From: a bacterium | GTDB taxonomy: Bacteria; Patescibacteriota; Saccharimonadia; Saccharimonadales; UBA4665 | Direction of reading: 5' to 3' | Length of the DNA stretch: 54,312 bases | Assembly (NCBI GenBank): GCA_021783725.1 | Contig: JAJXTN010000008.1 | Coordinates: 1-54,312, forward strand | In this document: positions 1-54,312 of the stretch, in pieces | Numbering within the stretch: position 1 is the stretch's first letter | How the letters are laid out: every line of letters starts with the position of its first letter | Position numbers and translations under genes: made by a program | Notes under the pieces: model-generated | What the model was told of the DNA's origin: nothing | The model's database searches: none | What the model saw: the letters and a program-made list of their open reading frames with translations, nothing else

Positions 1-530
1 GAGCCACTCAACAAGAAATTTTGGGTTGGGTTGTTAGTAACGATGTCTTCGGGATAAACCGTACTGCCAGCCTGCGCAGCAATTGACCTAGGGGTTGTAG
101 CGGCGCTAAACGTGAACGTTTTATTGGCACCATCAATAATTTCAACTGGAAGTGCCCGGTAAACGTTAATCCTAAATTGATCTTGATTGATAACCGTAGT
201 GATCGCTGGTTCAACGACATCACCCTGGCCAAGTTGAATGTGCATCTTACTCAACAGCTCACCAACAGTTTTGGCGCGCGCTGGCACGGTCTGAACAATA
301 TGATCATGAGCCACTATTACCAGTTTCGAACCTGACACTGTCGGTAATGAATTGGTCTGTTTGGCGATGGCGTAAATACCGGTCGTTAGACTGATAAGTA
401 CAGCGAAAGTGATTATCGGCACAGCGTAAGGGTGGCGACTCAGTATTTTAAAACGTCGAATATGGCGTGGCAATCGAACACGACGGAAGCGCTTCAACCT
501 AACTTGTAGTTTCAAAAATTTTCTACGCAT
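1..530 (-). CDS. DUF348/G5-type cell-wall protein, C-terminus off window
   Basis: The minus-strand reading frame opens at an ATG at 530 and runs off the window edge, so only about 176 N-terminal residues are visible. A very basic N-terminus (residues 1-36, rich in Arg and Lys) precedes one membrane segment (about 37-56). Then come two similar domains of about 45 residues. The first begins at KLVIVAHDHIVQTVPARAKT and continues to GELLSKMHIQLGQGD; the second contains VYRALPVEIIDG. This is the DUF348 (ubiquitin-like) pattern of YabE/Rpf-like proteins, which usually continue into a G5 domain and a wall-lytic or 3D domain. Extracellular wall remodelling is therefore inferred; the catalytic part is not visible. 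It is the last gene of a minus-strand run. Confidence 0.72.
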   Translation of the reverse strand, partial: MRRKFLKLQVRLKRFRRVRLPRHIRRFKILSRHPYAVPIITFAVLISLTTGIYAIAKQTNSLPTVSGSKLVIVAHDHIVQTVPARAKTVGELLSKMHIQLGQGDVVEPAITTVINQDQFRINVYRALPVEIIDGANKTFTFSAATTPRSIAAQAGSTVYPEDIVTNNPTQNFLLSG

Positions 531-611
531 AAATAAATCACTTTTCAGCTTTCAGTTATCGGTATGATTCACTCGCTGTATATGTTACTTAATTGTAGCA
601 AAATCTAGCTG

Positions 612-1067
612 TTACGACCATCGGTCAAGCATCGTCAACAGATCTGAAGTTGGATTATCAGCCAGTAGTTCAGACCGACTTAACCATTTAATAGCCGTTA
701 TTTCACCGACTGGAGGTTTCAGCTCAGGTAGCTTGTCTAAATTAACCTTGAACAAGCTGTATTTATAGCCCATTCCGTTAATCGACCCCCTGCCATCGCC
801 GATTGGACTGAAATCTGTTGATGCTATATGAATACCAGTTTCCTCAAATAATTCGCGTTGAATAGCCGACAGGGCCGTTTCGTTACGATGTTGGCCACCA
901 CCCGGCAAACCCCATTGACCATTACCAAGCCACGCTTTAACAACCAGTATTTTGTCTTGGTGAGTCACTATTACTCTAGTTCGACTGCCGATTCGTAAAT
1001 AAATCCAGTTAATCGGCCAAGTAACCCAAAATGCTAGTAGGCCAACTAACGGCCACAGTTTATTCAT
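612..1067 (-). CDS. Nudix hydrolase with N-terminal hydrophobic segment
   Basis: A 151-residue protein with a complete Nudix box: Gly57, five residues, Glu63, seven residues, then REL and EETGI (residues 71-79). This signature binds Mg2+ and cleaves nucleoside diphosphates linked to another moiety. Residues 4-24 are hydrophobic and Trp-rich, so the enzyme may be membrane-attached, which is unusual for the family. The start codon overlaps the stop of the upstream helicase gene as ATGA, implying translational coupling. The substrate cannot be told from sequence. The basal Nudix fold is clear. Confidence 0.9.
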   Translation of the reverse strand: MNKLWPLVGLLAFWVTWPINWIYLRIGSRTRVIVTHQDKILVVKAWLGNGQWGLPGGGQHRNETALSAIQRELFEETGIHIASTDFSPIGDGRGSINGMGYKYSLFKVNLDKLPELKPPVGEITAIKWLSRSELLADNPTSDLLTMLDRWS

Positions 1068-3235
1068 AATTTCTCTAGGGGCGCAAAACTGATATCCAGC
1101 TTGCGTGTACCTTTGCCTTTGAAATATATGACCGCTGTTTCGCCGTCAATCTCCATGACCGTACCTTCACCAAATAGTTGATGTCGGACACCGTCGCCTT
1201 CGACCAGTTCCGGCACATAGCGTGGCTCCTTAGGTAGCCCGCTGGCTGATGGCTGGAAGCCGTTAGATAGAGTTGGCATTACAGGAGAAAAGTTAAAAGT
1301 TGGTTCGATGCCGACTAAGGCCTGGAATTCGCTATCAATTTCTGACAAGAATCGCGACGGCGGATTATGCTGAACGCCGCCATACAGCAGTCGACTGGAA
1401 GCATAGATCATATACAATTCTTGGCGAGCCCGAGTCATACCGACATAACACAGTCGACGCTCTTCTTCCATTTCCGACTGATCATACAAAGCTCTAGAGT
1501 GCGGGAAGACAGATTCTTCGAGTCCAGTCATGAAAACCACTGGGAATTCAAGACCCTTGGCGGCATGTAAAGTCATCAATGTAACAGCATCACCATCAAA
1601 ATCAGCCCCATCCAAATCACTAACTAGAGCCACCTCTTCCAAGAATCCAGCCAAACCAGCATCCTGATATTCTTGAGCCACACTTAGCAATTCTTTAACA
1701 TTCTCGGCCCGGGCTTCGCCTTGAGTCGTACCATCATCTATAAAATGCAAATAATCGATACGTCGGATTAATGAATCAATCAGGCCATTGACGTTAGTAT
1801 CATCGTTAATTGTTCGCAGACTATCGAGTATATCACCGAGTTCGCTAAGACTCTGTTTAGCTTTAGGTGTCAAATCAGGACATTGATTAGCTTGGTTCAA
1901 AGCTTGAGTCAAAGACATTTGATTTTGTCTCTGCCAAGCAAAGAAATTCGATAAAGACTTAGCCCCTAGGCCTCGACTTGGGATGTTGACGATACGCTCG
2001 AAACTGACGTAATCATCAGGTTGAAAAATTAATCGCAAGTAAGCCACGATATCTTTGATTTCTTTGCGATCATAGAAACGCACACCACCGACCACTCGAT
2101 ATGGTATACCGTAGTGGACCAGCGCTTCTTCAATCGATCGACTTTGAGCATTGGTACGATACAGCACAGCATAATCTCGGTAGCTTCGTTGACCACCGTC
2201 TATACCGTTACGGACTCGTCTGATAATTGCTTCACCTTCGGCCCGTTCATTGCCAACTGGCAATAATTGAACCGGCAGGCCATCACCTGAATCAGTCCAC
2301 AATTTCTTATCACTACGTTGGGCATTTTTAGTAATTACGGCGTGGGCGGCGTCCAAGATGTGCTTGGTACTGCGATAATTCTGTTCTAGTTTGATGATTG
2401 TGCAATTTTTATAATCTTTTTCGAAATTTAATATATTTCGGAAATCTGCTCCGCGCCAGCTATAAATACTTTGCCAATCATCACCAACAACCGCAATATT
2501 GTGCTGATTGTTGGTCAACAGCTTAACTAGCTTATATTGGGCGGCATTAGTGTCCTGATACTCATCAATCATGATGTACTTAAATTGATCCTGCCATTTG
2601 ATGCGAATAGATTCCTGAGTTTCGAGCAATTGAACCGTTCGATTTATCAAGTCATCAAAATCTAAAGCTGAAGCTTCGCGGAGAACCGATTCATAAATTG
2701 GATATACTTGAGCGGCAGTTTTCTGGGCCGGGCTAGACACCATGCCAGCGTAAACTTGAGGACTTACCAAATCATTCTTAGCACTACTAATTAAGCCCGA
2801 GATTACGCGTGGCGGGAAAGCTTTGTCGTCAATCATTAACTGTTTACTGGCCCGCTTGATAGCCGCCAGACGATCGCTTTCATCGAAGATTACAAAACTT
2901 CTGGAGATACCAACATGCTCGCCGTCTTGCCGTAGTAAACGAACGCAAATACCGTGAAAAGTCCCCATATAAGGCATAAACCCACGGTCATCAGCATTGG
3001 CTGATAATAATTCGGCTACTCGGGCACGCATTTCTTTAGCGGCTTTGTTGGTGAAAGTTACGGCCAGAATGTTGTATGGGGTAGCTTTATGATTAGCTAT
3101 TAAATAAGCAATGCGATGGGTCAGGGTTTTGGTCTTGCCGGAACCGGCGCCAGCTTGAATCAACAATGGCCCTTCGGTGGTTTCGACGGCCCGTTGTTGT
3201 TCCGGATTAAGCCCGATTAATAGCTGATCTAACAC
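1064..3235 (-). CDS. uvrD: UvrD/PcrA-type superfamily 1 DNA helicase
   Basis: A 723-residue ATP-dependent 3'-5' DNA helicase with GTG start. Motifs appear in the normal order: Walker A AGAGSGKT (about 28-35), DEYQDTN (motif II), VGDDWQSIYSWRGA (III), LEQNYRST (IV), TLHAAKGLEF (V) and YVGMTRARQ (VI). The C-terminal 45 residues (GDGVRHQLFGEGTV onward) match the Tudor-like domain by which PcrA/UvrD contacts RNA polymerase, so repair or transcription-coupled functions are likely. It lies 52 nt after a small membrane-anchored protein gene and overlaps the Nudix gene by 4 nt. Full length for the family, no damaged motif. Confidence 0.96.
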   Translation of the reverse strand: MLDQLLIGLNPEQQRAVETTEGPLLIQAGAGSGKTKTLTHRIAYLIANHKATPYNILAVTFTNKAAKEMRARVAELLSANADDRGFMPYMGTFHGICVRLLRQDGEHVGISRSFVIFDESDRLAAIKRASKQLMIDDKAFPPRVISGLISSAKNDLVSPQVYAGMVSSPAQKTAAQVYPIYESVLREASALDFDDLINRTVQLLETQESIRIKWQDQFKYIMIDEYQDTNAAQYKLVKLLTNNQHNIAVVGDDWQSIYSWRGADFRNILNFEKDYKNCTIIKLEQNYRSTKHILDAAHAVITKNAQRSDKKLWTDSGDGLPVQLLPVGNERAEGEAIIRRVRNGIDGGQRSYRDYAVLYRTNAQSRSIEEALVHYGIPYRVVGGVRFYDRKEIKDIVAYLRLIFQPDDYVSFERIVNIPSRGLGAKSLSNFFAWQRQNQMSLTQALNQANQCPDLTPKAKQSLSELGDILDSLRTINDDTNVNGLIDSLIRRIDYLHFIDDGTTQGEARAENVKELLSVAQEYQDAGLAGFLEEVALVSDLDGADFDGDAVTLMTLHAAKGLEFPVVFMTGLEESVFPHSRALYDQSEMEEERRLCYVGMTRARQELYMIYASSRLLYGGVQHNPPSRFLSEIDSEFQALVGIEPTFNFSPVMPTLSNGFQPSASGLPKEPRYVPELVEGDGVRHQLFGEGTVMEIDGETAVIYFKGKGTRKLDISFAPLEKL

Positions 3236-3287
3236 CTAACTATTCTAGCAGAGTAAACGCCTAATGACTGTTGTAGGATAGGCCAAA

Positions 3288-3920
3288 TTAAGATTGGAAA
3301 AAGTGGGTTACTGCTTTAATGCCACTGAGTTTTATTAGCCCAGCATCAAGGGCAATATCTAGCCAAACCACGATCAAAATTAGACTTAGAACGGCTCCCA
3401 TAATTATAAAGCGTTTGGTTTTTTGATCGTTAACAGCATTGATTGGCAAATAGTAGCGTTTGGATTCAGTCAGTTTCTCGATTTCCTCATCGTGTTTAGC
3501 TAACTCCTTGGCGGCGGCATCAGCCTCGGCGTCAGTCTGCTGGGCGGGTGACTCTTCTTCTTCGGAATCCAGACTGTCACGCGTTTCCACCGTATCATCG
3601 GCTTCAATCGGCTGACTAGGCGCAGGTTCTTCGGCCGGCTCAGCATCTGGTACAGCTGATTTTTCATCGTCTTTGGTGACTTTCGGTTTGTCTTCAGTTG
3701 GTTCTAGCGGTTTTACGACCAGCTGACCTTTCTCTGGACCACGGCTAGAACTTTCTTTGTCAGGTACATCACTGGCCTGTTCGGTTTCTTTGGTGATAGT
3801 AGGGTCCTTAAGCATTGGTCGGTTGGAAACCAATACCGGCTTAGAGGTCGCCGAAGGCGCCGACGTACCAGGGCGAGCGACGTCCATTATTTGTTTAGAG
3901 TTCGATTTCGCTTCAGCCAT
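3288..3920 (-). CDS. Disordered acidic protein with C-terminal membrane anchor
   Basis: About 210 residues and no recognisable domain. Most of it (about 1-150) is low-complexity: Ser/Thr/Pro early, then Glu/Asp-rich (for example DSLDSEEEESPAQQ). Near the C-terminus a charged stretch, then YYLPINAVNDQKTKRFI, leads into a membrane helix (IIMGAVLSLILIVVWLDIAL) and a short tail. It is probably a tail-anchored protein with a long flexible cytoplasmic arm. I chose the ATG at 3920, which overlaps the end of tpiA by 8 nt, rather than an upstream in-frame start at 3962 that overlaps by 50 nt. Co-transcribed with tpiA; function unknown. Confidence 0.72.
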   Translation of the reverse strand: MAEAKSNSKQIMDVARPGTSAPSATSKPVLVSNRPMLKDPTITKETEQASDVPDKESSSRGPEKGQLVVKPLEPTEDKPKVTKDDEKSAVPDAEPAEEPAPSQPIEADDTVETRDSLDSEEEESPAQQTDAEADAAAKELAKHDEEIEKLTESKRYYLPINAVNDQKTKRFIIMGAVLSLILIVVWLDIALDAGLIKLSGIKAVTHFFQS

Positions 3921-4704
3921 TGTCTTTGCCCTGTCGGTGATGAAGTCTGTAGGCGGCTTCAACTATTCCAGTAAATTGCTCATAATTCAAACTGGCAGCC
4001 CCGACCAATACACCGTCACAACCTTTCAATGATAGATAAGCGGTAGCGTCGTGATTATCGACACTTCCGCCGTAAAGTACTCGGACGGTCTTGGATATGG
4101 CTTCACCGTAAAGTTCTTTGATCTCGTAACGAATAAATTCAATTGCTCTCTGCATATCGTCGGGTTTAGATATCTCACCATCAAAAGTACTTATCGCCCA
4201 GATTGGTTCGTAGGCAATGACGACTTGCTCAAGATCTTCGTTGGTCAGATTCGATAAAGCTGTTGTTAGTTGATCATGTATCACCCGCTTGGTTTCACCA
4301 GCGGCCCGTTCATTTTTGGTTTCACCGATACACAAAATCGGCACTATTTTGTTGCGAACCGCGGCTTGAACTTTATCACGTACTTCTTCCAATGATTCAT
4401 TGAAATAAATACGCCGGGCCGAATGACCAACTAAACAATAATGGGCCAGTTCGGACAGCATCGTGAAACTCACCTCTCCAGTAAACGGTCCTTCGTCTTT
4501 ATAATAAGCGTTTTGGGCGGCCAATCGAAATTTACGACGGTCAATTTCCATACTAAGTGGTTGCAGACTAAGCATCGACGGAGCCAAAACTATCTCAATA
4601 TTACGGTGAACCTTGATTCTTTGATCCAGACGATGGACCAGTAAACTTGCCTCTTGGGTGTTGAGGTGCATCTTCCAGTTAGCGACAATTAGTGTTTTTT
4701 TCAT
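3913..4704 (-). CDS. tpiA: Triosephosphate isomerase
   Basis: Interconverts dihydroxyacetone phosphate and glyceraldehyde 3-phosphate. At 263 residues it is family length. Visible: N-terminal ANWKM with the substrate-binding Asn/Lys, the catalytic His in LVGHSARR, the catalytic Glu in AYEPIWAI, and the phosphate-binding VLYGGSV and GVLVGAASL. The residues after AYEPIWAI are STFDGE rather than the usual GTG-containing loop-6 hinge, so the mobile lid may differ. The gene follows pgk by 12 nt, so glycolytic genes are expressed together; its end overlaps a small anchored protein gene. Confidence 0.96.
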   Translation of the reverse strand: MKKTLIVANWKMHLNTQEASLLVHRLDQRIKVHRNIEIVLAPSMLSLQPLSMEIDRRKFRLAAQNAYYKDEGPFTGEVSFTMLSELAHYCLVGHSARRIYFNESLEEVRDKVQAAVRNKIVPILCIGETKNERAAGETKRVIHDQLTTALSNLTNEDLEQVVIAYEPIWAISTFDGEISKPDDMQRAIEFIRYEIKELYGEAISKTVRVLYGGSVDNHDATAYLSLKGCDGVLVGAASLNYEQFTGIVEAAYRLHHRQGKDNG

Positions 4705-4716
4705 AGTTCTTATGGT

Positions 4717-6012
4717 TTATTGTACATTATGTTTGTCCATCAATGCTTCAACTCCAGGTAATTTTCTGCCACCCATCAATTCTAGACTGGCACCGCCACC
4801 AGTCGATACATGATCAAAGCTATCAACTAACTTCCGATTTTCGACGTACCCAACAGTATCGCCACCACCAACAAGCGTAAATGGTCGATGACCAAATTCG
4901 CCCAATAAAGCCTCAACGATCAATTCGGTACCGTGAGAATATGGTCCGATCGGTCCTTGTAAGCCGGTCGTCTCAGTGACCCCCATTGTTCCATTCCAGA
5001 TGACAGTATTGGCCAATTGGACACCTCCGGCAATGAACGACCCAGAGAAAGGTCCAATATCCAAGATGCGCTCATGTTCATGAACTTGGCTGGCACCAGC
5101 TGGTGGTCGCTTAGGATAATTCTCAATATCAGCAATGGTGTGAGCAGTCCAGTCAACTATTCTGGTCGGAGCAGTCTTGTCAATCTTATGAGACACCACG
5201 GCATCATGAGGTAGTGCAAAAACAAACTGTCGTTGTTTGCTGGCGTCTTCGGCTTTACGTATAATCTCGCGGGCAGTCGGTAATTCATCAGCATCAAATA
5301 GACTAGCTCCGACTTCAACCCCTTGAGCGGCCAGAAAAGTATTAGCCATCGCTCCGCCAACTGCCACAAAATCAGCAATTTCAATAAATCGATTGAGTAT
5401 ATCTAGCTTATCAGCGATTTTCGCTCCACCAATGATTGCCATTAATGGACGCTTAGGGTTGGCCATGACATTAGTGATAGTGTCGACTTCTTTGGCCAAT
5501 AATAGCCCGGCTACGCTAGGCAGATGTTTAGTTACGGCCACCGTGCTAGCATGAGCCCGATGAACCACTCCAAAGCCGTCCTGGACAAACACTTCCGCCA
5601 AACTAGCTAATTGTTGAGCGAAAGCATCATCGTTGGCCTCTTCTTCGGAATGATAGCGCAAGTTTTCCAATAATAATACTTGGCCTGGTTGCAAGCCGTT
5701 AGCAGCTTTAATTGCTACCGGACCAACGCAATCGAGAGCGAACTCGACTGGTTTATCGAGCAACTGCTTCAGGCGTTTGGCGACCGGGAATAAACTACAA
5801 CTAGCATCCCCGTAAGCCTTAGGCCGACCAAGATGAGAGCAAATAATTAATTTAACATTTTGATCGAGCAAATAATTAATCGTCGGCAAAGATTGTTTAA
5901 TCCGATAGTCATCGGTTATTTTGCCATCTTCAAGCGGAACATTATAATCAGCTCTTAGTAGAACCGTTTTACCTTTGAGGTCAAGATCACGAATTGTTTG
6001 CTTGGTAAACAT
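4717..6012 (-). CDS. pgk: Phosphoglycerate kinase
   Basis: Transfers phosphate from 1,3-bisphosphoglycerate to ADP, an ATP-forming step of glycolysis. It has 431 residues with LRADYNVPL near the N-terminus, the substrate-binding CSHLGRPK, the basic patch ENLRYHSEEEAND, VHRAHAST, and C-terminal nucleotide-site motifs WNGTMGVTE and LVGGGDTVGYVE. It stands between pyk (80 nt upstream) and tpiA (12 nt downstream) in one minus-strand run. For an organism that presumably relies on fermentation this block is the central energy pathway. No oddities beyond a slightly long chain. Confidence 0.97.
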   Translation of the reverse strand: MFTKQTIRDLDLKGKTVLLRADYNVPLEDGKITDDYRIKQSLPTINYLLDQNVKLIICSHLGRPKAYGDASCSLFPVAKRLKQLLDKPVEFALDCVGPVAIKAANGLQPGQVLLLENLRYHSEEEANDDAFAQQLASLAEVFVQDGFGVVHRAHASTVAVTKHLPSVAGLLLAKEVDTITNVMANPKRPLMAIIGGAKIADKLDILNRFIEIADFVAVGGAMANTFLAAQGVEVGASLFDADELPTAREIIRKAEDASKQRQFVFALPHDAVVSHKIDKTAPTRIVDWTAHTIADIENYPKRPPAGASQVHEHERILDIGPFSGSFIAGGVQLANTVIWNGTMGVTETTGLQGPIGPYSHGTELIVEALLGEFGHRPFTLVGGGDTVGYVENRKLVDSFDHVSTGGGASLELMGGRKLPGVEALMDKHNVQ

Positions 6013-6092
6013 CCCACCCCGAGAATCGCTCTAGCGATCTCCGTTTATAAATTTGCATCTATAAGTTAACAAATTCATGCAAACCATTAGCA

Positions 6093-7526
6093 TTATTCTA
6101 CCACTCTTATCTTAATGGTGTCAGTGGTACCGACAACACCGGGATATTTACCTGATGCCGTAACGACGATGTCACCTCGATGCAATACTTTATTTAGTTC
6201 CAGCCAATCTGTGAGTTTGCTAGCAGCTAGTGAATGGGCTGGTCGAATATAACTTTTAACACCGTAAACTATGGCTAAATGTTGGGCTGTCATCGGGTCA
6301 CTAGTAACGGCAATGACTGGTATCGCTGGTCGTAAGGCGGCGATTTGCAAAGCCGTGGCGCCGGATTTAGTTTCGGCCACGACGGCCTTGGCATCGATAT
6401 TTTCAGCTAGACTCAATATGGCAGTCGAGATAGCTAACTGCCTAGAATGAGGGCGTTTTTCAGGAAAAGTGACTTTAAGTGGTGAATGGGATTCAGTATA
6501 ACGAACGATGCGCTTCATGGTCTCGACCGCTTCCAATGGATAACTACCATTGGCTGTTTCGTCACTCAACATGACACAATCAGCGCCAATTATGACGGCC
6601 GTCGCTACATCCGAGACTTCGGCTCGAGTCGGTTCAGGCTGGTCGGTCATGCTAGCTAACATTTGGGTTGCGACAATCGTTGGTTTGACATAATGAATCC
6701 CCAAACCGACGATTCGGCGCTGGACGATTGGCACACTTTCAGCAGGCGTTTCGACAGCCAAGTCGCCACGAGCTATCATCACGGCATCAGCCGCTTTGAC
6801 AATATTTTCGAGATTATCGACAGCAGCTTTGGTTTCAATCTTGGCAATAATTTTTACTTGACTATTCATCGAGTGCAACAGCTTTTGGAGACTATAAATG
6901 TCGTTTTCGGTTTGGACAAAACTGAGTGCCACATAATCAATACTTTGTGACGACCCATAAATTAAGTCTGCTCGATCTTTGGCGGTAATAATGTCACCTT
7001 CAAAGTTAGTATCGGGCAAGTTCATGCCTTTACGCTTAATCAATATGCCGGCGTTATCGGCGTGAACGTAGACGATGCCGTCCCGGACACTGGAGACAAT
7101 CGTTCGAACTCGACCGTCATATAGATAAATCCGTTCGCCACGTTTAACTTTCTGGCTAAGATCATATTGTGTTGGTAAGTGTCCGGTTTTAGCATAGTCG
7201 GCTTGGTAGCCAAAACTTAAGGCTTGGCCTTTCTGAACGGTGACAACACCATCGAAATCTCCCAGACGAATTTTCGGTCCTTGTAAATCTTGGATAATAG
7301 CTACTGGTTTACCACAAGCGTTAGACGCTTTACGGATCCAGTCAATTTGTCTAGTTCGTTCTTCGTGCGTACCGTGGCTAAAGTTAAGTCGGATGCCGTT
7401 AGCACCATTTTGGATTAAGCCAAGGATCGTCTCATAGCTATCACTTGCCGGGCCGAGCGTGGCAATGATTTTAGTCCGTTTGAATTTCTTTAGCGGCACA
7501 TTTGGTGCCGTATCGGTTGTGTCCAT
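6093..7526 (-). CDS. pyk: Pyruvate kinase
   Basis: Makes pyruvate and ATP from phosphoenolpyruvate and ADP in the cytoplasm. The 477 residues cover the barrel, B domain and C-terminal domain. Signature pieces: KIIATLGPASDS and RLNFSHG near the N-terminus, the active-site IIAKIETKAAVDNLE with its catalytic Lys, MIARGDLAVETP, TIVATQMLASM, and MLSDETANGSYP (most family members have SGETA here). The N-terminus carries about 15 extra residues before the first strand. First gene of the pyk-pgk-tpiA block. Confidence 0.97.
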   Translation of the reverse strand: MDTTDTAPNVPLKKFKRTKIIATLGPASDSYETILGLIQNGANGIRLNFSHGTHEERTRQIDWIRKASNACGKPVAIIQDLQGPKIRLGDFDGVVTVQKGQALSFGYQADYAKTGHLPTQYDLSQKVKRGERIYLYDGRVRTIVSSVRDGIVYVHADNAGILIKRKGMNLPDTNFEGDIITAKDRADLIYGSSQSIDYVALSFVQTENDIYSLQKLLHSMNSQVKIIAKIETKAAVDNLENIVKAADAVMIARGDLAVETPAESVPIVQRRIVGLGIHYVKPTIVATQMLASMTDQPEPTRAEVSDVATAVIIGADCVMLSDETANGSYPLEAVETMKRIVRYTESHSPLKVTFPEKRPHSRQLAISTAILSLAENIDAKAVVAETKSGATALQIAALRPAIPVIAVTSDPMTAQHLAIVYGVKSYIRPAHSLAASKLTDWLELNKVLHRGDIVVTASGKYPGVVGTTDTIKIRVVE

Positions 7527-7605
7527 GTTTGATTAATCCACCAGAAATAGTTAATACTTACCTATCATTATATATGCCGAACCAGAGATAGCAAACTGTT
7601 AGTGG

Positions 7606-8163
7606 TTACTTCTTAGAAGTTTTTTGATTGGTAGTCGAATACTTTTGCTCGGTAATCGCATATAAAATCAATATAACTAAAATTGCACTTAAGCCACCGA
7701 GAGCTGATAACTGCATACTATTAATTTCGTTCTTCTCGACTTCAGTTAATGAACGGCCACTGGTGACAAAATACTTATTAGTCGCTACGGTCACGGCGGC
7801 TATTCGGACATTATTGGCAGGTTGCCAAGTTACGAAACTGTATGGCTGGCCGGAGGCTGCGACTAGTGAATCGAGCGACATTTTTGGCAATTTGCCGTTT
7901 AAGTAGCCTGAGCCAGCCAGTGGTTTGCCGAACTGATCATAGATAATCACAAACGGTGCTAGGCTGGAGGCCATATCGACTTTTCCGCTCACCAACTTAC
8001 TAGGATCAAGGCCGTGATTAAGCTCAATGGCTGTATCTTCGGCGATTTGAATTTGCGGATAGTTAGCATCGCGACGTTGAAGTTGTTGAGCGACTACATA
8101 GATTGTGCCAAAAATTATTACTATGATGATGGCAGCTGAATACCATGGAAGAAGTTTTTTCAT
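7606..8163 (-). CDS. Two-span membrane protein downstream of cyoE
   Basis: A protein of about 185 residues with a membrane helix at the N-terminus (WYSAAIIIVIIFGTIYVVA), an external domain of about 120 residues, a second helix near the C-terminus (LGGLSAILVILILYAI) and a short charged tail. The external part includes FVIIYDQFGKPLAGSGYLNG, reminiscent of extracytoplasmic sensor domains, but no known family is certain. I chose ATG at 8163; a TTG at 8202 is also in frame. It lies 41 nt after cyoE on the same strand, so it is probably the last gene of the oxidase operon, perhaps an accessory or redox-sensing factor. Confidence 0.7.
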   Translation of the reverse strand: MKKLLPWYSAAIIIVIIFGTIYVVAQQLQRRDANYPQIQIAEDTAIELNHGLDPSKLVSGKVDMASSLAPFVIIYDQFGKPLAGSGYLNGKLPKMSLDSLVAASGQPYSFVTWQPANNVRIAAVTVATNKYFVTSGRSLTEVEKNEINSMQLSALGGLSAILVILILYAITEQKYSTTNQKTSKK

Positions 8164-8204
8164 GTCCACATTATAACTTATCGACTGTTTAGCTATCGCC
8201 AATT

Positions 8205-9059
8205 TTAGACCAGGTAGCTACTAAGCATTAGTAGTAAGCAAAAAACTAGCAATACTATCAAAGATAATTTGAATATGTGCCGGGCCCATAGACTATAATC
8301 ATTTGCTGGTTTCAAGCTAGCCAAAAACCACAGCCAACCAACCATAAACATAACTATCAAATATACATAACCGACCTTACCAACCCCCGCTAATAGAACT
8401 GTGAGGATTATGAAGCCAAAAATGTATAGTTGGATGCTTAGTCTAGTTGACTGTTGGCCCTTCCTGACTGGCAGAACCGGTAAGCCAGCGGCTGAGTAAT
8501 CATCAAGCCGATATAAAGCGATGGCGTGGAAATGAGCCATTTGCCAGAAAACCATAATCAGGAAAAGTAGCCAAGCGGTTAGATCTAGACTGCCGGTCAC
8601 TGCTGTGTAGCCGGCGACTAGCGACGCAGAGCCTGAGATACTGCCCAAAATGGTACCATAAGCGGTTTTGCGCTTAGCAATGCCGTAGACCACTACATAA
8701 TCGACATAGCCGATAATACCGACGGCTACCGTCAACCAGTTAATGTAGGCAATTAATAATCCGAATCCGCTAACGCCCAAAATCAGGGCATAAATCAAAG
8801 CATTTTTGACCGGTATTGAGCCAACCACTAAAGCTCGTTGACTGGTCCTGACCATTTTGGCATCGATTCGTCGGTCTAAATAATTGTTGATGACGCAAGC
8901 TGAAGCAATGACTAGCGCGATGCCGGCCACTAAAGCAATCAATAACCAGTAGTCGATATGACCCCGAGAGGCTAGGAAAAAACCGGCGGCCGCCGACATC
9001 ACATTGCCATAGACTATCCCCGGTTTTGCCAGTCGATAATAAGCTCCTAGCAACTTCAA
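8205..9059 (-). CDS. cyoE: Heme O synthase (protoheme IX farnesyltransferase)
   Basis: Attaches a farnesyl group to heme B to make heme O for the oxidase encoded just upstream. It has 284 residues and about eight or nine membrane segments. The prenyl-diphosphate-binding motif is present as NNYLDRRIDAKMVRT near residue 57, and the second conserved region around WQMAHFHAIALYRLDDY is intact. It starts one base after the cyoD stop region, so it is translated as part of the cyo operon. No heme A synthase gene is seen here, consistent with an o-type heme. Confidence 0.95.
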   Translation of the reverse strand: MKLLGAYYRLAKPGIVYGNVMSAAAGFFLASRGHIDYWLLIALVAGIALVIASACVINNYLDRRIDAKMVRTSQRALVVGSIPVKNALIYALILGVSGFGLLIAYINWLTVAVGIIGYVDYVVVYGIAKRKTAYGTILGSISGSASLVAGYTAVTGSLDLTAWLLFLIMVFWQMAHFHAIALYRLDDYSAAGLPVLPVRKGQQSTRLSIQLYIFGFIILTVLLAGVGKVGYVYLIVMFMVGWLWFLASLKPANDYSLWARHIFKLSLIVLLVFCLLLMLSSYLV

Positions 9060-9060
9060 A

Positions 9061-9444
9061 TTAGTAATGTATCCCTTCGTCCTTGATGATGAAGTTGTTG
9101 GTTTGGTCGGGTGTCATGCCGTGATTGTTCAAGTTAGACATAATCCATAACGAACCAAAGACAATCACCACTACTACCAAACCAGCGAACAGCGCCACCA
9201 TAATATTGAGCCTGGGTTTTGTCTCACGATTCAAATGTATAAAGAATACTAATTGAACGAGAAGCTGAACAATCGCTAGAACAGCCAGCAAATAATACAG
9301 TATCGAATCGCTAGGTATCGTATGGATTGAATTGAGGTGGATTCGAATTAGCGAATATGCGGCCAAAGTTAAAGCCAGTGACAAACCATAGCCCATAACA
9401 TAGTTAGTGATGTTTGGCTTATCGGTATTTAATTTAGTTCTCAT
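9061..9444 (-). CDS. cyoD: Cytochrome o ubiquinol oxidase subunit IV
   Basis: A 127-residue, three-helix membrane protein matching CyoD in size and position: helices near MGYGLSLALTLAAYSLI, ILYYLLAVLAIVQLLVQLVFF and ALFAGLVVVVIVFGSLWIM, with the family-typical HLNRE between the second and third. It assists assembly of the CuB site in subunit I. I chose ATG at 9444, directly after the cyoC stop, over an in-frame TTG at 9465 that would overlap cyoC. Confidence 0.9.
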   Translation of the reverse strand: MRTKLNTDKPNITNYVMGYGLSLALTLAAYSLIRIHLNSIHTIPSDSILYYLLAVLAIVQLLVQLVFFIHLNRETKPRLNIMVALFAGLVVVVIVFGSLWIMSNLNNHGMTPDQTNNFIIKDEGIHY

Positions 9445-9445
9445 A

Positions 9446-10066
9446 TCAACCTTTAGCCGCTCCAATTAAATATACGATGGTGAAAATGAATATCCAAATA
9501 ATGTCCAGGAAATGCCAAAACAAGCTAAGCAAAGTTAAGCGTCGGATAACCGCTCGGCCTAAACCGCGTTTGATTATCAGCCCGAAAGACACTGCCATCC
9601 AGATTAAACCGACAGTAATGTGTAAACCATGAGTGCCGACTAGCGTGAAATACGCCGACAGAAAGCCACTGCGGCGCCAACTGTTGCCATCGATCACCAA
9701 ATGACGGAATTCACTGACTTCCATGCTCAGGAAAGCTAAGCCGAGCAAAAAAGTTACGCCAAACCAAAACAGTACTTGGGCTTTTGATTGCTGATGGGCG
9801 GCTAGTATCGCTAAACCGACAGTAAAGCTACTGGTCAATAGTATTAATGTCTCAACTAGAACGTAAGGCAGACTGAATAGTTGGCCGCCAGTTGGACCGC
9901 CAAAGCTATTGTTTCTCAGCACGGCGAAAGTCGCAAACAAAGTGGCGAACAGAACAACGTCGGTCATCAGATAAACCCAGAAACCAAAAATCGTTTTATC
10001 GTCAGCGGCTAATTCTAGTTGCTTAGACTTGACTGACGATTCGACGCTTAATACATCTTCGTTCAT
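9446..10066 (-). CDS. cyoC: Cytochrome o ubiquinol oxidase subunit III
   Basis: A 206-residue heme-copper oxidase subunit III of the five-helix quinol oxidase type. Landmarks are [21 protein letters not shown] at the N-terminus, the conserved Glu in [10 protein letters not shown] and the [17 protein letters not shown] stretch. It stabilises subunit I and the proton pathway. The ATG overlaps the cyoB stop as ATGA, so translation is coupled within the operon. Confidence 0.94.
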
Positions 10067-12042
10067 GCGAAACGCTCCTTAGACTGAGCTTCCAGTCGCT
10101 CGATGTCATCAACCGACACAGTGTATTCACTATCGTCATAGGTAGTGCGCATGATTATCAATCCAATCAATCCGATTAGGGCCACGATTGCCAACCATAG
10201 AATATGCCAAACTGCCGCAAAACCAAACGTCAGGGCGGCACCAGCGATAAACATACCAAACGGAGTATTCTTGGGCATATTAAAAGCTTGGTAGTGAGGT
10301 TTGACCGACGGCTTAGTGGCATGTTTGCTGGCCCAATAAGCATCACGCTGATCGGCCTGTGGAATAATCGCAAAATTATAGAATGGAGCTGGCGAAGTGG
10401 TTGACCACTCCAAAGTTCGGCCACCCCATGGATCACCGGTAGTTTCGAGGTGATGTTTTCGGTCTTTGATGCTTATCAACAATTGCAAAATCAAAAAGCC
10501 AATCCCCAACATAATTATCAACACTCCGACGCCGGCGACAATGAATAGCCCCTGCCAGCCCAAAGAAGCTTCATAATGGTCCATCCGCCGTGTAGCGCCC
10601 ATTATTCCCAATATATAAAGTGGCACGAAAGCTAGTACAAAACCAACTAGCCAGCTCCAAAATGCATACTTACCCAAGCGTTCATTGAGCTTGAAGCCAA
10701 ATACTTTCGGGAACCAATAAGTAAGGCCAGCGAAGTAGCCAAACACCACGCCACCAATTATCATCGTATGAAAATGGGCGACCAAAAACAGGCTATTGTG
10801 TAGTTGGAAATCAGCCGGCGGAACGGCCATTAACACTCCGGCCACACCGCCAATCGTGAAAGTCACCACAAAACCCAAGAACCACATCATCGGCACGCTG
10901 AAACGAATCCGGCCGCGATACATCGTGAACAACCAGTTGAATACTTTGACGCCAGTCGGTATAGCTATAATCATCGTCATGACACCAAAGTAGGCGTTGA
11001 CGTTTGGACCGGCGCCCATAGTAAAGAAATGGTGCAACCAAACACTAAATGACAGAAACGTGATGGCGATGATTGCCCAAACCATTGATGTGTAGCCAAA
11101 CAGTCGCTTACTGGAGAAGGTTGATACGATTTCCGAGAATATACCGAAAGCCGGCAAAATCAATATATAAACTTCAGGATGGCCCCAAGCCCATATCAGA
11201 TTGACATACATCATGGCGTTGCCACCAGCGCCAGCCGTAAAGAAATGCATGCCTAGAGTTCGGTCGAGAGCTAACAAAGCGAGAGTGATCGTCAGGATCG
11301 GAAAAGCGAAAATCACCAGCACCATAGCACCGATAATGCTCCAAACAAAAAGTGGCATTTTCATCGGCGTCATGCCCGGAGCTCGTAATTTAAAGATTGT
11401 GACTAGGAAATTTACGCCTGATAGTAAACTACCGATGCCAGCAATCTGTAAACTCCATATCCAATAGTCGACACCCACACCGGGGCTATAGGCGGTTTCG
11501 GAAAGTGGTGGATAGGCCAACCAGCCAGCCGCCGAGAACTCACCAATAACTAGTGGCATATTGATTAATAAAGCGCCGGCGCAGTACAGCCAAAAACTAG
11601 TGGCATTCATAAACGGGAAAGCCACGTCGCGCGACCCGATTTGCAGTGGCAAAATCAGATTAATGATGGCGAACATCAAGCCCATAGCGACAAAAAAGAT
11701 CATGATTGAACCGTGAGCCGAAAATATTTGTTGGAATTGATTGGCATCTATAAATCCGTGCGAGCTACCAACTGACGTAGCTTGTTGGAGACGGAGCATA
11801 CCAGCGTCGACGACACCTCTTAACAGCATTAGGATGGCCACTATCAAGTACATGACACCTATTTTCTTGGGATCAACAGTCGTTAACCATTCGCGCCATA
11901 GCCACGTCCATTTTTTGAAATAAAACAGTAGACCAACAACCATTAAACCACCGAGTACGATACCAACCCCGGCTCCAGCGGTAATCGGATTATGCGGAAA
12001 GTCGTTAAGCGTCAGTCGACCTAATAGGTTGGCGAGTAGCAT
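10063..12042 (-). CDS. cyoB: Cytochrome o ubiquinol oxidase subunit I
   Basis: The catalytic subunit, 659 residues, reduces O2 with quinol electrons and pumps protons. Heme and copper ligands are present: the low-spin heme His in [11 protein letters not shown], the CuB His and cross-linked Tyr in [12 protein letters not shown], the two CuB His in VWLHHFFTM, and the heme ligands in [12 protein letters not shown]. Proton-path residues also look intact: GSRDVAFP (D channel) and [10 protein letters not shown] (K channel). The chain has the extra N- and C-terminal helices of CyoB. Functional by sequence; how reduced quinol is supplied in such a small genome is not visible here. Confidence 0.97.
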
Positions 12043-12043
12043 A

Positions 12044-12955
12044 CTAATAAACTCCGGTGTTAGTTGACGAGGCCGGTGGCAAGGCTGATAGTTCGGAAGC
12101 CGGAAGCATATATTTCAATACCACCCTATCATACAACCCAGCGTCAGGTGCTGAATAGAGGCTAGTTGGATTATTACTGGACGGTTTGAGCAGTGTCTGG
12201 TACTGCTGTTCGGTGAGTTTAAGTGATGATCTCCCGGCGATACCGACCCATTTAGTAAAATCGTTTAATGAGCTAGCTCGGGCCGTGAACACCATGCCAG
12301 CAAAACCTTGACCACTTATATTGGCCGATGAACCTCGATAGTTACCGATCTGGTCAGCCATCAGATGAAGCTGAGTGGTCATGCCCGGCATAGCATATAT
12401 TTGGCCACCGAGTTGGGGTATCCAGAACGAATTCATTGGCGCATCGGAAGTAATTTCAAAATTAATCGGCGTATTAACTGGGAACTGGACAAAGTTCACG
12501 CTGGCGATATGTTGCTCGGGATAAATGAATAGCCACTTCCATTGCAGAGCAATAACTTGAATCGTCAAAGGTTTGGTAGTTGAACTCAGACTTTTATACG
12601 GGTCGAGGACATGGCTACTATTCCAAGCCATGAACGAAAGTATAACAATCAGGATGGTCGGCACACCCCACCAGATAGATTCAATGATTCGACTGTGGTC
12701 CCAATCGGGCGAATATTTAGCTTTGGTATTACTGGCTCGATATTTCCAAGCTATAAAAAATGTCAGACTAAACACCGGTATCACGACCACCAGACTAAGT
12801 AATAGAGCTTCGTAAATTAGACGACGTTCCTGGAATCCAATCACACCCTTAGGATTGAGGACAGCGAAATTATAATTACGTAACGACCAGCCAGCAACTA
12901 AAGCTAACCCAATAACCCCCAAGGCAATCAACCAAGCTTTAGTTTTGTTCTTCAT
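12044..12955 (-). CDS. cyoA: Cytochrome o ubiquinol oxidase subunit II
   Basis: A 303-residue subunit II with an N-terminal hydrophobic segment, two further membrane helices (about 46-70 and 93-112) and a C-terminal cupredoxin domain. The cupredoxin part keeps the quinol oxidase pattern [19 protein letters not shown] and lacks the CuA cysteines of cytochrome c oxidases, so quinol is the electron donor. It is the first gene of cyoABCDE. Upstream the minus strand holds AT-rich promoter-like sequence around 12998-13012 (TATAGT/TATAAA) and an AGGGA ribosome site just before ATG. Confidence 0.95.
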
Positions 12956-13032
12956 TCCCTGTTACGCCAAAACTCCGTTTAAGCTCAACCATGTTGTTTA
13001 TACTATATCATTCGGAGCGACTAACCGGCTGA

Positions 13033-13629
13033 TTAATTTATTATCCGCTTGGCCTCAAGCCAATCAGGTGTATCAACAAAAGTTATTTCTTGCCAGCTAT
13101 CGACGTCAGCGTCAGTCACGTCAAATTTTGCTTGATAAACTATTTCCACACTGCCGTGTAATGCTTTGCTCCAGTCTAGCCCCAACTTAGTGGCTGTACT
13201 TTTAACATGTTCTTCGGAGCTAGCCTCAATTTCCACATAAGACGGGACCCATGGCCACGTATCGATCTCGATTTCGGCGCCATCTAAAATCCAGCTTTCA
13301 CGTTTGGTTTCTTGATAAGTTTTTTGTTTAAGCCCGATGCTTAACAAAAAGTCGCAAGCTTGATCAAAATCATCTACCGTGACATTAACCTCTTTAGTAC
13401 CGTGCAGAGTCCGATCATTTAATTGTTTATAAGATACGGTTATTTTGTCGCCTTCATCGCGAACTCGTACCCAACCGTTAACTTTATATAATCGACCATC
13501 TTCGAAATCAAAATTTTTGCGCTTCATAAGTCTTTCCGGATTAACCAGAGTCGCGCCCAAAGCCGTTAATTTAGCCCTTAGTGTTTCCGGTTCAATGTCC
13601 AAAAATTTTGCTTCGATTTCAGTGTGCAT
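13033..13629 (-). CDS. CYTH domain protein (CyaB-like phosphohydrolase/cyclase family)
   Basis: About 198 residues. It starts with MHTEIEAKFLDI, which holds the ExExK signature of the CYTH fold, and continues with alternating acidic/basic strand motifs (WVRVRDEGDKITVSYKQ, EIEIDTWPWVPSYVEIE). Such tunnel-fold enzymes act on triphosphate substrates: class IV adenylate cyclases, thiamine triphosphatases or tripolyphosphatases. The exact activity cannot be assigned. I chose the ATG at 13629 because it places ExExK at the usual N-terminal position; an upstream start at 13668 would overlap the preceding gene. Confidence 0.85.
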   Translation of the reverse strand: MHTEIEAKFLDIEPETLRAKLTALGATLVNPERLMKRKNFDFEDGRLYKVNGWVRVRDEGDKITVSYKQLNDRTLHGTKEVNVTVDDFDQACDFLLSIGLKQKTYQETKRESWILDGAEIEIDTWPWVPSYVEIEASSEEHVKSTATKLGLDWSKALHGSVEIVYQAKFDVTDADVDSWQEITFVDTPDWLEAKRIIN

Positions 13630-13636
13630 TTCCTCA

Positions 13637-14236
13637 TCATAGCAAACTAAAAGCATTAAATATTGCACTTCCCAGAATGAGGACAGTAATGATACCGACG
13701 ACGCCGAAAACCAATCCGACTAGATACAGCAACAAATCTTCAAAAATAATTGCTAACGATATAGCTACGACCGCCAATGACGGCAAAGTATCAAGACCAG
13801 TAAATGGCGGCGCCAGAAACGCCGTTAAACTGAATACGATAATCAACACACCGGTTAATCTCAGAAAAGCTTCGTTGACGACGATGTGTTTGTAGCGTGG
13901 TCTCGACCGGGCTTCAACCCATTTTAATTTGGCAATCATGTAGTTGACAGCCTTGCGCTGAGCAATGGCTGATATATCCTTCTTGAGCCAGCGCTTCGGT
14001 AACCAGATAGTTTTTCGACCGAAGACCATCTCCAACGCCAACAATATCGCGATTATTTCAAAAATATGAGTCACGCCACCAGTCGGCAATGGCAAAGCTG
14101 GCAAAATTAATAACACCACAAAACTGACGGCGAAACTTTTTTCATTAAATACCGCCACTAGATCGGCTAATGTTTTCGGCTGATCTGATTTGAGCCACAT
14201 CTCCAGTCGTTCACTAAATAGTTTGTTTACTGCCAT
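13637..14236 (-). CDS. ExoD-family membrane protein
   Basis: A 199-residue protein resembling the ExoD family: a short soluble start (LFSERLEMWLKSDQ), then a hydrophobic pair around FVVLLILPALPLPTGGVTHI, the conserved FGRKTIWLPKRWLKK linker, and several C-terminal helices. The family is linked to exopolysaccharide production in rhizobia, but its biochemical role is unknown. It ends 7 nt before the CYTH start, so the two are probably co-transcribed. Confidence 0.75.
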   Translation of the reverse strand: MAVNKLFSERLEMWLKSDQPKTLADLVAVFNEKSFAVSFVVLLILPALPLPTGGVTHIFEIIAILLALEMVFGRKTIWLPKRWLKKDISAIAQRKAVNYMIAKLKWVEARSRPRYKHIVVNEAFLRLTGVLIIVFSLTAFLAPPFTGLDTLPSLAVVAISLAIIFEDLLLYLVGLVFGVVGIITVLILGSAIFNAFSLL

Positions 14237-14270
14237 GACCCCATCATAACAAATACACCTGAGTAACTGA

Positions 14271-14636
14271 TTAAGTTTTGGCGGTAATGAGCATTCGCAA
14301 GGCCACCAATAACAGGAAGACGCCGAATATTCGAACTACCGTGGCATTAGAAAAGCTAGAAATATAATGCGCACCGATCACACTACCAATCATAAAACCA
14401 ATGATGATAAAACCGGCCGCATAGATATTCACATAACCGTGTTTGTAATAGGTATAGGCCGCCAGTATGCCGATCGGCGGTATGAGCATCGCCAAGGTCG
14501 TACCTTGAGCCATTTTCTGACTAAAGCCAAACAACATCACTAGAGCCGGCACTACCACCAGACCGCCGCCAATGCCAACTAGACCGCTAACCGCACCAGC
14601 CACTAGCCCTAATATAATGAATAATAACCAATCCAT
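14271..14636 (-). CDS. Half-size TauE/SafE-type permease
   Basis: A 121-residue, four-helix protein with the family start LGLVAGAVSGLVGIGGGLVVVPAL and the turn GFSQKMAQGTTLAM. Typical TauE/SafE sulfite or sulfoacetate exporters are about 250 residues and made of two such halves, so this is a single repeat that would need to dimerise. Half-size members exist in the family, so this need not be truncation. The substrate is unknown. It stands alone 34 nt upstream of the ExoD-like gene. Confidence 0.82.
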   Translation of the reverse strand: MDWLLFIILGLVAGAVSGLVGIGGGLVVVPALVMLFGFSQKMAQGTTLAMLIPPIGILAAYTYYKHGYVNIYAAGFIIIGFMIGSVIGAHYISSFSNATVVRIFGVFLLLVALRMLITAKT

Positions 14637-14852
14637 GGATTTATCTTATCAGCAATAGGCTTTAGAATTAAGCTATATATTCAGAATAAATCTTGATGAT
14701 AAGGATTTCAGGTTTCTTGGTCATGTATTTTTGATTAAAACCTATTGCTAATGCGGTCGACACACCCAATTTTTCATATTATAAAATTGTAAGCAACTAT
14801 TTGCACTTAGCCGATTTGGTAGTATTCTAAGTATTGATAAACAAAAACAAAA

Positions 14853-15584
14853 ATGCGACCTAGACAATCACGTTACGCTCGAAAGCAGTTATACGAAACA
14901 CGGCCCAAACCCAAATCAGTCCGCCGACTGGTCAAGTTCGGCTTACTTATTTTCATGGCGTTACTACTAACAAAGCTCAGCTTAATGCATAGTACTGGCC
15001 ATGCTGACGCCGCTATCAAAGCCCTTCCCTTGCAGTCGGTGTGTCTAGACCCCGGCCATGGCGGTAATGACCCGGGAGCCCAAAACGGTAATTTAACCGA
15101 AGCGTCGGTCAATCTAGCCGTAGCTAAAAAAGTCAGTTCTGCACTACTAGCAAAAGGCTATGGTGTCTATACGACTCGGACCACCGACAAAACTTTAGAC
15201 AATGCCAATCGGGTTAACTTCTGTAATGCCAAAAGAACGACCATCTTGGTGTCTATACACCAGAACTCATATACTGACAGCGGACCAGATTACTCCACAG
15301 CTCTGCAATATAAGCCAGAGGATGAAGAGTTAGCCAACACTTTAGCCAATGCTGCCGGCGCAGAACTGGCTTTACCGATTACGCCGCCGATGCAGTTTGA
15401 AGATGGTATGTTGATGCGAGCAAAAATGCCTTCAATAATTATTGAAAGTCTGTTTATTAGTAATGACGCCGAAGCCAACGCTGGCGACCGAGTTAGCCAA
15501 CAAGCCCAAGGCATCGTAAATGGTATAAGTACTTATTTGCAGGCCCATAAACCAGCCCAACCAGTGAAGTCGTCAAAATCATAA
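14853..15584 (+). CDS. N-acetylmuramoyl-L-alanine amidase (Amidase_3)
   Basis: A 243-residue zinc amidase that cleaves the bond between MurNAc and the stem peptide. A basic cytoplasmic start and membrane anchor (about 28-45) place the catalytic domain outside the cell. Zinc ligands are visible as His69 (DPGHGG), Glu83 (LTEASVN) and His136 (VSIHQNS), and the catalytic Glu198 lies in IIIESLFISND. All key residues are present. It is transcribed alone, divergent from the TauE-like gene, and probably acts in wall turnover or cell separation. Confidence 0.93.
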   Translation: MRPRQSRYARKQLYETRPKPKSVRRLVKFGLLIFMALLLTKLSLMHSTGHADAAIKALPLQSVCLDPGHGGNDPGAQNGNLTEASVNLAVAKKVSSALLAKGYGVYTTRTTDKTLDNANRVNFCNAKRTTILVSIHQNSYTDSGPDYSTALQYKPEDEELANTLANAAGAELALPITPPMQFEDGMLMRAKMPSIIIESLFISNDAEANAGDRVSQQAQGIVNGISTYLQAHKPAQPVKSSKS

Positions 15585-15687
15585 ACCTCGCCGTTTAGTC
15601 AGCAATCAGTTTAGCCGGCCAGTATGCCAAAACCTACTGCCCTAATTAATGAAGGGGATGAAATTTTACATTAGAACACTTTACTGT

Positions 15688-16281
15688 CTAGATTTTGTAT
15701 TTCTGAACAAGCGGTAAGGTAATTGTCCTTGATATGTCAGAAGCCTTAGTTAATGCATAGATTGGACGGGTTTCGTAGCCGATGTGTAGAAGCTTCGCCT
15801 CAAGCTTTTTTGCTGCTATAAATGCTGGAAGTAAATCGGTATCAGCGCTAATCACTACTATCTCAGTATCGGAATTTGCCTCCAATACCATTCGAACTGC
15901 AAGACCTACATCAACACCTTTTTCAGCCAACTTCCACGTTTGATGTGAGCAATTTTCGCAAGGGTCAGATTCTCTGGCTCGTAGATAACCGACTTTAATA
16001 AAGCTAATCTTCTGTTGCTGGATTTGATTAACAAACTTGGATTGCGCTTTGATAGCATCGCTAGACTTACGCTTTAATTCATCCGATTGTTCATAAAGTC
16101 GCAATCTTGCGCCGAACCAAAATATTTCAGATGGTAAATTATCGGCAAGTAATTCTTCAAGTAGACCTCTAAAGTTAAAGCCTTCAACCGCCGAACGAGG
16201 TGCTTTTTTGGCATCGCTCCCAAGCATATGACGAATACCATATACAAAATTCTCTCCATCGATAAGTACTATTCGTCTCAT
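15688..16281 (-). CDS. NYN-domain (PIN-like) ribonuclease
   Basis: A 197-residue LabA/NYN-type protein. The metal-binding acidic residues of the PIN-like fold are in place: IDGEN at residues 6-10, an Asp in KGVDVGLAVRM and two Asp in SADTDLLPAF. Such proteins cut RNA. A pair CENCSH in the middle could be half of a metal site. It has its own promoter and an early terminator in its leader, so expression may be controlled by attenuation. It borders the accessory island; whether it belongs to it is not clear. Confidence 0.88.
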   Translation of the reverse strand: MRRIVLIDGENFVYGIRHMLGSDAKKAPRSAVEGFNFRGLLEELLADNLPSEIFWFGARLRLYEQSDELKRKSSDAIKAQSKFVNQIQQQKISFIKVGYLRARESDPCENCSHQTWKLAEKGVDVGLAVRMVLEANSDTEIVVISADTDLLPAFIAAKKLEAKLLHIGYETRPIYALTKASDISRTITLPLVQKYKI

Positions 16282-16294
16282 GCCCTTATTCTAA

Positions 16295-16371
16295 CAAAAA
16301 AGACCTCGCGAGAACTTTCGTCCAAACGAGGTGCAGTAATTAAAGTATAGCATACTTGACTATTTAGTCAA
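16295..16371 (-). promoter_or_regulatory. Promoter, operator-like palindrome and early terminator before the NYN gene
   Basis: On the minus strand TTGACT (16371-16366) and TATACT (16349-16344) are 16 nt apart. A perfect 16-bp palindrome, TTGACTATTTAGTCAA, covers 16356-16371 and overlaps the -35 box, so a dimeric repressor could sit there. Just downstream, ACCTCG/CGAGGT arms (16332-16327 and 16308-16303) followed by a T-run to 16295 form a Rho-independent terminator before the start codon at 16281. Most transcripts should end after about 45 nt unless the hairpin is avoided. Confidence 0.62.
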
Positions 16372-16494
16372 TAAATTGCATTTAATCAGTCTAAACGCAT
16401 AGGGGAATCAAATGAATTAACAGATCGGGATTGTTTACAAATAATAGAAAGCCAGGTTTTATATTCAATTCTTATCTGTAACTTTTATATGGTA

Positions 16495-16711
16495 AACCCA
16501 AGGGAAAGCGGTCGCTTTGCTCCCTATATACGCTTCTTCGTTACTCGGATCCGCCGGCTGGCGGAAACTCCTAAAGTGACTCAGGCGCTACACGAACTCC
16601 CCGTTCGCTTTGCTCACTTCAATCGGAGTTCGGTTCTCTTCGAGAACCACCAAGGAGAGTATAGCTTCTCGCCAGGCAAACTATAATTTTATCGGAAGGT
16701 TTGCTTGGGTT
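16495..16711. repeat. Palindrome-dense, GC-richer intergenic stretch
   Basis: No credible gene. An outer inverted pair AACCCAAG/CTTGGGTT (16495-16502 and 16704-16711) encloses several hairpins: GGGAAAGCG with CGCTTTGCTCCC (16503-16524), CCGCC-ggct-GGCGG (16551-16564), CGAACTCC/GGAGTTCG (16593-16600 with 16625-16632), and GGTTCTC-ttc-GAGAACC (16632-16648). A near direct repeat (GTCGCTTTGCTC, TTCGCTTTGCTC) occurs inside. An open frame of 65 codons crosses it but looks like a by-product of the repeats. Confidence 0.55.
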
Positions 16712-16780
16712 CGTCATATATTTTTGCTAACCGCAAAATTATCTGAACTCATACGTTCGGCTCTCGCTACAATAACCAAT

Positions 16781-17006
16781 TAAAAAGCCCATCTATTCAG
16801 ATGAGCTGTTTAATTGGTGAACTATGTGAAGTCGAAATTGAACGCAATCTGTAATGAATTACTTGAGGTATACAGCTACATGAGAGCTATAACAGCGACA
16901 GGGTACATTCTAGCTTAGAGTAGAACTATATCCTGTGCTGGTTGGTCGAGTTGCCGTTTATTATCTAAAGTGAGCTAGTGACTGAACAAGATTGAACAAC
17001 CCCTAT
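16781..17006 (-). ncRNA. Candidate structured RNA of about 225 nt with own promoter and terminator
   Basis: No ORF fits here, but a transcription unit can be read on the minus strand. A consensus -10 TATAAT lies at 17018-17013 with a weak -35. The transcript would begin near 17006 and end at a strong terminator: stem AGCTCATCT/AGATGGGCT (16807-16799 and 16794-16786), then a T-run to 16781. Between them are at least two hairpins: ACAGG and TTCTA paired with TAGAA and CCTGT (16898-16936), and TATACAGCT with AGCTATA (16869-16891). It is divergent from the gene at 17095. It does not match tmRNA, RNase P, SRP RNA or 6S RNA as far as I can judge. Confidence 0.45.
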
Positions 17007-17058
17007 ATCTATATTATACAATATCTAGCTTTTACGGCTCTTGAAACACTACAAACAC

Positions 17059-17087
17059 TTGCTTTTTATTAAAAGATATGCTATCAT
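17059..17087 (+). promoter_or_regulatory. Promoter giving a leaderless start at 17095
   Basis: TTGCTT (17059-17064) and TATCAT (17082-17087) are 17 nt apart, with TG one base before the -10 box (extended -10). Transcription would begin around 17094, at the ATG itself. Confidence 0.6.
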
Positions 17088-17094
17088 ATACTTC

Positions 17095-17427
17095 ATGAGT
17101 AAAGAATTACCCGTTATGCAACACAATGAGATGGTTCAGGGCTATGAAATAGCCTTAGCCGCTAATGCCGTTTATGATTTAAGAAACCAAAAGGCAGTAG
17201 AAAGTGCAAAGGCCATTGCAGAACTGTTAGCACGCAACCCAGACCCTATGCAAGACAGTGTTATCGAGGCACTTAGTGAGGCATCTAAAACTCGTGATTC
17301 GTATACGGAAACCTTTGACGGTCTAATGGAATCTGCATCAGCACTGATACCAGCACGTCATGTCTTTGATGACAACGAAATTGTATTCAGTACGACCACT
17401 CGTTACTCTGGTCCTCCTTGGCAATAA
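17095..17427 (+). CDS. Small alpha-helical protein of unknown function
   Basis: A 110-residue protein starting MSKELPVMQHNEMVQGYEI. It is mostly helical and rich in Ala and Glu (ESAKAIAELLARNP, VIEALSEASK), ending in a polar tail STTTRYSGPPWQ. No family is recognised. The ATG at 17095 is preferred over upstream in-frame codons because a good promoter places the transcription start there; no ribosome site is visible. It lies in the accessory island between the candidate RNA and a transporter gene. Confidence 0.65.
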   Translation: MSKELPVMQHNEMVQGYEIALAANAVYDLRNQKAVESAKAIAELLARNPDPMQDSVIEALSEASKTRDSYTETFDGLMESASALIPARHVFDDNEIVFSTTTRYSGPPWQ

Positions 17428-17461
17428 TCAGTCATTTGTCCTAATTAAGACACGAACACAG

Positions 17462-18361
17462 CTAAACATTAAGAGCAATCAGAGCAAGTCCTATCAGCAT
17501 ACAACCGATACCAAGCCATTGTTTTCGTGATACCTTTTCTTGGAAGAACAGTACCCCTAGAATAACTACTGGAATTACGGAAGCTGCCTTTATAGCACCG
17601 ACATACGCCTGATTCGGGGCAATCACTTTAGCCTGATAGGTAGCTAACATATTTACAGTGTAAGTTACTCCAACGATAACTAAAGGCCATACATGGCTTC
17701 TGACACTTTTATTAACCGACTTCCAATAGATTAAACCATTTTGCTTTCTGCTTCTTAGAATAATCACTGTAACTAGAATTACAAAAGGCACCGTCAGAAC
17801 TGAAGTGTAGAAGTTGTAGCTTATTGGATTGCTCATTTCCAGCATTTTTACTTCTATGTTTGAGAAGATGCTACAAACAATAATTGCAATTATTACTAGT
17901 ATGAGAGCTTTCTTATGAGCTGTTATTGACTCGGCATCACCATGCTTTTTCGCACGGGATATTATCCATGCCCCAGAAATAATAAAAGCTGATCCGATAA
18001 CACCAGATAGTGATGGCACTTGACCCAATATAATGTAAGCCCCAATCATGTTCCCAACAGAGAACAAAGTCATAAGAGGTGCAACAAAACTTATGTCAGC
18101 GATGGAGATGGCTTTGTAATAACAATAAAGATATATAACCTGAAGGGATACATAAATAACCATAAGTTCCCAGAATAAAAGGGGTAGTTCGCTAGGCCAA
18201 TAGAATCTAGCAAAGAAAAGCGTCAAAACAATAAGCGGTAATGCCACTGCCTGTTGAAGCCAAGCCATCGCCATACTGTCTATACCAGTCGCAGCCTTCT
18301 TTTCGGCGGTACGTCTGCCAGACAACATAAGCAATGCAAGAATAGAGAGTGCAAACCACAT
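17462..18361 (-). CDS. EamA/DMT-family transporter
   Basis: A 299-residue protein with ten predicted membrane helices in two similar halves, as in EamA drug/metabolite transporters. The second half ends with the family-typical VIPVVILGVLFFQEKVSRKQWLG followed by a final helix IGCMLIGLALIALNV. The substrate is unknown; relatives export amino acids or metabolites or resist toxic compounds. Base composition is more AT-rich than in the housekeeping genes around it. It is probably cargo of the recombinase-bearing island. Confidence 0.85.
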   Translation of the reverse strand: MWFALSILALLMLSGRRTAEKKAATGIDSMAMAWLQQAVALPLIVLTLFFARFYWPSELPLLFWELMVIYVSLQVIYLYCYYKAISIADISFVAPLMTLFSVGNMIGAYIILGQVPSLSGVIGSAFIISGAWIISRAKKHGDAESITAHKKALILVIIAIIVCSIFSNIEVKMLEMSNPISYNFYTSVLTVPFVILVTVIILRSRKQNGLIYWKSVNKSVRSHVWPLVIVGVTYTVNMLATYQAKVIAPNQAYVGAIKAASVIPVVILGVLFFQEKVSRKQWLGIGCMLIGLALIALNV

Positions 18362-18605
18362 AAAATAAGTATACTTACCTTAGTGAGCAATTACGACTCA
18401 ATTTACACCTAAAACCCCGTCCTATAAGCTCTCAATGCGTCCTGAGAGCAATAAAGTCGGTTCATGTTATTGAGACTCTATACACTGCATTACCGTCTCT
18501 GAATTTTTCGTCCAGGTTTACACCTACTAACGCCATTTGCTCATTTATTCATGTTACTTTCTTAACGCTAAAATCTGCGGAATCGTTTCAAAATCTACGG
18601 TTTTT

Positions 18606-18839
18606 CTAGGTAAGTGTAAAGAAACTAAACACCACCTTATTTTGGTTTTCTTTTGCCACCAGCATCTTCTCCCTAAACACTTCATTGTTACGCATATAGT
18701 AGAAGAAAGTAGTACGACTTATGCCTGTCCAGCGACAAGCCTCGCTTATTGTACTATTGTGCTGTATTGCATCTGCAAGCCTTAGCATGGTTGTATAGGT
18801 GACTGTAGGCTTTCTTCCCATAGCTTTTCTTATCTCCAT
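18606..18839 (-). CDS. Small helix-turn-helix protein
   Basis: A 77-residue DNA-binding protein. The segment STISEACRWTGISRTTFFYY is a clear helix-turn-helix, followed by MRNNEVFREKM, a layout seen in phage terminase small subunits and phage-type regulators. A ribosome site AAAGGAG precedes the ATG, and a TATAAT -10 box lies at 18881-18876. It is divergent from the recombinase promoter at 18909, like a phage regulatory switch, so it may control excision or integration. Confidence 0.72.
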   Translation of the reverse strand: MEIRKAMGRKPTVTYTTMLRLADAIQHNSTISEACRWTGISRTTFFYYMRNNEVFREKMLVAKENQNKVVFSFFTLT

Positions 18840-18908
18840 ATTTACTCCTTTGTTTTCGACGATACCTCTGTTCTAATTATACAGAATTAACATAACCATA
18901 AAATATAC

Positions 18909-18937
18909 TTGACAAAATGCTTCTGGTTGCGTATAAT
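18909..18937 (+). promoter_or_regulatory. Perfect consensus promoter of the recombinase operon
   Basis: TTGACA (18909-18914), a 17-nt spacer and TATAAT (18932-18937) are an exact sigma-70-type consensus. The expected start of transcription, about 18944, coincides with a short ATG-initiated frame at 18943. Confidence 0.8.
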
Positions 18938-18942
18938 TAAAC

Positions 18943-18975
18943 ATGAAACGTACCACACCAGACGGTTTTAAGTAG
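18943..18975 (+). CDS. Ten-codon leaderless mini-ORF (leader peptide candidate)
   Basis: ATG at the predicted transcript start, followed by nine codons and TAG: MKRTTPDGFK. Its body forms the 5' arm and loop of the following terminator hairpin, so ribosome movement across it could alter termination. Evidence is positional only; it may be chance. Confidence 0.3.
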   Translation: MKRTTPDGFK

Positions 18976-19009
18976 TGAACTTGAAGCTGGCTGACCTGGT
19001 ACGTTTTTT
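18947..19009 (+). terminator. Early terminator/attenuator before the recombinase operon
   Basis: AACGTACCA (18947-18955) pairs with TGGTACGTT (18997-19005), with a second inner match CACCAG/CTGG, and a run of six T follows (19004-19009). Transcripts from the perfect promoter upstream would stop after about 65 nt unless termination is prevented. Confidence 0.7.
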
Positions 19010-19075
19010 GATTTCAGGTCAGACACTTTAACCTTTACGGCTATCTAGGTGGGGGTTCGACACTAAGTCGTTCTC

Positions 19076-19321
19076 GTGGTTCAAGAAAGAACCAACGTGG
19101 CACAGCCCTATGCACCACACAATATCAGTGACCAACAGGTCATAACAGTCAAGGAAGCTCGTAAGCTACTTGGGCAAAAAGCAAAAAACCTAACCAAAGA
19201 AGAACTAGAAGCGTTGATACAAGCTACTGAAACAGTAGTGAGAGTTTCTATTCGCACGTATATTAGTTCGAAAAACGTTGAAAATAATGTTAATATAATA
19301 AGTACAGGAACAACACTATGA
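19076..19321 (+). CDS. Small protein coupled to the recombinase
   Basis: An 81-residue protein with no known family. A GTG start at 19076 follows a G-rich stretch (GGTGGGGG) about 20 nt upstream; a later GTG at 19097 is possible. The middle is charged and helical (VKEARKLLGQKAKNLTKEEL, EALIQATETVV). Its stop overlaps the recombinase ATG as ATGA, so the two are co-translated. A recombination directionality factor is a reasonable but unproven guess from position and size. Confidence 0.55.
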   Translation: MVQERTNVAQPYAPHNISDQQVITVKEARKLLGQKAKNLTKEELEALIQATETVVRVSIRTYISSKNVENNVNIISTGTTL

Positions 19322-20853
19322 AAAAAGCAGTTATTTATCTTCGTGTATCAACTACTAAACAAGTCGAAGGGGCAAGCCTTGATACGCAACAGAAGTTGTG
19401 TCAGGACTGGGCAACACGCAATGATGTACTGGTTAAAGGAATCTATCACGATGACGGTGTATCAGCTAAAACCCTAGACCGTCCTGCAATGAAAGAAATG
19501 CTAGCGTATTTAGAAGCAAACAAAGGAAGCATACATTACCTAATTACTTACCAGACGGATCGTCTCACACGCAATGCCACAGACTTCTTCGCACTACGCA
19601 CCCTCCTGCATAAATTAGGAATTGAGTACAAGAACATCAACTCAAGCCTAGAAGATAGCGTGAACGAGGAGCTTATACAGAACATTGAAGCTGTACTCGC
19701 TCAGCATGACAATAAGATGAAATCTGTCCGAGTAAAAGATAATATGAAAGCCCAAGCGAAAAAGGGCTATCGTATGAGCAAGGCACCTCATGGTCTAAAA
19801 AACGTGAGGGATGTACTAGAAAATTCTACGCTTGCACCAGTAGAGGGGGTCGCCGATAAGGTGGCTTCCGTACTTGAAGCACACGCAACAGGTACTCATA
19901 CTATCGCTGGCTTAATTAAGATGTGTGAGAGCATAGGGCTAAAATCCGCTAAGGGCAAACCCATGCAGATACAAGCACTAAGCAAAATGCTTCGTAACCC
20001 TATCTATGCAGGGCTTGAACAAAACCGCCACACAGAGGGTCTGCTTATACCTTCAAAATTCAAAGGCATCATTACCCCTGCGGTTTTCCACCGCAATCAA
20101 GAGCTACTGAGAAGTAACAAGAATACTGCCGCTACATATAAGAAGAATAACCCTGAATTTCCTCTGAGGCGTTTTATGCTGTGTTCGAATTGCAATAAAC
20201 CACTTACAGGCAGTAGTCCTGTTGGTGGCTCAGGTAAACGTTCGCCACGTTACCACTGTTCACACTGCCATATCCCATCTGTGCAATCAGGAGAGCTTCA
20301 CGAACAATTCCTACACCTACTTGCCTCACTAACTCCTGACCCTGATATGGAGAAGTTTCTAAAAGAGATAATTGTACGTGTTTGGCGTGACGAAACACAA
20401 ACCCTAGGCAATAAGCAGAAGAAGCTCCACAAGGCCTTAGAACAGCTTACAGAGCGAAGAAATAAAGCGGTAGAAGCGTTTGTTTCGGGCGATATATCTC
20501 TAGATGAGAAGAAAGACCTCGTTGCGAAAATAAAGAAAGAGTCTGACACTATACAAGAAGACCTAACAGCTATTGGGTCATTGTCAGAACTGAAAACTGA
20601 TGCAATCGATTACGCTATGCGTTTTATGTCGAACGCACCAAAGATTTGGAGTAACGCCTCGATAGAACATCAAATTATCTACCAACGCCTAGTGTTCCCA
20701 GAAGGCCTAGAATACGACCTCACTACAAATAAATTTCGAACGCCTAAATTAAGTGCACTTTACACCTTAGCAAGCATGAAAAAAGACCCATCATTAGCTG
20801 ATGAGTCTCTTATGGTGACCCCAAGGAGAGTCGAACTCCTCTTGCCAGGATGA
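19318..20853 (+). CDS. Large serine recombinase (site-specific integrase)
   Basis: A 511-residue integrase. The resolvase-type catalytic domain opens with VIYLRVST, Ser11 being the nucleophile, and includes HYLITYQTDRLTRN. The recombinase domain follows (about 150-260), then a zinc ribbon CSNCNKPL ... YHCSHC (about 295-325), a coiled-coil stretch and the usual tail FPEGLEYDLTTNKFRTPKL. The last 24 or so codons are antisense to the tRNA-Glu terminator and the tRNA itself, so the final residues (VTPRRVELLLPG) and the stop codon come from tRNA sequence. This implies integration at the tRNA-Glu 3' end. It probably moves the 16-20.8 kb island. Confidence 0.93.
   Translation: MKKAVIYLRVSTTKQVEGASLDTQQKLCQDWATRNDVLVKGIYHDDGVSAKTLDRPAMKEMLAYLEANKGSIHYLITYQTDRLTRNATDFFALRTLLHKLGIEYKNINSSLEDSVNEELIQNIEAVLAQHDNKMKSVRVKDNMKAQAKKGYRMSKAPHGLKNVRDVLENSTLAPVEGVADKVASVLEAHATGTHTIAGLIKMCESIGLKSAKGKPMQIQALSKMLRNPIYAGLEQNRHTEGLLIPSKFKGIITPAVFHRNQELLRSNKNTAATYKKNNPEFPLRRFMLCSNCNKPLTGSSPVGGSGKRSPRYHCSHCHIPSVQSGELHEQFLHLLASLTPDPDMEKFLKEIIVRVWRDETQTLGNKQKKLHKALEQLTERRNKAVEAFVSGDISLDEKKDLVAKIKKESDTIQEDLTAIGSLSELKTDAIDYAMRFMSNAPKIWSNASIEHQIIYQRLVFPEGLEYDLTTNKFRTPKLSALYTLASMKKDPSLADESLMVTPRRVELLLPG
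20779..20808 (-). terminator. tRNA-Glu terminator, inside the recombinase 3' end
   Basis: On the minus strand, four bases after the tRNA CCA, AGACTCATCA-gctaa-TGATGGGTCT (one G-T pair) is followed by six T. It is read on the opposite strand as recombinase codons. Confidence 0.8.
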
Positions 20854-20887
20854 AAACCTGATGTCCTAACCGATAGACGATGGGGCC
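20813..20887 (-). tRNA. tRNA-Glu (anticodon TTC)
   Basis: A 75-nt cloverleaf with encoded CCA. Acceptor GGCCCCA pairs with TGGGGTC, discriminator A. The anticodon arm is CAGG-TTTTCAT-CCTG, giving anticodon TTC, and the T-arm contains GTTCGACTC. It is the apparent attachment site of the serine recombinase element. Confidence 0.95.
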
Positions 20888-20917
20888 GTGGTCGCTTCGC
20901 TCCATTTAACATTTGGC

Positions 20918-21014
20918 ATTTATCATTTTACAAATTATTTACTATTTTACATTAGTCCATTCGTATAGGATTTGGTGAAATGAAAATTTGTAAATAATTT
21001 GTTAAATGATAAAT
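20918..21014. repeat. AT-rich 25-bp inverted repeat upstream of tRNA-Glu
   Basis: Arms 20918-20942 and 20990-21014 are reverse complements with one mismatch (ATTTATCATTT... and ...AAATGATAAAT) around a 47-nt centre. It lies where the tRNA-Glu promoter region would be. No U-tract fits a terminator. Possibly a miniature palindromic element. The rest of 20888-21349 holds two further hairpins and no gene. Confidence 0.6.
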
Positions 21015-21070
21015 CTATTAATTGTTAAATATTTTGTAGCGGTTTTATCTTATCATAACAGATGAGAAAT

Positions 21071-21104
21071 GAGAAACCCCCTACTAATAGTAAGGGGGTT
21101 TCTC
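21071..21104. terminator. Strong hairpin, probable bidirectional terminator
   Basis: GAGAAACCCCC-TACT pairs with AGTA-GGGGG-TTTCTC with a single bulged A; the T-rich 3' arm and A-rich 5' arm suit termination from either side. Confidence 0.55.
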
Positions 21105-21227
21105 GGAGATACTTTTTGTATTGAGCGGTCAGTCACGAGTGCTCTATCAACTTATCTAACCTTAGCACAATTTTGACATTTGCGCTAGTGTTTATCCACA
21201 AGCCTCTATTCGATTAAGCTTAGGGTT

Positions 21228-21337
21228 ACATAGCCGAGTGCGATCCGAGATGAAAGCCGAAGCCCGTAAGCGAATTGTACTATTTAGGTACAGTGAGCGC
21301 GGACTGGAGGCTTTCGCTCGGAACGTGCCGGCTATGT
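21228..21337. repeat. 110-nt nested palindrome after the surface protein gene
   Basis: Four nested perfect arm pairs: ACATAGCCG/CGGCTATGT (21228-21236, 21329-21337), TCCGAG/CTCGGA (21244-21249, 21317-21322), GAAAGCC/GGCTTTC (21252-21258, 21309-21315) and TGTAC/GTACA at the tip. It begins 13 nt after the stop of the gene ending at 21350. No T-run follows, so it is not a standard terminator; it could form a cruciform or a stable RNA hairpin. Confidence 0.65.
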
Positions 21338-21349
21338 AAGCCGAGCTAT

Positions 21350-23347
21350 TTAACTTAAGCGACGGGTTAGGAAGAAGCGGTATCCAAGAGTTCCGATAGC
21401 GGCAACTCCAGCGAACAAACCAGCGATGCTACCAGGACCAGTGTTGACTAGAGTAACCGGTGGAGTTACTGGAGGTGTTACTGGTGGAGTTACTGGAGGC
21501 GCAGTCGTGAAGCTTACTTGTTTGTGGCAAGCGTCACTAGTAACAGCTGTGTTTTGACCATTGACTATGAAATTGGTGGTAGCGACTATAGTGTACGGGC
21601 CGTTAGCCGAGTATTGGTGGCTCTGACCAACGATATTGCTGGCTGTAACTACTGGGCTACTGTCACCCCAGTCTAGACTAGTGGTTTGGTAAACGCCGTT
21701 GTTGTCGGTGAAAGTTAGACCTTGAACAATGACTGTCTTGGTGTCGTTATTGACATCAATTGTCAGGTTGTCGCAAGTAGGCATAACTGTCGTAACTGTT
21801 ACTGGAGCCGAGCAAGTCGATTGTGGCAAGCTAGCTGAAGCGGCACTGAAGCTTAGGGTGGCGACGACATTGAAGCTACCATCTTTTTGGTAAGTGTGGC
21901 TAGCACTGGTGTTTAGACCATTGTCAGTAGTAGTGGCATCGCCCCAGTTGAAGCTGACGTTGGTCAGGCTGGCGCCATTGGCGACCGTGTAGGTGGCTGT
22001 TACGTTTATTAGACGAGGGTTAGTGGTGTCTTGGATCAGCTTCAAATCAGTACATTCAGCGACTGGAGCTGGTTTAACAGTAACAGTCGTGTTACAGGCT
22101 GGAGCTGTCACAGTCTTGTCAGGCAAACCTGGCAATTTGATGGTTACCGAAACGTTAGCGTTGTAGGTGCCGGGGTTGGTGTAGCTGTGACCAACTACTG
22201 TACTAGCAGCAGCTGTGGCAACTGTATTAGTCGTGCCATCACCAAAGTTGAAGTTGTAGGCACTAATGACGGCCCCGTTGCTAGCGCTAGCCTTAGCAGT
22301 GAAGTTGAAACTAGTTCGGCTAAGCTGATCAGCGGTTAGACTAACACAAGCGTAGACTGGCTTTGGTAAACACTTCTTGTTAACTGTAGCGGTTGAACTG
22401 GCACCAGGTAAGCTGGTAGCCGTCATGCTGGCAGTGTTAGGTAGAGTTTCATCAGTACAGACTTCAACAGTATCTTTAGGACCAACGATGCCTTCAAAAG
22501 TGAAAACCGTACTAGTATCTTGCTTCAAAGAGCTGATTACAACTCCAGTGCTGAAGAATGATGTACTAACAGCTGTGTTGTCACGCTTCAAAGTGTTGGC
22601 GACATACTCAACATCAGCTGGCAGTTTATCTTTAACATTCAAGTTAGTGACAGCAGCGTTACCAGTACTAGCAACAGTTATGCGGTAAACAACATGTGTA
22701 CCAGGTGTAACGTTGACTGATGTGGCGTAAGCCGTGCTACCCTTAACGGCAACTTGTTTGGTGATGGTGTAGCTTGGTCGAGGAACGGGTGTTGCCCGGA
22801 CAGCGTTACCACAAGTCGTGATAGCGGCGAACAACATGTTACCTTTGGAGTCTAGACGGATGATAGCTGGTTCTGACTCGTAAGCGAAAGAAGACGTGGT
22901 AGAGCGTAAGTAAGCATTGGTGCCAGGGATGTGAATAGCACCGGAAACGCTGAAACGAGCTGCTACCCAAGCGTTAGTGGCGATAACTTTAGTGCCGACA
23001 GTAACGTTACCGTTGCGATGAACAGCGCCGACAACTGTGTTAGAAGTTGTCATGGTGTCGACTAAACTTTTGTTGGCACCGACGTAATTGAAGATTGTCT
23101 GGACGTCATGATAGGCTGAAAAACCAGTGTTATTGGTATCGTAATCGTGTTTAAAATTGGTAATCTTGGTACTGGTGGTTGAACCAGGAATACCACAATA
23201 GATAACATTAACTTTGTCACAGATTGTTGCGGCAGCCGCTGGCGTGTAATGATTAGTAGCAATTCCGACACCGGCGATTGCGGCGGCGAATACGCCAAAC
23301 ACAAGTCCGACTTTGGCAACTTGCTTAAGTTTATTAATAATGTTCAT
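21350..23347 (-). CDS. Large secreted surface protein with DUF11 and PKD-like repeats
   Basis: About 665 residues. A signal peptide or anchor (about 1-40, ending near AAAAT) leads into an N-terminal domain, a DUF11-type module (about 195-325, with GTHVVYRITVASTGNAAVTN) and three PKD-like repeats, each with a FNFGDGTT, FNWGDATT or LDWGDSSP turn. A PPVT repeat of four units then leads to LVNTGPG, a membrane helix and RR: a sortase-like sorting tail. It should be displayed on the cell surface and may mediate contact with a host or matrix. I chose ATG at 23347; an upstream in-frame start at 23395 lacks a ribosome site. Paired Cys in the repeats suggest disulfides. Confidence 0.85.
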   Translation of the reverse strand: MNIINKLKQVAKVGLVFGVFAAAIAGVGIATNHYTPAAAATICDKVNVIYCGIPGSTTSTKITNFKHDYDTNNTGFSAYHDVQTIFNYVGANKSLVDTMTTSNTVVGAVHRNGNVTVGTKVIATNAWVAARFSVSGAIHIPGTNAYLRSTTSSFAYESEPAIIRLDSKGNMLFAAITTCGNAVRATPVPRPSYTITKQVAVKGSTAYATSVNVTPGTHVVYRITVASTGNAAVTNLNVKDKLPADVEYVANTLKRDNTAVSTSFFSTGVVISSLKQDTSTVFTFEGIVGPKDTVEVCTDETLPNTASMTATSLPGASSTATVNKKCLPKPVYACVSLTADQLSRTSFNFTAKASASNGAVISAYNFNFGDGTTNTVATAAASTVVGHSYTNPGTYNANVSVTIKLPGLPDKTVTAPACNTTVTVKPAPVAECTDLKLIQDTTNPRLINVTATYTVANGASLTNVSFNWGDATTTDNGLNTSASHTYQKDGSFNVVATLSFSAASASLPQSTCSAPVTVTTVMPTCDNLTIDVNNDTKTVIVQGLTFTDNNGVYQTTSLDWGDSSPVVTASNIVGQSHQYSANGPYTIVATTNFIVNGQNTAVTSDACHKQVSFTTAPPVTPPVTPPVTPPVTLVNTGPGSIAGLFAGVAAIGTLGYRFFLTRRLS

Positions 23348-23498
23348 AGCTATTACAGGTCTCCCGATTAGCGTTAATGACTTTTGAGGGTCCACCCTGT
23401 TTTGCTGTTAGTTAGATAATTCCACTTTCGCGAAAAATCGTCAATCGATTATTTCACTCTAGTGACTCCACCCTGTCCTTCTCAGGCAGGTTGACTTT

Positions 23499-23527
23499 AT
23501 AATACCACATGCTTTTATAATTGTCAA
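23499..23527 (-). promoter_or_regulatory. Promoter of the surface protein gene with a long leader
   Basis: Minus-strand TTGACA (23527-23522) and TATTAT (23504-23499) are 17 nt apart. The leader of about 145 nt (to 23348) contains a direct repeat of ACAGGGTGGA (23476-23467 and 23400-23391) and ends with GGGAG upstream of ATG. Confidence 0.7.
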
Positions 23528-23594
23528 TAAGCAATACCACATTTGATACCATAAGCAATATGCTCACCCCTATAAAGTTAATGCTTTTACCAAC

Positions 23595-23615
23595 CTATCG
23601 GGTACGACCCGATAG
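23595..23615. repeat. CTATCGGGT palindrome, copy 1
   Basis: CTATCGGGT-acg-ACCCGATAG, a perfect 9-bp stem. The same palindrome occurs again at 48236-48256. Confidence 0.75.
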
Positions 23616-23633
23616 ATAATACTATCGCCTCCA

Positions 23634-23722
23634 GTCATCTTAGGCCTGCCTCCAGTCATTCCAGTATTACGTCCAGTATCCCCGGCTTAACTCCAGTCAT
23701 CCCAGACTTGATCTGGGATCCA
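23634..23722. repeat. Tandem imperfect CCAGTCAT units ending in a REP-like palindrome
   Basis: CTCCAGTCAT recurs at about 23634, 23650 and 23691, with a shorter GTCCAGTAT between. The last unit runs into GTCATCCCAGA-cttga-TCTGGGATCC (23696-23721), which resembles a palindromic repeat common in many bacterial genomes. The rest of the gap 23348-23807 holds the surface-protein promoter and leader; I see no gene. Confidence 0.6.
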
Positions 23723-23807
23723 ATCAATTGTTACGCGAAGCACCGTCTACTTTCAGGCTTACAGTTCCAGTCCAGACGGAAATGATAAACATCGCACCAT
23801 AAGTTAT

Positions 23808-24047
23808 CTAAGGTGTTTCGAGATTGACTAATCGGGAGTCATGGTTAAGAAGCTGGCCGCTGTGGTCAGTTAAAACCAGTTTTATCGTACGAACATCGGA
23901 CTCAATTACTGACAATCGGTCGTCTATTTGGTTAATTCGCGCCGGCAAGTACGCCAAAGATTCTTGGCCCTCAATTAAAGTAGCGAACATGCCATGTATA
24001 TCTTCCAAGATTAAAGCAGTGTATTCATCACTTCTTTGCTTACTCAT
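23808..24047 (-). CDS. Small coiled-coil protein
   Basis: A 79-residue protein with heptad-like spacing through most of its length (LPARINQIDDRLSVIESD, VRTIKLVLTDHSGQLLNHDS). It resembles short putative tail-fibre or scaffold coiled-coil proteins that many small genomes carry, but no specific family can be named. It begins at an ATG and is followed by an REP-like repeat region. Function unknown; it could be a structural partner or an antitoxin-like helix. Confidence 0.55.
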   Translation of the reverse strand: MSKQRSDEYTALILEDIHGMFATLIEGQESLAYLPARINQIDDRLSVIESDVRTIKLVLTDHSGQLLNHDSRLVNLETP

Positions 24048-24125
24048 ATGTTCATATTTTACTCTGATTATTTACCACCAACTAAATTTTTAAGAATTAT
24101 TTAAACATACTTTACCTTCAGCGGT

Positions 24126-24150
24126 GTCATCCCAGCACAAGCTGGGATCC
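24126..24150. repeat. REP-like palindrome, second copy
   Basis: GTCATCCCAGC-acaa-GCTGGGATCC. It repeats the pattern at 23696-23721 with a different loop. Confidence 0.6.
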
Positions 24151-24262
24151 AACCCGTACAATAGCTGAGGTACCGATAGAAACCCCTAGGTGCAAGCCTT
24201 CAATACCTTCACCAAAACGACCAGCCTCACAATTCAAAATTCCAACTTCGAAATTCGAACTT

Positions 24263-26449
24263 CTAACCGGCGTTCGAGGTATCCACCCCAGCCTTAGCCT
24301 TACTAAAGATAAAGCCGAAGGTGCTCCCCTTGCCTTCAACAGATTCAAATATTAAAGTGCCCTCTTCGGCAATTATCACTTTTTTGGCCATGAATAAGCC
24401 CAGCCCAGTACCATCTGGTCGAGCTTTACGCGCGTTACCAGCCCGATAGAACTTAGTGAACAAATGCGGTTGATCGCTTTTAGCCACGCCAATTCCATCA
24501 TCTTCTACTCGCAGTTCAACAGTCGTTGGCGTATCTATTAAACGGACATTGACATGCCCTCCGGCCGGTGTGTAATAAATGGCATTATCGACAAAGTTCA
24601 TAATCACCTGGCGAGTTTTGGTTTCGTCAAGCATCAAATCTGGGAAATTAGCCGGTTTGTCATAAGTCAGCTTAAGCTGTCTTGATTCGGCAGTTTCTTT
24701 CAATTGCTGAAGCTCCTGAACTACCATCGAAGCCAAATTAACTTTAGTTTTTTCGATGATGAATTTCCCGGTTTTAAGGCGTGAGACGTTCAACAGATCA
24801 GCTATCAAGTAGACCATCCGTTGGGCACTGAAAAATGCCTGACCTAACATCTCGCGCTCCATAGGCGTAACTTTTCCGGCGTCGCCCTCCAGCACCATAC
24901 TGATATAGCCTTTAATGCTGGTCAGCGGTGTCCGCAACTGGTGCGAAGCCATACTGATGAAGTCATCTTTGGACTCGTCCAGCTCCTTCAGCCGCTCGTT
25001 GGCTCGTCGCAGTTTACGGGTAGCTTCATCAACCTTAGCCTGCAAAGTTAAGTTAAAGTTCTCTATTTGCTCGAAACGCAAAGCATTTTGAATAGCAATC
25101 ACTAGTTCATTGGCGATTATCTCTAGCAACTTAACATCTTCCGGAGTATAAGGATCGCCACTTTTCTTTGGTCCTAACATAATGTCACCGACGTATTCTG
25201 ATACCGAATTCAGGTTTGGTGACAAGCGGGCAATGACTGCGATATTCTCCTTATTTAAGAGTTTACCTAGTTCAGCATCTTTGCCTTCAAGATAGTCAGA
25301 TACGATCACTTTTTGATGAGCGTCGTGGATATTTGTATGCAATCGCAGTATGTCTTCATGCTCGAATTTACTATCATGATTCTCGATAACGCGCATCGGA
25401 AAATATTGGGTTTTTTGAATAACAAAAGCACAACTTTCACATTTCAAATTACCTTCAATTACCGCAATACTGCGACTTAATATGTGTTTTAGTTCAACTT
25501 GGGTCACTAGCACTCGGTTCAGGCTGTGAAGGAATTCTTGAGGATCATATGCATCTTTGTAAAAAATACGATTAGATATTCTGTCGAAAAATTGTCTGAT
25601 TCTCTGGAACGAAAATGCCAATGCAAGCGCGATAGCGATGTTAACCAACTGGGTCACATTCTTAGATGTATTACCGTTTAAAATTACCGACGTTATACTA
25701 AAAGCGGTGAACGCATACGCCAGAGCTAGCGATGAAATTGTAAATAAATAGGCCAAGCCTCTGGTAGCGGCCCGTCGAATATCAAACAGTCGATGTTTGA
25801 CGATAGCATAACCTAAAGCTCCAGTAAAAATCAGGGTAAAGAACGATCCATAGGCAATAAATGAAGTATTCTTGAATAGTATGACAAGCAATAGATTGGT
25901 GATAAATATCAGCCCAAAAGTACCAGCTATGCCCACTAACACAAAACGCAACTGAAGTTTGGTGTTACCCGTTGAATGTCGGTATTTGTTTATCAAATTC
26001 CATATACCACCCCCCAGCATGCCAGCTACCAGCAACACAAAGAACGCGATTCCCGGTTCAACAGTTGGGCTGGCAGAACCGTTTTTAACAACTATGCTAC
26101 TAAATACTAGGGGCGTGAGTGTCAGCGACATAACTATAAGGGTGTAAACGATTGCCAACAACCTAAGTGTTTTTGAGCCTTCAAAAGATTGGGATGGAAA
26201 TACGGTAAAAGTCAGGTAAACCATTAGACACAATGGTGCCGCGGTGAATAAAACAAGCCTTACCCAGATTAATTGCGAAAATAATATTGGATGAAGTGAA
26301 TAATAATTGACTATTGACCACAGTATAAATGTGCCAATCATTATGATGAATAAGCGGTTAGTCGTACTTTTTGGGTTCTTGGTATAAACCACTAAGCCAA
26401 GTAGACCGTTCAGGAAACAGGTTAGACTAAGAAATATTATCTCGAGCAT
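24263..26449 (-). CDS. Membrane sensor histidine kinase with GAF domain
   Basis: A 728-residue kinase. About eight N-terminal helices (residues 1-270) resemble a 7TM-type sensor. A GAF-like domain follows (about 300-450), then a coiled coil and HisKA, with the phospho-accepting His in SMASHQLRTPLTSIKGY. The HATPase domain has an N box FVDNAIYYTP and G boxes DDGIGV and GTGLGLFMAKK. It autophosphorylates and should pass phosphate to a REC protein; no regulator is adjacent, so the single-domain REC genes at 32.7-33.5 kb are candidate partners. Its kinase core is close to that of the kinase at 50623. Confidence 0.92.
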   Translation of the reverse strand: MLEIIFLSLTCFLNGLLGLVVYTKNPKSTTNRLFIIMIGTFILWSIVNYYSLHPILFSQLIWVRLVLFTAAPLCLMVYLTFTVFPSQSFEGSKTLRLLAIVYTLIVMSLTLTPLVFSSIVVKNGSASPTVEPGIAFFVLLVAGMLGGGIWNLINKYRHSTGNTKLQLRFVLVGIAGTFGLIFITNLLLVILFKNTSFIAYGSFFTLIFTGALGYAIVKHRLFDIRRAATRGLAYLFTISSLALAYAFTAFSITSVILNGNTSKNVTQLVNIAIALALAFSFQRIRQFFDRISNRIFYKDAYDPQEFLHSLNRVLVTQVELKHILSRSIAVIEGNLKCESCAFVIQKTQYFPMRVIENHDSKFEHEDILRLHTNIHDAHQKVIVSDYLEGKDAELGKLLNKENIAVIARLSPNLNSVSEYVGDIMLGPKKSGDPYTPEDVKLLEIIANELVIAIQNALRFEQIENFNLTLQAKVDEATRKLRRANERLKELDESKDDFISMASHQLRTPLTSIKGYISMVLEGDAGKVTPMEREMLGQAFFSAQRMVYLIADLLNVSRLKTGKFIIEKTKVNLASMVVQELQQLKETAESRQLKLTYDKPANFPDLMLDETKTRQVIMNFVDNAIYYTPAGGHVNVRLIDTPTTVELRVEDDGIGVAKSDQPHLFTKFYRAGNARKARPDGTGLGLFMAKKVIIAEEGTLIFESVEGKGSTFGFIFSKAKAGVDTSNAG

Positions 26450-26498
26450 ACCTACCTAATACCGAACTAATTAATGCTAATGCTTATATTGTAAGCGA

Positions 26499-27926
26499 TT
26501 AAGGCTTTTCTACCCATTTTTGTTTTGTACCTGGTGAAAAGTAACGCGGGTGACCATTTTCCCAGAGGACAATCTGGATTAATTCATCTGCATCGCGCGT
26601 TTTTGCGACTTCGGCGAACTCCGAACTTCTTTGGACTAGACTGTCGTGAATGGATTTTTTGACATGCTTATTTAGCTTACTGGAATCAGCCACGTCCTTT
26701 TGCATTTCAATATTAATTTGCAGGAACTGGTTGTGGTGAACGTCGTACTTGGTAGCCATGGTAAAACGTTCGGTAAAAAAGTCTGTCATATCGGGACTCA
26801 ACAGCCCCTCTTTGATGTGCTCAGGATAAATGTTCAAGCCGTGCAAAGTCACCGACAAATCGGCGCGTTCATAGACAAACACGAAAGGATGATCACGTTT
26901 AACTAATTTCTGGATACCGGCTTTTTGAATCTCAGCTTCTAGATTGATGTCATACTTTTGCATTTTGGCTTGAATGGTTTGGAAATCCATCACACCACCG
27001 TGATCGCCAATCGAATAGCGGATTAGCGGTAATGCGCCGTTAGCCGTTAGCACAACATCGTTATCAACCGCTTCGAACTCGATAAATTTAGGATTAAACT
27101 GGGCTAGCGTAGGTGTTCGTTCTATCTGATTAAACAGGTCACGATAAAGCAGTGGATCTTCGATAGCCAAACGTCGAATCAAAATACTCAGTGGCGTTTC
27201 GCCGGCCATGGCACCAATATCGGCCGATCCATAGATATTCAGCGTGTCCAAGATTGGATTGCCGACACCTGCTTTTTCACATACATAATTACGAAAAGTC
27301 TCATTGAACGACTCGGCTGCGAATAAGAAGCGGATATTTAATTTTTTGAGATCAATATTTTCTTTGGGGGCATCGTCAACTAACTCTTTAATAAATGGCG
27401 GATAACCGACGATAATAGTTTGGTCATATGTCGGTGATAGTTTTCTTAATGCTTTGTTGATTTCGGCTTTATTGTATCCGGCTGGCAATATCGACAATGG
27501 TTCAGCCATTCTGGCACCTGCCAATTCAAAGGCCCGCATGGTTATTACGCCACCAATCCAAACGCCCATACCGAAGCCGACTATTACTAGAGTGCGACCT
27601 TTACCATATGATGAACTTTTGATGAAATCTTCCAAAGCATACGAATACTGATTGCTTAGTTCATCATTTCTCGGAAAATAATACGGATCGCCAGTAGAAC
27701 CTGATGTAGCGCATAACAATAAAGCCGTCGCTCGGTCGGACTCCCAGACTAAATCATCAAGCTTATTAGGGACCAGATAGTTTTTCTTACTAGTTATCGG
27801 CACTTTTCGAAAATCAACTTCGGTCGAAACAGTGTCGGCTTTAAAGCCATTTTGGTTCAAAAATGACTTATAAGCCGGTAATTCTTTGGCGGCTTTTTTG
27901 AATAGTTTTAAGCTATAACTACTCAC
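26499..27926 (-). CDS. PaaK-like adenylate-forming ligase
   Basis: A 475-residue member of the ANL (acyl-CoA ligase) superfamily, closest in layout to phenylacetate-CoA ligase. The ATP-binding loop is visible as CATSGSTGDP, with later LNIYGSADIGAMAGE and IRYSIGDHGG, the last resembling the core Asp-containing motif. It would activate a carboxylic acid as an adenylate, then join it to CoA or another acceptor; the substrate is unknown. It overlaps the dehydrogenase gene by 8 nt, so both are translated together and may act on related keto or amino acids. Confidence 0.8.
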   Translation of the reverse strand: MSSYSLKLFKKAAKELPAYKSFLNQNGFKADTVSTEVDFRKVPITSKKNYLVPNKLDDLVWESDRATALLLCATSGSTGDPYYFPRNDELSNQYSYALEDFIKSSSYGKGRTLVIVGFGMGVWIGGVITMRAFELAGARMAEPLSILPAGYNKAEINKALRKLSPTYDQTIIVGYPPFIKELVDDAPKENIDLKKLNIRFLFAAESFNETFRNYVCEKAGVGNPILDTLNIYGSADIGAMAGETPLSILIRRLAIEDPLLYRDLFNQIERTPTLAQFNPKFIEFEAVDNDVVLTANGALPLIRYSIGDHGGVMDFQTIQAKMQKYDINLEAEIQKAGIQKLVKRDHPFVFVYERADLSVTLHGLNIYPEHIKEGLLSPDMTDFFTERFTMATKYDVHHNQFLQINIEMQKDVADSSKLNKHVKKSIHDSLVQRSSEFAEVAKTRDADELIQIVLWENGHPRYFSPGTKQKWVEKP

Positions 27927-29022
27927 GGGCCACTCCGTTCATTCGTTCAAAACCGAGCGTATCAGCCACTTTGTAAGTTGGTAAATTCTGACTTTTAGCA
28001 TCTTCGAAAATTAGGCTTAAAGTCGATTCAATCTGTGAAGTTCGTTCTAGTACTCGCCGTTTATCAAAGCCTCCTGGCTCAAGTTCATCGGCGACGTATA
28101 TTAAACCGCCGGCATTAGCTACGTAATCTGGTGCGTACAATATATTGCGAGCGTGCAGCTGATCGCCGGCCGAGCTGTCATACAACTGATTATTGGCCCC
28201 ACCAACCACGGCCTGGCAATTCAATTGTGGAATTGTCTTGGAATTAAACTCATTACCGAGAGCACAGGGTGAATATATATCAACTGGTTGTTTGTGTATG
28301 TCATCATTATCGACGATTGTGATTGATGGCAATTGCTTTTTGAGGTCGTGGCAAGCGGCTTCGACAATATCTGATATGTACACTTTGCCTCCGGCTTCCG
28401 TAACCAATCGAGCAATTTCACCGCCCAGCTTGCCTGCACCCTTAATAGCTACGCTTCTGCCCTGAAAATCGGGCTTATTATAGAGGTGCTGCAAGGCCGC
28501 TTTCATGCCATAGAATACCCCCAATGACGCTACTTTCGATGTACTCAACTCGCCCCTATCTGCGGCTACAACTCCAAGCATATGACTGGTTGAGGCGGCC
28601 ATATGGACGACATCAGCATCACTTATACCAACATCGGTTCCGGTCTTGAACAACCCACGTAATTTTTCGATTAATCGAGCATAGGCGGTTAATACTTGTT
28701 GTCGGTCAAGACTGTCATCGGCCATAATCACTGCCTTGCCACCACCGTAAGGCAAATTAGCTAATGCGCATTTATAACTCATAGCTCTGGATAAGTTCAT
28801 AACATCGCGCATTGCGGCGGATTCGTCGACATACGTCTTAAATCTAGTGCCGCCTAAGGCCGGACCACGATTGGTATTATGGACACCAACAAACGCTTTT
28901 AGGCCACTGGATTCATCTGTTAGAGCAATAATAAACTCGTGGTTATCAAATTCTTTAAAAGTCCGCCACGAAACGGTGTCTGTCAGGTTATGAGAATTGG
29001 GTATGTCGTTTTGAGTGACCAT
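27919..29022 (-). CDS. Leu/Glu/Phe/Val-type amino-acid dehydrogenase
   Basis: A 367-residue NAD-linked dehydrogenase, closest in length and motifs to leucine dehydrogenase. Visible: GGTRFKTY, the catalytic-Lys region YKCALANLPYGGGKAVI, the Asp-containing TDVGISDADV and a Rossmann GAGKLGGEIARLV. It interconverts branched-chain amino acids and 2-keto acids with ammonia. CPR cells usually lack amino-acid synthesis, so catabolism of host-derived amino acids is likely. Coupled to the PaaK-like ligase. Confidence 0.9.
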   Translation of the reverse strand: MVTQNDIPNSHNLTDTVSWRTFKEFDNHEFIIALTDESSGLKAFVGVHNTNRGPALGGTRFKTYVDESAAMRDVMNLSRAMSYKCALANLPYGGGKAVIMADDSLDRQQVLTAYARLIEKLRGLFKTGTDVGISDADVVHMAASTSHMLGVVAADRGELSTSKVASLGVFYGMKAALQHLYNKPDFQGRSVAIKGAGKLGGEIARLVTEAGGKVYISDIVEAACHDLKKQLPSITIVDNDDIHKQPVDIYSPCALGNEFNSKTIPQLNCQAVVGGANNQLYDSSAGDQLHARNILYAPDYVANAGGLIYVADELEPGGFDKRRVLERTSQIESTLSLIFEDAKSQNLPTYKVADTLGFERMNGVARE

Positions 29023-29131
29023 TCTGGTATTATAGCTTAGGTGTTAAGGGCTACTGCAACTCCTTAAGCATAATATAAAACGGTGATATACATAAATCTT
29101 TTTTTAATGATTCGTTGTTCTAATTACTTCT

Positions 29132-30112
29132 ATGAATAAATCAACAGTACCTGTACTCCGCAACCAATTATTCGAAATCCTCGAGCTCGCTAGGCTATCA
29201 CCATCGGTGCACAACACCCAAGCTTGGTTAGTAGAATTCGTTGACCAGGGTCTAAAAGTATCTGTCGATCGACGGTACACTTTGGGTGACGGTGACCCAA
29301 CCGGCCGGCAAGCGATTATTGGTATTGGCATATTCTGTGAAGCGATTGTCTTAGTCGCCCTTGAAAAAGGACTAGAAGCCAAGCTATCAACCTTCAAGGA
29401 TGATAGCTTGACGATTAATTTTCAATCGGCAAAAGCCCAAAGATTCACCGATAAAACTATTGATTATCTGTTAAAACATCGAGCCACCGACCGTAGCATT
29501 TACAAACCAGTCGCTATATCCAACCAAGCCATACGCTATATCCAGTCGGCTAGTAAAGATTTGCAGGCTGAGATACATGTAATTAGCGATATTAATCAGA
29601 TAAAAGAAATAGCTAATCTAACGAGTCACGGAATCGGTCTAGCCATCAGTAGTCCAGACTTCCGTAACGAACTAGGCCGATTCCTGGTGGTGCCTTGGTC
29701 CAAGAATAAACGTGGTATTGCGGTCAAGAGTCTTTACATTCCGCTTTTCGTGGCAATTTTTGAGCCACTACTAATGCGCTTAGGCATAGGTTTGCCACTA
29801 GAAGTCAAACTCGAACGACGACGCTGGCTATCGGCCAGTGCAGTGATTGCCATTACCGCCGAAGGTGACTTAACTAGATACTGGATAGATGTCGGTCGGG
29901 CTTATTTGCGGGTTAGTTTGATCATAGAAGATCTGGGCCTATGCCAAGCAACCTCTGGAGCAATAGTCGAAGCTTCGAACTACCATGAGGACGTCGAAGC
30001 AATGATTGGCACTAATCAAAGAATTTTATCTATGATACGCATCGGCAAGGGCTCCAATCATCGACAATACTCGCCTAGAGTTGACCTAGACGAAATAGTT
30101 ACATTGAGCTAA
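29132..30112 (+). CDS. Nitroreductase-like flavoprotein (Acg/MoeY-like)
   Basis: A 326-residue protein with the start typical of the Acg-type nitroreductase group: ELARLSPSVHNTQAW, then YTLGDGDPTGRQ and KHRATDRSIYKP. These proteins bind or sequester FMN, and some lack classical reductase activity. Its 3' end overlaps the convergent ThiF-like gene by 14 nt. In Mycobacterium MoeY-type proteins ThiF and nitroreductase domains occur in one chain, so the pairing here suggests a shared pathway. The substrate is unknown. Confidence 0.8.
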   Translation: MNKSTVPVLRNQLFEILELARLSPSVHNTQAWLVEFVDQGLKVSVDRRYTLGDGDPTGRQAIIGIGIFCEAIVLVALEKGLEAKLSTFKDDSLTINFQSAKAQRFTDKTIDYLLKHRATDRSIYKPVAISNQAIRYIQSASKDLQAEIHVISDINQIKEIANLTSHGIGLAISSPDFRNELGRFLVVPWSKNKRGIAVKSLYIPLFVAIFEPLLMRLGIGLPLEVKLERRRWLSASAVIAITAEGDLTRYWIDVGRAYLRVSLIIEDLGLCQATSGAIVEASNYHEDVEAMIGTNQRILSMIRIGKGSNHRQYSPRVDLDEIVTLS

Positions 30113-31349
30113 CGGCCGACTTGAGAACTTTAGTGTGTTTTTTGTGATCGCGACGATAACGACGAGTTTGATGATCGGCTAGTAGTTCTTTCTCTAGCGA
30201 AATTACATATCGTCCAGATTTCAATGGTTGGCCTAAAGCTATAGCTTTCGCCGCGAAAGCCAAGACACCGCCAGTCATCATAACTGTTGAGCCTAGCTGT
30301 GGGTGCGTAACGATAGTCGTTCCAATCTTGAGCAATGATTTTTGCATTTTAATAGTCATATTGTTAGGATCAATGATGCTTACAGCGTGTTTGGTCCACT
30401 CCCGATAATTTTCCAAAGGTTTTTCGATCAAATCTTCAATACCTGGAATCATCCCATGGAACAATTGACGCTCGGGTTCGAGGTCAAACCTTTCAACATC
30501 TAGCATTATAGTATCGCCCAATTCAGTCGCCATAATGACTGGAATTCGGCGCTTTCGGGCCTCGTAACGAATCCTGACTTTCATTTCGATATCATCGATT
30601 TCATCAATCGCTAAACTAGCTTTCCAGGGCTTATCAAGTATTTCACCTATATTATCGGCGGTCACTTTATCGAAAGTTTCAATTGTCGAATACGGGTTCA
30701 TTTCGTAAATTTGCTGGCCAATGACCGTTGATTTGCCTTTACCAACACTCGATACACCGGTCATTATCCGGTTTAGGTTAGATCCGCTTATCACTGCGCC
30801 GTCGATCAGCTTAATCCGACGCGATATACCACTCATCGATATGACCAAGGCTCCGGCACTGCCGACACTCATCCCGAAGGCCGCAACGTCTAGATCGAAT
30901 AATTTCTTTTGTTCTTTGGCGGTGATTAGATCACGGTTGCGAATTGTCCGCAAAGCCTCAAAATCATCTTGCGCCAATACGTGAATCAGTTGATTTTTCC
31001 ACGGAAAATACACCCATGAACCAATTTGCCAGGCCTGTTTACCGGCGTAATGTTCGTTTAACATATCAGCGATTGATGCAACTTGAACGTCATAGTTGGC
31101 TCGATACAAATGAGCATGAGTACTTAGCAATAGCTCGGCATATTGTTCGGCATAATTATCGATAACTTCAGCATTAGGATAGCTAGCCAGCAATTTCTCA
31201 AGCTGATTAGCGCCAGTTTTAGAATCCATGTTTATAACTATCGGCGCAATTAATCCATTGTTAGCCGATTTGGTTTTGGTCGCGACGGCTTTCAGGAACT
31301 TTGGATAACTATCGCTAGGATTGGTTAGTACTAGATTTTTATGACCCAT
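30099..31349 (-). CDS. ThiF/MoeB-type E1-like adenylyltransferase
   Basis: About 416 residues. An N-terminal part of about 140 residues of unknown fold precedes the ThiF domain: the nucleotide loop GMSVGSAGALV, LIDGAVISGSNLNRIM (the Asp and Arg positions of E1 enzymes) and a VIMATELGDTIML strand. No zinc Cys pairs are seen. E1-like enzymes adenylate the C-terminus of a ubiquitin-like protein or a small molecule. I prefer the ATG at 31349 with TATAGT 10 nt upstream; a TTG at 31394 is in frame. Linked by position to the nitroreductase. Confidence 0.82.
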   Translation of the reverse strand: MGHKNLVLTNPSDSYPKFLKAVATKTKSANNGLIAPIVINMDSKTGANQLEKLLASYPNAEVIDNYAEQYAELLLSTHAHLYRANYDVQVASIADMLNEHYAGKQAWQIGSWVYFPWKNQLIHVLAQDDFEALRTIRNRDLITAKEQKKLFDLDVAAFGMSVGSAGALVISMSGISRRIKLIDGAVISGSNLNRIMTGVSSVGKGKSTVIGQQIYEMNPYSTIETFDKVTADNIGEILDKPWKASLAIDEIDDIEMKVRIRYEARKRRIPVIMATELGDTIMLDVERFDLEPERQLFHGMIPGIEDLIEKPLENYREWTKHAVSIIDPNNMTIKMQKSLLKIGTTIVTHPQLGSTVMMTGGVLAFAAKAIALGQPLKSGRYVISLEKELLADHQTRRYRRDHKKHTKVLKSAVSSM

Positions 31350-31437
31350 ATCAATGCCTACTATACAACACGCTGGTATATCTATAAAACCCAACGAAAA
31401 GATTGTACGGTATGCCCTACTGGCGTAAGACTGTCAT

Positions 31438-31830
31438 GTGACACAAATCACGATTGTCGAAGCAGACCAAGCGATTAGCCAAATGTATCGATTCAAGTCG
31501 AAACCGAGGACTACGATATGCAAACTTCGAAAAACGGTAAACTGAGGCTCGCCCTATCCGAAAACATGAAACCCGACATTATTCTTCATTCATCTTGATT
31601 TAATGATGCCCATAATGACCGGTGATGAGATGCTCGTGAAAATGCGATCTAGTGAATGGGGTAGCCATATTCGAGTAATCATTCTAACAAATATTAGTCG
31701 TGATGAAGCACCTTCAAAGTTAAGACTACTAAACGTTGATCGCTACATCGTCAAAGCCCACACCACCCCCAGCCAACTAGCCAACACCGTCTCCGAACTC
31801 CTCTCCCCACCCAACAAGGTGAGACCTTGA
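31438..31830 (+). pseudogene. Broken CheY-like response regulator
   Basis: The GTG at 31438 and its promoter (TTGTAC 31403-31408, 17 nt, TAAGAC 31426-31431) are close copies of the region before the intact regulator at 32693. The peptide TQITIVEADQAISQMYRFK matches the regulator at 33111, but the frame shifts just after, and a second shift is needed near 31592 to recover HLDLMMPIMTGDEMLVKMR and the rest. The last codons and stop come from the RAYT repeat. It is a decayed third paralogue. Confidence 0.85.
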
Positions 31831-32617
31831 TATCTTCTTTCAAGGTGAGACCTTATGCATCATAGGTTGTTATTAAATATGAAATAATTATTAATTTTCA
31901 AGGTCTCAACTTGAAAGAAGGACACTAGGCACTACAATCAGGCTATGCCGTCAAGAAATGTGGTTAAACATTACAGTCAGGACACCTTCTATCATGTCTA
32001 TAACCGGGGCGTGGCAAAACAACTAATCTTTATTGACAACTTGGACCGGTTGAAACTAATCAGCATAATATCTCGTCACCTAGACCCAACAAACAAAAGT
32101 ATTAAGTCCGACGGCACATATTATCGTAAATTTAATCAAGACTTAGAGCTGCTATGCTACTGCTTGATGGGCAATCACTTCCACATGCTTTTATATTTGA
32201 AGAGTGATCTAGATGCCTTACATCTGTTCATGCAATCAGCCATTACCGCATATACTATGTATTTCAATAAGCGCCATAAACGTGTGGGCACCCTTTTCCA
32301 AAGCGTTTTCAAAGCTTCATCAATCTTAAACGAAACATACCTAATGCACATTAGTCGTTATATTCACTTAAATCCACCATCTTATAAAACTTATGCTTAT
32401 TCAAGTTTTCAGTACTACATATCCCAAGTCCACCCAGTTTGGATTAATCCTGACCGGATCCTCAATATGTTTCAAGGTGTAAACTATGCACAATTCGTCG
32501 ATGACTACGCCGATTACGCATCTACTCTGCAGAACATCAAACACGAACTAGCCAACTTTTCTCCCAGCACATTCAACAAGGTCTCACCTTGATATCGTAT
32601 TTCAAGGTGAGACCTTG
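31815..32617 (+). mobile_element. RAYT element with flanking REP palindromes
   Basis: A transposase gene bounded by copies of the 15-nt palindrome CAAGGTGAGACCTTG. Left: 31815-31829 and 31841-31855 (last base differs), then an inverted, one-mismatch copy at 31899-31913. Right: an inverted copy at 32577-32591 and a direct copy at 32603-32617. This is the layout of REP/BIME sequences around REP-associated tyrosine transposases. It sits against the 3' end of the broken response regulator. Confidence 0.85.
31945..32592 (+). CDS. REP-associated tyrosine transposase (Y1_Tnp, RAYT)
   Basis: A 215-residue single-strand DNA transposase of the HUH class. It has YHVYNRGVAKQ at the start, the metal-binding HUH pair in LMGNHFHMLLY, the helix NKRHKRVGTLFQ and the family-typical SRYIHLNP. 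RAYTs recognise REP hairpins, and such hairpins flank this gene. The right-hand palindrome supplies the C-terminal codons KVSP and the stop. Intact by sequence. Confidence 0.92.
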   Translation: MPSRNVVKHYSQDTFYHVYNRGVAKQLIFIDNLDRLKLISIISRHLDPTNKSIKSDGTYYRKFNQDLELLCYCLMGNHFHMLLYLKSDLDALHLFMQSAITAYTMYFNKRHKRVGTLFQSVFKASSILNETYLMHISRYIHLNPPSYKTYAYSSFQYYISQVHPVWINPDRILNMFQGVNYAQFVDDYADYASTLQNIKHELANFSPSTFNKVSP

Positions 32618-32657
32618 TGAGGCGTGGGGTTCTGTGAATGAAATTTGAGGGAAAAGA

Positions 32658-32686
32658 TTGTGCGGTATGCGCGACTGGCGTAAGAT
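32658..32686 (+). promoter_or_regulatory. Promoter of the first response regulator
   Basis: TTGTGC (32658-32663), 17 nt, TAAGAT (32681-32686), then six nt to ATG at 32693. No room remains for a ribosome site, so the mRNA should be leaderless. The whole block is duplicated before the pseudogene. Confidence 0.65.
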
Positions 32687-32692
32687 TGTCTT

Positions 32693-33067
32693 ATGAGTAA
32701 AATTGCCATTATCGAAGATGAACCGTCGATAGTTGAAATGTACAAGTTCAAACTTGAACAAAGTGGCTTCGAAGTCCAGTTTTCGTATAACGGTAAAGAT
32801 GGCTATGAGCTAATCTCGAACTTTAAACCAGACCTGATACTACTCGACTTAATGATGCCAGAAATGTCTGGTGACCAATTACTGGAGAAAATCCGGCGCA
32901 CTGATTGGGGCAAAAATATCAAAGTTATCGTTCTAACTAACATCGGTGAAGATGACGCACCACCGAGTCTGACCGAGCTTGGTGTTAGCCGTTACGTGAT
33001 CAAAGCTCAGAACACTCCGTCAGAAGTAGCTGTAATGGTCGGAGAGGTCCTAGCCGAACAGCCCTAA
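32693..33067 (+). CDS. Single-domain response regulator (CheY/Spo0F-like), copy 1
   Basis: A 124-residue REC domain without an output domain. Acidic pocket IIEDE near residue 6, the phospho-acceptor Asp in PDLILLDLMMPEMSGD, the switch Thr in VIVLTNIG and the Lys in RYVIKAQNTP are all present. It relays phosphate or acts by binding partners. It and the next gene differ enough to suggest separate partners. The two histidine kinases in the window have no adjacent regulator and are candidates. Confidence 0.93.
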   Translation: MSKIAIIEDEPSIVEMYKFKLEQSGFEVQFSYNGKDGYELISNFKPDLILLDLMMPEMSGDQLLEKIRRTDWGKNIKVIVLTNIGEDDAPPSLTELGVSRYVIKAQNTPSEVAVMVGEVLAEQP

Positions 33068-33110
33068 ATAGGATTGTTTTAATATACAAGCTAGCATAGG
33101 ATTAAATATT

Positions 33111-33479
33111 ATGACTAAAATCGCGATTATCGAAGACGACCAAGCTATTAGTCAAATGTACCGCTTCAAGTTTGAAGCTGAAGGCTACAGCGTCCAGACC
33201 GCTGAGAACGGCAAATTAGGCCTTGAGCTCAGCGAGAACATGAAGCCGGACATTATCTTACTGGATTTGATGATGCCAGAAATGACCGGCGAACAGATGC
33301 TGACAGCTATGCGTAAAACTCCTTGGGGCAAAGATATAAAGGTTATCATCCTGACCAACATGGGCGAGCAAGAAATACCTGAGGCTATCAAGCACCTGAA
33401 TGTCAGTGGTGTAATCCTTAAAGCCGATATGACTCCACGTCAAGTTGCCGAACTGGTCAAAAAGCAACTGGCCAAATAG
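33111..33479 (+). CDS. Single-domain response regulator, copy 2
   Basis: A 122-residue REC domain. IIEDDQAIS, the phospho-acceptor in PDIILLDLMMPEMTGE, VIILTNMG and GVILKADMTP mark the active site. Upstream, TTGTTT (33074-33079), 17 nt and TAGGAT (33097-33102) lie 8 nt before the ATG. It is the closest intact relative of the broken copy at 31438. A nested palindrome follows its stop. Confidence 0.93.
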   Translation: MTKIAIIEDDQAISQMYRFKFEAEGYSVQTAENGKLGLELSENMKPDIILLDLMMPEMTGEQMLTAMRKTPWGKDIKVIILTNMGEQEIPEAIKHLNVSGVILKADMTPRQVAELVKKQLAK

Positions 33480-33481
33480 AA

Positions 33482-33603
33482 GACAATTAACAATTAGCTA
33501 TTAGCCAAGACCAATGAATTAACTTTTAGCGATTGGCAATTCCAATAGCTAATCGCCAATCGCTAAATCATTGCCATTAGTAATTTGCTAATGGTTAATT
33601 GTC
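33482..33603. repeat. 122-nt nested palindrome between response regulator and murD
   Basis: Nested arms: GACAATTAAC/GTTAATTGTC (33482-33491, 33594-33603), ATTAGC/GCTAAT (33493-33498, 33587-33592), CAATGA/TCATTG (33512-33517, 33568-33573) and TTTAGCGATTGGC/GCCAATCGCTAAA (33525-33537, 33555-33567). There is no T-run at the end. It resembles 21228-21337 in size and design, not in sequence. Confidence 0.7.
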
Positions 33604-33665
33604 GATGTCGTCGATTCGAACTTCCAAATTCCAAATTCCCATTTTCAGGTATACTTATCAGTAAT

Positions 33666-34967
33666 ATGAAAATCGCAATTATTGGTTATGGTGACCAAGG
33701 CCGCTCAGCTTACGAATACTGGAACACGGCTGATAACGAAATCACTATTTGCGACCGTAATGAAAGTCTGCAACTGCCAGAAACCGCCCAAAAACAATTG
33801 GGCATATATTATTTGCATCGCTTGGACCGCTTCGACCTGATAGTTCGTAGTCCGAGTGTTAAACCAAAAGAAATCGTCGAACAGAATAGTCCAAATATTC
33901 TCGACAAAGTAACGACCGTCACTAATGAATTCTTGAAAGTGGCCCCCAGTCGTAACATCATCGCTGTTACGGGAACTAAAGGCAAAGGCACTACTAGCAG
34001 TCTAATCGCCAAAATGCTGGAAGCCTCTAGTTACCGCGTCCATTTGGGTGGCAATATCGGCATTCCGCCCCTTGATCTTTTAAAAAATGATATTAAAGCC
34101 GACGACTGGATAGTTCTAGAACTGGCCAACTTCCAACTCATCGACTTACAGCAATCGCCACATATTGCCGTCTGTCTAATGGTCGCTCCCGAACACATGG
34201 ATTGGCACGCCGACACCGATGAATATTACAATGCCAAAAGCCAACTATTTCGGCATCAAACTAGCGACGACATTGCCATATATAACGCCAATAATGAAAT
34301 CTCGACCCGCATCGCTAGTACTAGTAAAGGCTGGAAAATACCCTACATGGCTTTCCCGGGTGGACAAGTCATAGATGGCCGGATTCAAATCGACGATCAG
34401 ACTATCTGTGACACCAGTGAGCTAAAACTACTTGGCCGGCACAATTGGGAAAATGTTTGCGCAGCCGTCACCGCCGTATGGAAAGTTACCCAGAACATTC
34501 CGGCCATGCGTGACGTACTGACTAGCTTCAGTGGCTTAGAACACCGCTTAGAACTAGTCCGCGAGCTTGATGGGGTAAAATATTATGACGATAGTTTTGG
34601 CACCATGCCAGACACAGCGATTGTCGCTATTCAAGCCTTTGCTCAACCCAAAGTCATCATTCTGGGGGGGTCGGATAAAGGTGCTGACTTTACCGCTTTA
34701 GCTAATGTGGTCGCTCACAGCGACGTTCGACAAGTGCTATTGATTGGTCAACAAGCCGATAAAATCCGTCAAGCACTGGACGACCAAGGTTTTCACGAAT
34801 ATCAAGCCGGTGGCAATAACATGACCGAGATTGTCGCTAACGCCCGTAAAGCCAGCGAAAATGGCGATGTCGTTCTACTATCGACTGCCTGCGCCAGTTT
34901 TGATATGTTCGAAAACTACAAAGATCGAGGCGATCAATTCAAGTCAGCTGTCCAAGCACTCGCTTAA
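33666..34967 (+). CDS. murD: UDP-N-acetylmuramoylalanine--D-glutamate ligase
   Basis: A Mur ligase of about 433 residues, adding D-Glu to UDP-MurNAc-L-Ala. A small N-terminal Rossmann domain (MKIAIIGYGDQGRSAYEYW) is followed by the ATP loop AVTGTKGKGTTSSLIAKML, the carbamylated-Lys region and the C-terminal domain with GLEHRLELVRELDGVKYYDD and DSFGTMPD. I chose the ATG at 33666, which starts the Rossmann strand; an earlier in-frame start would add an unlikely basic tail. Its end overlaps convergent murI by 29 nt. The pair covers consecutive D-glutamate steps. Confidence 0.93.
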   Translation: MKIAIIGYGDQGRSAYEYWNTADNEITICDRNESLQLPETAQKQLGIYYLHRLDRFDLIVRSPSVKPKEIVEQNSPNILDKVTTVTNEFLKVAPSRNIIAVTGTKGKGTTSSLIAKMLEASSYRVHLGGNIGIPPLDLLKNDIKADDWIVLELANFQLIDLQQSPHIAVCLMVAPEHMDWHADTDEYYNAKSQLFRHQTSDDIAIYNANNEISTRIASTSKGWKIPYMAFPGGQVIDGRIQIDDQTICDTSELKLLGRHNWENVCAAVTAVWKVTQNIPAMRDVLTSFSGLEHRLELVRELDGVKYYDDSFGTMPDTAIVAIQAFAQPKVIILGGSDKGADFTALANVVAHSDVRQVLLIGQQADKIRQALDDQGFHEYQAGGNNMTEIVANARKASENGDVVLLSTACASFDMFENYKDRGDQFKSAVQALA

Positions 34968-35586
34968 CCTGATTGATAATCGCTGGTTCTGGCTGCAAAA
35001 CTTTGGCTCTACCTTTGGCTAGCGCCACGATTTCAGCTTCTATCCAATGATAATGGGTACAGCCGAGGACAATGACATCAGCGCCTTTGTCCAATACTTC
35101 GGTGATACGTTTGGCGATTACGTCATGATCGATCTGATTGGCCTCAATCATCGTCGCCCAATCGCTACAATCAGGTTCGAGGACTTCAACTCCATAGGCA
35201 AACCGCCGTTTCAGACTATTGTAACGACGGCTAGCCAGGGTTGTTGGCGTCGCACAGACAGCGATAATCCCGACCTTCGAACTGCCAGCAGCTGGTTTGA
35301 CCATTGGTTCAACAGCGATTAACGGCACTGTAAATTTAGCCCGTAATTCACGAATTATGGTTGTCGATACAGTGTTACAAGCGATGACGATAAGGTCACA
35401 ACCTTCTGCTGCCATGCCACTCAAAATCGGTTCAACTAAAACTAGTAACTGTTCAGGCGTTTTGGTACCATACGGCAAATTCTGCCGGTCTTCACGAGTG
35501 ACAACTACGGCGTCGGGTAGAGCTCGACCAATCGCCCGAGCGACCGATCGACCACCTACGCCTGAATCGAAAACGCCAATTTTCAT
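34939..35586 (-). CDS. murI: Glutamate racemase
   Basis: About 215 residues; makes D-glutamate for peptidoglycan, the substrate of adjacent MurD. It begins MKIGVFDSGVGGRSVAR, and both catalytic Cys are visible in VIACNTVST and VLGCTHYHW. It is shorter than the usual 260 or so residues, though both halves of the active site are kept. ATG at 35586 lies one base after the folD stop, better than an in-frame TTG at 35604. Co-transcribed with folD. Confidence 0.92.
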   Translation of the reverse strand: MKIGVFDSGVGGRSVARAIGRALPDAVVVTREDRQNLPYGTKTPEQLLVLVEPILSGMAAEGCDLIVIACNTVSTTIIRELRAKFTVPLIAVEPMVKPAAGSSKVGIIAVCATPTTLASRRYNSLKRRFAYGVEVLEPDCSDWATMIEANQIDHDVIAKRITEVLDKGADVIVLGCTHYHWIEAEIVALAKGRAKVLQPEPAIINQVKRVLGQLT

Positions 35587-35587
35587 A

Positions 35588-36400
35588 TTATTGTTTGTCA
35601 GCAACCAGGCGGGCCGATCGAATCACATTCTCGAACAGCGCACAAACGGTTAACGGTCCAACGCCGCCTTTAACTGGAGTAATCGTCAAATCATCACGGT
35701 CATAAACGTCAGCCGCCACATCACCTACGGTTTTGCCGTCTTCACTGGCGACACCAGCATCAACGACTACCGCGCCTTGCTTAATCATATCGGCATATAG
35801 AATGGCTGGGCTACCAGTAGCCGTAATTATAACGTCAGCTTGTTTGACGACTTCAGCTAAATCTTTGGTCTGACGATCAGCCACACTGACATTGACGTCA
35901 GAAGCTTTGAGAATTTTTTCTAATGGCGCGCCGACCAATTTGCCACGACCAACCAGAAGTACCTGTTTGCCGTTCAAGTCGATGTTATAGCCAGCCAGTA
36001 ACCACATAATCGCCATAGGTGTCGCTGGTTCAAATTCAGCCTTAGAACCTAAGGCATCAACATCTTTATCGGGTGCAACCAGATTAACAATTTCATCGGT
36101 TTGGCTGGGGTCTTCTAAAGGCAGTTGGACGATCACTCCATGAATCGTTGAATCGTTACTTAACTTGTTAAGTAATTCCCTGACCTCTGTTTGTTTAACT
36201 CGATGAACATCGACATCAACCTGAATATCAGCCCCGTATTGCTGTTTTAGGCGGACATATAAATCAATTATCGGGTTATCGACGGTTACGACAATCGCCA
36301 GCTTAGGCTTAATGCCCTCGGCCTGAATCAAACCGCGAACAGTGTGAGCCTGGCGTTGTTTGATATAGTCGGCCAATTCCCGGCCATTAAGTATTTTCAC
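35588..36400 (-). CDS. folD: Methylenetetrahydrofolate dehydrogenase/cyclohydrolase
   Basis: A 270-residue FolD, which interconverts methylene-, methenyl- and formyl-tetrahydrofolate. Motifs: the YVRLKQQYGADI region (family YVxxK with active-site Lys), GVIVQLPLEDP, VGRGKLVGAPL (family VGRSxxVGxP) and C-terminal PVKGGVGPLTVCALFEN (family PVPGGVGPMT). VGRG replaces VGRS. First gene of the folD-murI pair. Confidence 0.94.
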   Translation of the reverse strand: MKILNGRELADYIKQRQAHTVRGLIQAEGIKPKLAIVVTVDNPIIDLYVRLKQQYGADIQVDVDVHRVKQTEVRELLNKLSNDSTIHGVIVQLPLEDPSQTDEIVNLVAPDKDVDALGSKAEFEPATPMAIMWLLAGYNIDLNGKQVLLVGRGKLVGAPLEKILKASDVNVSVADRQTKDLAEVVKQADVIITATGSPAILYADMIKQGAVVVDAGVASEDGKTVGDVAADVYDRDDLTITPVKGGVGPLTVCALFENVIRSARLVADKQ

Positions 36401-36424
36401 TAAGCTATTGTAACAGAGGTAGAG

Positions 36425-36808
36425 TTACTGGACAATCGTTGGCTGTGGAGGATTTGGTACTGCAACAGGAGCAACTGGAGCCGGTGCTGGCGCTGAGCTA
36501 TCGACAATAGCCATATTGTTGGCGATGTACCGGTAACTCTTTGGAACGAACCAAAATACATATATTCCTAAAGTTATGACTAGTAGCAGAGTATTGATAA
36601 TGAAGAATACTAGAGTATCAATATATTCTGCGTTGTAAGAAACTGACTTTCCGCTAATTTTGGAATTTTTAGCTACCCAAGCATTAGTAAAGTTGAACGA
36701 CCAAGCCCAACCGAAGAATGGGATGTAAGCACCAATCAAACTTACTAAGAAAACTACAAAATATCCACCAGCTTTACCGTTGAATTCAAATGTCTTCTGG
36801 CTGTCCAT
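36425..36808 (-). CDS. Small DUF898/YjgN-like membrane protein
   Basis: About 127 residues with three membrane segments: GYFVVFLVSLIGAYIPFFG, then a polar amphipathic linker (NAWVAKNSKISGKSVSYN), VFFIINTLLLVITLGIYVFW and a Pro/Ala/Val-rich tail (APAPVAPVAVPNPPQ). The opening FEFNGKAGGYF and the W-rich start resemble the DUF898 family, whose function is unknown. I chose ATG at 36808; a longer start at 36850 adds a dubious 14 residues. AGGA lies upstream. Confidence 0.6.
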   Translation of the reverse strand: MDSQKTFEFNGKAGGYFVVFLVSLIGAYIPFFGWAWSFNFTNAWVAKNSKISGKSVSYNAEYIDTLVFFIINTLLLVITLGIYVFWFVPKSYRYIANNMAIVDSSAPAPAPVAPVAVPNPPQPTIVQ

Positions 36809-36929
36809 ATGATTATATTCCTGTTTGATCTTAATAATTATCTGTATCATAGCACATACCGGTTATGGTCATCTCATGCTTGCCAAAACAGAGGTAATTT
36901 GTTAAAGTTTCTTCGTTGAGATACTTAGT

Positions 36930-37175
36930 ATGTACTACTTTTATATCTTGTATTCGCAAATAGATAATGGGTACTACTACGGCTCGACTTCGAACCTTAA
37001 GAAAAGACTGAATGAACATCAACAAGGTAATGTTCCTTCTACATCGTATCGCAGACCACTAAATCTCGCATACTACGAAACTTATACAACTGTTGTTAGC
37101 GCTAGAAAGCGTGAAAAACAAGTTAAAAATAGTAGTAGTATCAGAGCCGCACTGCATAAACGATTTGATTCTTAG
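36930..37175 (+). CDS. GIY-YIG nuclease domain protein, copy 1
   Basis: An 81-residue stand-alone GIY-YIG domain. The paired motif is YFYILYS ... YYYGSTSNLKKRLNEH, giving the catalytic Tyr and Arg, and the Glu is in KREKQVKN. Such mini-proteins of the UPF0213 type are abundant in CPR genomes; they may cut DNA, but activity is rarely shown. It precedes the tRNA-Lys locus with its 3'-end copies, and a second copy lies after it. Confidence 0.88.
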   Translation: MYYFYILYSQIDNGYYYGSTSNLKKRLNEHQQGNVPSTSYRRPLNLAYYETYTTVVSARKREKQVKNSSSIRAALHKRFDS

Positions 37176-37270
37176 GGGGGAAATCGAATATCTGTAATAA
37201 TTCCGGAATTTGTATTAGTTAGCCGGATTATCGCAGAAAAGTACATTTCACAACCCGTTCGACTCCTAGG

Positions 37271-37303
37271 GGGCCAGCCCGGCCTCCCTGCGGGAAGCCG
37301 GGC
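37271..37303 (+). repeat. Hairpin between a duplicated tRNA-Lys 5' heptamer
   Basis: GGGCCAG at 37271-37277 is repeated as the first seven bases of tRNA-Lys (37300-37306). The 22 bases between form a hairpin with the ends: GCCCGGC/GCCGGGC (37277-37283, 37297-37303) and TCCC/GGGA. It looks like a small palindromic insertion with a 7-bp target duplication, and its 3' arm overlaps the first four tRNA bases. Confidence 0.6.
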
Positions 37304-37376
37304 CAGTAGCTCAGCTGGTTAGAGCGTCTGCCTCTTAAGCAGAATGTCGTGGGTTCAAGTCCCACCTGGCCCTCCA
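37300..37376 (+). tRNA. tRNA-Lys (anticodon CTT)
   Basis: A 77-nt cloverleaf with encoded CCA. Acceptor GGGCCAG pairs with CTGGCCC, discriminator T. The anticodon arm TCTGC-CTCTTAA-GCAGA gives CTT. T-arm GTGGG-TTCAAGT-CCCAC. Its 3' end is copied twice downstream. Confidence 0.96.
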
Positions 37377-37414
37377 CGAAAAAAGACCTGCCGTGTGTAG
37401 GTCTTTTTTCGTGG
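37374..37414 (+). terminator. tRNA-Lys terminator starting in the CCA
   Basis: CCACGAAAAAAGACCT (37374-37389) pairs perfectly with AGGTCTTTTTTCGTGG (37399-37414). The stem begins with the encoded CCA of the tRNA. The same CCACGAAA ... TTTCGTGG ends are used after tRNA-Arg. Confidence 0.8.
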
Positions 37415-37437
37415 CTGAGTCAAGTGAGGCTTGGAGA

Positions 37438-37562
37438 CACGACATAGCAAATTTTCTGCAAAGAAAATATGCGTAATGTCGTGGGGTCGTCGACAAACTC
37501 ACGCGCAGGAGCCCCGGCTCCGAGCATGAGTGCCGTCGTGCGTTGTCCCACCTGGCCCTCCA
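37438..37562 (+). repeat. Second copy of the tRNA-Lys 3' part, T-loop replaced by an insert
   Basis: CACGACAT (37438-37445) is an inverted copy of ATGTCGTG (37476-37483), the tRNA variable-loop sequence. Between them is an AT-rich hairpin ATTTTC-tgcaaa-GAAAAT with flanking GCA/TGC. The tRNA copy then reads AATGTCGTGGG, is broken by a 59-nt insert (37486-37544), and resumes as GTCCCACCTGGCCCTCCA (37545-37562). The insert contains ACTCA...TGAGT and GGAGCC-cc-GGCTCC. The copy ends 186 nt after the tRNA. It cannot form a tRNA. Confidence 0.8.
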
Positions 37563-37647
37563 TCCTACTTCGCCAAGGCTTCGTAGGATTTGTAATCCTC
37601 ATTGGCACTAGTTTCGTAGGATTAAGTAATTCTTAAATAAGTAGGAT

Positions 37648-37675
37648 GCCCTCCTTAGCTTTAGCGACGGAGGGC
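37648..37675 (+). terminator. Hairpin terminator after the tRNA-Lys copy
   Basis: GCCCTCC/GGAGGGC arms around 14 nt, followed by TTATTATTT; just upstream of the second GIY-YIG gene. Confidence 0.55.
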
Positions 37676-37689
37676 TTATTATTTAAACT

Positions 37690-37929
37690 ATGTACTACGT
37701 CTACATTATAAGAAGTATCAACTATTCACAGATATATACTGGATGCACGACTGACTTAAAATCTAGAATTACGGACCATAATTCAGGAAAAAGCAAACAT
37801 ACTAATAAATTTAGACCCTGGAAGATGGTTAGTTATTCAGCTTTTACTACACTTAAACTCGCCAAAGATTATGAATCATACCTTAAAACCGGATCTGGCA
37901 TAGCCTTTGCCAGAAAGCATTTCCTGTAG
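37690..37929 (+). CDS. GIY-YIG nuclease domain protein, copy 2
   Basis: A 79-residue GIY-YIG domain: YVYIIRSINYSQIYTGCT holds both Tyr motifs, KSRITDHNSG holds the Arg, and KDYESYLKTGSG the catalytic Glu, as in the common UPF0213 form. TATTAT lies 7 nt before the ATG, so a leaderless mRNA is possible. It lies between the second and third copies of the tRNA-Lys 3' end, which suggests that it travels with them or exploits them. Confidence 0.88.
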   Translation: MYYVYIIRSINYSQIYTGCTTDLKSRITDHNSGKSKHTNKFRPWKMVSYSAFTTLKLAKDYESYLKTGSGIAFARKHFL

Positions 37930-37961
37930 CATCTGTAAAAATATACAATGGGGGTCTGCTT

Positions 37962-38012
37962 GGCAAAAGTAATTTTCTTTTGCCGACGAGGCAAGTCCCA
38001 CCTGGCCCTCCA
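37962..38012 (+). repeat. Third copy of the tRNA-Lys 3' end behind a hairpin
   Basis: A hairpin GGCAAAAG-taatttt-CTTTTGCC (37962-37984) is followed by 37992-38012, which match the last 21 bases of tRNA-Lys exactly, from CAAGTCCC through CCA. Confidence 0.8.
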
Positions 38013-38135
38013 TTTCCGCGTATGTTAAATTAATGTTAAGTGAAAAACCAGACTTCGCTATTTAGCATATTTATTAAAGAACTTATATTTTTTGCAATAA
38101 GTTCAGCTTAACTTATATATTCGTTTAATCATTTT

Positions 38136-38351
38136 TTGAATTCTAGATTTCAGCTAGATTACTATATCAGCATAATTGTGGCTATAATTAATGGCGGTAT
38201 TTTAATATATGGTTGTTGGCAGTCGTATAAACAAAAACAATGGATTTGGTTTGGTTTTTTTGGTTTGAGTATAGTTTTGGTGGCTTTCGCATGGTTTTTC
38301 GTTACGGCTACACTTACTTTAGGTCAAGCGTTTCAGAGCCTGCAAATTTAA
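38136..38351 (+). CDS. Two-helix small membrane protein
   Basis: A 71-residue protein with two helices (YISIIVAIINGGILIYGCW and WIWFGFFGLSIVLVAFAWFF) joined by a short basic turn. It starts with a TTG at 38136; no clear ribosome site, so the start is uncertain. No known family. It lies downstream of the third tRNA-Lys copy and may belong to the same variable region. Confidence 0.45.
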   Translation: MNSRFQLDYYISIIVAIINGGILIYGCWQSYKQKQWIWFGFFGLSIVLVAFAWFFVTATLTLGQAFQSLQI

Positions 38352-38438
38352 TTTTGGTTGCAATCGCATACACCCAGGCCTTTCAAGCATAAGCATTATA
38401 AACAGACTTCTGTAGGAGTAGTTTGTTATAGTTAGGTG

Positions 38439-38693
38439 ATGAATAATTGGCATGATATCGCTTTGTCTATTAGCGTGCTAGCATTTAATGTCGCCCTAAT
38501 ACCTTCATTGACTGGCATACAAAAGCCTCGTATGACTACTAGTGTAATGACAGCTCTATTTCTAGTGCCCGAGATTATCGTATTTTTTAGCCTTAACTTA
38601 TGGTATTCATTTGCGATGGCACTGCTCAACGCTATTTTTTGGTCAATCCTTGCCTACCAAAGATACGTTCAAGTTTCAAATAACAAACTTTAA
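38439..38693 (+). CDS. Small multi-helix membrane protein
   Basis: About 84 residues with three hydrophobic segments and a SemiSWEET-like feel (LAFNVALIPSLTG, IVFFSLNLWYSFAMALLNAI), but the family match is not secure. ATG at 38439; TATAGT at 38427-38432 is six bases upstream, so the mRNA is probably leaderless. No neighbour explains its role. Confidence 0.5.
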   Translation: MNNWHDIALSISVLAFNVALIPSLTGIQKPRMTTSVMTALFLVPEIIVFFSLNLWYSFAMALLNAIFWSILAYQRYVQVSNNKL

Positions 38694-38849
38694 TCTGCCA
38701 TCACCAAAGTTTCGTAGGATCAAGTAATACGAAAAGGTAGTCTTTTCTTGATTCCAGGATTTGCATGGACAATCCCAGAATAGGTTTAAGTCCATAAAGA
38801 GAGTACACTTATAATTAACGAAGGGTATTGAAAAATCGATTAAATTATT

Positions 38850-39695
38850 ATGATATTATCCAAAAAACTATTAGTTATTACTGTTGAGATATTATGTATT
38901 GTCGGGCTAACGGGTTCATCGACGGTGTTCGCGACCACTTCGCCATCACTAGGCACAGCGGGTAGTTATTCGGTCTTAGGCAATACAACAGTTACTAACA
39001 CTGGTAGCACTACAATGCCCGGTGACTTAGGCATTAGTACTGGTGGCGCACCGACAGGCTTTCCACCGGGTGTCGTCGGTCCTCCCGGCACTATCCGCAA
39101 CGCCGCAGATGCCCTAGCCGCCCAGACTGCCAACACGGCCGCTTTCGGTTTCATCGATCAAGCGTGTGACACCAGCTATGCCGGAACTAAAGACTTAGTC
39201 GGGTCCAATCTAGTAGCCGGCGTATACTGTGCCGACGCTTTCACACTATCCGGTACTCTTACCCTCAGCGGCTCAGGCGTCTGGATTTTTAAGTCAGCAA
39301 CCACACTCATCACTTCAGGTACTGCCAATGTCGTGGGCGGTGATGCTTGTAATGTCTGGTGGCGTGAAGTTAGCTCCACGACACTTGGTGCCAATACTTC
39401 ATTAATCGGCAATATTCTTGCCTCTACTTCTATCAGCCTGCAGACTGGAGCTAGCTTGAATGGTCGGGCCTTAGCTCAAACGGGCGCTGTGACGCTGGAT
39501 TCTAACATCATAACAGGCTCAGCCTGTCTGACAGCTTATGTATCCGGATCCACAGCTGTAGTCACCCCTAAATTACCAAATGCTGGGTTTGCACCAGAAA
39601 AAACTAAAACACCTTGGAGCGTCATAGCACTAGTAAGCATTGGAGTAGGTTCACTTGTCTTTTATTTACTACAGACAAAAAAGCGCTCGACCTAG
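38850..39695 (+). CDS. Sortase-anchored DUF3494 (ice-binding-like) surface protein
   Basis: A 281-residue secreted protein. A signal peptide (about 1-29) is followed by the DUF3494 beta-solenoid start LGTAGSYSVLGNTTVTNTG and by SNLVAGVYCADAFTLSGTLT, features of the ice-binding-protein fold. The C-terminus carries a sorting signal: LPNAG at residue 242, a membrane helix and KKRST. The sortase gene lies 45 nt downstream, so this is almost certainly its substrate. In non-cold habitats DUF3494 proteins probably act as adhesins; ice binding cannot be claimed. Confidence 0.88.
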   Translation: MILSKKLLVITVEILCIVGLTGSSTVFATTSPSLGTAGSYSVLGNTTVTNTGSTTMPGDLGISTGGAPTGFPPGVVGPPGTIRNAADALAAQTANTAAFGFIDQACDTSYAGTKDLVGSNLVAGVYCADAFTLSGTLTLSGSGVWIFKSATTLITSGTANVVGGDACNVWWREVSSTTLGANTSLIGNILASTSISLQTGASLNGRALAQTGAVTLDSNIITGSACLTAYVSGSTAVVTPKLPNAGFAPEKTKTPWSVIALVSIGVGSLVFYLLQTKKRST

Positions 39696-39740
39696 TCCAG
39701 ACTTTACTACCTAGAGACAGATTGAGATTTAGAAAATAGT

Positions 39741-40349
39741 ATGTATGCGAAAATCTGTTCGATAAGAACTTTAATAACTGTTTCGATTGGAGTATTGGCG
39801 CTGACGCCACTGCTAGTTTTCATATTTATCAAATCCTCCGCCCAAACCAATCAACCAATACCTATCAAGACAACTGTTCATGCTTCCAGTTCTCAGCCGA
39901 TACTTGCTTCACTTCCCATAAGCCTCATAATACCGCAAATTAAGGTAGATTCAGCAATTGAATACTTAGGCATTACGGCGAACGGCGAGATGGCTACAAC
40001 GAAAGATCCTAGCACTGTAGCGTGGTACGACCTAGGCCAACGCCCCGGTGATGTCGGTAGTGCGGTAATTGCCGGACATTTTGGCTGGAAAAACAATCTG
40101 CCAGCGGCTTTTGATCATTTGAATAAGTTACAAAAAGGCGACAGCATATATATCAAAGACGTGAAAGGTGTAACCATTACTTTTATCGTTAGTGAACTTA
40201 GAATTTTCGGCAAAACTGATGATGCTAAAACTGTTTTCAGCTCTAGCGACGGCAAAGCCCACCTCAACCTCATAACTTGCGAAGGGGTATGGAATAATGC
40301 TTCACGCAGCTACTCTGGCCGACTAGTGGTTTTTAGCGATAAGCAATAG
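39741..40349 (+). CDS. Sortase, class E/F-like transpeptidase
   Basis: A 202-residue membrane-anchored sortase: N-terminal helix (about 10-31), then the beta-barrel. Catalytic residues are visible as His113 (IAGHFG), Cys180 (LITCEG) and Arg194 (SGRLVVF). It cleaves an LPxTG-like motif and joins the protein to the wall. The adjacent DUF3494 protein has LPNAG; the big surface protein at 21350 ends with LVNTG and a helix and may be a second substrate. Class assignment is inferred from the short length. Confidence 0.92.
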   Translation: MYAKICSIRTLITVSIGVLALTPLLVFIFIKSSAQTNQPIPIKTTVHASSSQPILASLPISLIIPQIKVDSAIEYLGITANGEMATTKDPSTVAWYDLGQRPGDVGSAVIAGHFGWKNNLPAAFDHLNKLQKGDSIYIKDVKGVTITFIVSELRIFGKTDDAKTVFSSSDGKAHLNLITCEGVWNNASRSYSGRLVVFSDKQ

Positions 40350-40412
40350 GCCCAGATTTTTTACTTGTTGCGGCAGCGTAAACGCTAGACCATTGCTATC
40401 GTACATGGCTTA

Positions 40413-40817
40413 TTATTGGACTTTGGTTGTGCAGTACATGCACCTTGTTGCGGCTTTAGGAATCTCGCTCAAACACTCGGGGCATTTCTTTTCGGTCGAA
40501 TCTTCTGGAGTTTTTTTCCTAGCCGCCCGCTCCTGAAGCTTGTTGAGCGGCTTTACAACAAAGAAGAATATGACCACGGCTATCGTCAGGAACGACACGA
40601 GCAAGTTTATAAAATCACCGTACAAGAATTTACTATTATTGATGGTAAATGTCAGACCGGAGAAATCTGGCTTGCCGCCAATCGCCCCAATCAATGGCGT
40701 AATTAAATCTTTGACTAAGCCAGTGACCACCGCCCCGAAGGCAACACCAACGACAACCCCTACGGCTAGGTCAACCACATTACCCTTCATAATGAATTGC
40801 TTGAATTCTTTCAACAC
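40413..40817 (-). CDS. mscL: Large-conductance mechanosensitive channel with zinc ribbon
   Basis: About 134 residues; opens under membrane tension to release solutes on osmotic shock. The start VLKEFKQFIMKGNVVDLAVG is classic MscL; two helices (GVVVGVAFGAVVTGLVKDL, LLVSFLTIAVVIFFFVV) and the NKLQERA linker follow. A C-terminal zinc ribbon CPECLSEIP ... RCMYC replaces the usual short helix. The GTG at 40817 is preceded by GAGGAGGTG, so that is the start rather than an upstream ATG. Confidence 0.95.
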   Translation of the reverse strand: MLKEFKQFIMKGNVVDLAVGVVVGVAFGAVVTGLVKDLITPLIGAIGGKPDFSGLTFTINNSKFLYGDFINLLVSFLTIAVVIFFFVVKPLNKLQERAARKKTPEDSTEKKCPECLSEIPKAATRCMYCTTKVQ

Positions 40818-40967
40818 AGTTGCACCTCCTCTGTTAGTAGATAGTCTCATGATACAACATAATATGATCAAGGCTCTTCATTGCACTTATGTCCAAACCT
40901 ATCCTTGTCCGTTTCAAAAATGTTTATAATAATTAATCAACGGCGGGGTGGCAAGCTACCCTCAGAA

Positions 40968-42650
40968 CTATTTATGTTTTGTTTTGAAAACCGCTGCTTC
41001 GTAGGGCAATAGTTGGATATGATTGTTTGGGGTTTTCTTGTGTTTAGTTTCGGCGTCTGAAGATATTTGAAAGCGGCCAATCTTAATACTATCGGGCAAT
41101 TTAATCTCAACGCTTACTTCAGAGAAATTAATTAGGGTTAAATGGCTTTGGCGACCTTGGGTGCGCAAGTAACCCAAGACTGACTGATGGCCAGTATTAA
41201 TTACACTTAGTTGGCCTTTACGTAATGCCTTAGACGAATTCCGAAGCTTGGCCAAACTTTGATACAACCGATAATACGAATATCGATCTTTGGTCTGAAG
41301 CTGAATGTTATCGGTCTGATAATCACTGTTCACTGGCAACCAAGACGTATCGGCGGTGGTGAAACCAGCGTTTTTGGCCGACGACCATTGGAGCGGCGTA
41401 CGCTCTGGATCGCGACTAGCACCACCTTTGGCGGCTGGATCTTTGATCAAGGACGGCGGGATTTTACCATTCTTCATGCCAATCTCTTCACCGTTATAGA
41501 TGAAGGCCATACCTGGCAAAGTGAGAAGTAGTACAGCCGCGCTTCTAGCCGCCGGGTCACCGAGACGAGTAGCTAAACGGTGTTGGTCGTGATTACCAAA
41601 AGCGTAGCTGGCTACGCATAACGGGCTGTAATCGTCTAAAGCCGTGTGGAACTTTGCCAAAAACTGGCGCCAAGGTTCGGCCTGCCACGGCAATCCCAAA
41701 CCTTCGAAATTGAACGGCGCTGCCACTTTCGGATCCATGCCTTTATAAAACTCCAGATATTCATTGACCGGTTCGGACGTCTCAGGATACGATTCGGTCA
41801 CCATGAAGCGCAATGATTTCTGATAAGGTTTCTCTTTGAGGACATCGGCCATCTCGTTCAAATAGCCGTATAGACTTGGCCAGCCTTGACTATATATATG
41901 CTTAATTGAATTATAGTTTGAGCCTTCGCCCGGTTTATAGAGTGGGTTCTTGGGATTATCTTTGAAGTCTGGGTCCTTGCCCATAAATCGGACCGCATCG
42001 ACCCTAAACCCATCGACACCTTTATCCAACCAAAAGCGCATAGCAGTTTTGATAGCTTCGCGAACTTCGGGATTAGCCCAATTCAAATCTGGCTGTTTAA
42101 CGTCAAAACTGTGCAAGTAGAATTGCTGGCGAGCCGGCTCCCATTCCCAGGCCGTTTCGCCAGTGAATATATCCAGCCAGTTATTGGGTGGCACAGGCTT
42201 ACCGGACTTATCGGTAGCTTTAGGGTCTTTCCAGATATACCAATCCGAGTACTTGCCTTCCCGAGTTTGCCTTGATTGGCGAAACCACTCGTGTTCATCT
42301 GAGGAGTGATTGGGCACTAAATCGACTAGGATTTTAATGCCTTTGGAGTGAGCCGATTTGATTAATTTATCGATGTCTTGAAGTGTTCCGAAGATCGGAT
42401 CGACGTCACAATAGTCGGCAATATCATAACCAAAATCTGCCATTGGCGAAGTATAAAAAGGTGATAGCCAGATGACCCCAACGCCTAAATCTTTTAGGTA
42501 TTTAAGCTTGGCGGTAATGCCCGGGAGGTCACCGATACCATCAGCGTTAGAATCAAAAAAACTCCGCGGATATATTTGATAAACAATCGCCCCTTGTGGC
42601 CACCGCTTATCACGCCTGAATTTTAGAGTTTTGGCTATATTCATAAGCAT
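40968..42650 (-). CDS. GH13 alpha-glucosidase (oligo-1,6-glucosidase-like)
   Basis: A 560-residue glycoside hydrolase of family 13. It has IYPRSFFDSNADGIGDLPGI, the nucleophile Asp in GFRVDAVRF, the acid Glu in MVTESYPE and the stabilising Asp in FGNHDQHR, plus LVPNHSSDEHEW. It hydrolyses alpha-glucosidic bonds in short oligosaccharides in the cytoplasm (no signal peptide). ATG at 42650 or 42644 could start it. With the GH15 enzyme at 49034 it indicates use of starch- or trehalose-type sugars. Confidence 0.93.
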   Translation of the reverse strand: MLMNIAKTLKFRRDKRWPQGAIVYQIYPRSFFDSNADGIGDLPGITAKLKYLKDLGVGVIWLSPFYTSPMADFGYDIADYCDVDPIFGTLQDIDKLIKSAHSKGIKILVDLVPNHSSDEHEWFRQSRQTREGKYSDWYIWKDPKATDKSGKPVPPNNWLDIFTGETAWEWEPARQQFYLHSFDVKQPDLNWANPEVREAIKTAMRFWLDKGVDGFRVDAVRFMGKDPDFKDNPKNPLYKPGEGSNYNSIKHIYSQGWPSLYGYLNEMADVLKEKPYQKSLRFMVTESYPETSEPVNEYLEFYKGMDPKVAAPFNFEGLGLPWQAEPWRQFLAKFHTALDDYSPLCVASYAFGNHDQHRLATRLGDPAARSAAVLLLTLPGMAFIYNGEEIGMKNGKIPPSLIKDPAAKGGASRDPERTPLQWSSAKNAGFTTADTSWLPVNSDYQTDNIQLQTKDRYSYYRLYQSLAKLRNSSKALRKGQLSVINTGHQSVLGYLRTQGRQSHLTLINFSEVSVEIKLPDSIKIGRFQISSDAETKHKKTPNNHIQLLPYEAAVFKTKHK

Positions 42651-42799
42651 ATTCTATCAGGCTACTGGCTATTCATTACGCCTAATATTAACAACGCCCC
42701 CTCTGAGACTGGCGATGCCTAGAAAGGGTCATCTCTGTACCAGGTAAGTTCAATAGTCACACCCGTACAAGAATCGGTGAAATATTTGATAGCGCTATT

Positions 42800-42828
42800 T
42801 TGACTAAACTATATTTATGTGCTATTCT
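42800..42828 (+). promoter_or_regulatory. Promoter giving a leaderless start at 42836
   Basis: TTGACT (42800-42805), 17 nt and TATTCT (42823-42828) lie seven bases before the ATG. Without this the longer frame from TTG at 42800 would be chosen, but that codon is the -35 box. Confidence 0.65.
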
Positions 42829-42835
42829 ATTATTT

Positions 42836-43789
42836 ATGAAACCTGAGGCAGTTATGGCCCAATCGGAGCTTGACGCTATCCAGATGTCAAGGACTATTAG
42901 TGACGCCGCATTTTTGAGTGGCGGCGCAATAATCGAAAATGGCCAACTGTATATAACTCCTGATCAATTAACTATAGTTAGGCAACAATACAAATCCAAC
43001 GCTGATGCAATAGGACAAATTGCTTTGTACGATCAGTCAAAAATACTTGAAGCCTCAGTGCTTGATACTCCAGTCGAGACTCTCATTAATCAAGAAATGA
43101 ATCGTCGACAACTACATGACGACATCGACAGACTGGTCGGTCCGTACTGTCACATATTTGACGAAAAAATTCCGCGGCCAGGTGAGATTAGGAAATCGCG
43201 GTTTGGTAAGATTAAGAACTTTACAGAGTGGCAGCAAACTATAAATCGTAATGGTCTTGATGTAAAACATGATTTCAGGGTCGAGTTCACCGGCACAAAT
43301 AACGACCTTGTGCCTATGAAAGCTATGGTCAGATTATTCATATCTGGTTCGTTTAATAATTACGTAGAGATAGATACTGGCTATGATCGCGGTCAACTAG
43401 ACTCTATTAGTATATATTTTACAAAAGAAGGTACTGTCGGACAGCTTCTGGATGGTAATGACGAAAGCTCCGATGGTTTTTCAAATATGATCAAACGCTT
43501 AAATCCTTTGACCTCTGGGAGGAGGTACGTGTTTAGTTTAGGAAATACAGCAATTCCCAAATTAACTATATCCTATTCGAACAGCGGCATCTCCAGTATG
43601 TGCAGCTATTGTTATAATCCCTCGACCGATAGATTTGATCTCGTTGGCCAAATTACTGAATCAGATAGGGGTGAATTATATTCAGACCCTGTGGTGTATT
43701 CTGATCGGCCGGCCCATCTAGAGAGAGCCGAATTTTTAGACGCGCTCAGTGGCGCGCTGCAAATCATTCCTACGACTCGGCTATCTTAA
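42836..43789 (+). CDS. Cytoplasmic protein of unknown function
   Basis: About 317 residues with no membrane segments and no family I recognise. Its composition is that of a normal folded protein. Notable pieces: RPGEIRKSRFGKIKNFTEWQ, an acidic NDESSDGFSNMI and SYSNSGISSMCSYCYNPS with a CxxC pair. It is a single-gene unit between the GH13 gene and the bactofilin-like gene. The start is set by the promoter at 42800. Confidence 0.6.
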   Translation: MKPEAVMAQSELDAIQMSRTISDAAFLSGGAIIENGQLYITPDQLTIVRQQYKSNADAIGQIALYDQSKILEASVLDTPVETLINQEMNRRQLHDDIDRLVGPYCHIFDEKIPRPGEIRKSRFGKIKNFTEWQQTINRNGLDVKHDFRVEFTGTNNDLVPMKAMVRLFISGSFNNYVEIDTGYDRGQLDSISIYFTKEGTVGQLLDGNDESSDGFSNMIKRLNPLTSGRRYVFSLGNTAIPKLTISYSNSGISSMCSYCYNPSTDRFDLVGQITESDRGELYSDPVVYSDRPAHLERAEFLDALSGALQIIPTTRLS

Positions 43790-44046
43790 TCCAGTAGCGA
43801 AAATTTGAATATCTAAAAATGCGACGGTTAAGCTGTCGAAACCAGCTAATCTTCTAGGCCAGTTATGGCATCTTAACTTCACCTGCCATTAACGCACAAT
43901 TTAAACAACTAAATGTTCTGAGGAGTGATTGGCGTCAATGACAGGCTTGTTTGAAGCGACTACAATTGTATGAGTGAGGGATGTGGCTTATCTCTTGGGT
44001 GATGGTATTTATAGATTCCGGCCAATTCCGAAAAGGAGGCAAGACC

Positions 44047-45192
44047 ATGATATTATCCAAACTCCGAAAATTAGCTAAATTATCAATTATTGGTTTGGTA
44101 TTCATGGCTGTTTTCAGCATTGGCGTTGGTGCTGTGTACGCCAATAGCTCCTCGACAGCCCAAGGCTCAACCACCAAAACGATTTATAAGTTTGGCACCA
44201 ACGTCGTCGTCACCGGAACAGTTGATGGTGATGTGTATTGTGCCGGCCAGACTGTCACCATCGATGCCACAGTCAACGGCGACGTCCTGTGCGCTGGTCA
44301 GACCGTCACGGTAAATGGAACTGTCAACGGCAATATCAGAGTTGCCGGCCAGACTGTCACCATAAGTGCTAAGGTCGGTAATAATGCTACGGTCGTCGGC
44401 CAGACCGTCACTCTCGATAGTATATCGTCGGTCGGGCGTGATGTCGCTATTGTTGGCCAACAACTACAGCTAGATGGATCGATTGGCCGCAATGTCGATC
44501 TGGTCGCGACTAACGCGATAATCGACGGCACGATTAATGGCGATGTGGTGGCTAATGTCGGCAATGATTTAACTTTAACTTCGGCCGCCAAGATTGGTGG
44601 AAACATTGACTATACCAGCCCGCAAACCATGACTAAAACAGCTAGCGCCGAAATAGCTGGTACCACCACGTATCATGAGCCCAAAACAACCTACTATTAT
44701 AATAATTCAGCTTGGTTCGGTTGGGCGATGTTATGGTGGGGCTTTTGGGTAGTATCTCTGGCATTTCTGTCAGTAATACTAGTAGCCTTATTCCCAAGGT
44801 TATTTAGCAAAATACAGTCTAACGCCTACAAACAACCTGGCTACATTGCCCTAACCGGCTTAGCGGCAATGTTCGTAGCGCCGACCGTCATTGTCACGGC
44901 TTTCATTACAGTCATCGGCATTCCGTTTGGCGTACTATTAGTTTTGCTATGGTCAAGCATCCTCATGCTAAGCCTACCGACGGCAATGTACTTACTGGGT
45001 AGCAGGCTCCTGCCCCAAACACACCGCGTATTAGCCGTTTTGCTCGGTGCCCTGATTATCGGCGTCGTTGGCATCATACCGATAGTAGGCTGGCTGTTGG
45101 TACTAATTGCTATTATATTCGGAACTGGCACGCTACTGTGGTGCGCCGGGCGCTTTACCTATCAAAAATCTAATTCCAAAGCCGTAGGCTAG
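44047..45192 (+). CDS. Bactofilin-like repeat protein with C-terminal membrane region
   Basis: About 381 residues. An N-terminal helix (about 14-36), then seven or so short beta-strand repeats of the form GQTVTIDATVNGDVLCAG / GQTVTVNGTVNG: a right-handed solenoid of the polymer-forming cytoskeletal kind. Near residue 225 comes a WWGFWVVSLAFLSVILVALF segment and three more helices. So the repeat domain is probably extracellular or attached to the membrane. Start ATG follows AAAGGAGG 8 nt upstream, a perfect ribosome site. It precedes a small membrane protein gene by 4 nt. Confidence 0.8.
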   Translation: MILSKLRKLAKLSIIGLVFMAVFSIGVGAVYANSSSTAQGSTTKTIYKFGTNVVVTGTVDGDVYCAGQTVTIDATVNGDVLCAGQTVTVNGTVNGNIRVAGQTVTISAKVGNNATVVGQTVTLDSISSVGRDVAIVGQQLQLDGSIGRNVDLVATNAIIDGTINGDVVANVGNDLTLTSAAKIGGNIDYTSPQTMTKTASAEIAGTTTYHEPKTTYYYNNSAWFGWAMLWWGFWVVSLAFLSVILVALFPRLFSKIQSNAYKQPGYIALTGLAAMFVAPTVIVTAFITVIGIPFGVLLVLLWSSILMLSLPTAMYLLGSRLLPQTHRVLAVLLGALIIGVVGIIPIVGWLLVLIAIIFGTGTLLWCAGRFTYQKSNSKAVG

Positions 45193-45196
45193 AATC

Positions 45197-45523
45197 ATGA
45201 AACCCAAGCCGTCAAAGACAATGATCGGGTCGATAATTCTGTTTGTAATCATGATGTGTGGAATATTTTTCGGTTTATTTGTCTGGTATGCCCAAACGGT
45301 AATTCCGCACACCTATCCCACGCCTTACACTAATTTTTGGTGGGGGTTGGTCCACGGAATATTCATCGTACCAACATTTATTTGGAGTCTGTTTGCCCAC
45401 TCCATCACAATTTATCAATCACCCAATATTGGTAATTGGTATAATTTCGGCTACGTTATCGGCATCAGCATAATATTTGGTGGCTCGCACGGGGCTCGTA
45501 GTAAATCATCAAATAAAAAATAG
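45197..45523 (+). CDS. Small membrane protein with three helices
   Basis: A 108-residue protein with helices at MIGSIILFVIMMCGIFFGLF, WGLVHGIFIVPTFIWSLF and GYVIGISIIFGGSHGA and a basic tail SKSSNKK. The middle WGLVHG...W motif recurs in uncharacterised proteins of CPR and Firmicutes. It starts 4 nt after the bactofilin-like gene stop, so both form an operon; its function may relate to that protein. Confidence 0.65.
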   Translation: MKPKPSKTMIGSIILFVIMMCGIFFGLFVWYAQTVIPHTYPTPYTNFWWGLVHGIFIVPTFIWSLFAHSITIYQSPNIGNWYNFGYVIGISIIFGGSHGARSKSSNKK

Positions 45524-45557
45524 TAATGTAGTCGCCTCCAATTGATTACTATAAGCA

Positions 45558-45586
45558 TTGTTTTGGTCAATCCAGTAGCGTAAACT
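45558..45586 (+). promoter_or_regulatory. Promoter of the PAP2 gene
   Basis: TTGTTT (45558-45563), 17 nt, TAAACT (45581-45586), then six nt to ATG at 45593. Leaderless by position. Confidence 0.5.
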
Positions 45587-45592
45587 ACTGTA

Positions 45593-46084
45593 ATGATGCA
45601 CGAACTCGTCATAATCATCGCTAAATATTTTTTGCTCATATCACTGGTTGTTAGCCTGGTCATTTGGCTAAAGCTTGTCCGCAACGACAAACGAAAATTT
45701 ATATTGCAAGCTATCCTAGGCGCTATCCTAACGCTCGCCTTAGCCAAACTCGGCAGTAAATTATTCTATGACCCGAGACCTTTTGTAGTTGGTCACTTCA
45801 CTCCCTATTTTTCGCATTCAGCCGACAACGGTTTCCCGTCTGATCACACCCTACTTACGTCCTTCCTAGCGATTCTAGTCTTCAATTACAACCGCCAGGC
45901 CGGCATCGGCCTTTTTGTAGTCGCTCTAGCCGTTGGCTTATCGAGAGTTGTTGCCGGCGTCCATCACCTAGCTGACATTATTGGATCGATTGTTTTTGCG
46001 ATAATTGGTTACTACGTGGCAGTTTGGCTGATTGGTCTAATTCTGAATCGTATTAATAAACCGATCGCCAGAGTCTCCGATTAA
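45593..46084 (+). CDS. PAP2-family membrane phosphatase (undecaprenyl-PP phosphatase-like)
   Basis: A 163-residue phosphatidic-acid-phosphatase-type enzyme. The three phosphatase motifs are present: KLFYDPRPF, PSDHTLL and SRVVAGVHHLADI, with five or so membrane helices. Size and motifs fit BcrC-type undecaprenyl pyrophosphate phosphatases, which recycle the lipid carrier for wall synthesis. Either ATG at 45593 or 45596 could start it. It precedes the metal operon but has its own promoter. Confidence 0.88.
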   Translation: MMHELVIIIAKYFLLISLVVSLVIWLKLVRNDKRKFILQAILGAILTLALAKLGSKLFYDPRPFVVGHFTPYFSHSADNGFPSDHTLLTSFLAILVFNYNRQAGIGLFVVALAVGLSRVVAGVHHLADIIGSIVFAIIGYYVAVWLIGLILNRINKPIARVSD

Positions 46085-46098
46085 TTTGTCTTAATGGT

Positions 46099-46126
46099 TT
46101 GACTGTATACCCCTATGGGGTATACA
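46099..46126 (+). promoter_or_regulatory. csoR promoter with CsoR-type operator in its spacer
   Basis: TTGACT (46099-46104) and TATACA (46121-46126) are 16 nt apart. The space is filled by a perfect palindrome (46105-46125): GTATACCCC-tat-GGGGTATAC. This matches the G/C-tract palindromes bound by CsoR copper sensors. A bound repressor would cover both boxes, giving auto-repression of the operon. Confidence 0.82.
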
Positions 46127-46134
46127 GTAGTTAG

Positions 46135-46419
46135 ATGCTAGCTGATATTAAACGTCGCGCCTTACACCGGACCAAGATTCTTCAAGGCCAACTTAAAGGA
46201 ATAGAAAAAATGATCGCCAATGAAGACTACTGCACTGACATCATCACCCAGAACCTCGCCATTCAGAAATCACTGAGCTCACTTAACAAGTTAATTGTTG
46301 AGAATCACTTGCGAACCCACATACCTGATAAATTATCGTCTGATGACGAAGTTGTGCAGTCGGCCGCCCTTAATGAGTTACTTAGCCTTTATGAACTAAC
46401 CAATGTTCGAGGCAAGTAA
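46135..46419 (+). CDS. csoR: CsoR-family metal-sensing repressor
   Basis: A 94-residue all-helical tetrameric repressor of the DUF156 family. The start with RLxxxxGQLxGIxxM pattern is kept (RTKILQGQLKGIEKMI). Cu-site positions: Cys33 (YCTDII), His58 (ENHLRTH) and, four residues later, His62 in place of the usual second Cys. So the C-H-C copper triad is C-H-H. That could shift metal preference. It sits directly after a palindromic operator and starts a three-gene operon with a SHOCT protein and a permease. Confidence 0.92.
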   Translation: MLADIKRRALHRTKILQGQLKGIEKMIANEDYCTDIITQNLAIQKSLSSLNKLIVENHLRTHIPDKLSSDDEVVQSAALNELLSLYELTNVRGK

Positions 46420-46445
46420 CCATTAACTAATAAGAAAGGCAGATT

Positions 46446-46679
46446 ATGATGAACGATTATTGGGGACGAGGAAGCTACGGTAATAACGGATGGGATATGT
46501 TATTCATGATGTTATTCATGGTATTAGTCATACTCGGCATTGTCTTAATTGTCCGCTACCTTAACCAAAATAATAACGTCAAGAGCAACGACCAGTCACT
46601 GGATATCTTGAAATCGCGTTACGCTAAGGGTGAAATCGACAAGAAAGAGTTTGAGCAGAAACGCAAAGACTTAAGCTAA
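46446..46679 (+). CDS. Small SHOCT-domain membrane protein
   Basis: A 77-residue protein: an aromatic/Gly start (YWGRGSYGNNGWDM), one membrane helix (LFMMLFMVLVILGIVLIVRYL) and a C-terminal SHOCT motif (LDILKSRYAKGEIDKKEFEQ). SHOCT domains are often linked to oligomerisation of membrane proteins and are common in copper operons. The ribosome site is AGAAAGGCAG. It lies between csoR and the permease, 26 and 12 nt from them, so it likely helps the transporter. Confidence 0.85.
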   Translation: MMNDYWGRGSYGNNGWDMLFMMLFMVLVILGIVLIVRYLNQNNNVKSNDQSLDILKSRYAKGEIDKKEFEQKRKDLS

Positions 46680-46691
46680 GGATTAATTGTA

Positions 46692-47843
46692 ATGTTTATA
46701 TGGCATGCCCTGTCAATGGCTCTTGCAATGGGTTGGATAATACTATGGCCGCTGATACTGGGATTTAGTCTATCAGGAGCTATCCAGGCGGTGGTATCGC
46801 ACCGTCAAATGGCCAAACTACTGCCCGATGACAAACCACGCACCCTAGCTTTAGCGACGGCTTTAGGAGCGGCTTCGTCATCATGCTCGTATGCCGCCGT
46901 TGCTCTGGCTCGATCAATTTATCGCAAAGGCGCCAATTTTACAGCCGCCATGGCTTTCGAAATTGCCAGCACCAATCTGGTTATCGAGCTCGGCATAGTT
47001 ATGTGGGTGATGTTGGGTTGGCAATTCACACTGGCCGAATTCATTGGTGGCCCTTTAATGATAGGGATTATGGCCGTCCTGTTTAAACGATTTATTACTC
47101 CTCGACTGCACGCCGAAGCTTGGCGACATGCTAATGAGAACATTCCAGGCAAAATGGAAGGCCACGCCAGTATGGATATGTCGTTAACCAGTCCTGGATC
47201 AATTTGGCAAAAACTTAAGTCCGACCAAGGCAAAACAGCCACCAGCCACTACTTCGTCATGGATTGGATGAGTGTTTGGGTAGATATCGTGCTAGGGTTA
47301 CTAATCGCTGGAGCAATTGCCGCCTGGGTGCCGGAGAGTTGGTTTGAAAAATTCTTTTTCACTGCCCACCCCTTAGTATCAGCAGTTTGGGGGCCGCTGA
47401 TTGGTCCGTTAATTGCTGTTATCAGCTTCGTCTGTAGTGTCGGTAATATCCCGCTGGCGGCTGTACTTTGGAATAGCGGAATCAGTTTCGGTGGTGTCAT
47501 CAGTTTCATATTCGCCGATCTTATCATTTTCCCAATTTTAAGAATTTACTATAAGTACTATGGTCTCAAAATGGCAACCTACATATTTGGCATTTTCTAC
47601 ATTGCCATGGCTGGCGCTGGCTACCTCGTCGAAATCATATTTGCCATACTACACTTAACTCCACACGATCGTAATGCCATGGTAATCAATCAAAGCATTA
47701 CGCTAAATTACACTTCATATCTAAATATATTGTTCCTGATTTTGGCCGGCTGGTTAGTATTACGTTTTCTGCGTACCGGCGGACCAATGATGTTAAAGAT
47801 GATGAATAAGCCAATGTCCGATCACGCACATCACCACCACTAG
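46692..47843 (+). CDS. Permease of the DUF318/ArsP family
   Basis: A 383-residue protein with about eight to ten helices. The first part (WPLILGFSLSGAIQAVVSHRQM) and the conserved GAASSSCSYAAVALARSIYRKGA, with its Cys in a transmembrane turn, fit the DUF318 (ArsP-type) permeases. The tail is HAHHHH, a plausible metal-binding patch. In this operon, under a CsoR-type operator, metal (probably copper) export or handling is the likely role; arsenic is an alternative for this family. Confidence 0.83.
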   Translation: MFIWHALSMALAMGWIILWPLILGFSLSGAIQAVVSHRQMAKLLPDDKPRTLALATALGAASSSCSYAAVALARSIYRKGANFTAAMAFEIASTNLVIELGIVMWVMLGWQFTLAEFIGGPLMIGIMAVLFKRFITPRLHAEAWRHANENIPGKMEGHASMDMSLTSPGSIWQKLKSDQGKTATSHYFVMDWMSVWVDIVLGLLIAGAIAAWVPESWFEKFFFTAHPLVSAVWGPLIGPLIAVISFVCSVGNIPLAAVLWNSGISFGGVISFIFADLIIFPILRIYYKYYGLKMATYIFGIFYIAMAGAGYLVEIIFAILHLTPHDRNAMVINQSITLNYTSYLNILFLILAGWLVLRFLRTGGPMMLKMMNKPMSDHAHHHH

Positions 47844-47898
47844 CCCTAACTGACTACCGTCTTCTTCACTTGTCTGATAAGATAGAAGACGTTAATAT

Positions 47899-47975
47899 GC
47901 ACCCGTAGCTCAGCGGATTAGAGTACTTGGCTTCGAACCAAGGGGTCGCAGGTTCGAATCCTGCCGGGTGCACCA
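47899..47975 (+). tRNA. tRNA-Arg (anticodon TCG)
   Basis: A 77-nt cloverleaf with encoded CCA. Acceptor GCACCCG pairs with CGGGTGC, discriminator A. The anticodon arm CTTGG-CTTCGAA-CCAAG gives TCG. T-arm GCAGG-TTCGAAT-CCTGC. Its 3' half is copied once downstream. Confidence 0.96.
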
Positions 47976-48014
47976 CGAAACAGCCTCAGCTTTATTGCTG
48001 GGGCTTTTTCGTGG
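47973..48014 (+). terminator. tRNA-Arg terminator starting in the CCA
   Basis: CCACGAAA ... TTTCGTGG outer arms with inner AGCCTCAGC/GCTGGGGCT and a T-run (48005-48009). The same outer arms as after tRNA-Lys, and again the stem starts at the encoded CCA. Confidence 0.8.
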
Positions 48015-48035
48015 TCTGTCGGCAAGATCGGATCG

Positions 48036-48165
48036 GCGACTTGTATTATGCGAATGCATAATACAGTAGTCGCAGGTTCGTCGTAGCGAGGACGCACGCA
48101 AGAGCTCGCTCTGAGCACGCCGTAACGAAGAAGGACTTTAGTCTGCTATCCTGCCAGGTGCACCA
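48036..48165 (+). repeat. Second copy of the tRNA-Arg 3' part, T-loop replaced by an insert
   Basis: GCGACT (48036-48041) is an inverted copy of AGTCGC (48068-48073), and between them is a near-perfect AT-rich hairpin TGTATTATGC-gaat-GCATAATACA plus a 2-nt bulge. The tRNA copy GTCGCAGGTTCG (48069-48080) is broken by a 67-nt insert (48081-48147) and resumes as ATCCTGCCAGGTGCACCA (48148-48165, one base different from the tRNA). The insert has an AGAGC-tc-GCTCT hairpin. The copy ends 190 nt after the tRNA. Confidence 0.8.
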
Positions 48166-48209
48166 TCCTCCGTCGCAGACCCATTTCGGATCAGCTATGG
48201 AGGGTTTTT
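48166..48209 (+). terminator. Terminator-like hairpin after the tRNA-Arg copy
   Basis: CCTCC/GGAGG arms followed by G and five T. It suggests that the copy is transcribed, or that a transcript crosses it. Confidence 0.5.
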
Positions 48210-48232
48210 GCTATTTATAAGATCAAATCTTT

Positions 48233-48259
48233 CACCTATCGGGTACGACCCGATAGGTG
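48233..48259. repeat. CTATCGGGT palindrome, copy 2
   Basis: CACCTATCGGGT-acg-ACCCGATAGGTG, a perfect 12-bp stem. Its core is identical to 23595-23615, 24.6 kb away. Confidence 0.75.
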
Positions 48260-48324
48260 AAACTGGCGAGTGTTGATATTCAGATTTGCTATGCGTATTA
48301 ACTCAACACCTTTGCAACATAAAA

Positions 48325-48380
48325 GGTAGGCAACCTAAACTGTAGTTACTACTAAATAATTACAAGGAAAGGAGCCTACC
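48325..48380 (+). repeat. Inverted GGTAGGC/GCCTACC pair before the HTH fragment
   Basis: GGTAGGC (48325-48331) and GCCTACC (48374-48380), 42 nt apart; the second includes the spacer just before the ATG. It could be the left end of a vanished IS481-like element. The stretch 48210-48324 holds only the CTATCGGGT palindrome and a GTGTTGA/TCAACAC pair. Confidence 0.4.
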
Positions 48381-48524
48381 ATGGCTTATTCTATCAACCC
48401 TAACCTACCTAGGGCGAGAGCTTTCGCCCTAAAACTACTCATTAACGAAGGCCAATCACTGCAAGTGGTGGCTAATAGATGCGGTGTACATCGCTCAACT
48501 ATCTACCGCTGGAAGCAAAAGTAG
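48381..48524 (+). CDS. Short HTH protein (N-terminal fragment of an IS481-like transposase)
   Basis: A 47-residue protein starting MAYSINPNLPRARAFA, with a helix-turn-helix SLQVVANRCGVHRSTIYRWK and an immediate stop. Its opening matches the N-terminus of IS481-type transposases found in CPR genomes, whose DDE domain is missing here. AAAGGAG stands 7 nt before the ATG, so it may still be made. It could be a dead remnant or an orphan DNA-binding protein. Confidence 0.6.
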   Translation: MAYSINPNLPRARAFALKLLINEGQSLQVVANRCGVHRSTIYRWKQK

Positions 48525-48608
48525 CTACAGCTAAATAATCGCTATAAGATTATATATTAACGTTAAACTCCTGGCTTTGGCGTCGACCGTTTGAAGGTCG
48601 AACCTAGA

Positions 48609-48926
48609 CTACAATCCGCAACTCTCGACGGCCGGCTTGGAAAGGGCGATTTGCCCGAGCATAGTAATGGTGTCTTCACTAAACGGCTGTCTTCTAGTGT
48701 CGTCGATTTCAAAATAGAATGAGGCTGGCTCTGGACGATTGAATACTCGGCCCGTCACAACCATATGACCACCGATTCTGAAACCACGGATATTAACGAT
48801 TTTGCGATTATATACATCCACCGCGTACACGAATTGGTCGGGATCAATGGCCATTTCATTAGCCATACGTTGTTCCAATGACGGTTCAAAATCTAATTGT
48901 GTCGCCACGCCTAAAGTTGTTGTCAT
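48609..48926 (-). CDS. Small soluble protein of unknown function
   Basis: A 105-residue protein with no membrane segment and no family I recognise. It has an alternation of strands and polar turns (FVYAVDVYNRKIVNIRGF, RIGGHMVVTGRVFNRP) suggesting a small beta-rich fold. It lies alone, divergent from the GH15 gene. The ATG at 48926 is the only good start. Confidence 0.55.
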   Translation of the reverse strand: MTTTLGVATQLDFEPSLEQRMANEMAIDPDQFVYAVDVYNRKIVNIRGFRIGGHMVVTGRVFNRPEPASFYFEIDDTRRQPFSEDTITMLGQIALSKPAVESCGL

Positions 48927-49033
48927 GATGTTTGGTGTTTATTAAGCCTTGTACATATATTATAAACCCAGTCGTAAATAGACTTATCCACTGTCAGTAA
49001 ATAACAGATGTGACAGATTTTGTTATACTCCTT

Positions 49034-50062
49034 ATGTACGACAAACACCCAACTTGGAGTTTAGATAAAGCTTTGGATAATTCTAGTATCGATTCAACTA
49101 ACAATTCATTAATTGCTAAAAGTGTTGAGCTAATAGCTGCGGCCCAAGCACCGAATGGCGCTTATCCAGCCAGTCCGACATACAATTCATACAAATACTG
49201 TTGGTTTAGAGATGGGTCATTTATTGCTGACGCCATGAGCCGATCGGGCAATATTGAAAGTGCTGAGCGTTTCTTCAACTGGTGCTTTGGGGTAATAGTC
49301 GGCCGACGAGAAAAAATCAATAACGGCGAACTACTTGACGCTAGATTTAACCTCGACGGACAAGAAGTGATCGACGACTGGGAACCTGTTCAGCTCGATG
49401 GATTTGGCACTTGGTTATGGGCACTGGCTGGTCATACTAAACGCCATCAGCGATCTATCGACAAATACCATGAGGCCATAGACTTATCGGTCAGCTACCT
49501 AGTAAAGAATTGGCGTCAACCATGTTATGACTGGTGGGAAGAACGCAACGGCATACATGCCGCTACCCTAGCCTGCATTTATGCTGGCTTGCACGCAATC
49601 AATCACCCTGAAGCTGAAACTATTAAACAGGCTATCGATTTGAACGCCGAACGGATTGATGCCAGCCTACTTATCTGCGCCTTGCTCGACGCCATTGAGC
49701 CTAAGGACTTTTCACCGATATTAATAAAAATCGAAACCGCCCTTATCAGCCCCAGTGGCGGAGTGTATCGTAATCTTGACGACACTTATTACGGTGGTGG
49801 AGAATGGTTATTGCTGACCAGTATGTTGGGTTGGTACTACCAAAAAATCGGTCGGACCGAAGAAGCCCAACAAAAATTGAATTGGATAATTGAGCACACC
49901 AAAAGCAATGGGTGGATGCCAGAACAATCAACCCAAAACCTAGTTCACCCAGAAACTTACCAGTCATGGGTTGAAAAAGCCGGACCACCAGCTTCACCAC
50001 TACTGTGGTCGCACGCCATGTTTCTAACCCTTAACGACGTATTAGGCAAACTTAAATCCTAA
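49034..50062 (+). CDS. GH15-type glucoamylase/trehalase-like enzyme
   Basis: About 342 residues, an (alpha/alpha)6-barrel enzyme of family GH15. CWFRDGSFIADAM is the family substrate motif, the acid Glu is in YDWWEERNGIHAAT, and the base region is WMPEQ. It is shorter than full GH15 proteins because it lacks the N-terminal beta-sandwich. It would release glucose from alpha-glucans or trehalose. ATG at 49034 has TATACT at 49024-49029 only four bases upstream, so it is probably leaderless; the longer frame from 49010 is unlikely. Confidence 0.85.
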   Translation: MYDKHPTWSLDKALDNSSIDSTNNSLIAKSVELIAAAQAPNGAYPASPTYNSYKYCWFRDGSFIADAMSRSGNIESAERFFNWCFGVIVGRREKINNGELLDARFNLDGQEVIDDWEPVQLDGFGTWLWALAGHTKRHQRSIDKYHEAIDLSVSYLVKNWRQPCYDWWEERNGIHAATLACIYAGLHAINHPEAETIKQAIDLNAERIDASLLICALLDAIEPKDFSPILIKIETALISPSGGVYRNLDDTYYGGGEWLLLTSMLGWYYQKIGRTEEAQQKLNWIIEHTKSNGWMPEQSTQNLVHPETYQSWVEKAGPPASPLLWSHAMFLTLNDVLGKLKS

Positions 50063-50170
50063 AAATTGTTGTTTCTCGGCGTCAAATTCATCTTAAGTAA
50101 TTAACCCGTGCAAAACCTAAGCCCAATGCCTGATTAGCTTAGTCTAAGCTTATAAAATCTCAACTGCTAC

Positions 50171-50199
50171 TTGCGCAATCTTCAACTGCTTGGTAATAA
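50171..50199 (+). promoter_or_regulatory. Promoter of the gene at 50206
   Basis: TTGCGC (50171-50176), 17 nt, TAATAA (50194-50199), then six nt to GTG at 50206. Leaderless by position. Confidence 0.55.
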
Positions 50200-50205
50200 T
50201 TAGGC

Positions 50206-50622
50206 GTGGTAATTAAGCATAATCGTTTTCATCCGTATTCACCCTATTGGGTGGGGGTGCTATTTGCGACACTTACAGCCATTACTATTCCGTGGAATTT
50301 GTATCTAGCCTTTCAACTTCCGCCAAACAATTTATCTAATCACTGGGATGTAGCCTGGGTCGGTTTTGATATCGGTTTATCGCTAGTCATGGCGACCACA
50401 GCTTGGCTAGCTATCATCAAGTCCAAATATTTAATCATGGCGGCCACGATTACGGCCACGATGCTAGTGATGGATGCTTGGTTTGACGTTATTACCGCCC
50501 ATAAAGGCTACGACTTCATCCAGTCAATGGTCTTGGCCTTTTTCTGTGAAATTCCACTAGCTTTCGTAACGTATCGACTAGCTTACACCATTCTCAAACA
50601 CGATTTTAAAGGTAGAAAATAA
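50206..50622 (+). CDS. Four-helix membrane protein of unknown function
   Basis: A 138-residue integral membrane protein with four helices (WVGVLFATLTAITIPWNLYL, WVGFDIGLSLVMATTAWLA, MAATITATMLVMDAWFDVI, MVLAFFCEIPLAFVTYRLAY). The conserved WDVAWVGFD and DAWFD suggest a family of uncharacterised proteins. GTG at 50206 is the promoter-supported start. Its stop abuts the convergent histidine kinase stop. Confidence 0.6.
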   Translation: MVIKHNRFHPYSPYWVGVLFATLTAITIPWNLYLAFQLPPNNLSNHWDVAWVGFDIGLSLVMATTAWLAIIKSKYLIMAATITATMLVMDAWFDVITAHKGYDFIQSMVLAFFCEIPLAFVTYRLAYTILKHDFKGRK

Positions 50623-52149
50623 CTATTTATCACCCAGCTGACTAGGCATGAGGATGTTGGTTGGGGGTGCCGAAGCGATTTGCTCGGCTGTAGCTTCAAC
50701 TTTTTGTCTGGGGAAGATAAAACCAAAAGTACTACCTCGATTTTCGATACTTTTGAATAATATCGCTCCGCCATGGGCGACAATAATTTTTTTGGCCATA
50801 TATAGACCTAGGCCAGTGCCTTCGGGTCGCAATTTACGAGCGTTACCGGCTCGATAGAATTTCGAGAACAGCTTTTCTTGTTCACCACTCGGTACACCCA
50901 TACCAGTATCGCTAACCGTAAATTCGATGGTAGTATCTGAAACTTGCAGGACAACGTCTATTCGGCCACCGCTGGGAGTGTAATATAACGCGTTATCGAT
51001 AAAATTCATAACTACTTGGCGTATCTTGGTTTCGTCCAACATGATGATTGGAAAATTGTCTGGCTTGACGAAATTTAACTCGACTTTACGCATGGTCGCG
51101 GCTTCCTTGAGTTGGTCGATTTCACTCTCTACGACATTTGGTAAGTTGGTTGGTCGATTAATAATCACGAACTTACCACTTCGCAACCGTGAAGCATTCA
51201 GCAAATCGGCCACTAAGTACACCATGCGTTGCGAGCTATCAAAAGCTTGTTGCAACATATGACGTTGGGGATCGCTCAATGGTCCAGTGTCACCTTCTAG
51301 AACCATGCTCACAAAGCCTTTCATACTGGTCAATGGAGTGCGCAGTTGGTGACTTACCATGGTAATGAATTCATCCTTAGCCTCATCAAGCTCTTTTAGA
51401 TGATCGTTGCTATTTTGCAACTGCTTTAAAAATCTTTGGTTTTCTTCAAATAACAAGCGGTTATCGAGAGCGATACCGACAGTTTCACTTACTCTTTCAA
51501 TTAATTCGATGTCATCAATTCTGGGCATCGTTTCCTCTAAACCAATAATCATTACACCAGTTAAGTTCTCGCGAGCTCTCAGCTTGGTTAAATAGAAGGA
51601 CTGAACATTGTAGTTTTCACGGATAGTTTGTAGAGTGCCCGACAATCCAGCACCAAGCCCCAAGCTTTCTACGCGTTTTAGTTTATCTAATTTATCGAGG
51701 TCGAGTACGAGATTACGCTCTTTGCTACTTAACCAATCACCATCCAAAGTCATGTATAAACCGGCCAGTAGATTTTCGTTATTATCAGCCAGCCCGCTTT
51801 GCTGAAGCATCGTACTAAACGCGTGTCCTTGGAGATTTATAAAATGTTCGTTATATCGATTGAGTGATAATATCGACACCATGGCATAGGGCGAAGAACC
51901 AATTATGGCATTACACAGTGCAGTACTAAGTTGCTGTAAGTCTCGTCCAGGCTCGAGAATCAGGATATCAATATCTCTTAGGATTGATAGTGTCCGATTG
52001 GTCTGGGCCAATGCCAGGTTTTGGGTATACATTCGCTGAGCGATACGTTCAAAATCTTTCCGTAATGGATAGTGAATGTCTTGGTTGGCCACCAATTGAA
52101 CAGATGCGTCAACTGTTGGTTGCTGGCTAATTGTTTGGGGGTTACTCAT
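50623..52149 (-). CDS. Soluble histidine kinase with GAF domain
   Basis: A 508-residue kinase without membrane helices. A coiled N-terminus and GAF-like domain (about 60-230) lead to HisKA with FITMVSHQLRTPLTSMKG, then HATPase with FIDNALYYTP, SDTGMGVP and GTGLGLYMAKK. It is a close paralogue of the kinase at 24263 in the core domains but lacks the membrane sensor. It follows a seven- or eight-helix membrane protein gene and a Pro-rich protein in the same operon, so these may be the sensor in trans. Confidence 0.92.
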   Translation of the reverse strand: MSNPQTISQQPTVDASVQLVANQDIHYPLRKDFERIAQRMYTQNLALAQTNRTLSILRDIDILILEPGRDLQQLSTALCNAIIGSSPYAMVSILSLNRYNEHFINLQGHAFSTMLQQSGLADNNENLLAGLYMTLDGDWLSSKERNLVLDLDKLDKLKRVESLGLGAGLSGTLQTIRENYNVQSFYLTKLRARENLTGVMIIGLEETMPRIDDIELIERVSETVGIALDNRLLFEENQRFLKQLQNSNDHLKELDEAKDEFITMVSHQLRTPLTSMKGFVSMVLEGDTGPLSDPQRHMLQQAFDSSQRMVYLVADLLNASRLRSGKFVIINRPTNLPNVVESEIDQLKEAATMRKVELNFVKPDNFPIIMLDETKIRQVVMNFIDNALYYTPSGGRIDVVLQVSDTTIEFTVSDTGMGVPSGEQEKLFSKFYRAGNARKLRPEGTGLGLYMAKKIIVAHGGAILFKSIENRGSTFGFIFPRQKVEATAEQIASAPPTNILMPSQLGDK

Positions 52150-52162
52150 AAGCTACTCAGGA

Positions 52163-52657
52163 TTATTGATAAGCTTTTAACATATCGGGCATTTGCCCAT
52201 TTGGTAATCGAGAGGCGTACCTAGACGCTGCTTCACGACAAACTTCGACTGCCGCATTACCAAAGAACTCACGATACTTGTTGACTAAATCCTCCAGAAC
52301 TTTATTGCCGTCACCAGACAATACGCAGTTATAGGTGAGCGGATCAACCGCCAAGCCGTTGATATGGGAAGCCTGTTCGATAGACAAAGCACCAATAATT
52401 TTGGCTTGATCTTTAATGATCTGTGAACAAATGATGGCATAGACTTCATTCATGGTAATATCTTGACCGCTGGGCTGATTAGCAATTTGGGAAATCGTAT
52501 CTGGTGCCGGAATAGTTGGTTGAGGGGTTGGAGTAGGCGTAACCGCTTCGACCGTAATAGCTGGTATCGGACTTAGGTTAGTCCCTGTTGCCATGGCGTC
52601 TTCGACCGTCGGATTATGGGCTGGCGGTGAAAGATTAGGTTTATCGAAAGGCTGCAT
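52163..52657 (-). CDS. Pro-rich protein in the kinase operon
   Basis: A 164-residue protein. The first 55 residues are low-complexity (TPTPTPQPTIPAPD), and the rest forms a compact helical domain (MNEVYAIICSQIIKDQAKII, EDLVNKYREFFG, VCREAASRYASRLP). No family is recognised. Its start overlaps the upstream membrane protein stop as TAATG, and it ends 13 nt before the kinase start, so the three genes form an operon. It could be a signal adaptor. Confidence 0.6.
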   Translation of the reverse strand: MQPFDKPNLSPPAHNPTVEDAMATGTNLSPIPAITVEAVTPTPTPQPTIPAPDTISQIANQPSGQDITMNEVYAIICSQIIKDQAKIIGALSIEQASHINGLAVDPLTYNCVLSGDGNKVLEDLVNKYREFFGNAAVEVCREAASRYASRLPNGQMPDMLKAYQ

Positions 52658-53556
52658 TATGTTTGACCCCCATCAAAAGTTGACGTGTCAGTAATATTGG
52701 GATTACTCGATGACGAGACAAGGTGATCGCTTAGATTAGTAGCCTCTCGAATGTCCGATGGATCAAGTAGACAAAGCCCCAAACCAAAAGTAGCTATGGT
52801 AAGCAAGTAGGTTAAGTCGACCCAATCGCCATTGTAATATGTATTTTGGGCATTTAGATAGGAGTACCAGAAATCAGCTACATACAATAACACAAATGCT
52901 ACAAGTATCAGAATAATTGGTAATTTGAAACGTCCTCCTAAGTAACGCCACGACAATGCGTAGATTGTCATAACCATTATAAGGTTTACGACATCACCTA
53001 CGGCATAGCCAAGATCAAAAAATATGTCCCAAAAACTTTTGCCTTCATGAAAATATATCGTTCCTCCTCTTGCAACATTAACTAAAATAACATAAGAGAC
53101 GATTAACATTACCAAACTCATAACTATAACGAAAATCTTTGGCCACCGCCCCTTTAAACCATAACGTGCTCCCGAAGCTTTGCTTAATATAAATATTCCA
53201 TACGCCCAAAGCGGTAAACTGCTAAAATATAGAACGTCCATAAGATGAGTTGTGGGTGATTGCTGCTGAGGATATTTAATTACATAGTACGTCCAAACGG
53301 CTTGCCCGAATCCCCATAATATTAGCCCGATAGATATAGAAAATACGCTCTTGCCGACACCACTTTTTAGCCAGCTCCAATGTTTAGCCGACAACAAGCC
53401 AAAAATTCCATACAAGACTGCAGCAACCGCCAAGAACGCCTGCCACCAATAATTAATAAGTTGGTACTTAGTATTAGTGACCGCTAGAGCTCCCCAATAT
53501 ATTAGCAAAGCTACTGAAGTCACTACTAGTATAATTGTCTTTATTTTTTTGGTCAT
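52657..53556 (-). CDS. Eight-helix membrane protein, possible sensor for the kinase
   Basis: A 299-residue membrane protein with about eight helices and polar turns containing KSFWDIFFDLGYAVGDVVNL. It resembles the sensory membrane region of some diguanylate cyclases and histidine kinases, where a family-wide DxxYxxGD-like pattern occurs, but it has no attached output domain. It leads the operon with the soluble histidine kinase, suggesting a split sensor. The short C-terminal tail is soluble. Confidence 0.65.
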   Translation of the reverse strand: MTKKIKTIILVVTSVALLIYWGALAVTNTKYQLINYWWQAFLAVAAVLYGIFGLLSAKHWSWLKSGVGKSVFSISIGLILWGFGQAVWTYYVIKYPQQQSPTTHLMDVLYFSSLPLWAYGIFILSKASGARYGLKGRWPKIFVIVMSLVMLIVSYVILVNVARGGTIYFHEGKSFWDIFFDLGYAVGDVVNLIMVMTIYALSWRYLGGRFKLPIILILVAFVLLYVADFWYSYLNAQNTYYNGDWVDLTYLLTIATFGLGLCLLDPSDIREATNLSDHLVSSSSNPNITDTSTFDGGQT

Positions 53557-53627
53557 TTATTAATAGCCTCAACTGCCTTAATGCTAGCAGTTACGCTATC
53601 AAAAAACAACTTATGCTTACGGTAATA

Positions 53628-54179
53628 TTATTGGTTTTTGGGTCGACTGGGCAGTTCGCCGGCTGATAAAGATAAATGATCACCACTGTACTTTTGCTTG
53701 AGCATAGCTTGGGCTATTTGGTTCATGACATCTTCGGCTTGTTCATAACTCATACCGATTCGAGCGACTGGGTTAGAAGCATTCTTACCGCTGGTCTGAG
53801 AAAATTGTAGAGTCAGACCATGCTTGTTAGCATCAATGGTCATGCCATCGCTATAGATCGTCCTCATATCCAGAGCCATTAGCATGACTATTTTAGAGCC
53901 ATTGATTAAATCAACGTCTGTCCGTAATTGTTCTGGAATATCAGAATCATAACTGGCCAATTGCCACAGCCTCAATGCTTCATGATCTTGGACTCCGAAG
54001 TGACTTATCAACAATAGTAGGATATCTTCAGCAGGACGTTCAATGCCGGCCTCAATTCGCTCCAAAACTGCTTCTTCGATTTCAACAGCACCAGAAACTT
54101 CAGCTAAACTTTGATGAGATTGTTCTCGAGTTCGCTTAAGCTGTTGTCCCAAAATTACAAACGGTGCGATATCACTCAT
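53628..54179 (-). CDS. XRE-type HTH protein with DUF3467-like C-terminus
   Basis: About 183 residues. An N-terminal HTH of the XRE class (LGQQLKRTREQSHQSLAEVS...VLERIEAGIERP) is followed by a domain whose end (PVARIGMSYEQAEDVMNQI) resembles DUF3467. Possibly a transcription regulator. ATG at 54179 has TACTAT seven bases upstream and TTGCAC 18 nt before that, giving a leaderless start; an in-frame ATG at 54188 overlaps the -10 box. It is divergent from a murB-like gene. Confidence 0.78.
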   Translation of the reverse strand: MSDIAPFVILGQQLKRTREQSHQSLAEVSGAVEIEEAVLERIEAGIERPAEDILLLLISHFGVQDHEALRLWQLASYDSDIPEQLRTDVDLINGSKIVMLMALDMRTIYSDGMTIDANKHGLTLQFSQTSGKNASNPVARIGMSYEQAEDVMNQIAQAMLKQKYSGDHLSLSAGELPSRPKNQ

Positions 54180-54245
54180 ATAGTCCATAGTACCTTAAGG
54201 GACAATAACAGTGCAAGCCTGCATTTTAAGGGTATAATAGAGCCA

Positions 54246-54312
54246 ATGATTGTCATTCAGAACGTTTCACTAGCCAGTTACTCGGGCATGGGTTTGGGTG
54301 GCACGGCTAATT
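54246..54312 (+). CDS. murB: Start of a MurB-like UDP-N-acetylenolpyruvoylglucosamine reductase, partial
   Basis: Only 22 codons are visible. NVSLASYSGMGLGGTAN matches the MurB N-terminal start, in which the GG that begins the FAD-binding domain follows a set of NxxL...T residues. TATAAT at 54233-54238 is seven bases before ATG, again leaderless. Assigned on a short sequence only. Confidence 0.55.
   Translation, partial: MIVIQNVSLASYSGMGLGGTAN

Follow-up and report, generated by a model that had tools for sequence, protein, structure and literature searches.

Very small GIY-YIG nuclease genes and hairpins at the edges of RNA genes in Patescibacteria look like a little-known mobile element that spares its host gene

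The window, that is, the whole stretch of 54,312 nucleotides analysed here, is contig C17 of a genome of 843 kb (97.8% complete, 19 contigs). At its tRNA-Lys(CTT) gene, two genes for mini GIY-YIG nucleases are found together with hairpins, palindromes and partial copies of the tRNA itself, arranged as follows:

36930-37175, + strand: mini GIY-YIG nuclease gene A, 81 aa, 5'-side type
37162-37179, + strand: end of ORF A, 13/18 identical to the repeat at 37256-37273
37256-37273, + strand: second copy of the ORF A-end repeat, close upstream of tRNA-Lys
37278-37302, + strand: hairpin CCCGGC..GCCGGG, between a copy of GGGCCAG (tRNA nucleotides 1-7) and the 5' end of tRNA-Lys
37300-37376, + strand: tRNA-Lys(CTT), intact
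37377-37411, + strand: terminator-like hairpin, immediately 3' of the tRNA-Lys CCA
37421-37445, + strand: degenerate antisense copy of the tRNA-Lys T-arm/3' end
37475-37488, + strand: sense copy of the tRNA-Lys T-stem 5' strand (variable loop to T-loop)
37489-37544, + strand: structured module at the T-loop position within the tRNA-Lys 3'-half copy
37545-37562, + strand: second copy of the tRNA-Lys 3' end, 18/18
37563-37588, + strand: left-end palindrome of the GIY-YIG element, with a core TTCGCCAAGGCT common to loci of genomes G235, G061 and G202
37647-37675, + strand: second palindrome TGCCCTCCTTAGCTTTAGCGACGGAGGGC, 5' of ORF B
37690-37929, + strand: mini GIY-YIG nuclease gene B, 79 aa, 3'-side type
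37962-37984, + strand: right-end hairpin GGCAAAAG..CTTTTGCC
37992-38012, + strand: third copy of the tRNA-Lys 3' end CAAGTCCCACCTGGCCCTCCA, 21/21, beginning in the T-loop

The preliminary description of this DNA had placed GIY-YIG genes on both sides of tRNA-Lys, and the two reading frames (36930-37175 and 37690-37929) do lie there, on the tRNA strand. Its third, exact copy of the tRNA 3' end is likewise confirmed over all 21 nucleotides, behind the hairpin at 37962-37984. The 18-nt end of tRNA-Lys occurs three times in the window and not once on the opposite strand. Since the repeat at the end of ORF A recurs close upstream of the tRNA, the sequence suggests that ORF A formerly adjoined tRNA-Lys and that a later insertion of about 94 nt separated the two. 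A copy of the tRNA-Lys 5' end was looked for upstream of ORF A at this locus and was not found.

Both proteins match the Pfam GIY-YIG profile (E = 7.6e-15 for A, 2.6e-16 for B) and retain the residues that are invariant in the family (Y5, Y16, G18, R26, H30 and E62). The match spans residues 1-69 of 81 in A and 1-67 of 79 in B, and by this extent neither has a separate DNA-binding region beyond the catalytic domain. Their only solved-structure relative by sequence is the single-domain GIY-YIG protein UPF0213 (PDB 1zg2, E = 1.9e-5), for which this analysis found no link to RNA genes. Named relatives of the window GIY-YIG gene come from Gracilibacteria, Yanofskybacteria and Spechtbacteria; together with the size and composition of the related genomes, they suggest a placement in Patescibacteria/CPR. 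The window genome contains five mini GIY-YIG loci, plus one match within a 506-aa frame that fits UvrC. The copy on contig C19 is apparently decayed, with two TGA codons in frame, and a further gene on C3 lies 378 nt upstream of tRNA-Arg(CCT). Alongside the genes on C3 (L003/L037) and C5 (L004) we observed tandem or dispersed repeats, for example TGTCATCCCGACCGGAGTGGAGGGATC, of a family that differs from the one at tRNA-Lys. At two loci of Gracilibacteria (L071, L072), the GIY-YIG reading frame continues through one in-frame stop codon; TGA encodes glycine in Gracilibacteria, which would account for the read-through.

An alignment of the mini GIY-YIG proteins matched 257/380 genomes of the phylum, with a maximum of 14 copies per genome. 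From this match list a sample of 40 loci was drawn, mostly with 8 kb per side. In this sample, which was ranked by a profile partly made from RNA-adjacent members, 24/40 GIY-YIG ORFs lay within 200 nt of a tRNA or tmRNA gene, compared with 53/625 neighbouring ORFs (odds ratio 16, p = 1.5e-14). All 24 were on the same strand as their RNA neighbour, mostly less than 100 nt away, and the tRNA density near GIY-YIG ORFs fell from 1.7 per kb to 0.04-0.2 per kb beyond 200 nt. RNase P RNA genes were also affected: one ORF abuts such a gene (L120), and three lie at or inside one (L042, L092, L073). Furthermore, an independent query returned tRNA-adjacent GIY-YIG genes outside the CPR, at a Chryseobacterium tRNA-Asn and a WOR-3 tRNA-Ser. 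A replicate ranked by the general Pfam profile gave 7/30 loci near a tRNA, again all on the same strand, which confines the link between GIY-YIG and RNA genes to particular subfamilies. An association of all mini GIY-YIG genes with RNA genes is rejected by this replicate and by a clade (..LTG) whose ORFs end in ..LTG at the CCCCGTTAGAGA palindrome. The preliminary description had staked its proposal on an enrichment in related genomes; for tRNA genes this enrichment is strong, strand-consistent and clade-specific, and at many loci it is accompanied by partial tRNA copies across the ORF.

Comparison of these loci revealed two architectures. In the 5' type, the tRNA is copied from nucleotide 1 as far as the D-arm or the anticodon loop, and this copy, whose D-loop often holds a palindromic hairpin, is followed by the ORF and then by the full tRNA; several of these ORFs stop inside the tRNA 5' end, such as ..ATAGGGGCGTAG at tRNA-Trp. 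In the 3' type, found at L123, L155 and L141 as well as in the window, the full tRNA is followed by a palindrome right after CCA, the ORF, a hairpin, and a copy of the tRNA 3' end that starts in the T-loop or T-stem. Because the partial copy across the ORF belongs to the same tRNA, one complete tRNA is retained in both. A far-side tRNA copy above control was absent at several GIY-YIG loci. The 3'-type elements do not all share one upstream palindrome pattern: only 3/10 carry it by a tight definition, although the core TTCGCCAAGGCT does recur. By this scheme, the window tRNA-Lys would bear one element of each type, and both types also stand together at a tRNA-Gly of genome G132. An empty site was found for tRNA-Lys(TTT), which in G063 carries a GIY element of about 350 nt, with the leader and nucleotides 1-25 duplicated, and in G099, of the same genus, lacks it.

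Several loci display more drastic rearrangements. The anticodon loop of tRNA-Val(CAC) in G099 (L311) is split by an insert with inverted repeats, within which lies a complete tRNA-Val of the same anticodon; the insertion apparently supplies its own replacement gene. In G063, a tRNA-Ala copy interrupted by hairpins lies beside an intact tRNA-Ala, and in G370 (L091) a pseudo-copy of tRNA-Lys, several of whose loops hold hairpins, is found between a GIY-YIG ORF and an intact tRNA-Lys.

The nuclease clades tend to match the insertion side. On a weakly resolved tree, the 5'-side label required 14 changes versus 24.9 when shuffled (0/500 as low), the 3'-side label 13 versus 16.6 (6/500), and membership of the ..LTG/CCCCGTTAGAGA-palindrome clade 3 versus 11.4. 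Gene A falls with 5'-side members at tRNA-Trp and tRNA-Lys, a group whose ORFs abut the 5' ends of these tRNAs in other genomes, and gene B with 3'-side members and Gracilibacteria. The ..LTG clade (L044, L074, L097, L108, L111, L114, L117, L119, L147 and L152) has no tRNA near. At L074 the final codons of the ORF lie inside the palindrome TCTCTAACGGGG / CCCCGTTAGAGA, and clade and palindrome are a possible nuclease-repeat pair.

The copies of tRNA ends extend well past the GIY-YIG loci. Own 3'-end copies within 500 nt downstream were found for 20/39 tRNAs of the window genome and own 5'-end copies upstream for 4/39, counts to be read as lower bounds, since the strict detector scored 0/36 in genome G004 despite the presence there of R1, a T-loop module described below. 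When tRNAs were matched against the flanks of other tRNAs, the copy rate was 0.3%, which excludes chance; every copy evidently comes from its own tRNA. The 3'-end copies that the preliminary description had singled out at tRNA-Lys are thus real, and its view was too narrow, as about half of the tRNAs of the genome have them. Downstream of a tRNA the usual order is a terminator hairpin, a degenerate antisense T-arm copy, a hairpin, the T-stem 5' strand, a structured module, and finally the T-stem 3' strand with acceptor and CCA. Over all genomes scored, 30/41 of the 3' copies begin in the T-loop (p = 5e-11), and 14/21 of the 5' copies end at nucleotides 12-22 (p = 0.001), a further two ending at 35-36. 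In 33% of cases, versus 7.5% of shuffles, the 5' copy is followed by a hairpin whose stem has at least 6 bp, and palindromes were observed within tRNA copies at the loci sampled. At tRNA-Leu(TAA) and tRNA-Leu(CAA) of the window genome (L033, L035), long near-identical repeats TATAAAATGCCTCGGC..TTGCCAGTGGCAA lie downstream in differing order, which suggests recent copying between tRNA loci.

Many of these copies have no ORF. The comparison locus in the window is tRNA-Arg(TCG), with the following features:

47899-47975, + strand: tRNA-Arg(TCG), comparison locus without an ORF
48069-48080, + strand: sense copy of the T-stem 5' strand, GTCGCAGGTTCG
48081-48147, + strand: T-loop module of family R1, 75 bits
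48148-48165, + strand: copy of the tRNA-Arg 3' end, 17/18
48166-48209, + strand: palindrome TCCTCCGTCGC..GCTATGGAGGG, right after the CCA of the tRNA-Arg copy

None of the GIY-YIG matches of the genome lies at this locus, in agreement with the preliminary description, which had reasoned on this ground that the nuclease, if the link is real, acts in trans. Two results favour action in trans. ORF-less kin of the palindromes of the window element occur right after CCA at four other loci, namely at tRNA-Glu(CTC) and at the copies of tRNA-Leu(CAG), tRNA-Leu(GAG) and tRNA-Thr(CGT). Moreover, end copies were found at 50/178 tRNAs in six genomes with a mini GIY-YIG gene versus 7/131 in eight genomes without one (p = 1e-7, a value that ignores phylogeny). 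Against it stands R1, the commonest T-loop module, which is present in 28/60 relatives, including many genomes of the family whose only GIY-YIG matches are UvrC-sized; no resident mini GIY-YIG is therefore needed, at least for the maintenance of R1. Genome G216 also has copies at 5/12 tRNAs and no mini GIY-YIG match, and together with R1 it leads us to reject the idea that tRNA-end copies strictly require a mini GIY-YIG gene in the same genome. Some ORF-less copies, though not all, are clearly kin of the GIY element, as judged by their palindromes, and mobilisation of all of them in trans is only partly supported.

The same observations bear on the possibility that tRNA flanks are passive landing or tolerance zones, where GIY-YIG genes and hairpins, moved by other machinery, settle at a harmless site with transcription. 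Many palindromes and R1 do occur at tRNA flanks in genomes that lack mini GIY-YIG genes, and GIY-YIG genes occur elsewhere too. We nevertheless consider passive settlement unlikely, since the strand bias is strict, the copies are anchored exactly at tRNA ends and break in the loops, ORFs end within tRNAs, RNase P RNA genes carry insertions, and the side of insertion is clade-specific.

The structure of R1 raises a second alternative, namely that the structures downstream function in cis as RNA elements of the tRNA transcription units, serving processing or read-through control, and not mobile DNA. R1 sits in the T-loop of a copied tRNA 3' half, framed by the T-stem and acceptor of its own tRNA, and consists of stacked stems around CGCA..GAG(A/C)A together with a GGAC..GTCC hairpin. 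Its pairing is conserved, with compensatory changes in 12/19 pairs, and its position is near-constant, almost all of the best matches lying 73-105 nt downstream of a tRNA; both speak for a cis-acting RNA. These matches are nevertheless spread over at least 13 isotypes and are patchy between genera, R1 recurs at the same anticodon at near-chance frequency by our own count, a terminator-like hairpin stands between it and the tRNA, and other modules occupy the same place. A cis-regulatory role thus appears somewhat less probable still than passive settlement. Lastly, we give little credence to duplication by replication template switching at terminator or tRNA hairpins, with no nuclease involved and GIY-YIG as a coincidental passenger, which predicts the degenerate antisense copies seen after the terminator at several tRNAs (sense, hairpin, antisense, sense) but not the homology of modules between tRNAs and between genomes, with its compensatory base changes, nor entire ORF-bearing elements present or absent between congeners.

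Known systems offer partial parallels. In T-even phages, the free-standing GIY-YIG homing endonuclease SegB is encoded between tRNA genes (PMC2988022). Mapping of its cuts yielded the motif RAWTSGAAC, with peaks within tRNA genes, and SegB co-localises with tRNAs in many phages (PMC13096335). In our reading, the reverse complement of this motif, GTTCSAWTY, would correspond to the T-loop consensus, where most of the 3' copies described here begin. The comparison with homing endonucleases drawn in the preliminary description therefore seems apt, SegB being a GIY-YIG homing enzyme of tRNA arrays (PMC13096335) whose motif, so read, matches the T-loop consensus. The elements share with SegB the GIY-YIG gene with conserved catalytic-domain residues, its place among tRNAs, the target point, and its position as a neighbour of the target in the same orientation; like free-standing homing endonucleases, they can be absent from an otherwise syntenic allele, as at tRNA-Lys(TTT) of G063 and G099. 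Unlike SegB, they are chromosomal in Patescibacteria and their proteins of 79-81 aa consist of hardly more than the catalytic domain; they also have palindromic ends, duplicate part of the tRNA, come in 5' and 3' types, target RNase P RNA and have kin that lack an ORF.

Palindromes and RNA-gene targets are also features of the Rickettsia palindromic elements, short palindromes in RNA genes that tolerate them, such as tmRNA and RNase P RNA (PMC2229807). Those elements are described there without a linked nuclease, whereas some of the present elements include a GIY-YIG gene and duplication restores the tRNA. Insertions into CPR rRNA genes share both the hosts and the targeting of RNA genes; they encode mostly LAGLIDADG homing proteins, with many group I and II introns, mostly at the top or base of stem-loops, GIY-YIG being sparse and judged to lie outside homing spread, and tRNA is absent from that paper (PMC11270868). 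In contrast to these, the tRNA here is contiguous and no intron is present: Rfam detected neither group I nor group II introns at the window locus and 34 related ones, and an intron-encoded homing endonuclease is rejected. At 50-450 nt, the elements are too short to hold a gene for a tyrosine integrase such as serves tRNA-targeted integrative elements; an integrase, if involved, would have to act in trans.

Taken as a whole, we regard it as probable that both GIY-YIG genes of the window are mobile elements of the homing type with a single domain, which land at or within genes for folded RNAs (tRNA, RNase P RNA, tmRNA) and regenerate their target. The nuclease would cut the T-loop or D-loop of the tRNA gene, or a cruciform of it, as SegB cuts at GTTCSAWTY; repair would then copy the element in, and the tRNA end would be regenerated by duplication of the stretch between the cut and the gene boundary. 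ORF-less palindromes may use the same nuclease, and the ORF-less copies at other tRNAs could be insertions that hit the same target points and are either decayed or non-autonomous. The proposal that GIY-YIG is the mobilising or targeting factor of the tRNA-associated elements thus gains from the enrichment, the strand consistency and the link with clades, and it falls short for R1, which thrives without a mini GIY-YIG. More tentatively, and with the odds in our view somewhat against it, the nucleases could define a phylum-wide class of mobile elements in which a GIY-YIG protein made up of the catalytic domain only recognises D-, anticodon and T-loops of tRNAs and RNase P RNA, inserts palindromes, leaves the gene regenerated or replaced, and also acts in trans for palindromes without an ORF.

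A link with RNA genes was unreported in the literature found on GIY-YIG with palindromes, on Patescibacteria and tRNA, or on UPF0213, within a scope of mainly open-access journal articles. In these reduced genomes, very small elements seem to have invaded the tRNA genes time and again, duplicating parts of them or replacing them. If it is the GIY-YIG proteins that do the moving, they would rank as minimal homing nucleases; how palindromic elements move in RNA genes could then be tested, and the odd tRNA fragments and pseudo-tRNAs of Patescibacteria would have an explanation. Should the phylum-wide class hold true, palindromic elements in RNA genes, whose known example is that of Rickettsia, would gain a mover.

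What the first reader, a model, noticed from the sequence alone, without database searches (positions are those of the whole stretch)
47973..48165. The same architecture after tRNA-Arg, 10 kb away, with almost unrelated sequence
tRNA-Arg is followed by a terminator with the same CCACGAAA/TTTCGTGG ends, a spacer of 21 nt (23 in Lys), an inverted variable-loop copy, an AT-rich hairpin with a 2-nt bulge, a direct copy of the T-stem, a 67-nt GC-rich insert and the rest of the tRNA 3' end. The second CCA lies 190 nt after the first, against 186 nt in tRNA-Lys. Both inserts share a small core, ACGC..A..GAGC.C.GCTC..GAGCA. Shared layout with locus-specific tRNA-derived arms implies a mechanism that copies or is templated by the resident tRNA. 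The one-base mismatch in the copy (CAGGTG against CGGGTG) shows that it is free to drift.
Basis: partly seen in the sequence, partly recalled or inferred. Interest (0 to 1): 0.88.

Follow-up and report, generated by a model that had tools for sequence, protein, structure and literature searches.

The report
tRNA-tailored cassette sites in Saccharibacteria
Behind many tRNA genes of these tiny parasitic bacteria sits a folded DNA module that carries a matching copy of that tRNA's tail and appears to move between tRNA genes, sometimes with small cargo genes; its layout resembles integron recombination sites, but it matches no known family and the enzyme that moves it is unknown.

Summary
In this Saccharibacteria genome 19 of 37 tRNA genes have their own last 16 nt repeated downstream, against 2.6% of mismatched pairs. 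A covariance model of the 67-nt insert finds further copies in 22 of 40 relatives and 71 of 295 genomes of the order, and none outside the class. 79 of 103 copies start 39-104 nt after a tRNA, across 30 tRNA types. The fold shows massive covariation: 558 double-change cells against 168 in shuffles. The distal tRNA 3' end is locus-specific (z=27). Near-identical copies sit at different tRNAs, each with the local 3' end. Orthologous sites are empty, occupied, or hold another core type, so the modules come and go. Some genomes carry arrays of module, cargo, module, with cargo such as Fic, Phd-PIN, NADAR, N6-methylase and AbiU2. Loops are of stable-DNA-hairpin type (YTTR, GNA), and a terminator precedes nearly every module. 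Best reading: folded, possibly single-stranded recombination sites of non-autonomous, integron-like elements that target the universal T-arm and are moved in trans. The enzyme is unknown; Xer is the only tested recombinase family shared by all carriers. It is not an integron: attC boxes and IntI were tested and are absent.

The parts
47899..47975 (+). tRNA-Arg(TCG), the resident target gene
   Evidence: ARAGORN; Rfam tRNA 71.8 bits
47973..48014 (+). intrinsic terminator whose stem closes on the CCA (CCACGAAA...TTTCGTGG)
   Evidence: sequence; terminator-like hairpin plus T-run within 48 nt of the tRNA end in 75 of 79 family loci
48015..48041 (-). degenerate inverted copy of the tRNA-Arg T-arm and variable loop (arm I)
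   Evidence: sequence; family-wide z=12.3 for the inverted T-arm
48037..48072 (+). AT-rich hairpin with 2-nt bulge joining arm I to the direct arm
   Evidence: sequence
48069..48080 (+). direct copy of variable-loop end and T-stem 5' strand, GTCGCAGGTTCG (arm D2)
   Evidence: sequence; family-wide z=8.8
48072..48154 (+). type A core, model R1 match: T-stem-closed structure holding the 67-nt T-loop insert (48081-48147)
   Evidence: R1 82.7 bits, E=4.5e-22 (copy used in the model); covariation
48148..48165 (+). second copy of the tRNA-Arg 3' end (T-stem 3' strand, acceptor 3' strand, CCA), one mismatch
   Evidence: 15 of 16 nt, ending 190 nt after the first CCA
37300..37376 (+). tRNA-Lys(CTT), second target gene in the window
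   Evidence: ARAGORN
37374..37414 (+). terminator after tRNA-Lys, closing on CCA/TGG
   Evidence: sequence
37481..37551 (+). type A core at tRNA-Lys (not used to build the model)
   Evidence: R1 30.4 bits, E=4.3e-6
37545..37562 (+). second copy of the tRNA-Lys 3' end
   Evidence: 16 of 16 nt, ending 186 nt after the first CCA

Best explanation
The locus is one member of a family of small, non-autonomous mobile DNA modules that occupy the 3' ends of tRNA genes in Saccharibacteria. Each module is: terminator, inverted T-arm copy, hairpin, T-stem 5' copy, conserved folded core in the T-loop, tRNA 3' end. SHOWN by comparison: the shared layout at 30 tRNA types; the conserved fold; the locus-specific 3' end; copies of one element at different tRNAs; empty and occupied orthologous sites; tandem modules; arrays of module-cargo-module. 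INFERRED: the core is a recombination site that works as a folded strand, probably single-stranded DNA of the tRNA-sense strand. An enzyme supplied in trans recognises it and joins it to the near-universal T-arm motif GGTTCRANTCC, so any tRNA gene can serve as target. The element leaves a complete tRNA upstream because the target's 3' end is present on both sides. Cargo between modules is gained and lost like integron cassettes. SPECULATIVE: that the enzyme is the single chromosomal Xer recombinase. The T-stem and inverted arms would then adapt to the resident tRNA by selection for pairing or by conversion.
For: R1 finds copies in 22 of 40 relatives and 71 of 295 genomes of the order, none outside the class. 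79 of 103 copies start 39-104 nt after a same-strand tRNA, 30 tRNA types. The 3' end copy is locus-specific, z=26.6. 86.8% of pair cells are paired, with 558 double changes against 168 +/- 14.5 in shuffles; slid controls collapse. Near-identical elements sit at tRNA-Met and tRNA-Arg(CCT) of one genome, each with the local 3' end; likewise tRNA-Pro and tRNA-Arg of the window's genome. Nearest neighbours lie in the same genome 29 times, 6.4 expected. One genus has an empty site, type A sites and other inserts at the orthologous tRNA-Ser(GCT); tRNA-Arg(TCG) shows the same across genera. Arrays with cargo; cargo families. Loops: 93 of 96 tetraloops are self-closing Y..R, 68 YTTR, 0 GNRA, 0 UNCG; 41 of 62 triloops GNA. 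GNA loops make extraordinarily stable DNA mini-hairpins (PMC4686876). A second core class (R2) has the same layout.
Against: No mobilising enzyme was identified: serine recombinases, IS110 and Y1 transposases are missing from several of the richest genomes, and Xer is also present where the core is absent. No excised form, no strand-specific assay and no expression data. CUUG is also a stable RNA tetraloop, and G-T against A-C counts only lean to the top strand. Alignment A3 was fitted to the model's structure. The exact insertion boundaries are unresolved: terminators differ between sites, and arms I and D2 are locus-specific although simple target duplication explains only the 3' end. Many copies are degenerate. 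ViennaRNA DNA parameters do not favour the fold in several single copies.
Confidence: 0.6

Rival explanations
1. The core is a structured RNA (regulatory RNA or tRNA-like decoy) made with or near the tRNA, and the tRNA-like arms serve RNA folding or 3' processing.
For: Strong covariation with fixed unpaired nucleotides; fixed orientation with the tRNA; G-T exceeds A-C in well-aligned pairs.
Against: 75 of 79 copies lie directly behind an intrinsic terminator, and only 9 of 79 have a -10-like hexamer (at most one mismatch) in the ~43 nt before the core. No GNRA or UNCG loop in 96 tetraloops. Absent from orthologous tRNAs of congeners and from most genomes of the order, so not needed for tRNA function. 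No Rfam match.
Confidence: 0.15
2. They are scars of ordinary tRNA-targeting integrative elements (phage or island attachment sites) that lost their integrase genes.
For: tRNA 3' ends are the classical target; repeated 3' ends and cargo islands occur.
Against: Usual attachment sites do not carry a conserved ~80-nt folded core at 30 tRNA types; most copies enclose no genes; element-rich genomes hold one Y-recombinase, the Xer; no match to the core in viral contigs.
Confidence: 0.1
3. A transposase- or Cas1-like integrase makes a staggered cut from the T-loop to the tRNA 3' end, so the repeated 3' end is a long target-site duplication rather than a product of recombinase crossover.
For: The distal copy takes the local 3' end, with the junction in or next to the conserved T-loop; tandem modules are separated by 3' ends.
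Against: Does not explain the locus-specific inverted and T-stem arms inside the element; the proximal terminator lies between the two copies. Cas1 and DDE transposases were not tested.
Confidence: 0.1
4. Polymerase template switching at the tRNA-terminator palindromes created the direct-inverted-direct copies, without a dedicated mobile element.
For: The direct-inverted-direct order is what fold-back synthesis gives; copies drift.
Against: Cannot create the same conserved core at unrelated tRNAs or move it between them.
Confidence: 0.05

Closest known systems
Integron cassette arrays with attC sites
   Same: Structured sites with conserved unpaired bases and symmetric arms, one-way arrays with small cargo (TA, GNAT, RM, Fic), a fixed anchor at one end, folded-strand recognition suspected.
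   Different: No attC R-box pair in 79 modules on either strand, no integron integrase above cut-off, the favoured strand appears to be the top rather than the bottom, the anchor is any tRNA gene, and the arms are tailored to that tRNA; many modules carry no cargo.
tRNA-targeting integrative elements with tyrosine or serine integrases
   Same: Target the tRNA T-arm/3' end and leave the tRNA complete with a second 3' end at the far side.
   Different: No integrase in the element, about 190 nt long, many tRNAs per genome, extra inverted and split copies of the T-arm, a conserved folded core.
MITE, REP/RAYT and other non-autonomous hairpin elements
   Same: Short, non-coding, hairpin-rich, presumably mobilised in trans.
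   Different: Confined to tRNA 3' ends; the RAYT (Y1_Tnp) gene is absent from element-rich genomes; contains target-derived arms.
Xer-exploiting elements (IMEX, e.g. CTX phage with folded single-stranded attP)
   Same: Would fit a folded single-stranded site used by the host Xer recombinase (from general knowledge).
   Different: Those integrate at dif; here tRNA genes are the sites, and no Xer-binding sequence was shown.

Membership tests
Integron (attC/IntI) | attC site with R-box pair RYYYAAC ... GTTRRRY | tested here: not met
   0 of 79 modules on either strand
Integron (attC/IntI) | integron integrase IntI | tested here: not met
   Tyrosine recombinases of two carriers score 136-146 bits against TIGR02249 (cut-off 265) but pass the XerA-like NF040815 cut-off; PF00589 counts were taken in all 40 relatives, mostly one each
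Integron (attC/IntI) | array of cargo genes separated by recombination sites next to a fixed anchor | tested here: met
   Three modules with cargo between them at tRNA-Met, two at tRNA-Asn
Integron (attC/IntI) | recombination of the folded single strand | not testable with these tools
   Conserved fold and DNA-type loops are consistent; needs a strand-specific assay
tRNA-targeting integrative element | duplicated tRNA 3' end flanking the insertion | tested here: met
   z=26.6
tRNA-targeting integrative element | element-borne integrase gene | tested here: not met
   Most modules have no room for a gene; element-rich genomes hold only the single Xer-like Y-recombinase, and several have no serine recombinase
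REP/RAYT | RAYT transposase in carrier genomes | tested here: not met
   Y1_Tnp in 11 of 40 genomes, absent from rich carriers such as G003, G009, G026 and G029
IS110 / bridge-RNA element | DEDD IS110 transposase in carrier genomes | tested here: not met
   2 of 40 genomes, neither a carrier of the core
Known RNA family (Rfam 15) | match to a covariance model | tested here: not met
   Only the tRNA itself reaches its gathering score

The most novel reading that the evidence does not exclude
A new class of cassette system: folded single-stranded DNA sites, built from copies of the resident tRNA's T-arm around a conserved core, that turn any tRNA gene of a Saccharibacterium into the anchor of a cassette array, recombined by the lone chromosomal Xer recombinase or an unknown enzyme.
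Probability: 0.35. Interest if true: 0.95.

Novelty: categorically new. Interest (0 to 1): 0.85.

Why it matters
Saccharibacteria have minimal genomes and few known routes for gaining genes. A module that can sit behind almost any tRNA, matches itself to that tRNA's 3' end and carries toxin-antitoxin, Fic, restriction and abortive-infection genes would be a route of gene gain specific to this class. It would also be a second case, after integrons, of cassette capture through folded DNA. It makes concrete questions testable: which enzyme acts, on which strand, and how the arms come to match each tRNA. No earlier description was found in the open-access papers searched, which leaves out most subscription journals and all preprints.

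Tried and rejected
Rfam at permissive E-values: nothing but the tRNA. RAYT/Y1 transposase as mover, suggested by a RAYT gene in the window: no correlation. IS110/bridge RNA: absent. Serine recombinase, suggested by the one overlapping tRNA-Glu in the window: absent from several of the richest genomes. Extra tyrosine integrases: nearly always a single Xer. Integron attC boxes: none. Viral contigs and phage records: no core. A genome contigs pattern scan gave mostly chance hits with a clear excess of Candidatus Saccharibacteria MAGs. Single-sequence folding of the Arg copy: not significant. Tree-like grouping by tRNA identity: weak (9 same-tRNA neighbours, 3.2 expected) next to same-genome grouping (29 against 6.4).

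Full report
What is there. The window is contig 17 of an 843 kb, 98% complete Saccharibacteria genome, G000. At 47899-48165 tRNA-Arg(TCG) is followed by a terminator closing on CCA/TGG, a degenerate inverted copy of the T-arm and variable loop, a hairpin, a direct copy of the variable-loop end and T-stem 5' strand, a 67-nt insert in what would be the T-loop, and the rest of the tRNA 3' end. tRNA-Lys(CTT) at 37300 has the same plan.

It is not a pair but a family. Of the G000 tRNAs, 19 of 37 have at least 13 of their last 16 nt repeated within 380 nt downstream. For mismatched tRNA/locus pairs this holds in 35 of 1330, and in none of 740 shuffled sequences (sequences). A covariance model of the insert (R1, six copies from this genome) finds 12 copies in G000 and copies in 22 of 40 relatives, in 71 of 295 genomes of the order, and none outside the class in a draw of 240 genomes of the phylum. 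Of 103 copies examined, 79 start 39-104 nt behind a same-strand tRNA, at 30 tRNA types. The others are mainly distal members of arrays or lie where little upstream sequence was fetched.

The fold. On 107 copies 86.8% of pair cells are standard pairs; 558 cells are changed on both sides, against 168 +/- 14.5 when partners are shuffled (0 of 500), and sliding partners by one base destroys the signal. The alignment is fitted to the model, so these numbers are generous, but single helices show G-C/A-U/U-A exchange throughout. The internal loop GCA/GA and neighbouring bases are nearly invariant. Of 96 tetraloops, 93 are self-closing pyrimidine-purine, 68 are YTTR and none is GNRA or UNCG; of 62 triloops 41 are GNA. 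GNA and GNNA loops form extraordinarily stable DNA mini-hairpins (PMC4686876); the reading of YTTR loops as DNA-type rests on my own knowledge. CUUG is also an RNA tetraloop, so this is suggestive, not proof. In the well-aligned pairs G-T exceeds A-C, which favours the tRNA-sense strand as the folded one.

The arms follow the resident tRNA. Against permuted tRNAs, the distal 3' end has z=26.6, the inverted T-arm z=12.3 and the direct T-stem z=8.8; the inverted acceptor shows nothing. So the inverted copy is a T-arm copy rather than a full 3' half in most loci.

Movement. In one genome (G032) tRNA-Met and tRNA-Arg(CCT) carry nearly identical elements, including the same T-stem arm, yet each ends in its own tRNA's 3' end; tRNA-Pro and tRNA-Arg(TCT) of G000 are similar. 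Nearest neighbours of cores lie in the same genome 29 times, 6.4 expected. In one genus the orthologous tRNA-Ser(GCT) is empty in G381, holds type A in G450 and G333, and other inserts in G411, G372 and G368. tRNA-Arg(TCG) across genera shows empty sites, type A and other types. A second, unrelated core class (R2) uses the same place and plan in 14 of 40 genomes.

Arrays and cargo. Modules occur in tandem (tRNA-Lys(TTT) of G000; tRNA-Ser and tRNA-Arg in other genomes). With cargo: tRNA-Met of G000 has a Fic gene between two modules; tRNA-Arg(GCG) of G004 a Phd-PIN pair and a membrane protein; tRNA-Lys of G038 a NADAR gene; tRNA-Met of G386 three modules with an N6 methylase and others between them; tRNA-Asn, next to smpB, has different cargo in G386 and G009, including HEPN_AbiU2. 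Distal modules repeat the acceptor end, terminator, arms, core and 3' end, matched to the same tRNA. This looks like cassette plus site.

How it may work. Shown: layout, fold, locus specificity, turnover, arrays. Inferred: the core is a recombination or transposition site recognised as a folded strand and joined to the T-arm motif that all tRNA genes share. Its place behind a terminator (75 of 79), with little room for a promoter, argues against an RNA role. The enzyme is not known. Serine recombinases, IS110 and Y1 transposases are missing from several of the richest genomes; a single Xer-like recombinase is present in all, but also where the core is absent. Xer is therefore a candidate by elimination among the families tested, not a finding.

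What it is not. It has no attC boxes (0 of 79) and no IntI above cut-off, so it is not an integron, although it works like one on paper; for attC features see PMC2727003. It is not in Rfam. No description was found in the open-access papers searched; subscription journals and preprints were not covered.

Weak points. The insertion boundaries, the origin of the inverted and T-stem arms, and the enzyme remain open. The Arg copy itself is partly decayed and does not fold significantly on its own. DDE transposases, Cas1 and reverse transcriptases were not tested.

Noticed in passing
G000, e.g. L005, L008, L009, L032 (78-96 nt after tRNA-Thr, -Leu, -Met): A shorter insert type (GACRCTTCGYTAGNGTCGACA, a variable hairpin, then TATGGGTTC and/or the tRNA 3' end) sits behind six tRNAs of this genome, also with a second tRNA 3' end but without the inverted arm.
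   Followed up: partly
window 48166-48210; also after tRNA-Gln(CTG) L024 and tRNA-Gly(GCC) L011: A repeated terminator-like palindrome TCCTCCGTCGC...GCTATGGAGGATTTTT follows many second CCA ends and some tRNAs directly; a related TCCTACTTCGC...CGTAGGA repeat follows tRNA-Glu(CTC) and the tRNA-Lys copy.
   Followed up: no
window 19318-20887: A large serine recombinase gene overlaps the 3' end of tRNA-Glu(TTC) on the opposite strand, typical of an integrated element.
   Followed up: no
window 31945-32592: A RAYT-like Y1 transposase gene; three Y1_Tnp matches in this genome, no link to the tRNA modules found.
   Followed up: partly
L331 and L332 (G386), just after each module: About 45 nt (AATTCACAAAAACCCTATCTGTTAGAGG...) are shared after modules at different tRNAs; they may be a promoter or part of the module.
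   Followed up: no
L115 2339-2929 (G038): A NADAR gene lies between tRNA-Lys and a 10-nt copy of its 3' end without a type A core of its own, suggesting another element type that uses the same site.
   Followed up: partly
L365 (G039), within 230 nt after tRNA-Gly: Degenerate tRNA-Arg-like sequences next to a type C core, possibly decayed tRNA copies left by repeated insertion.
   Followed up: no
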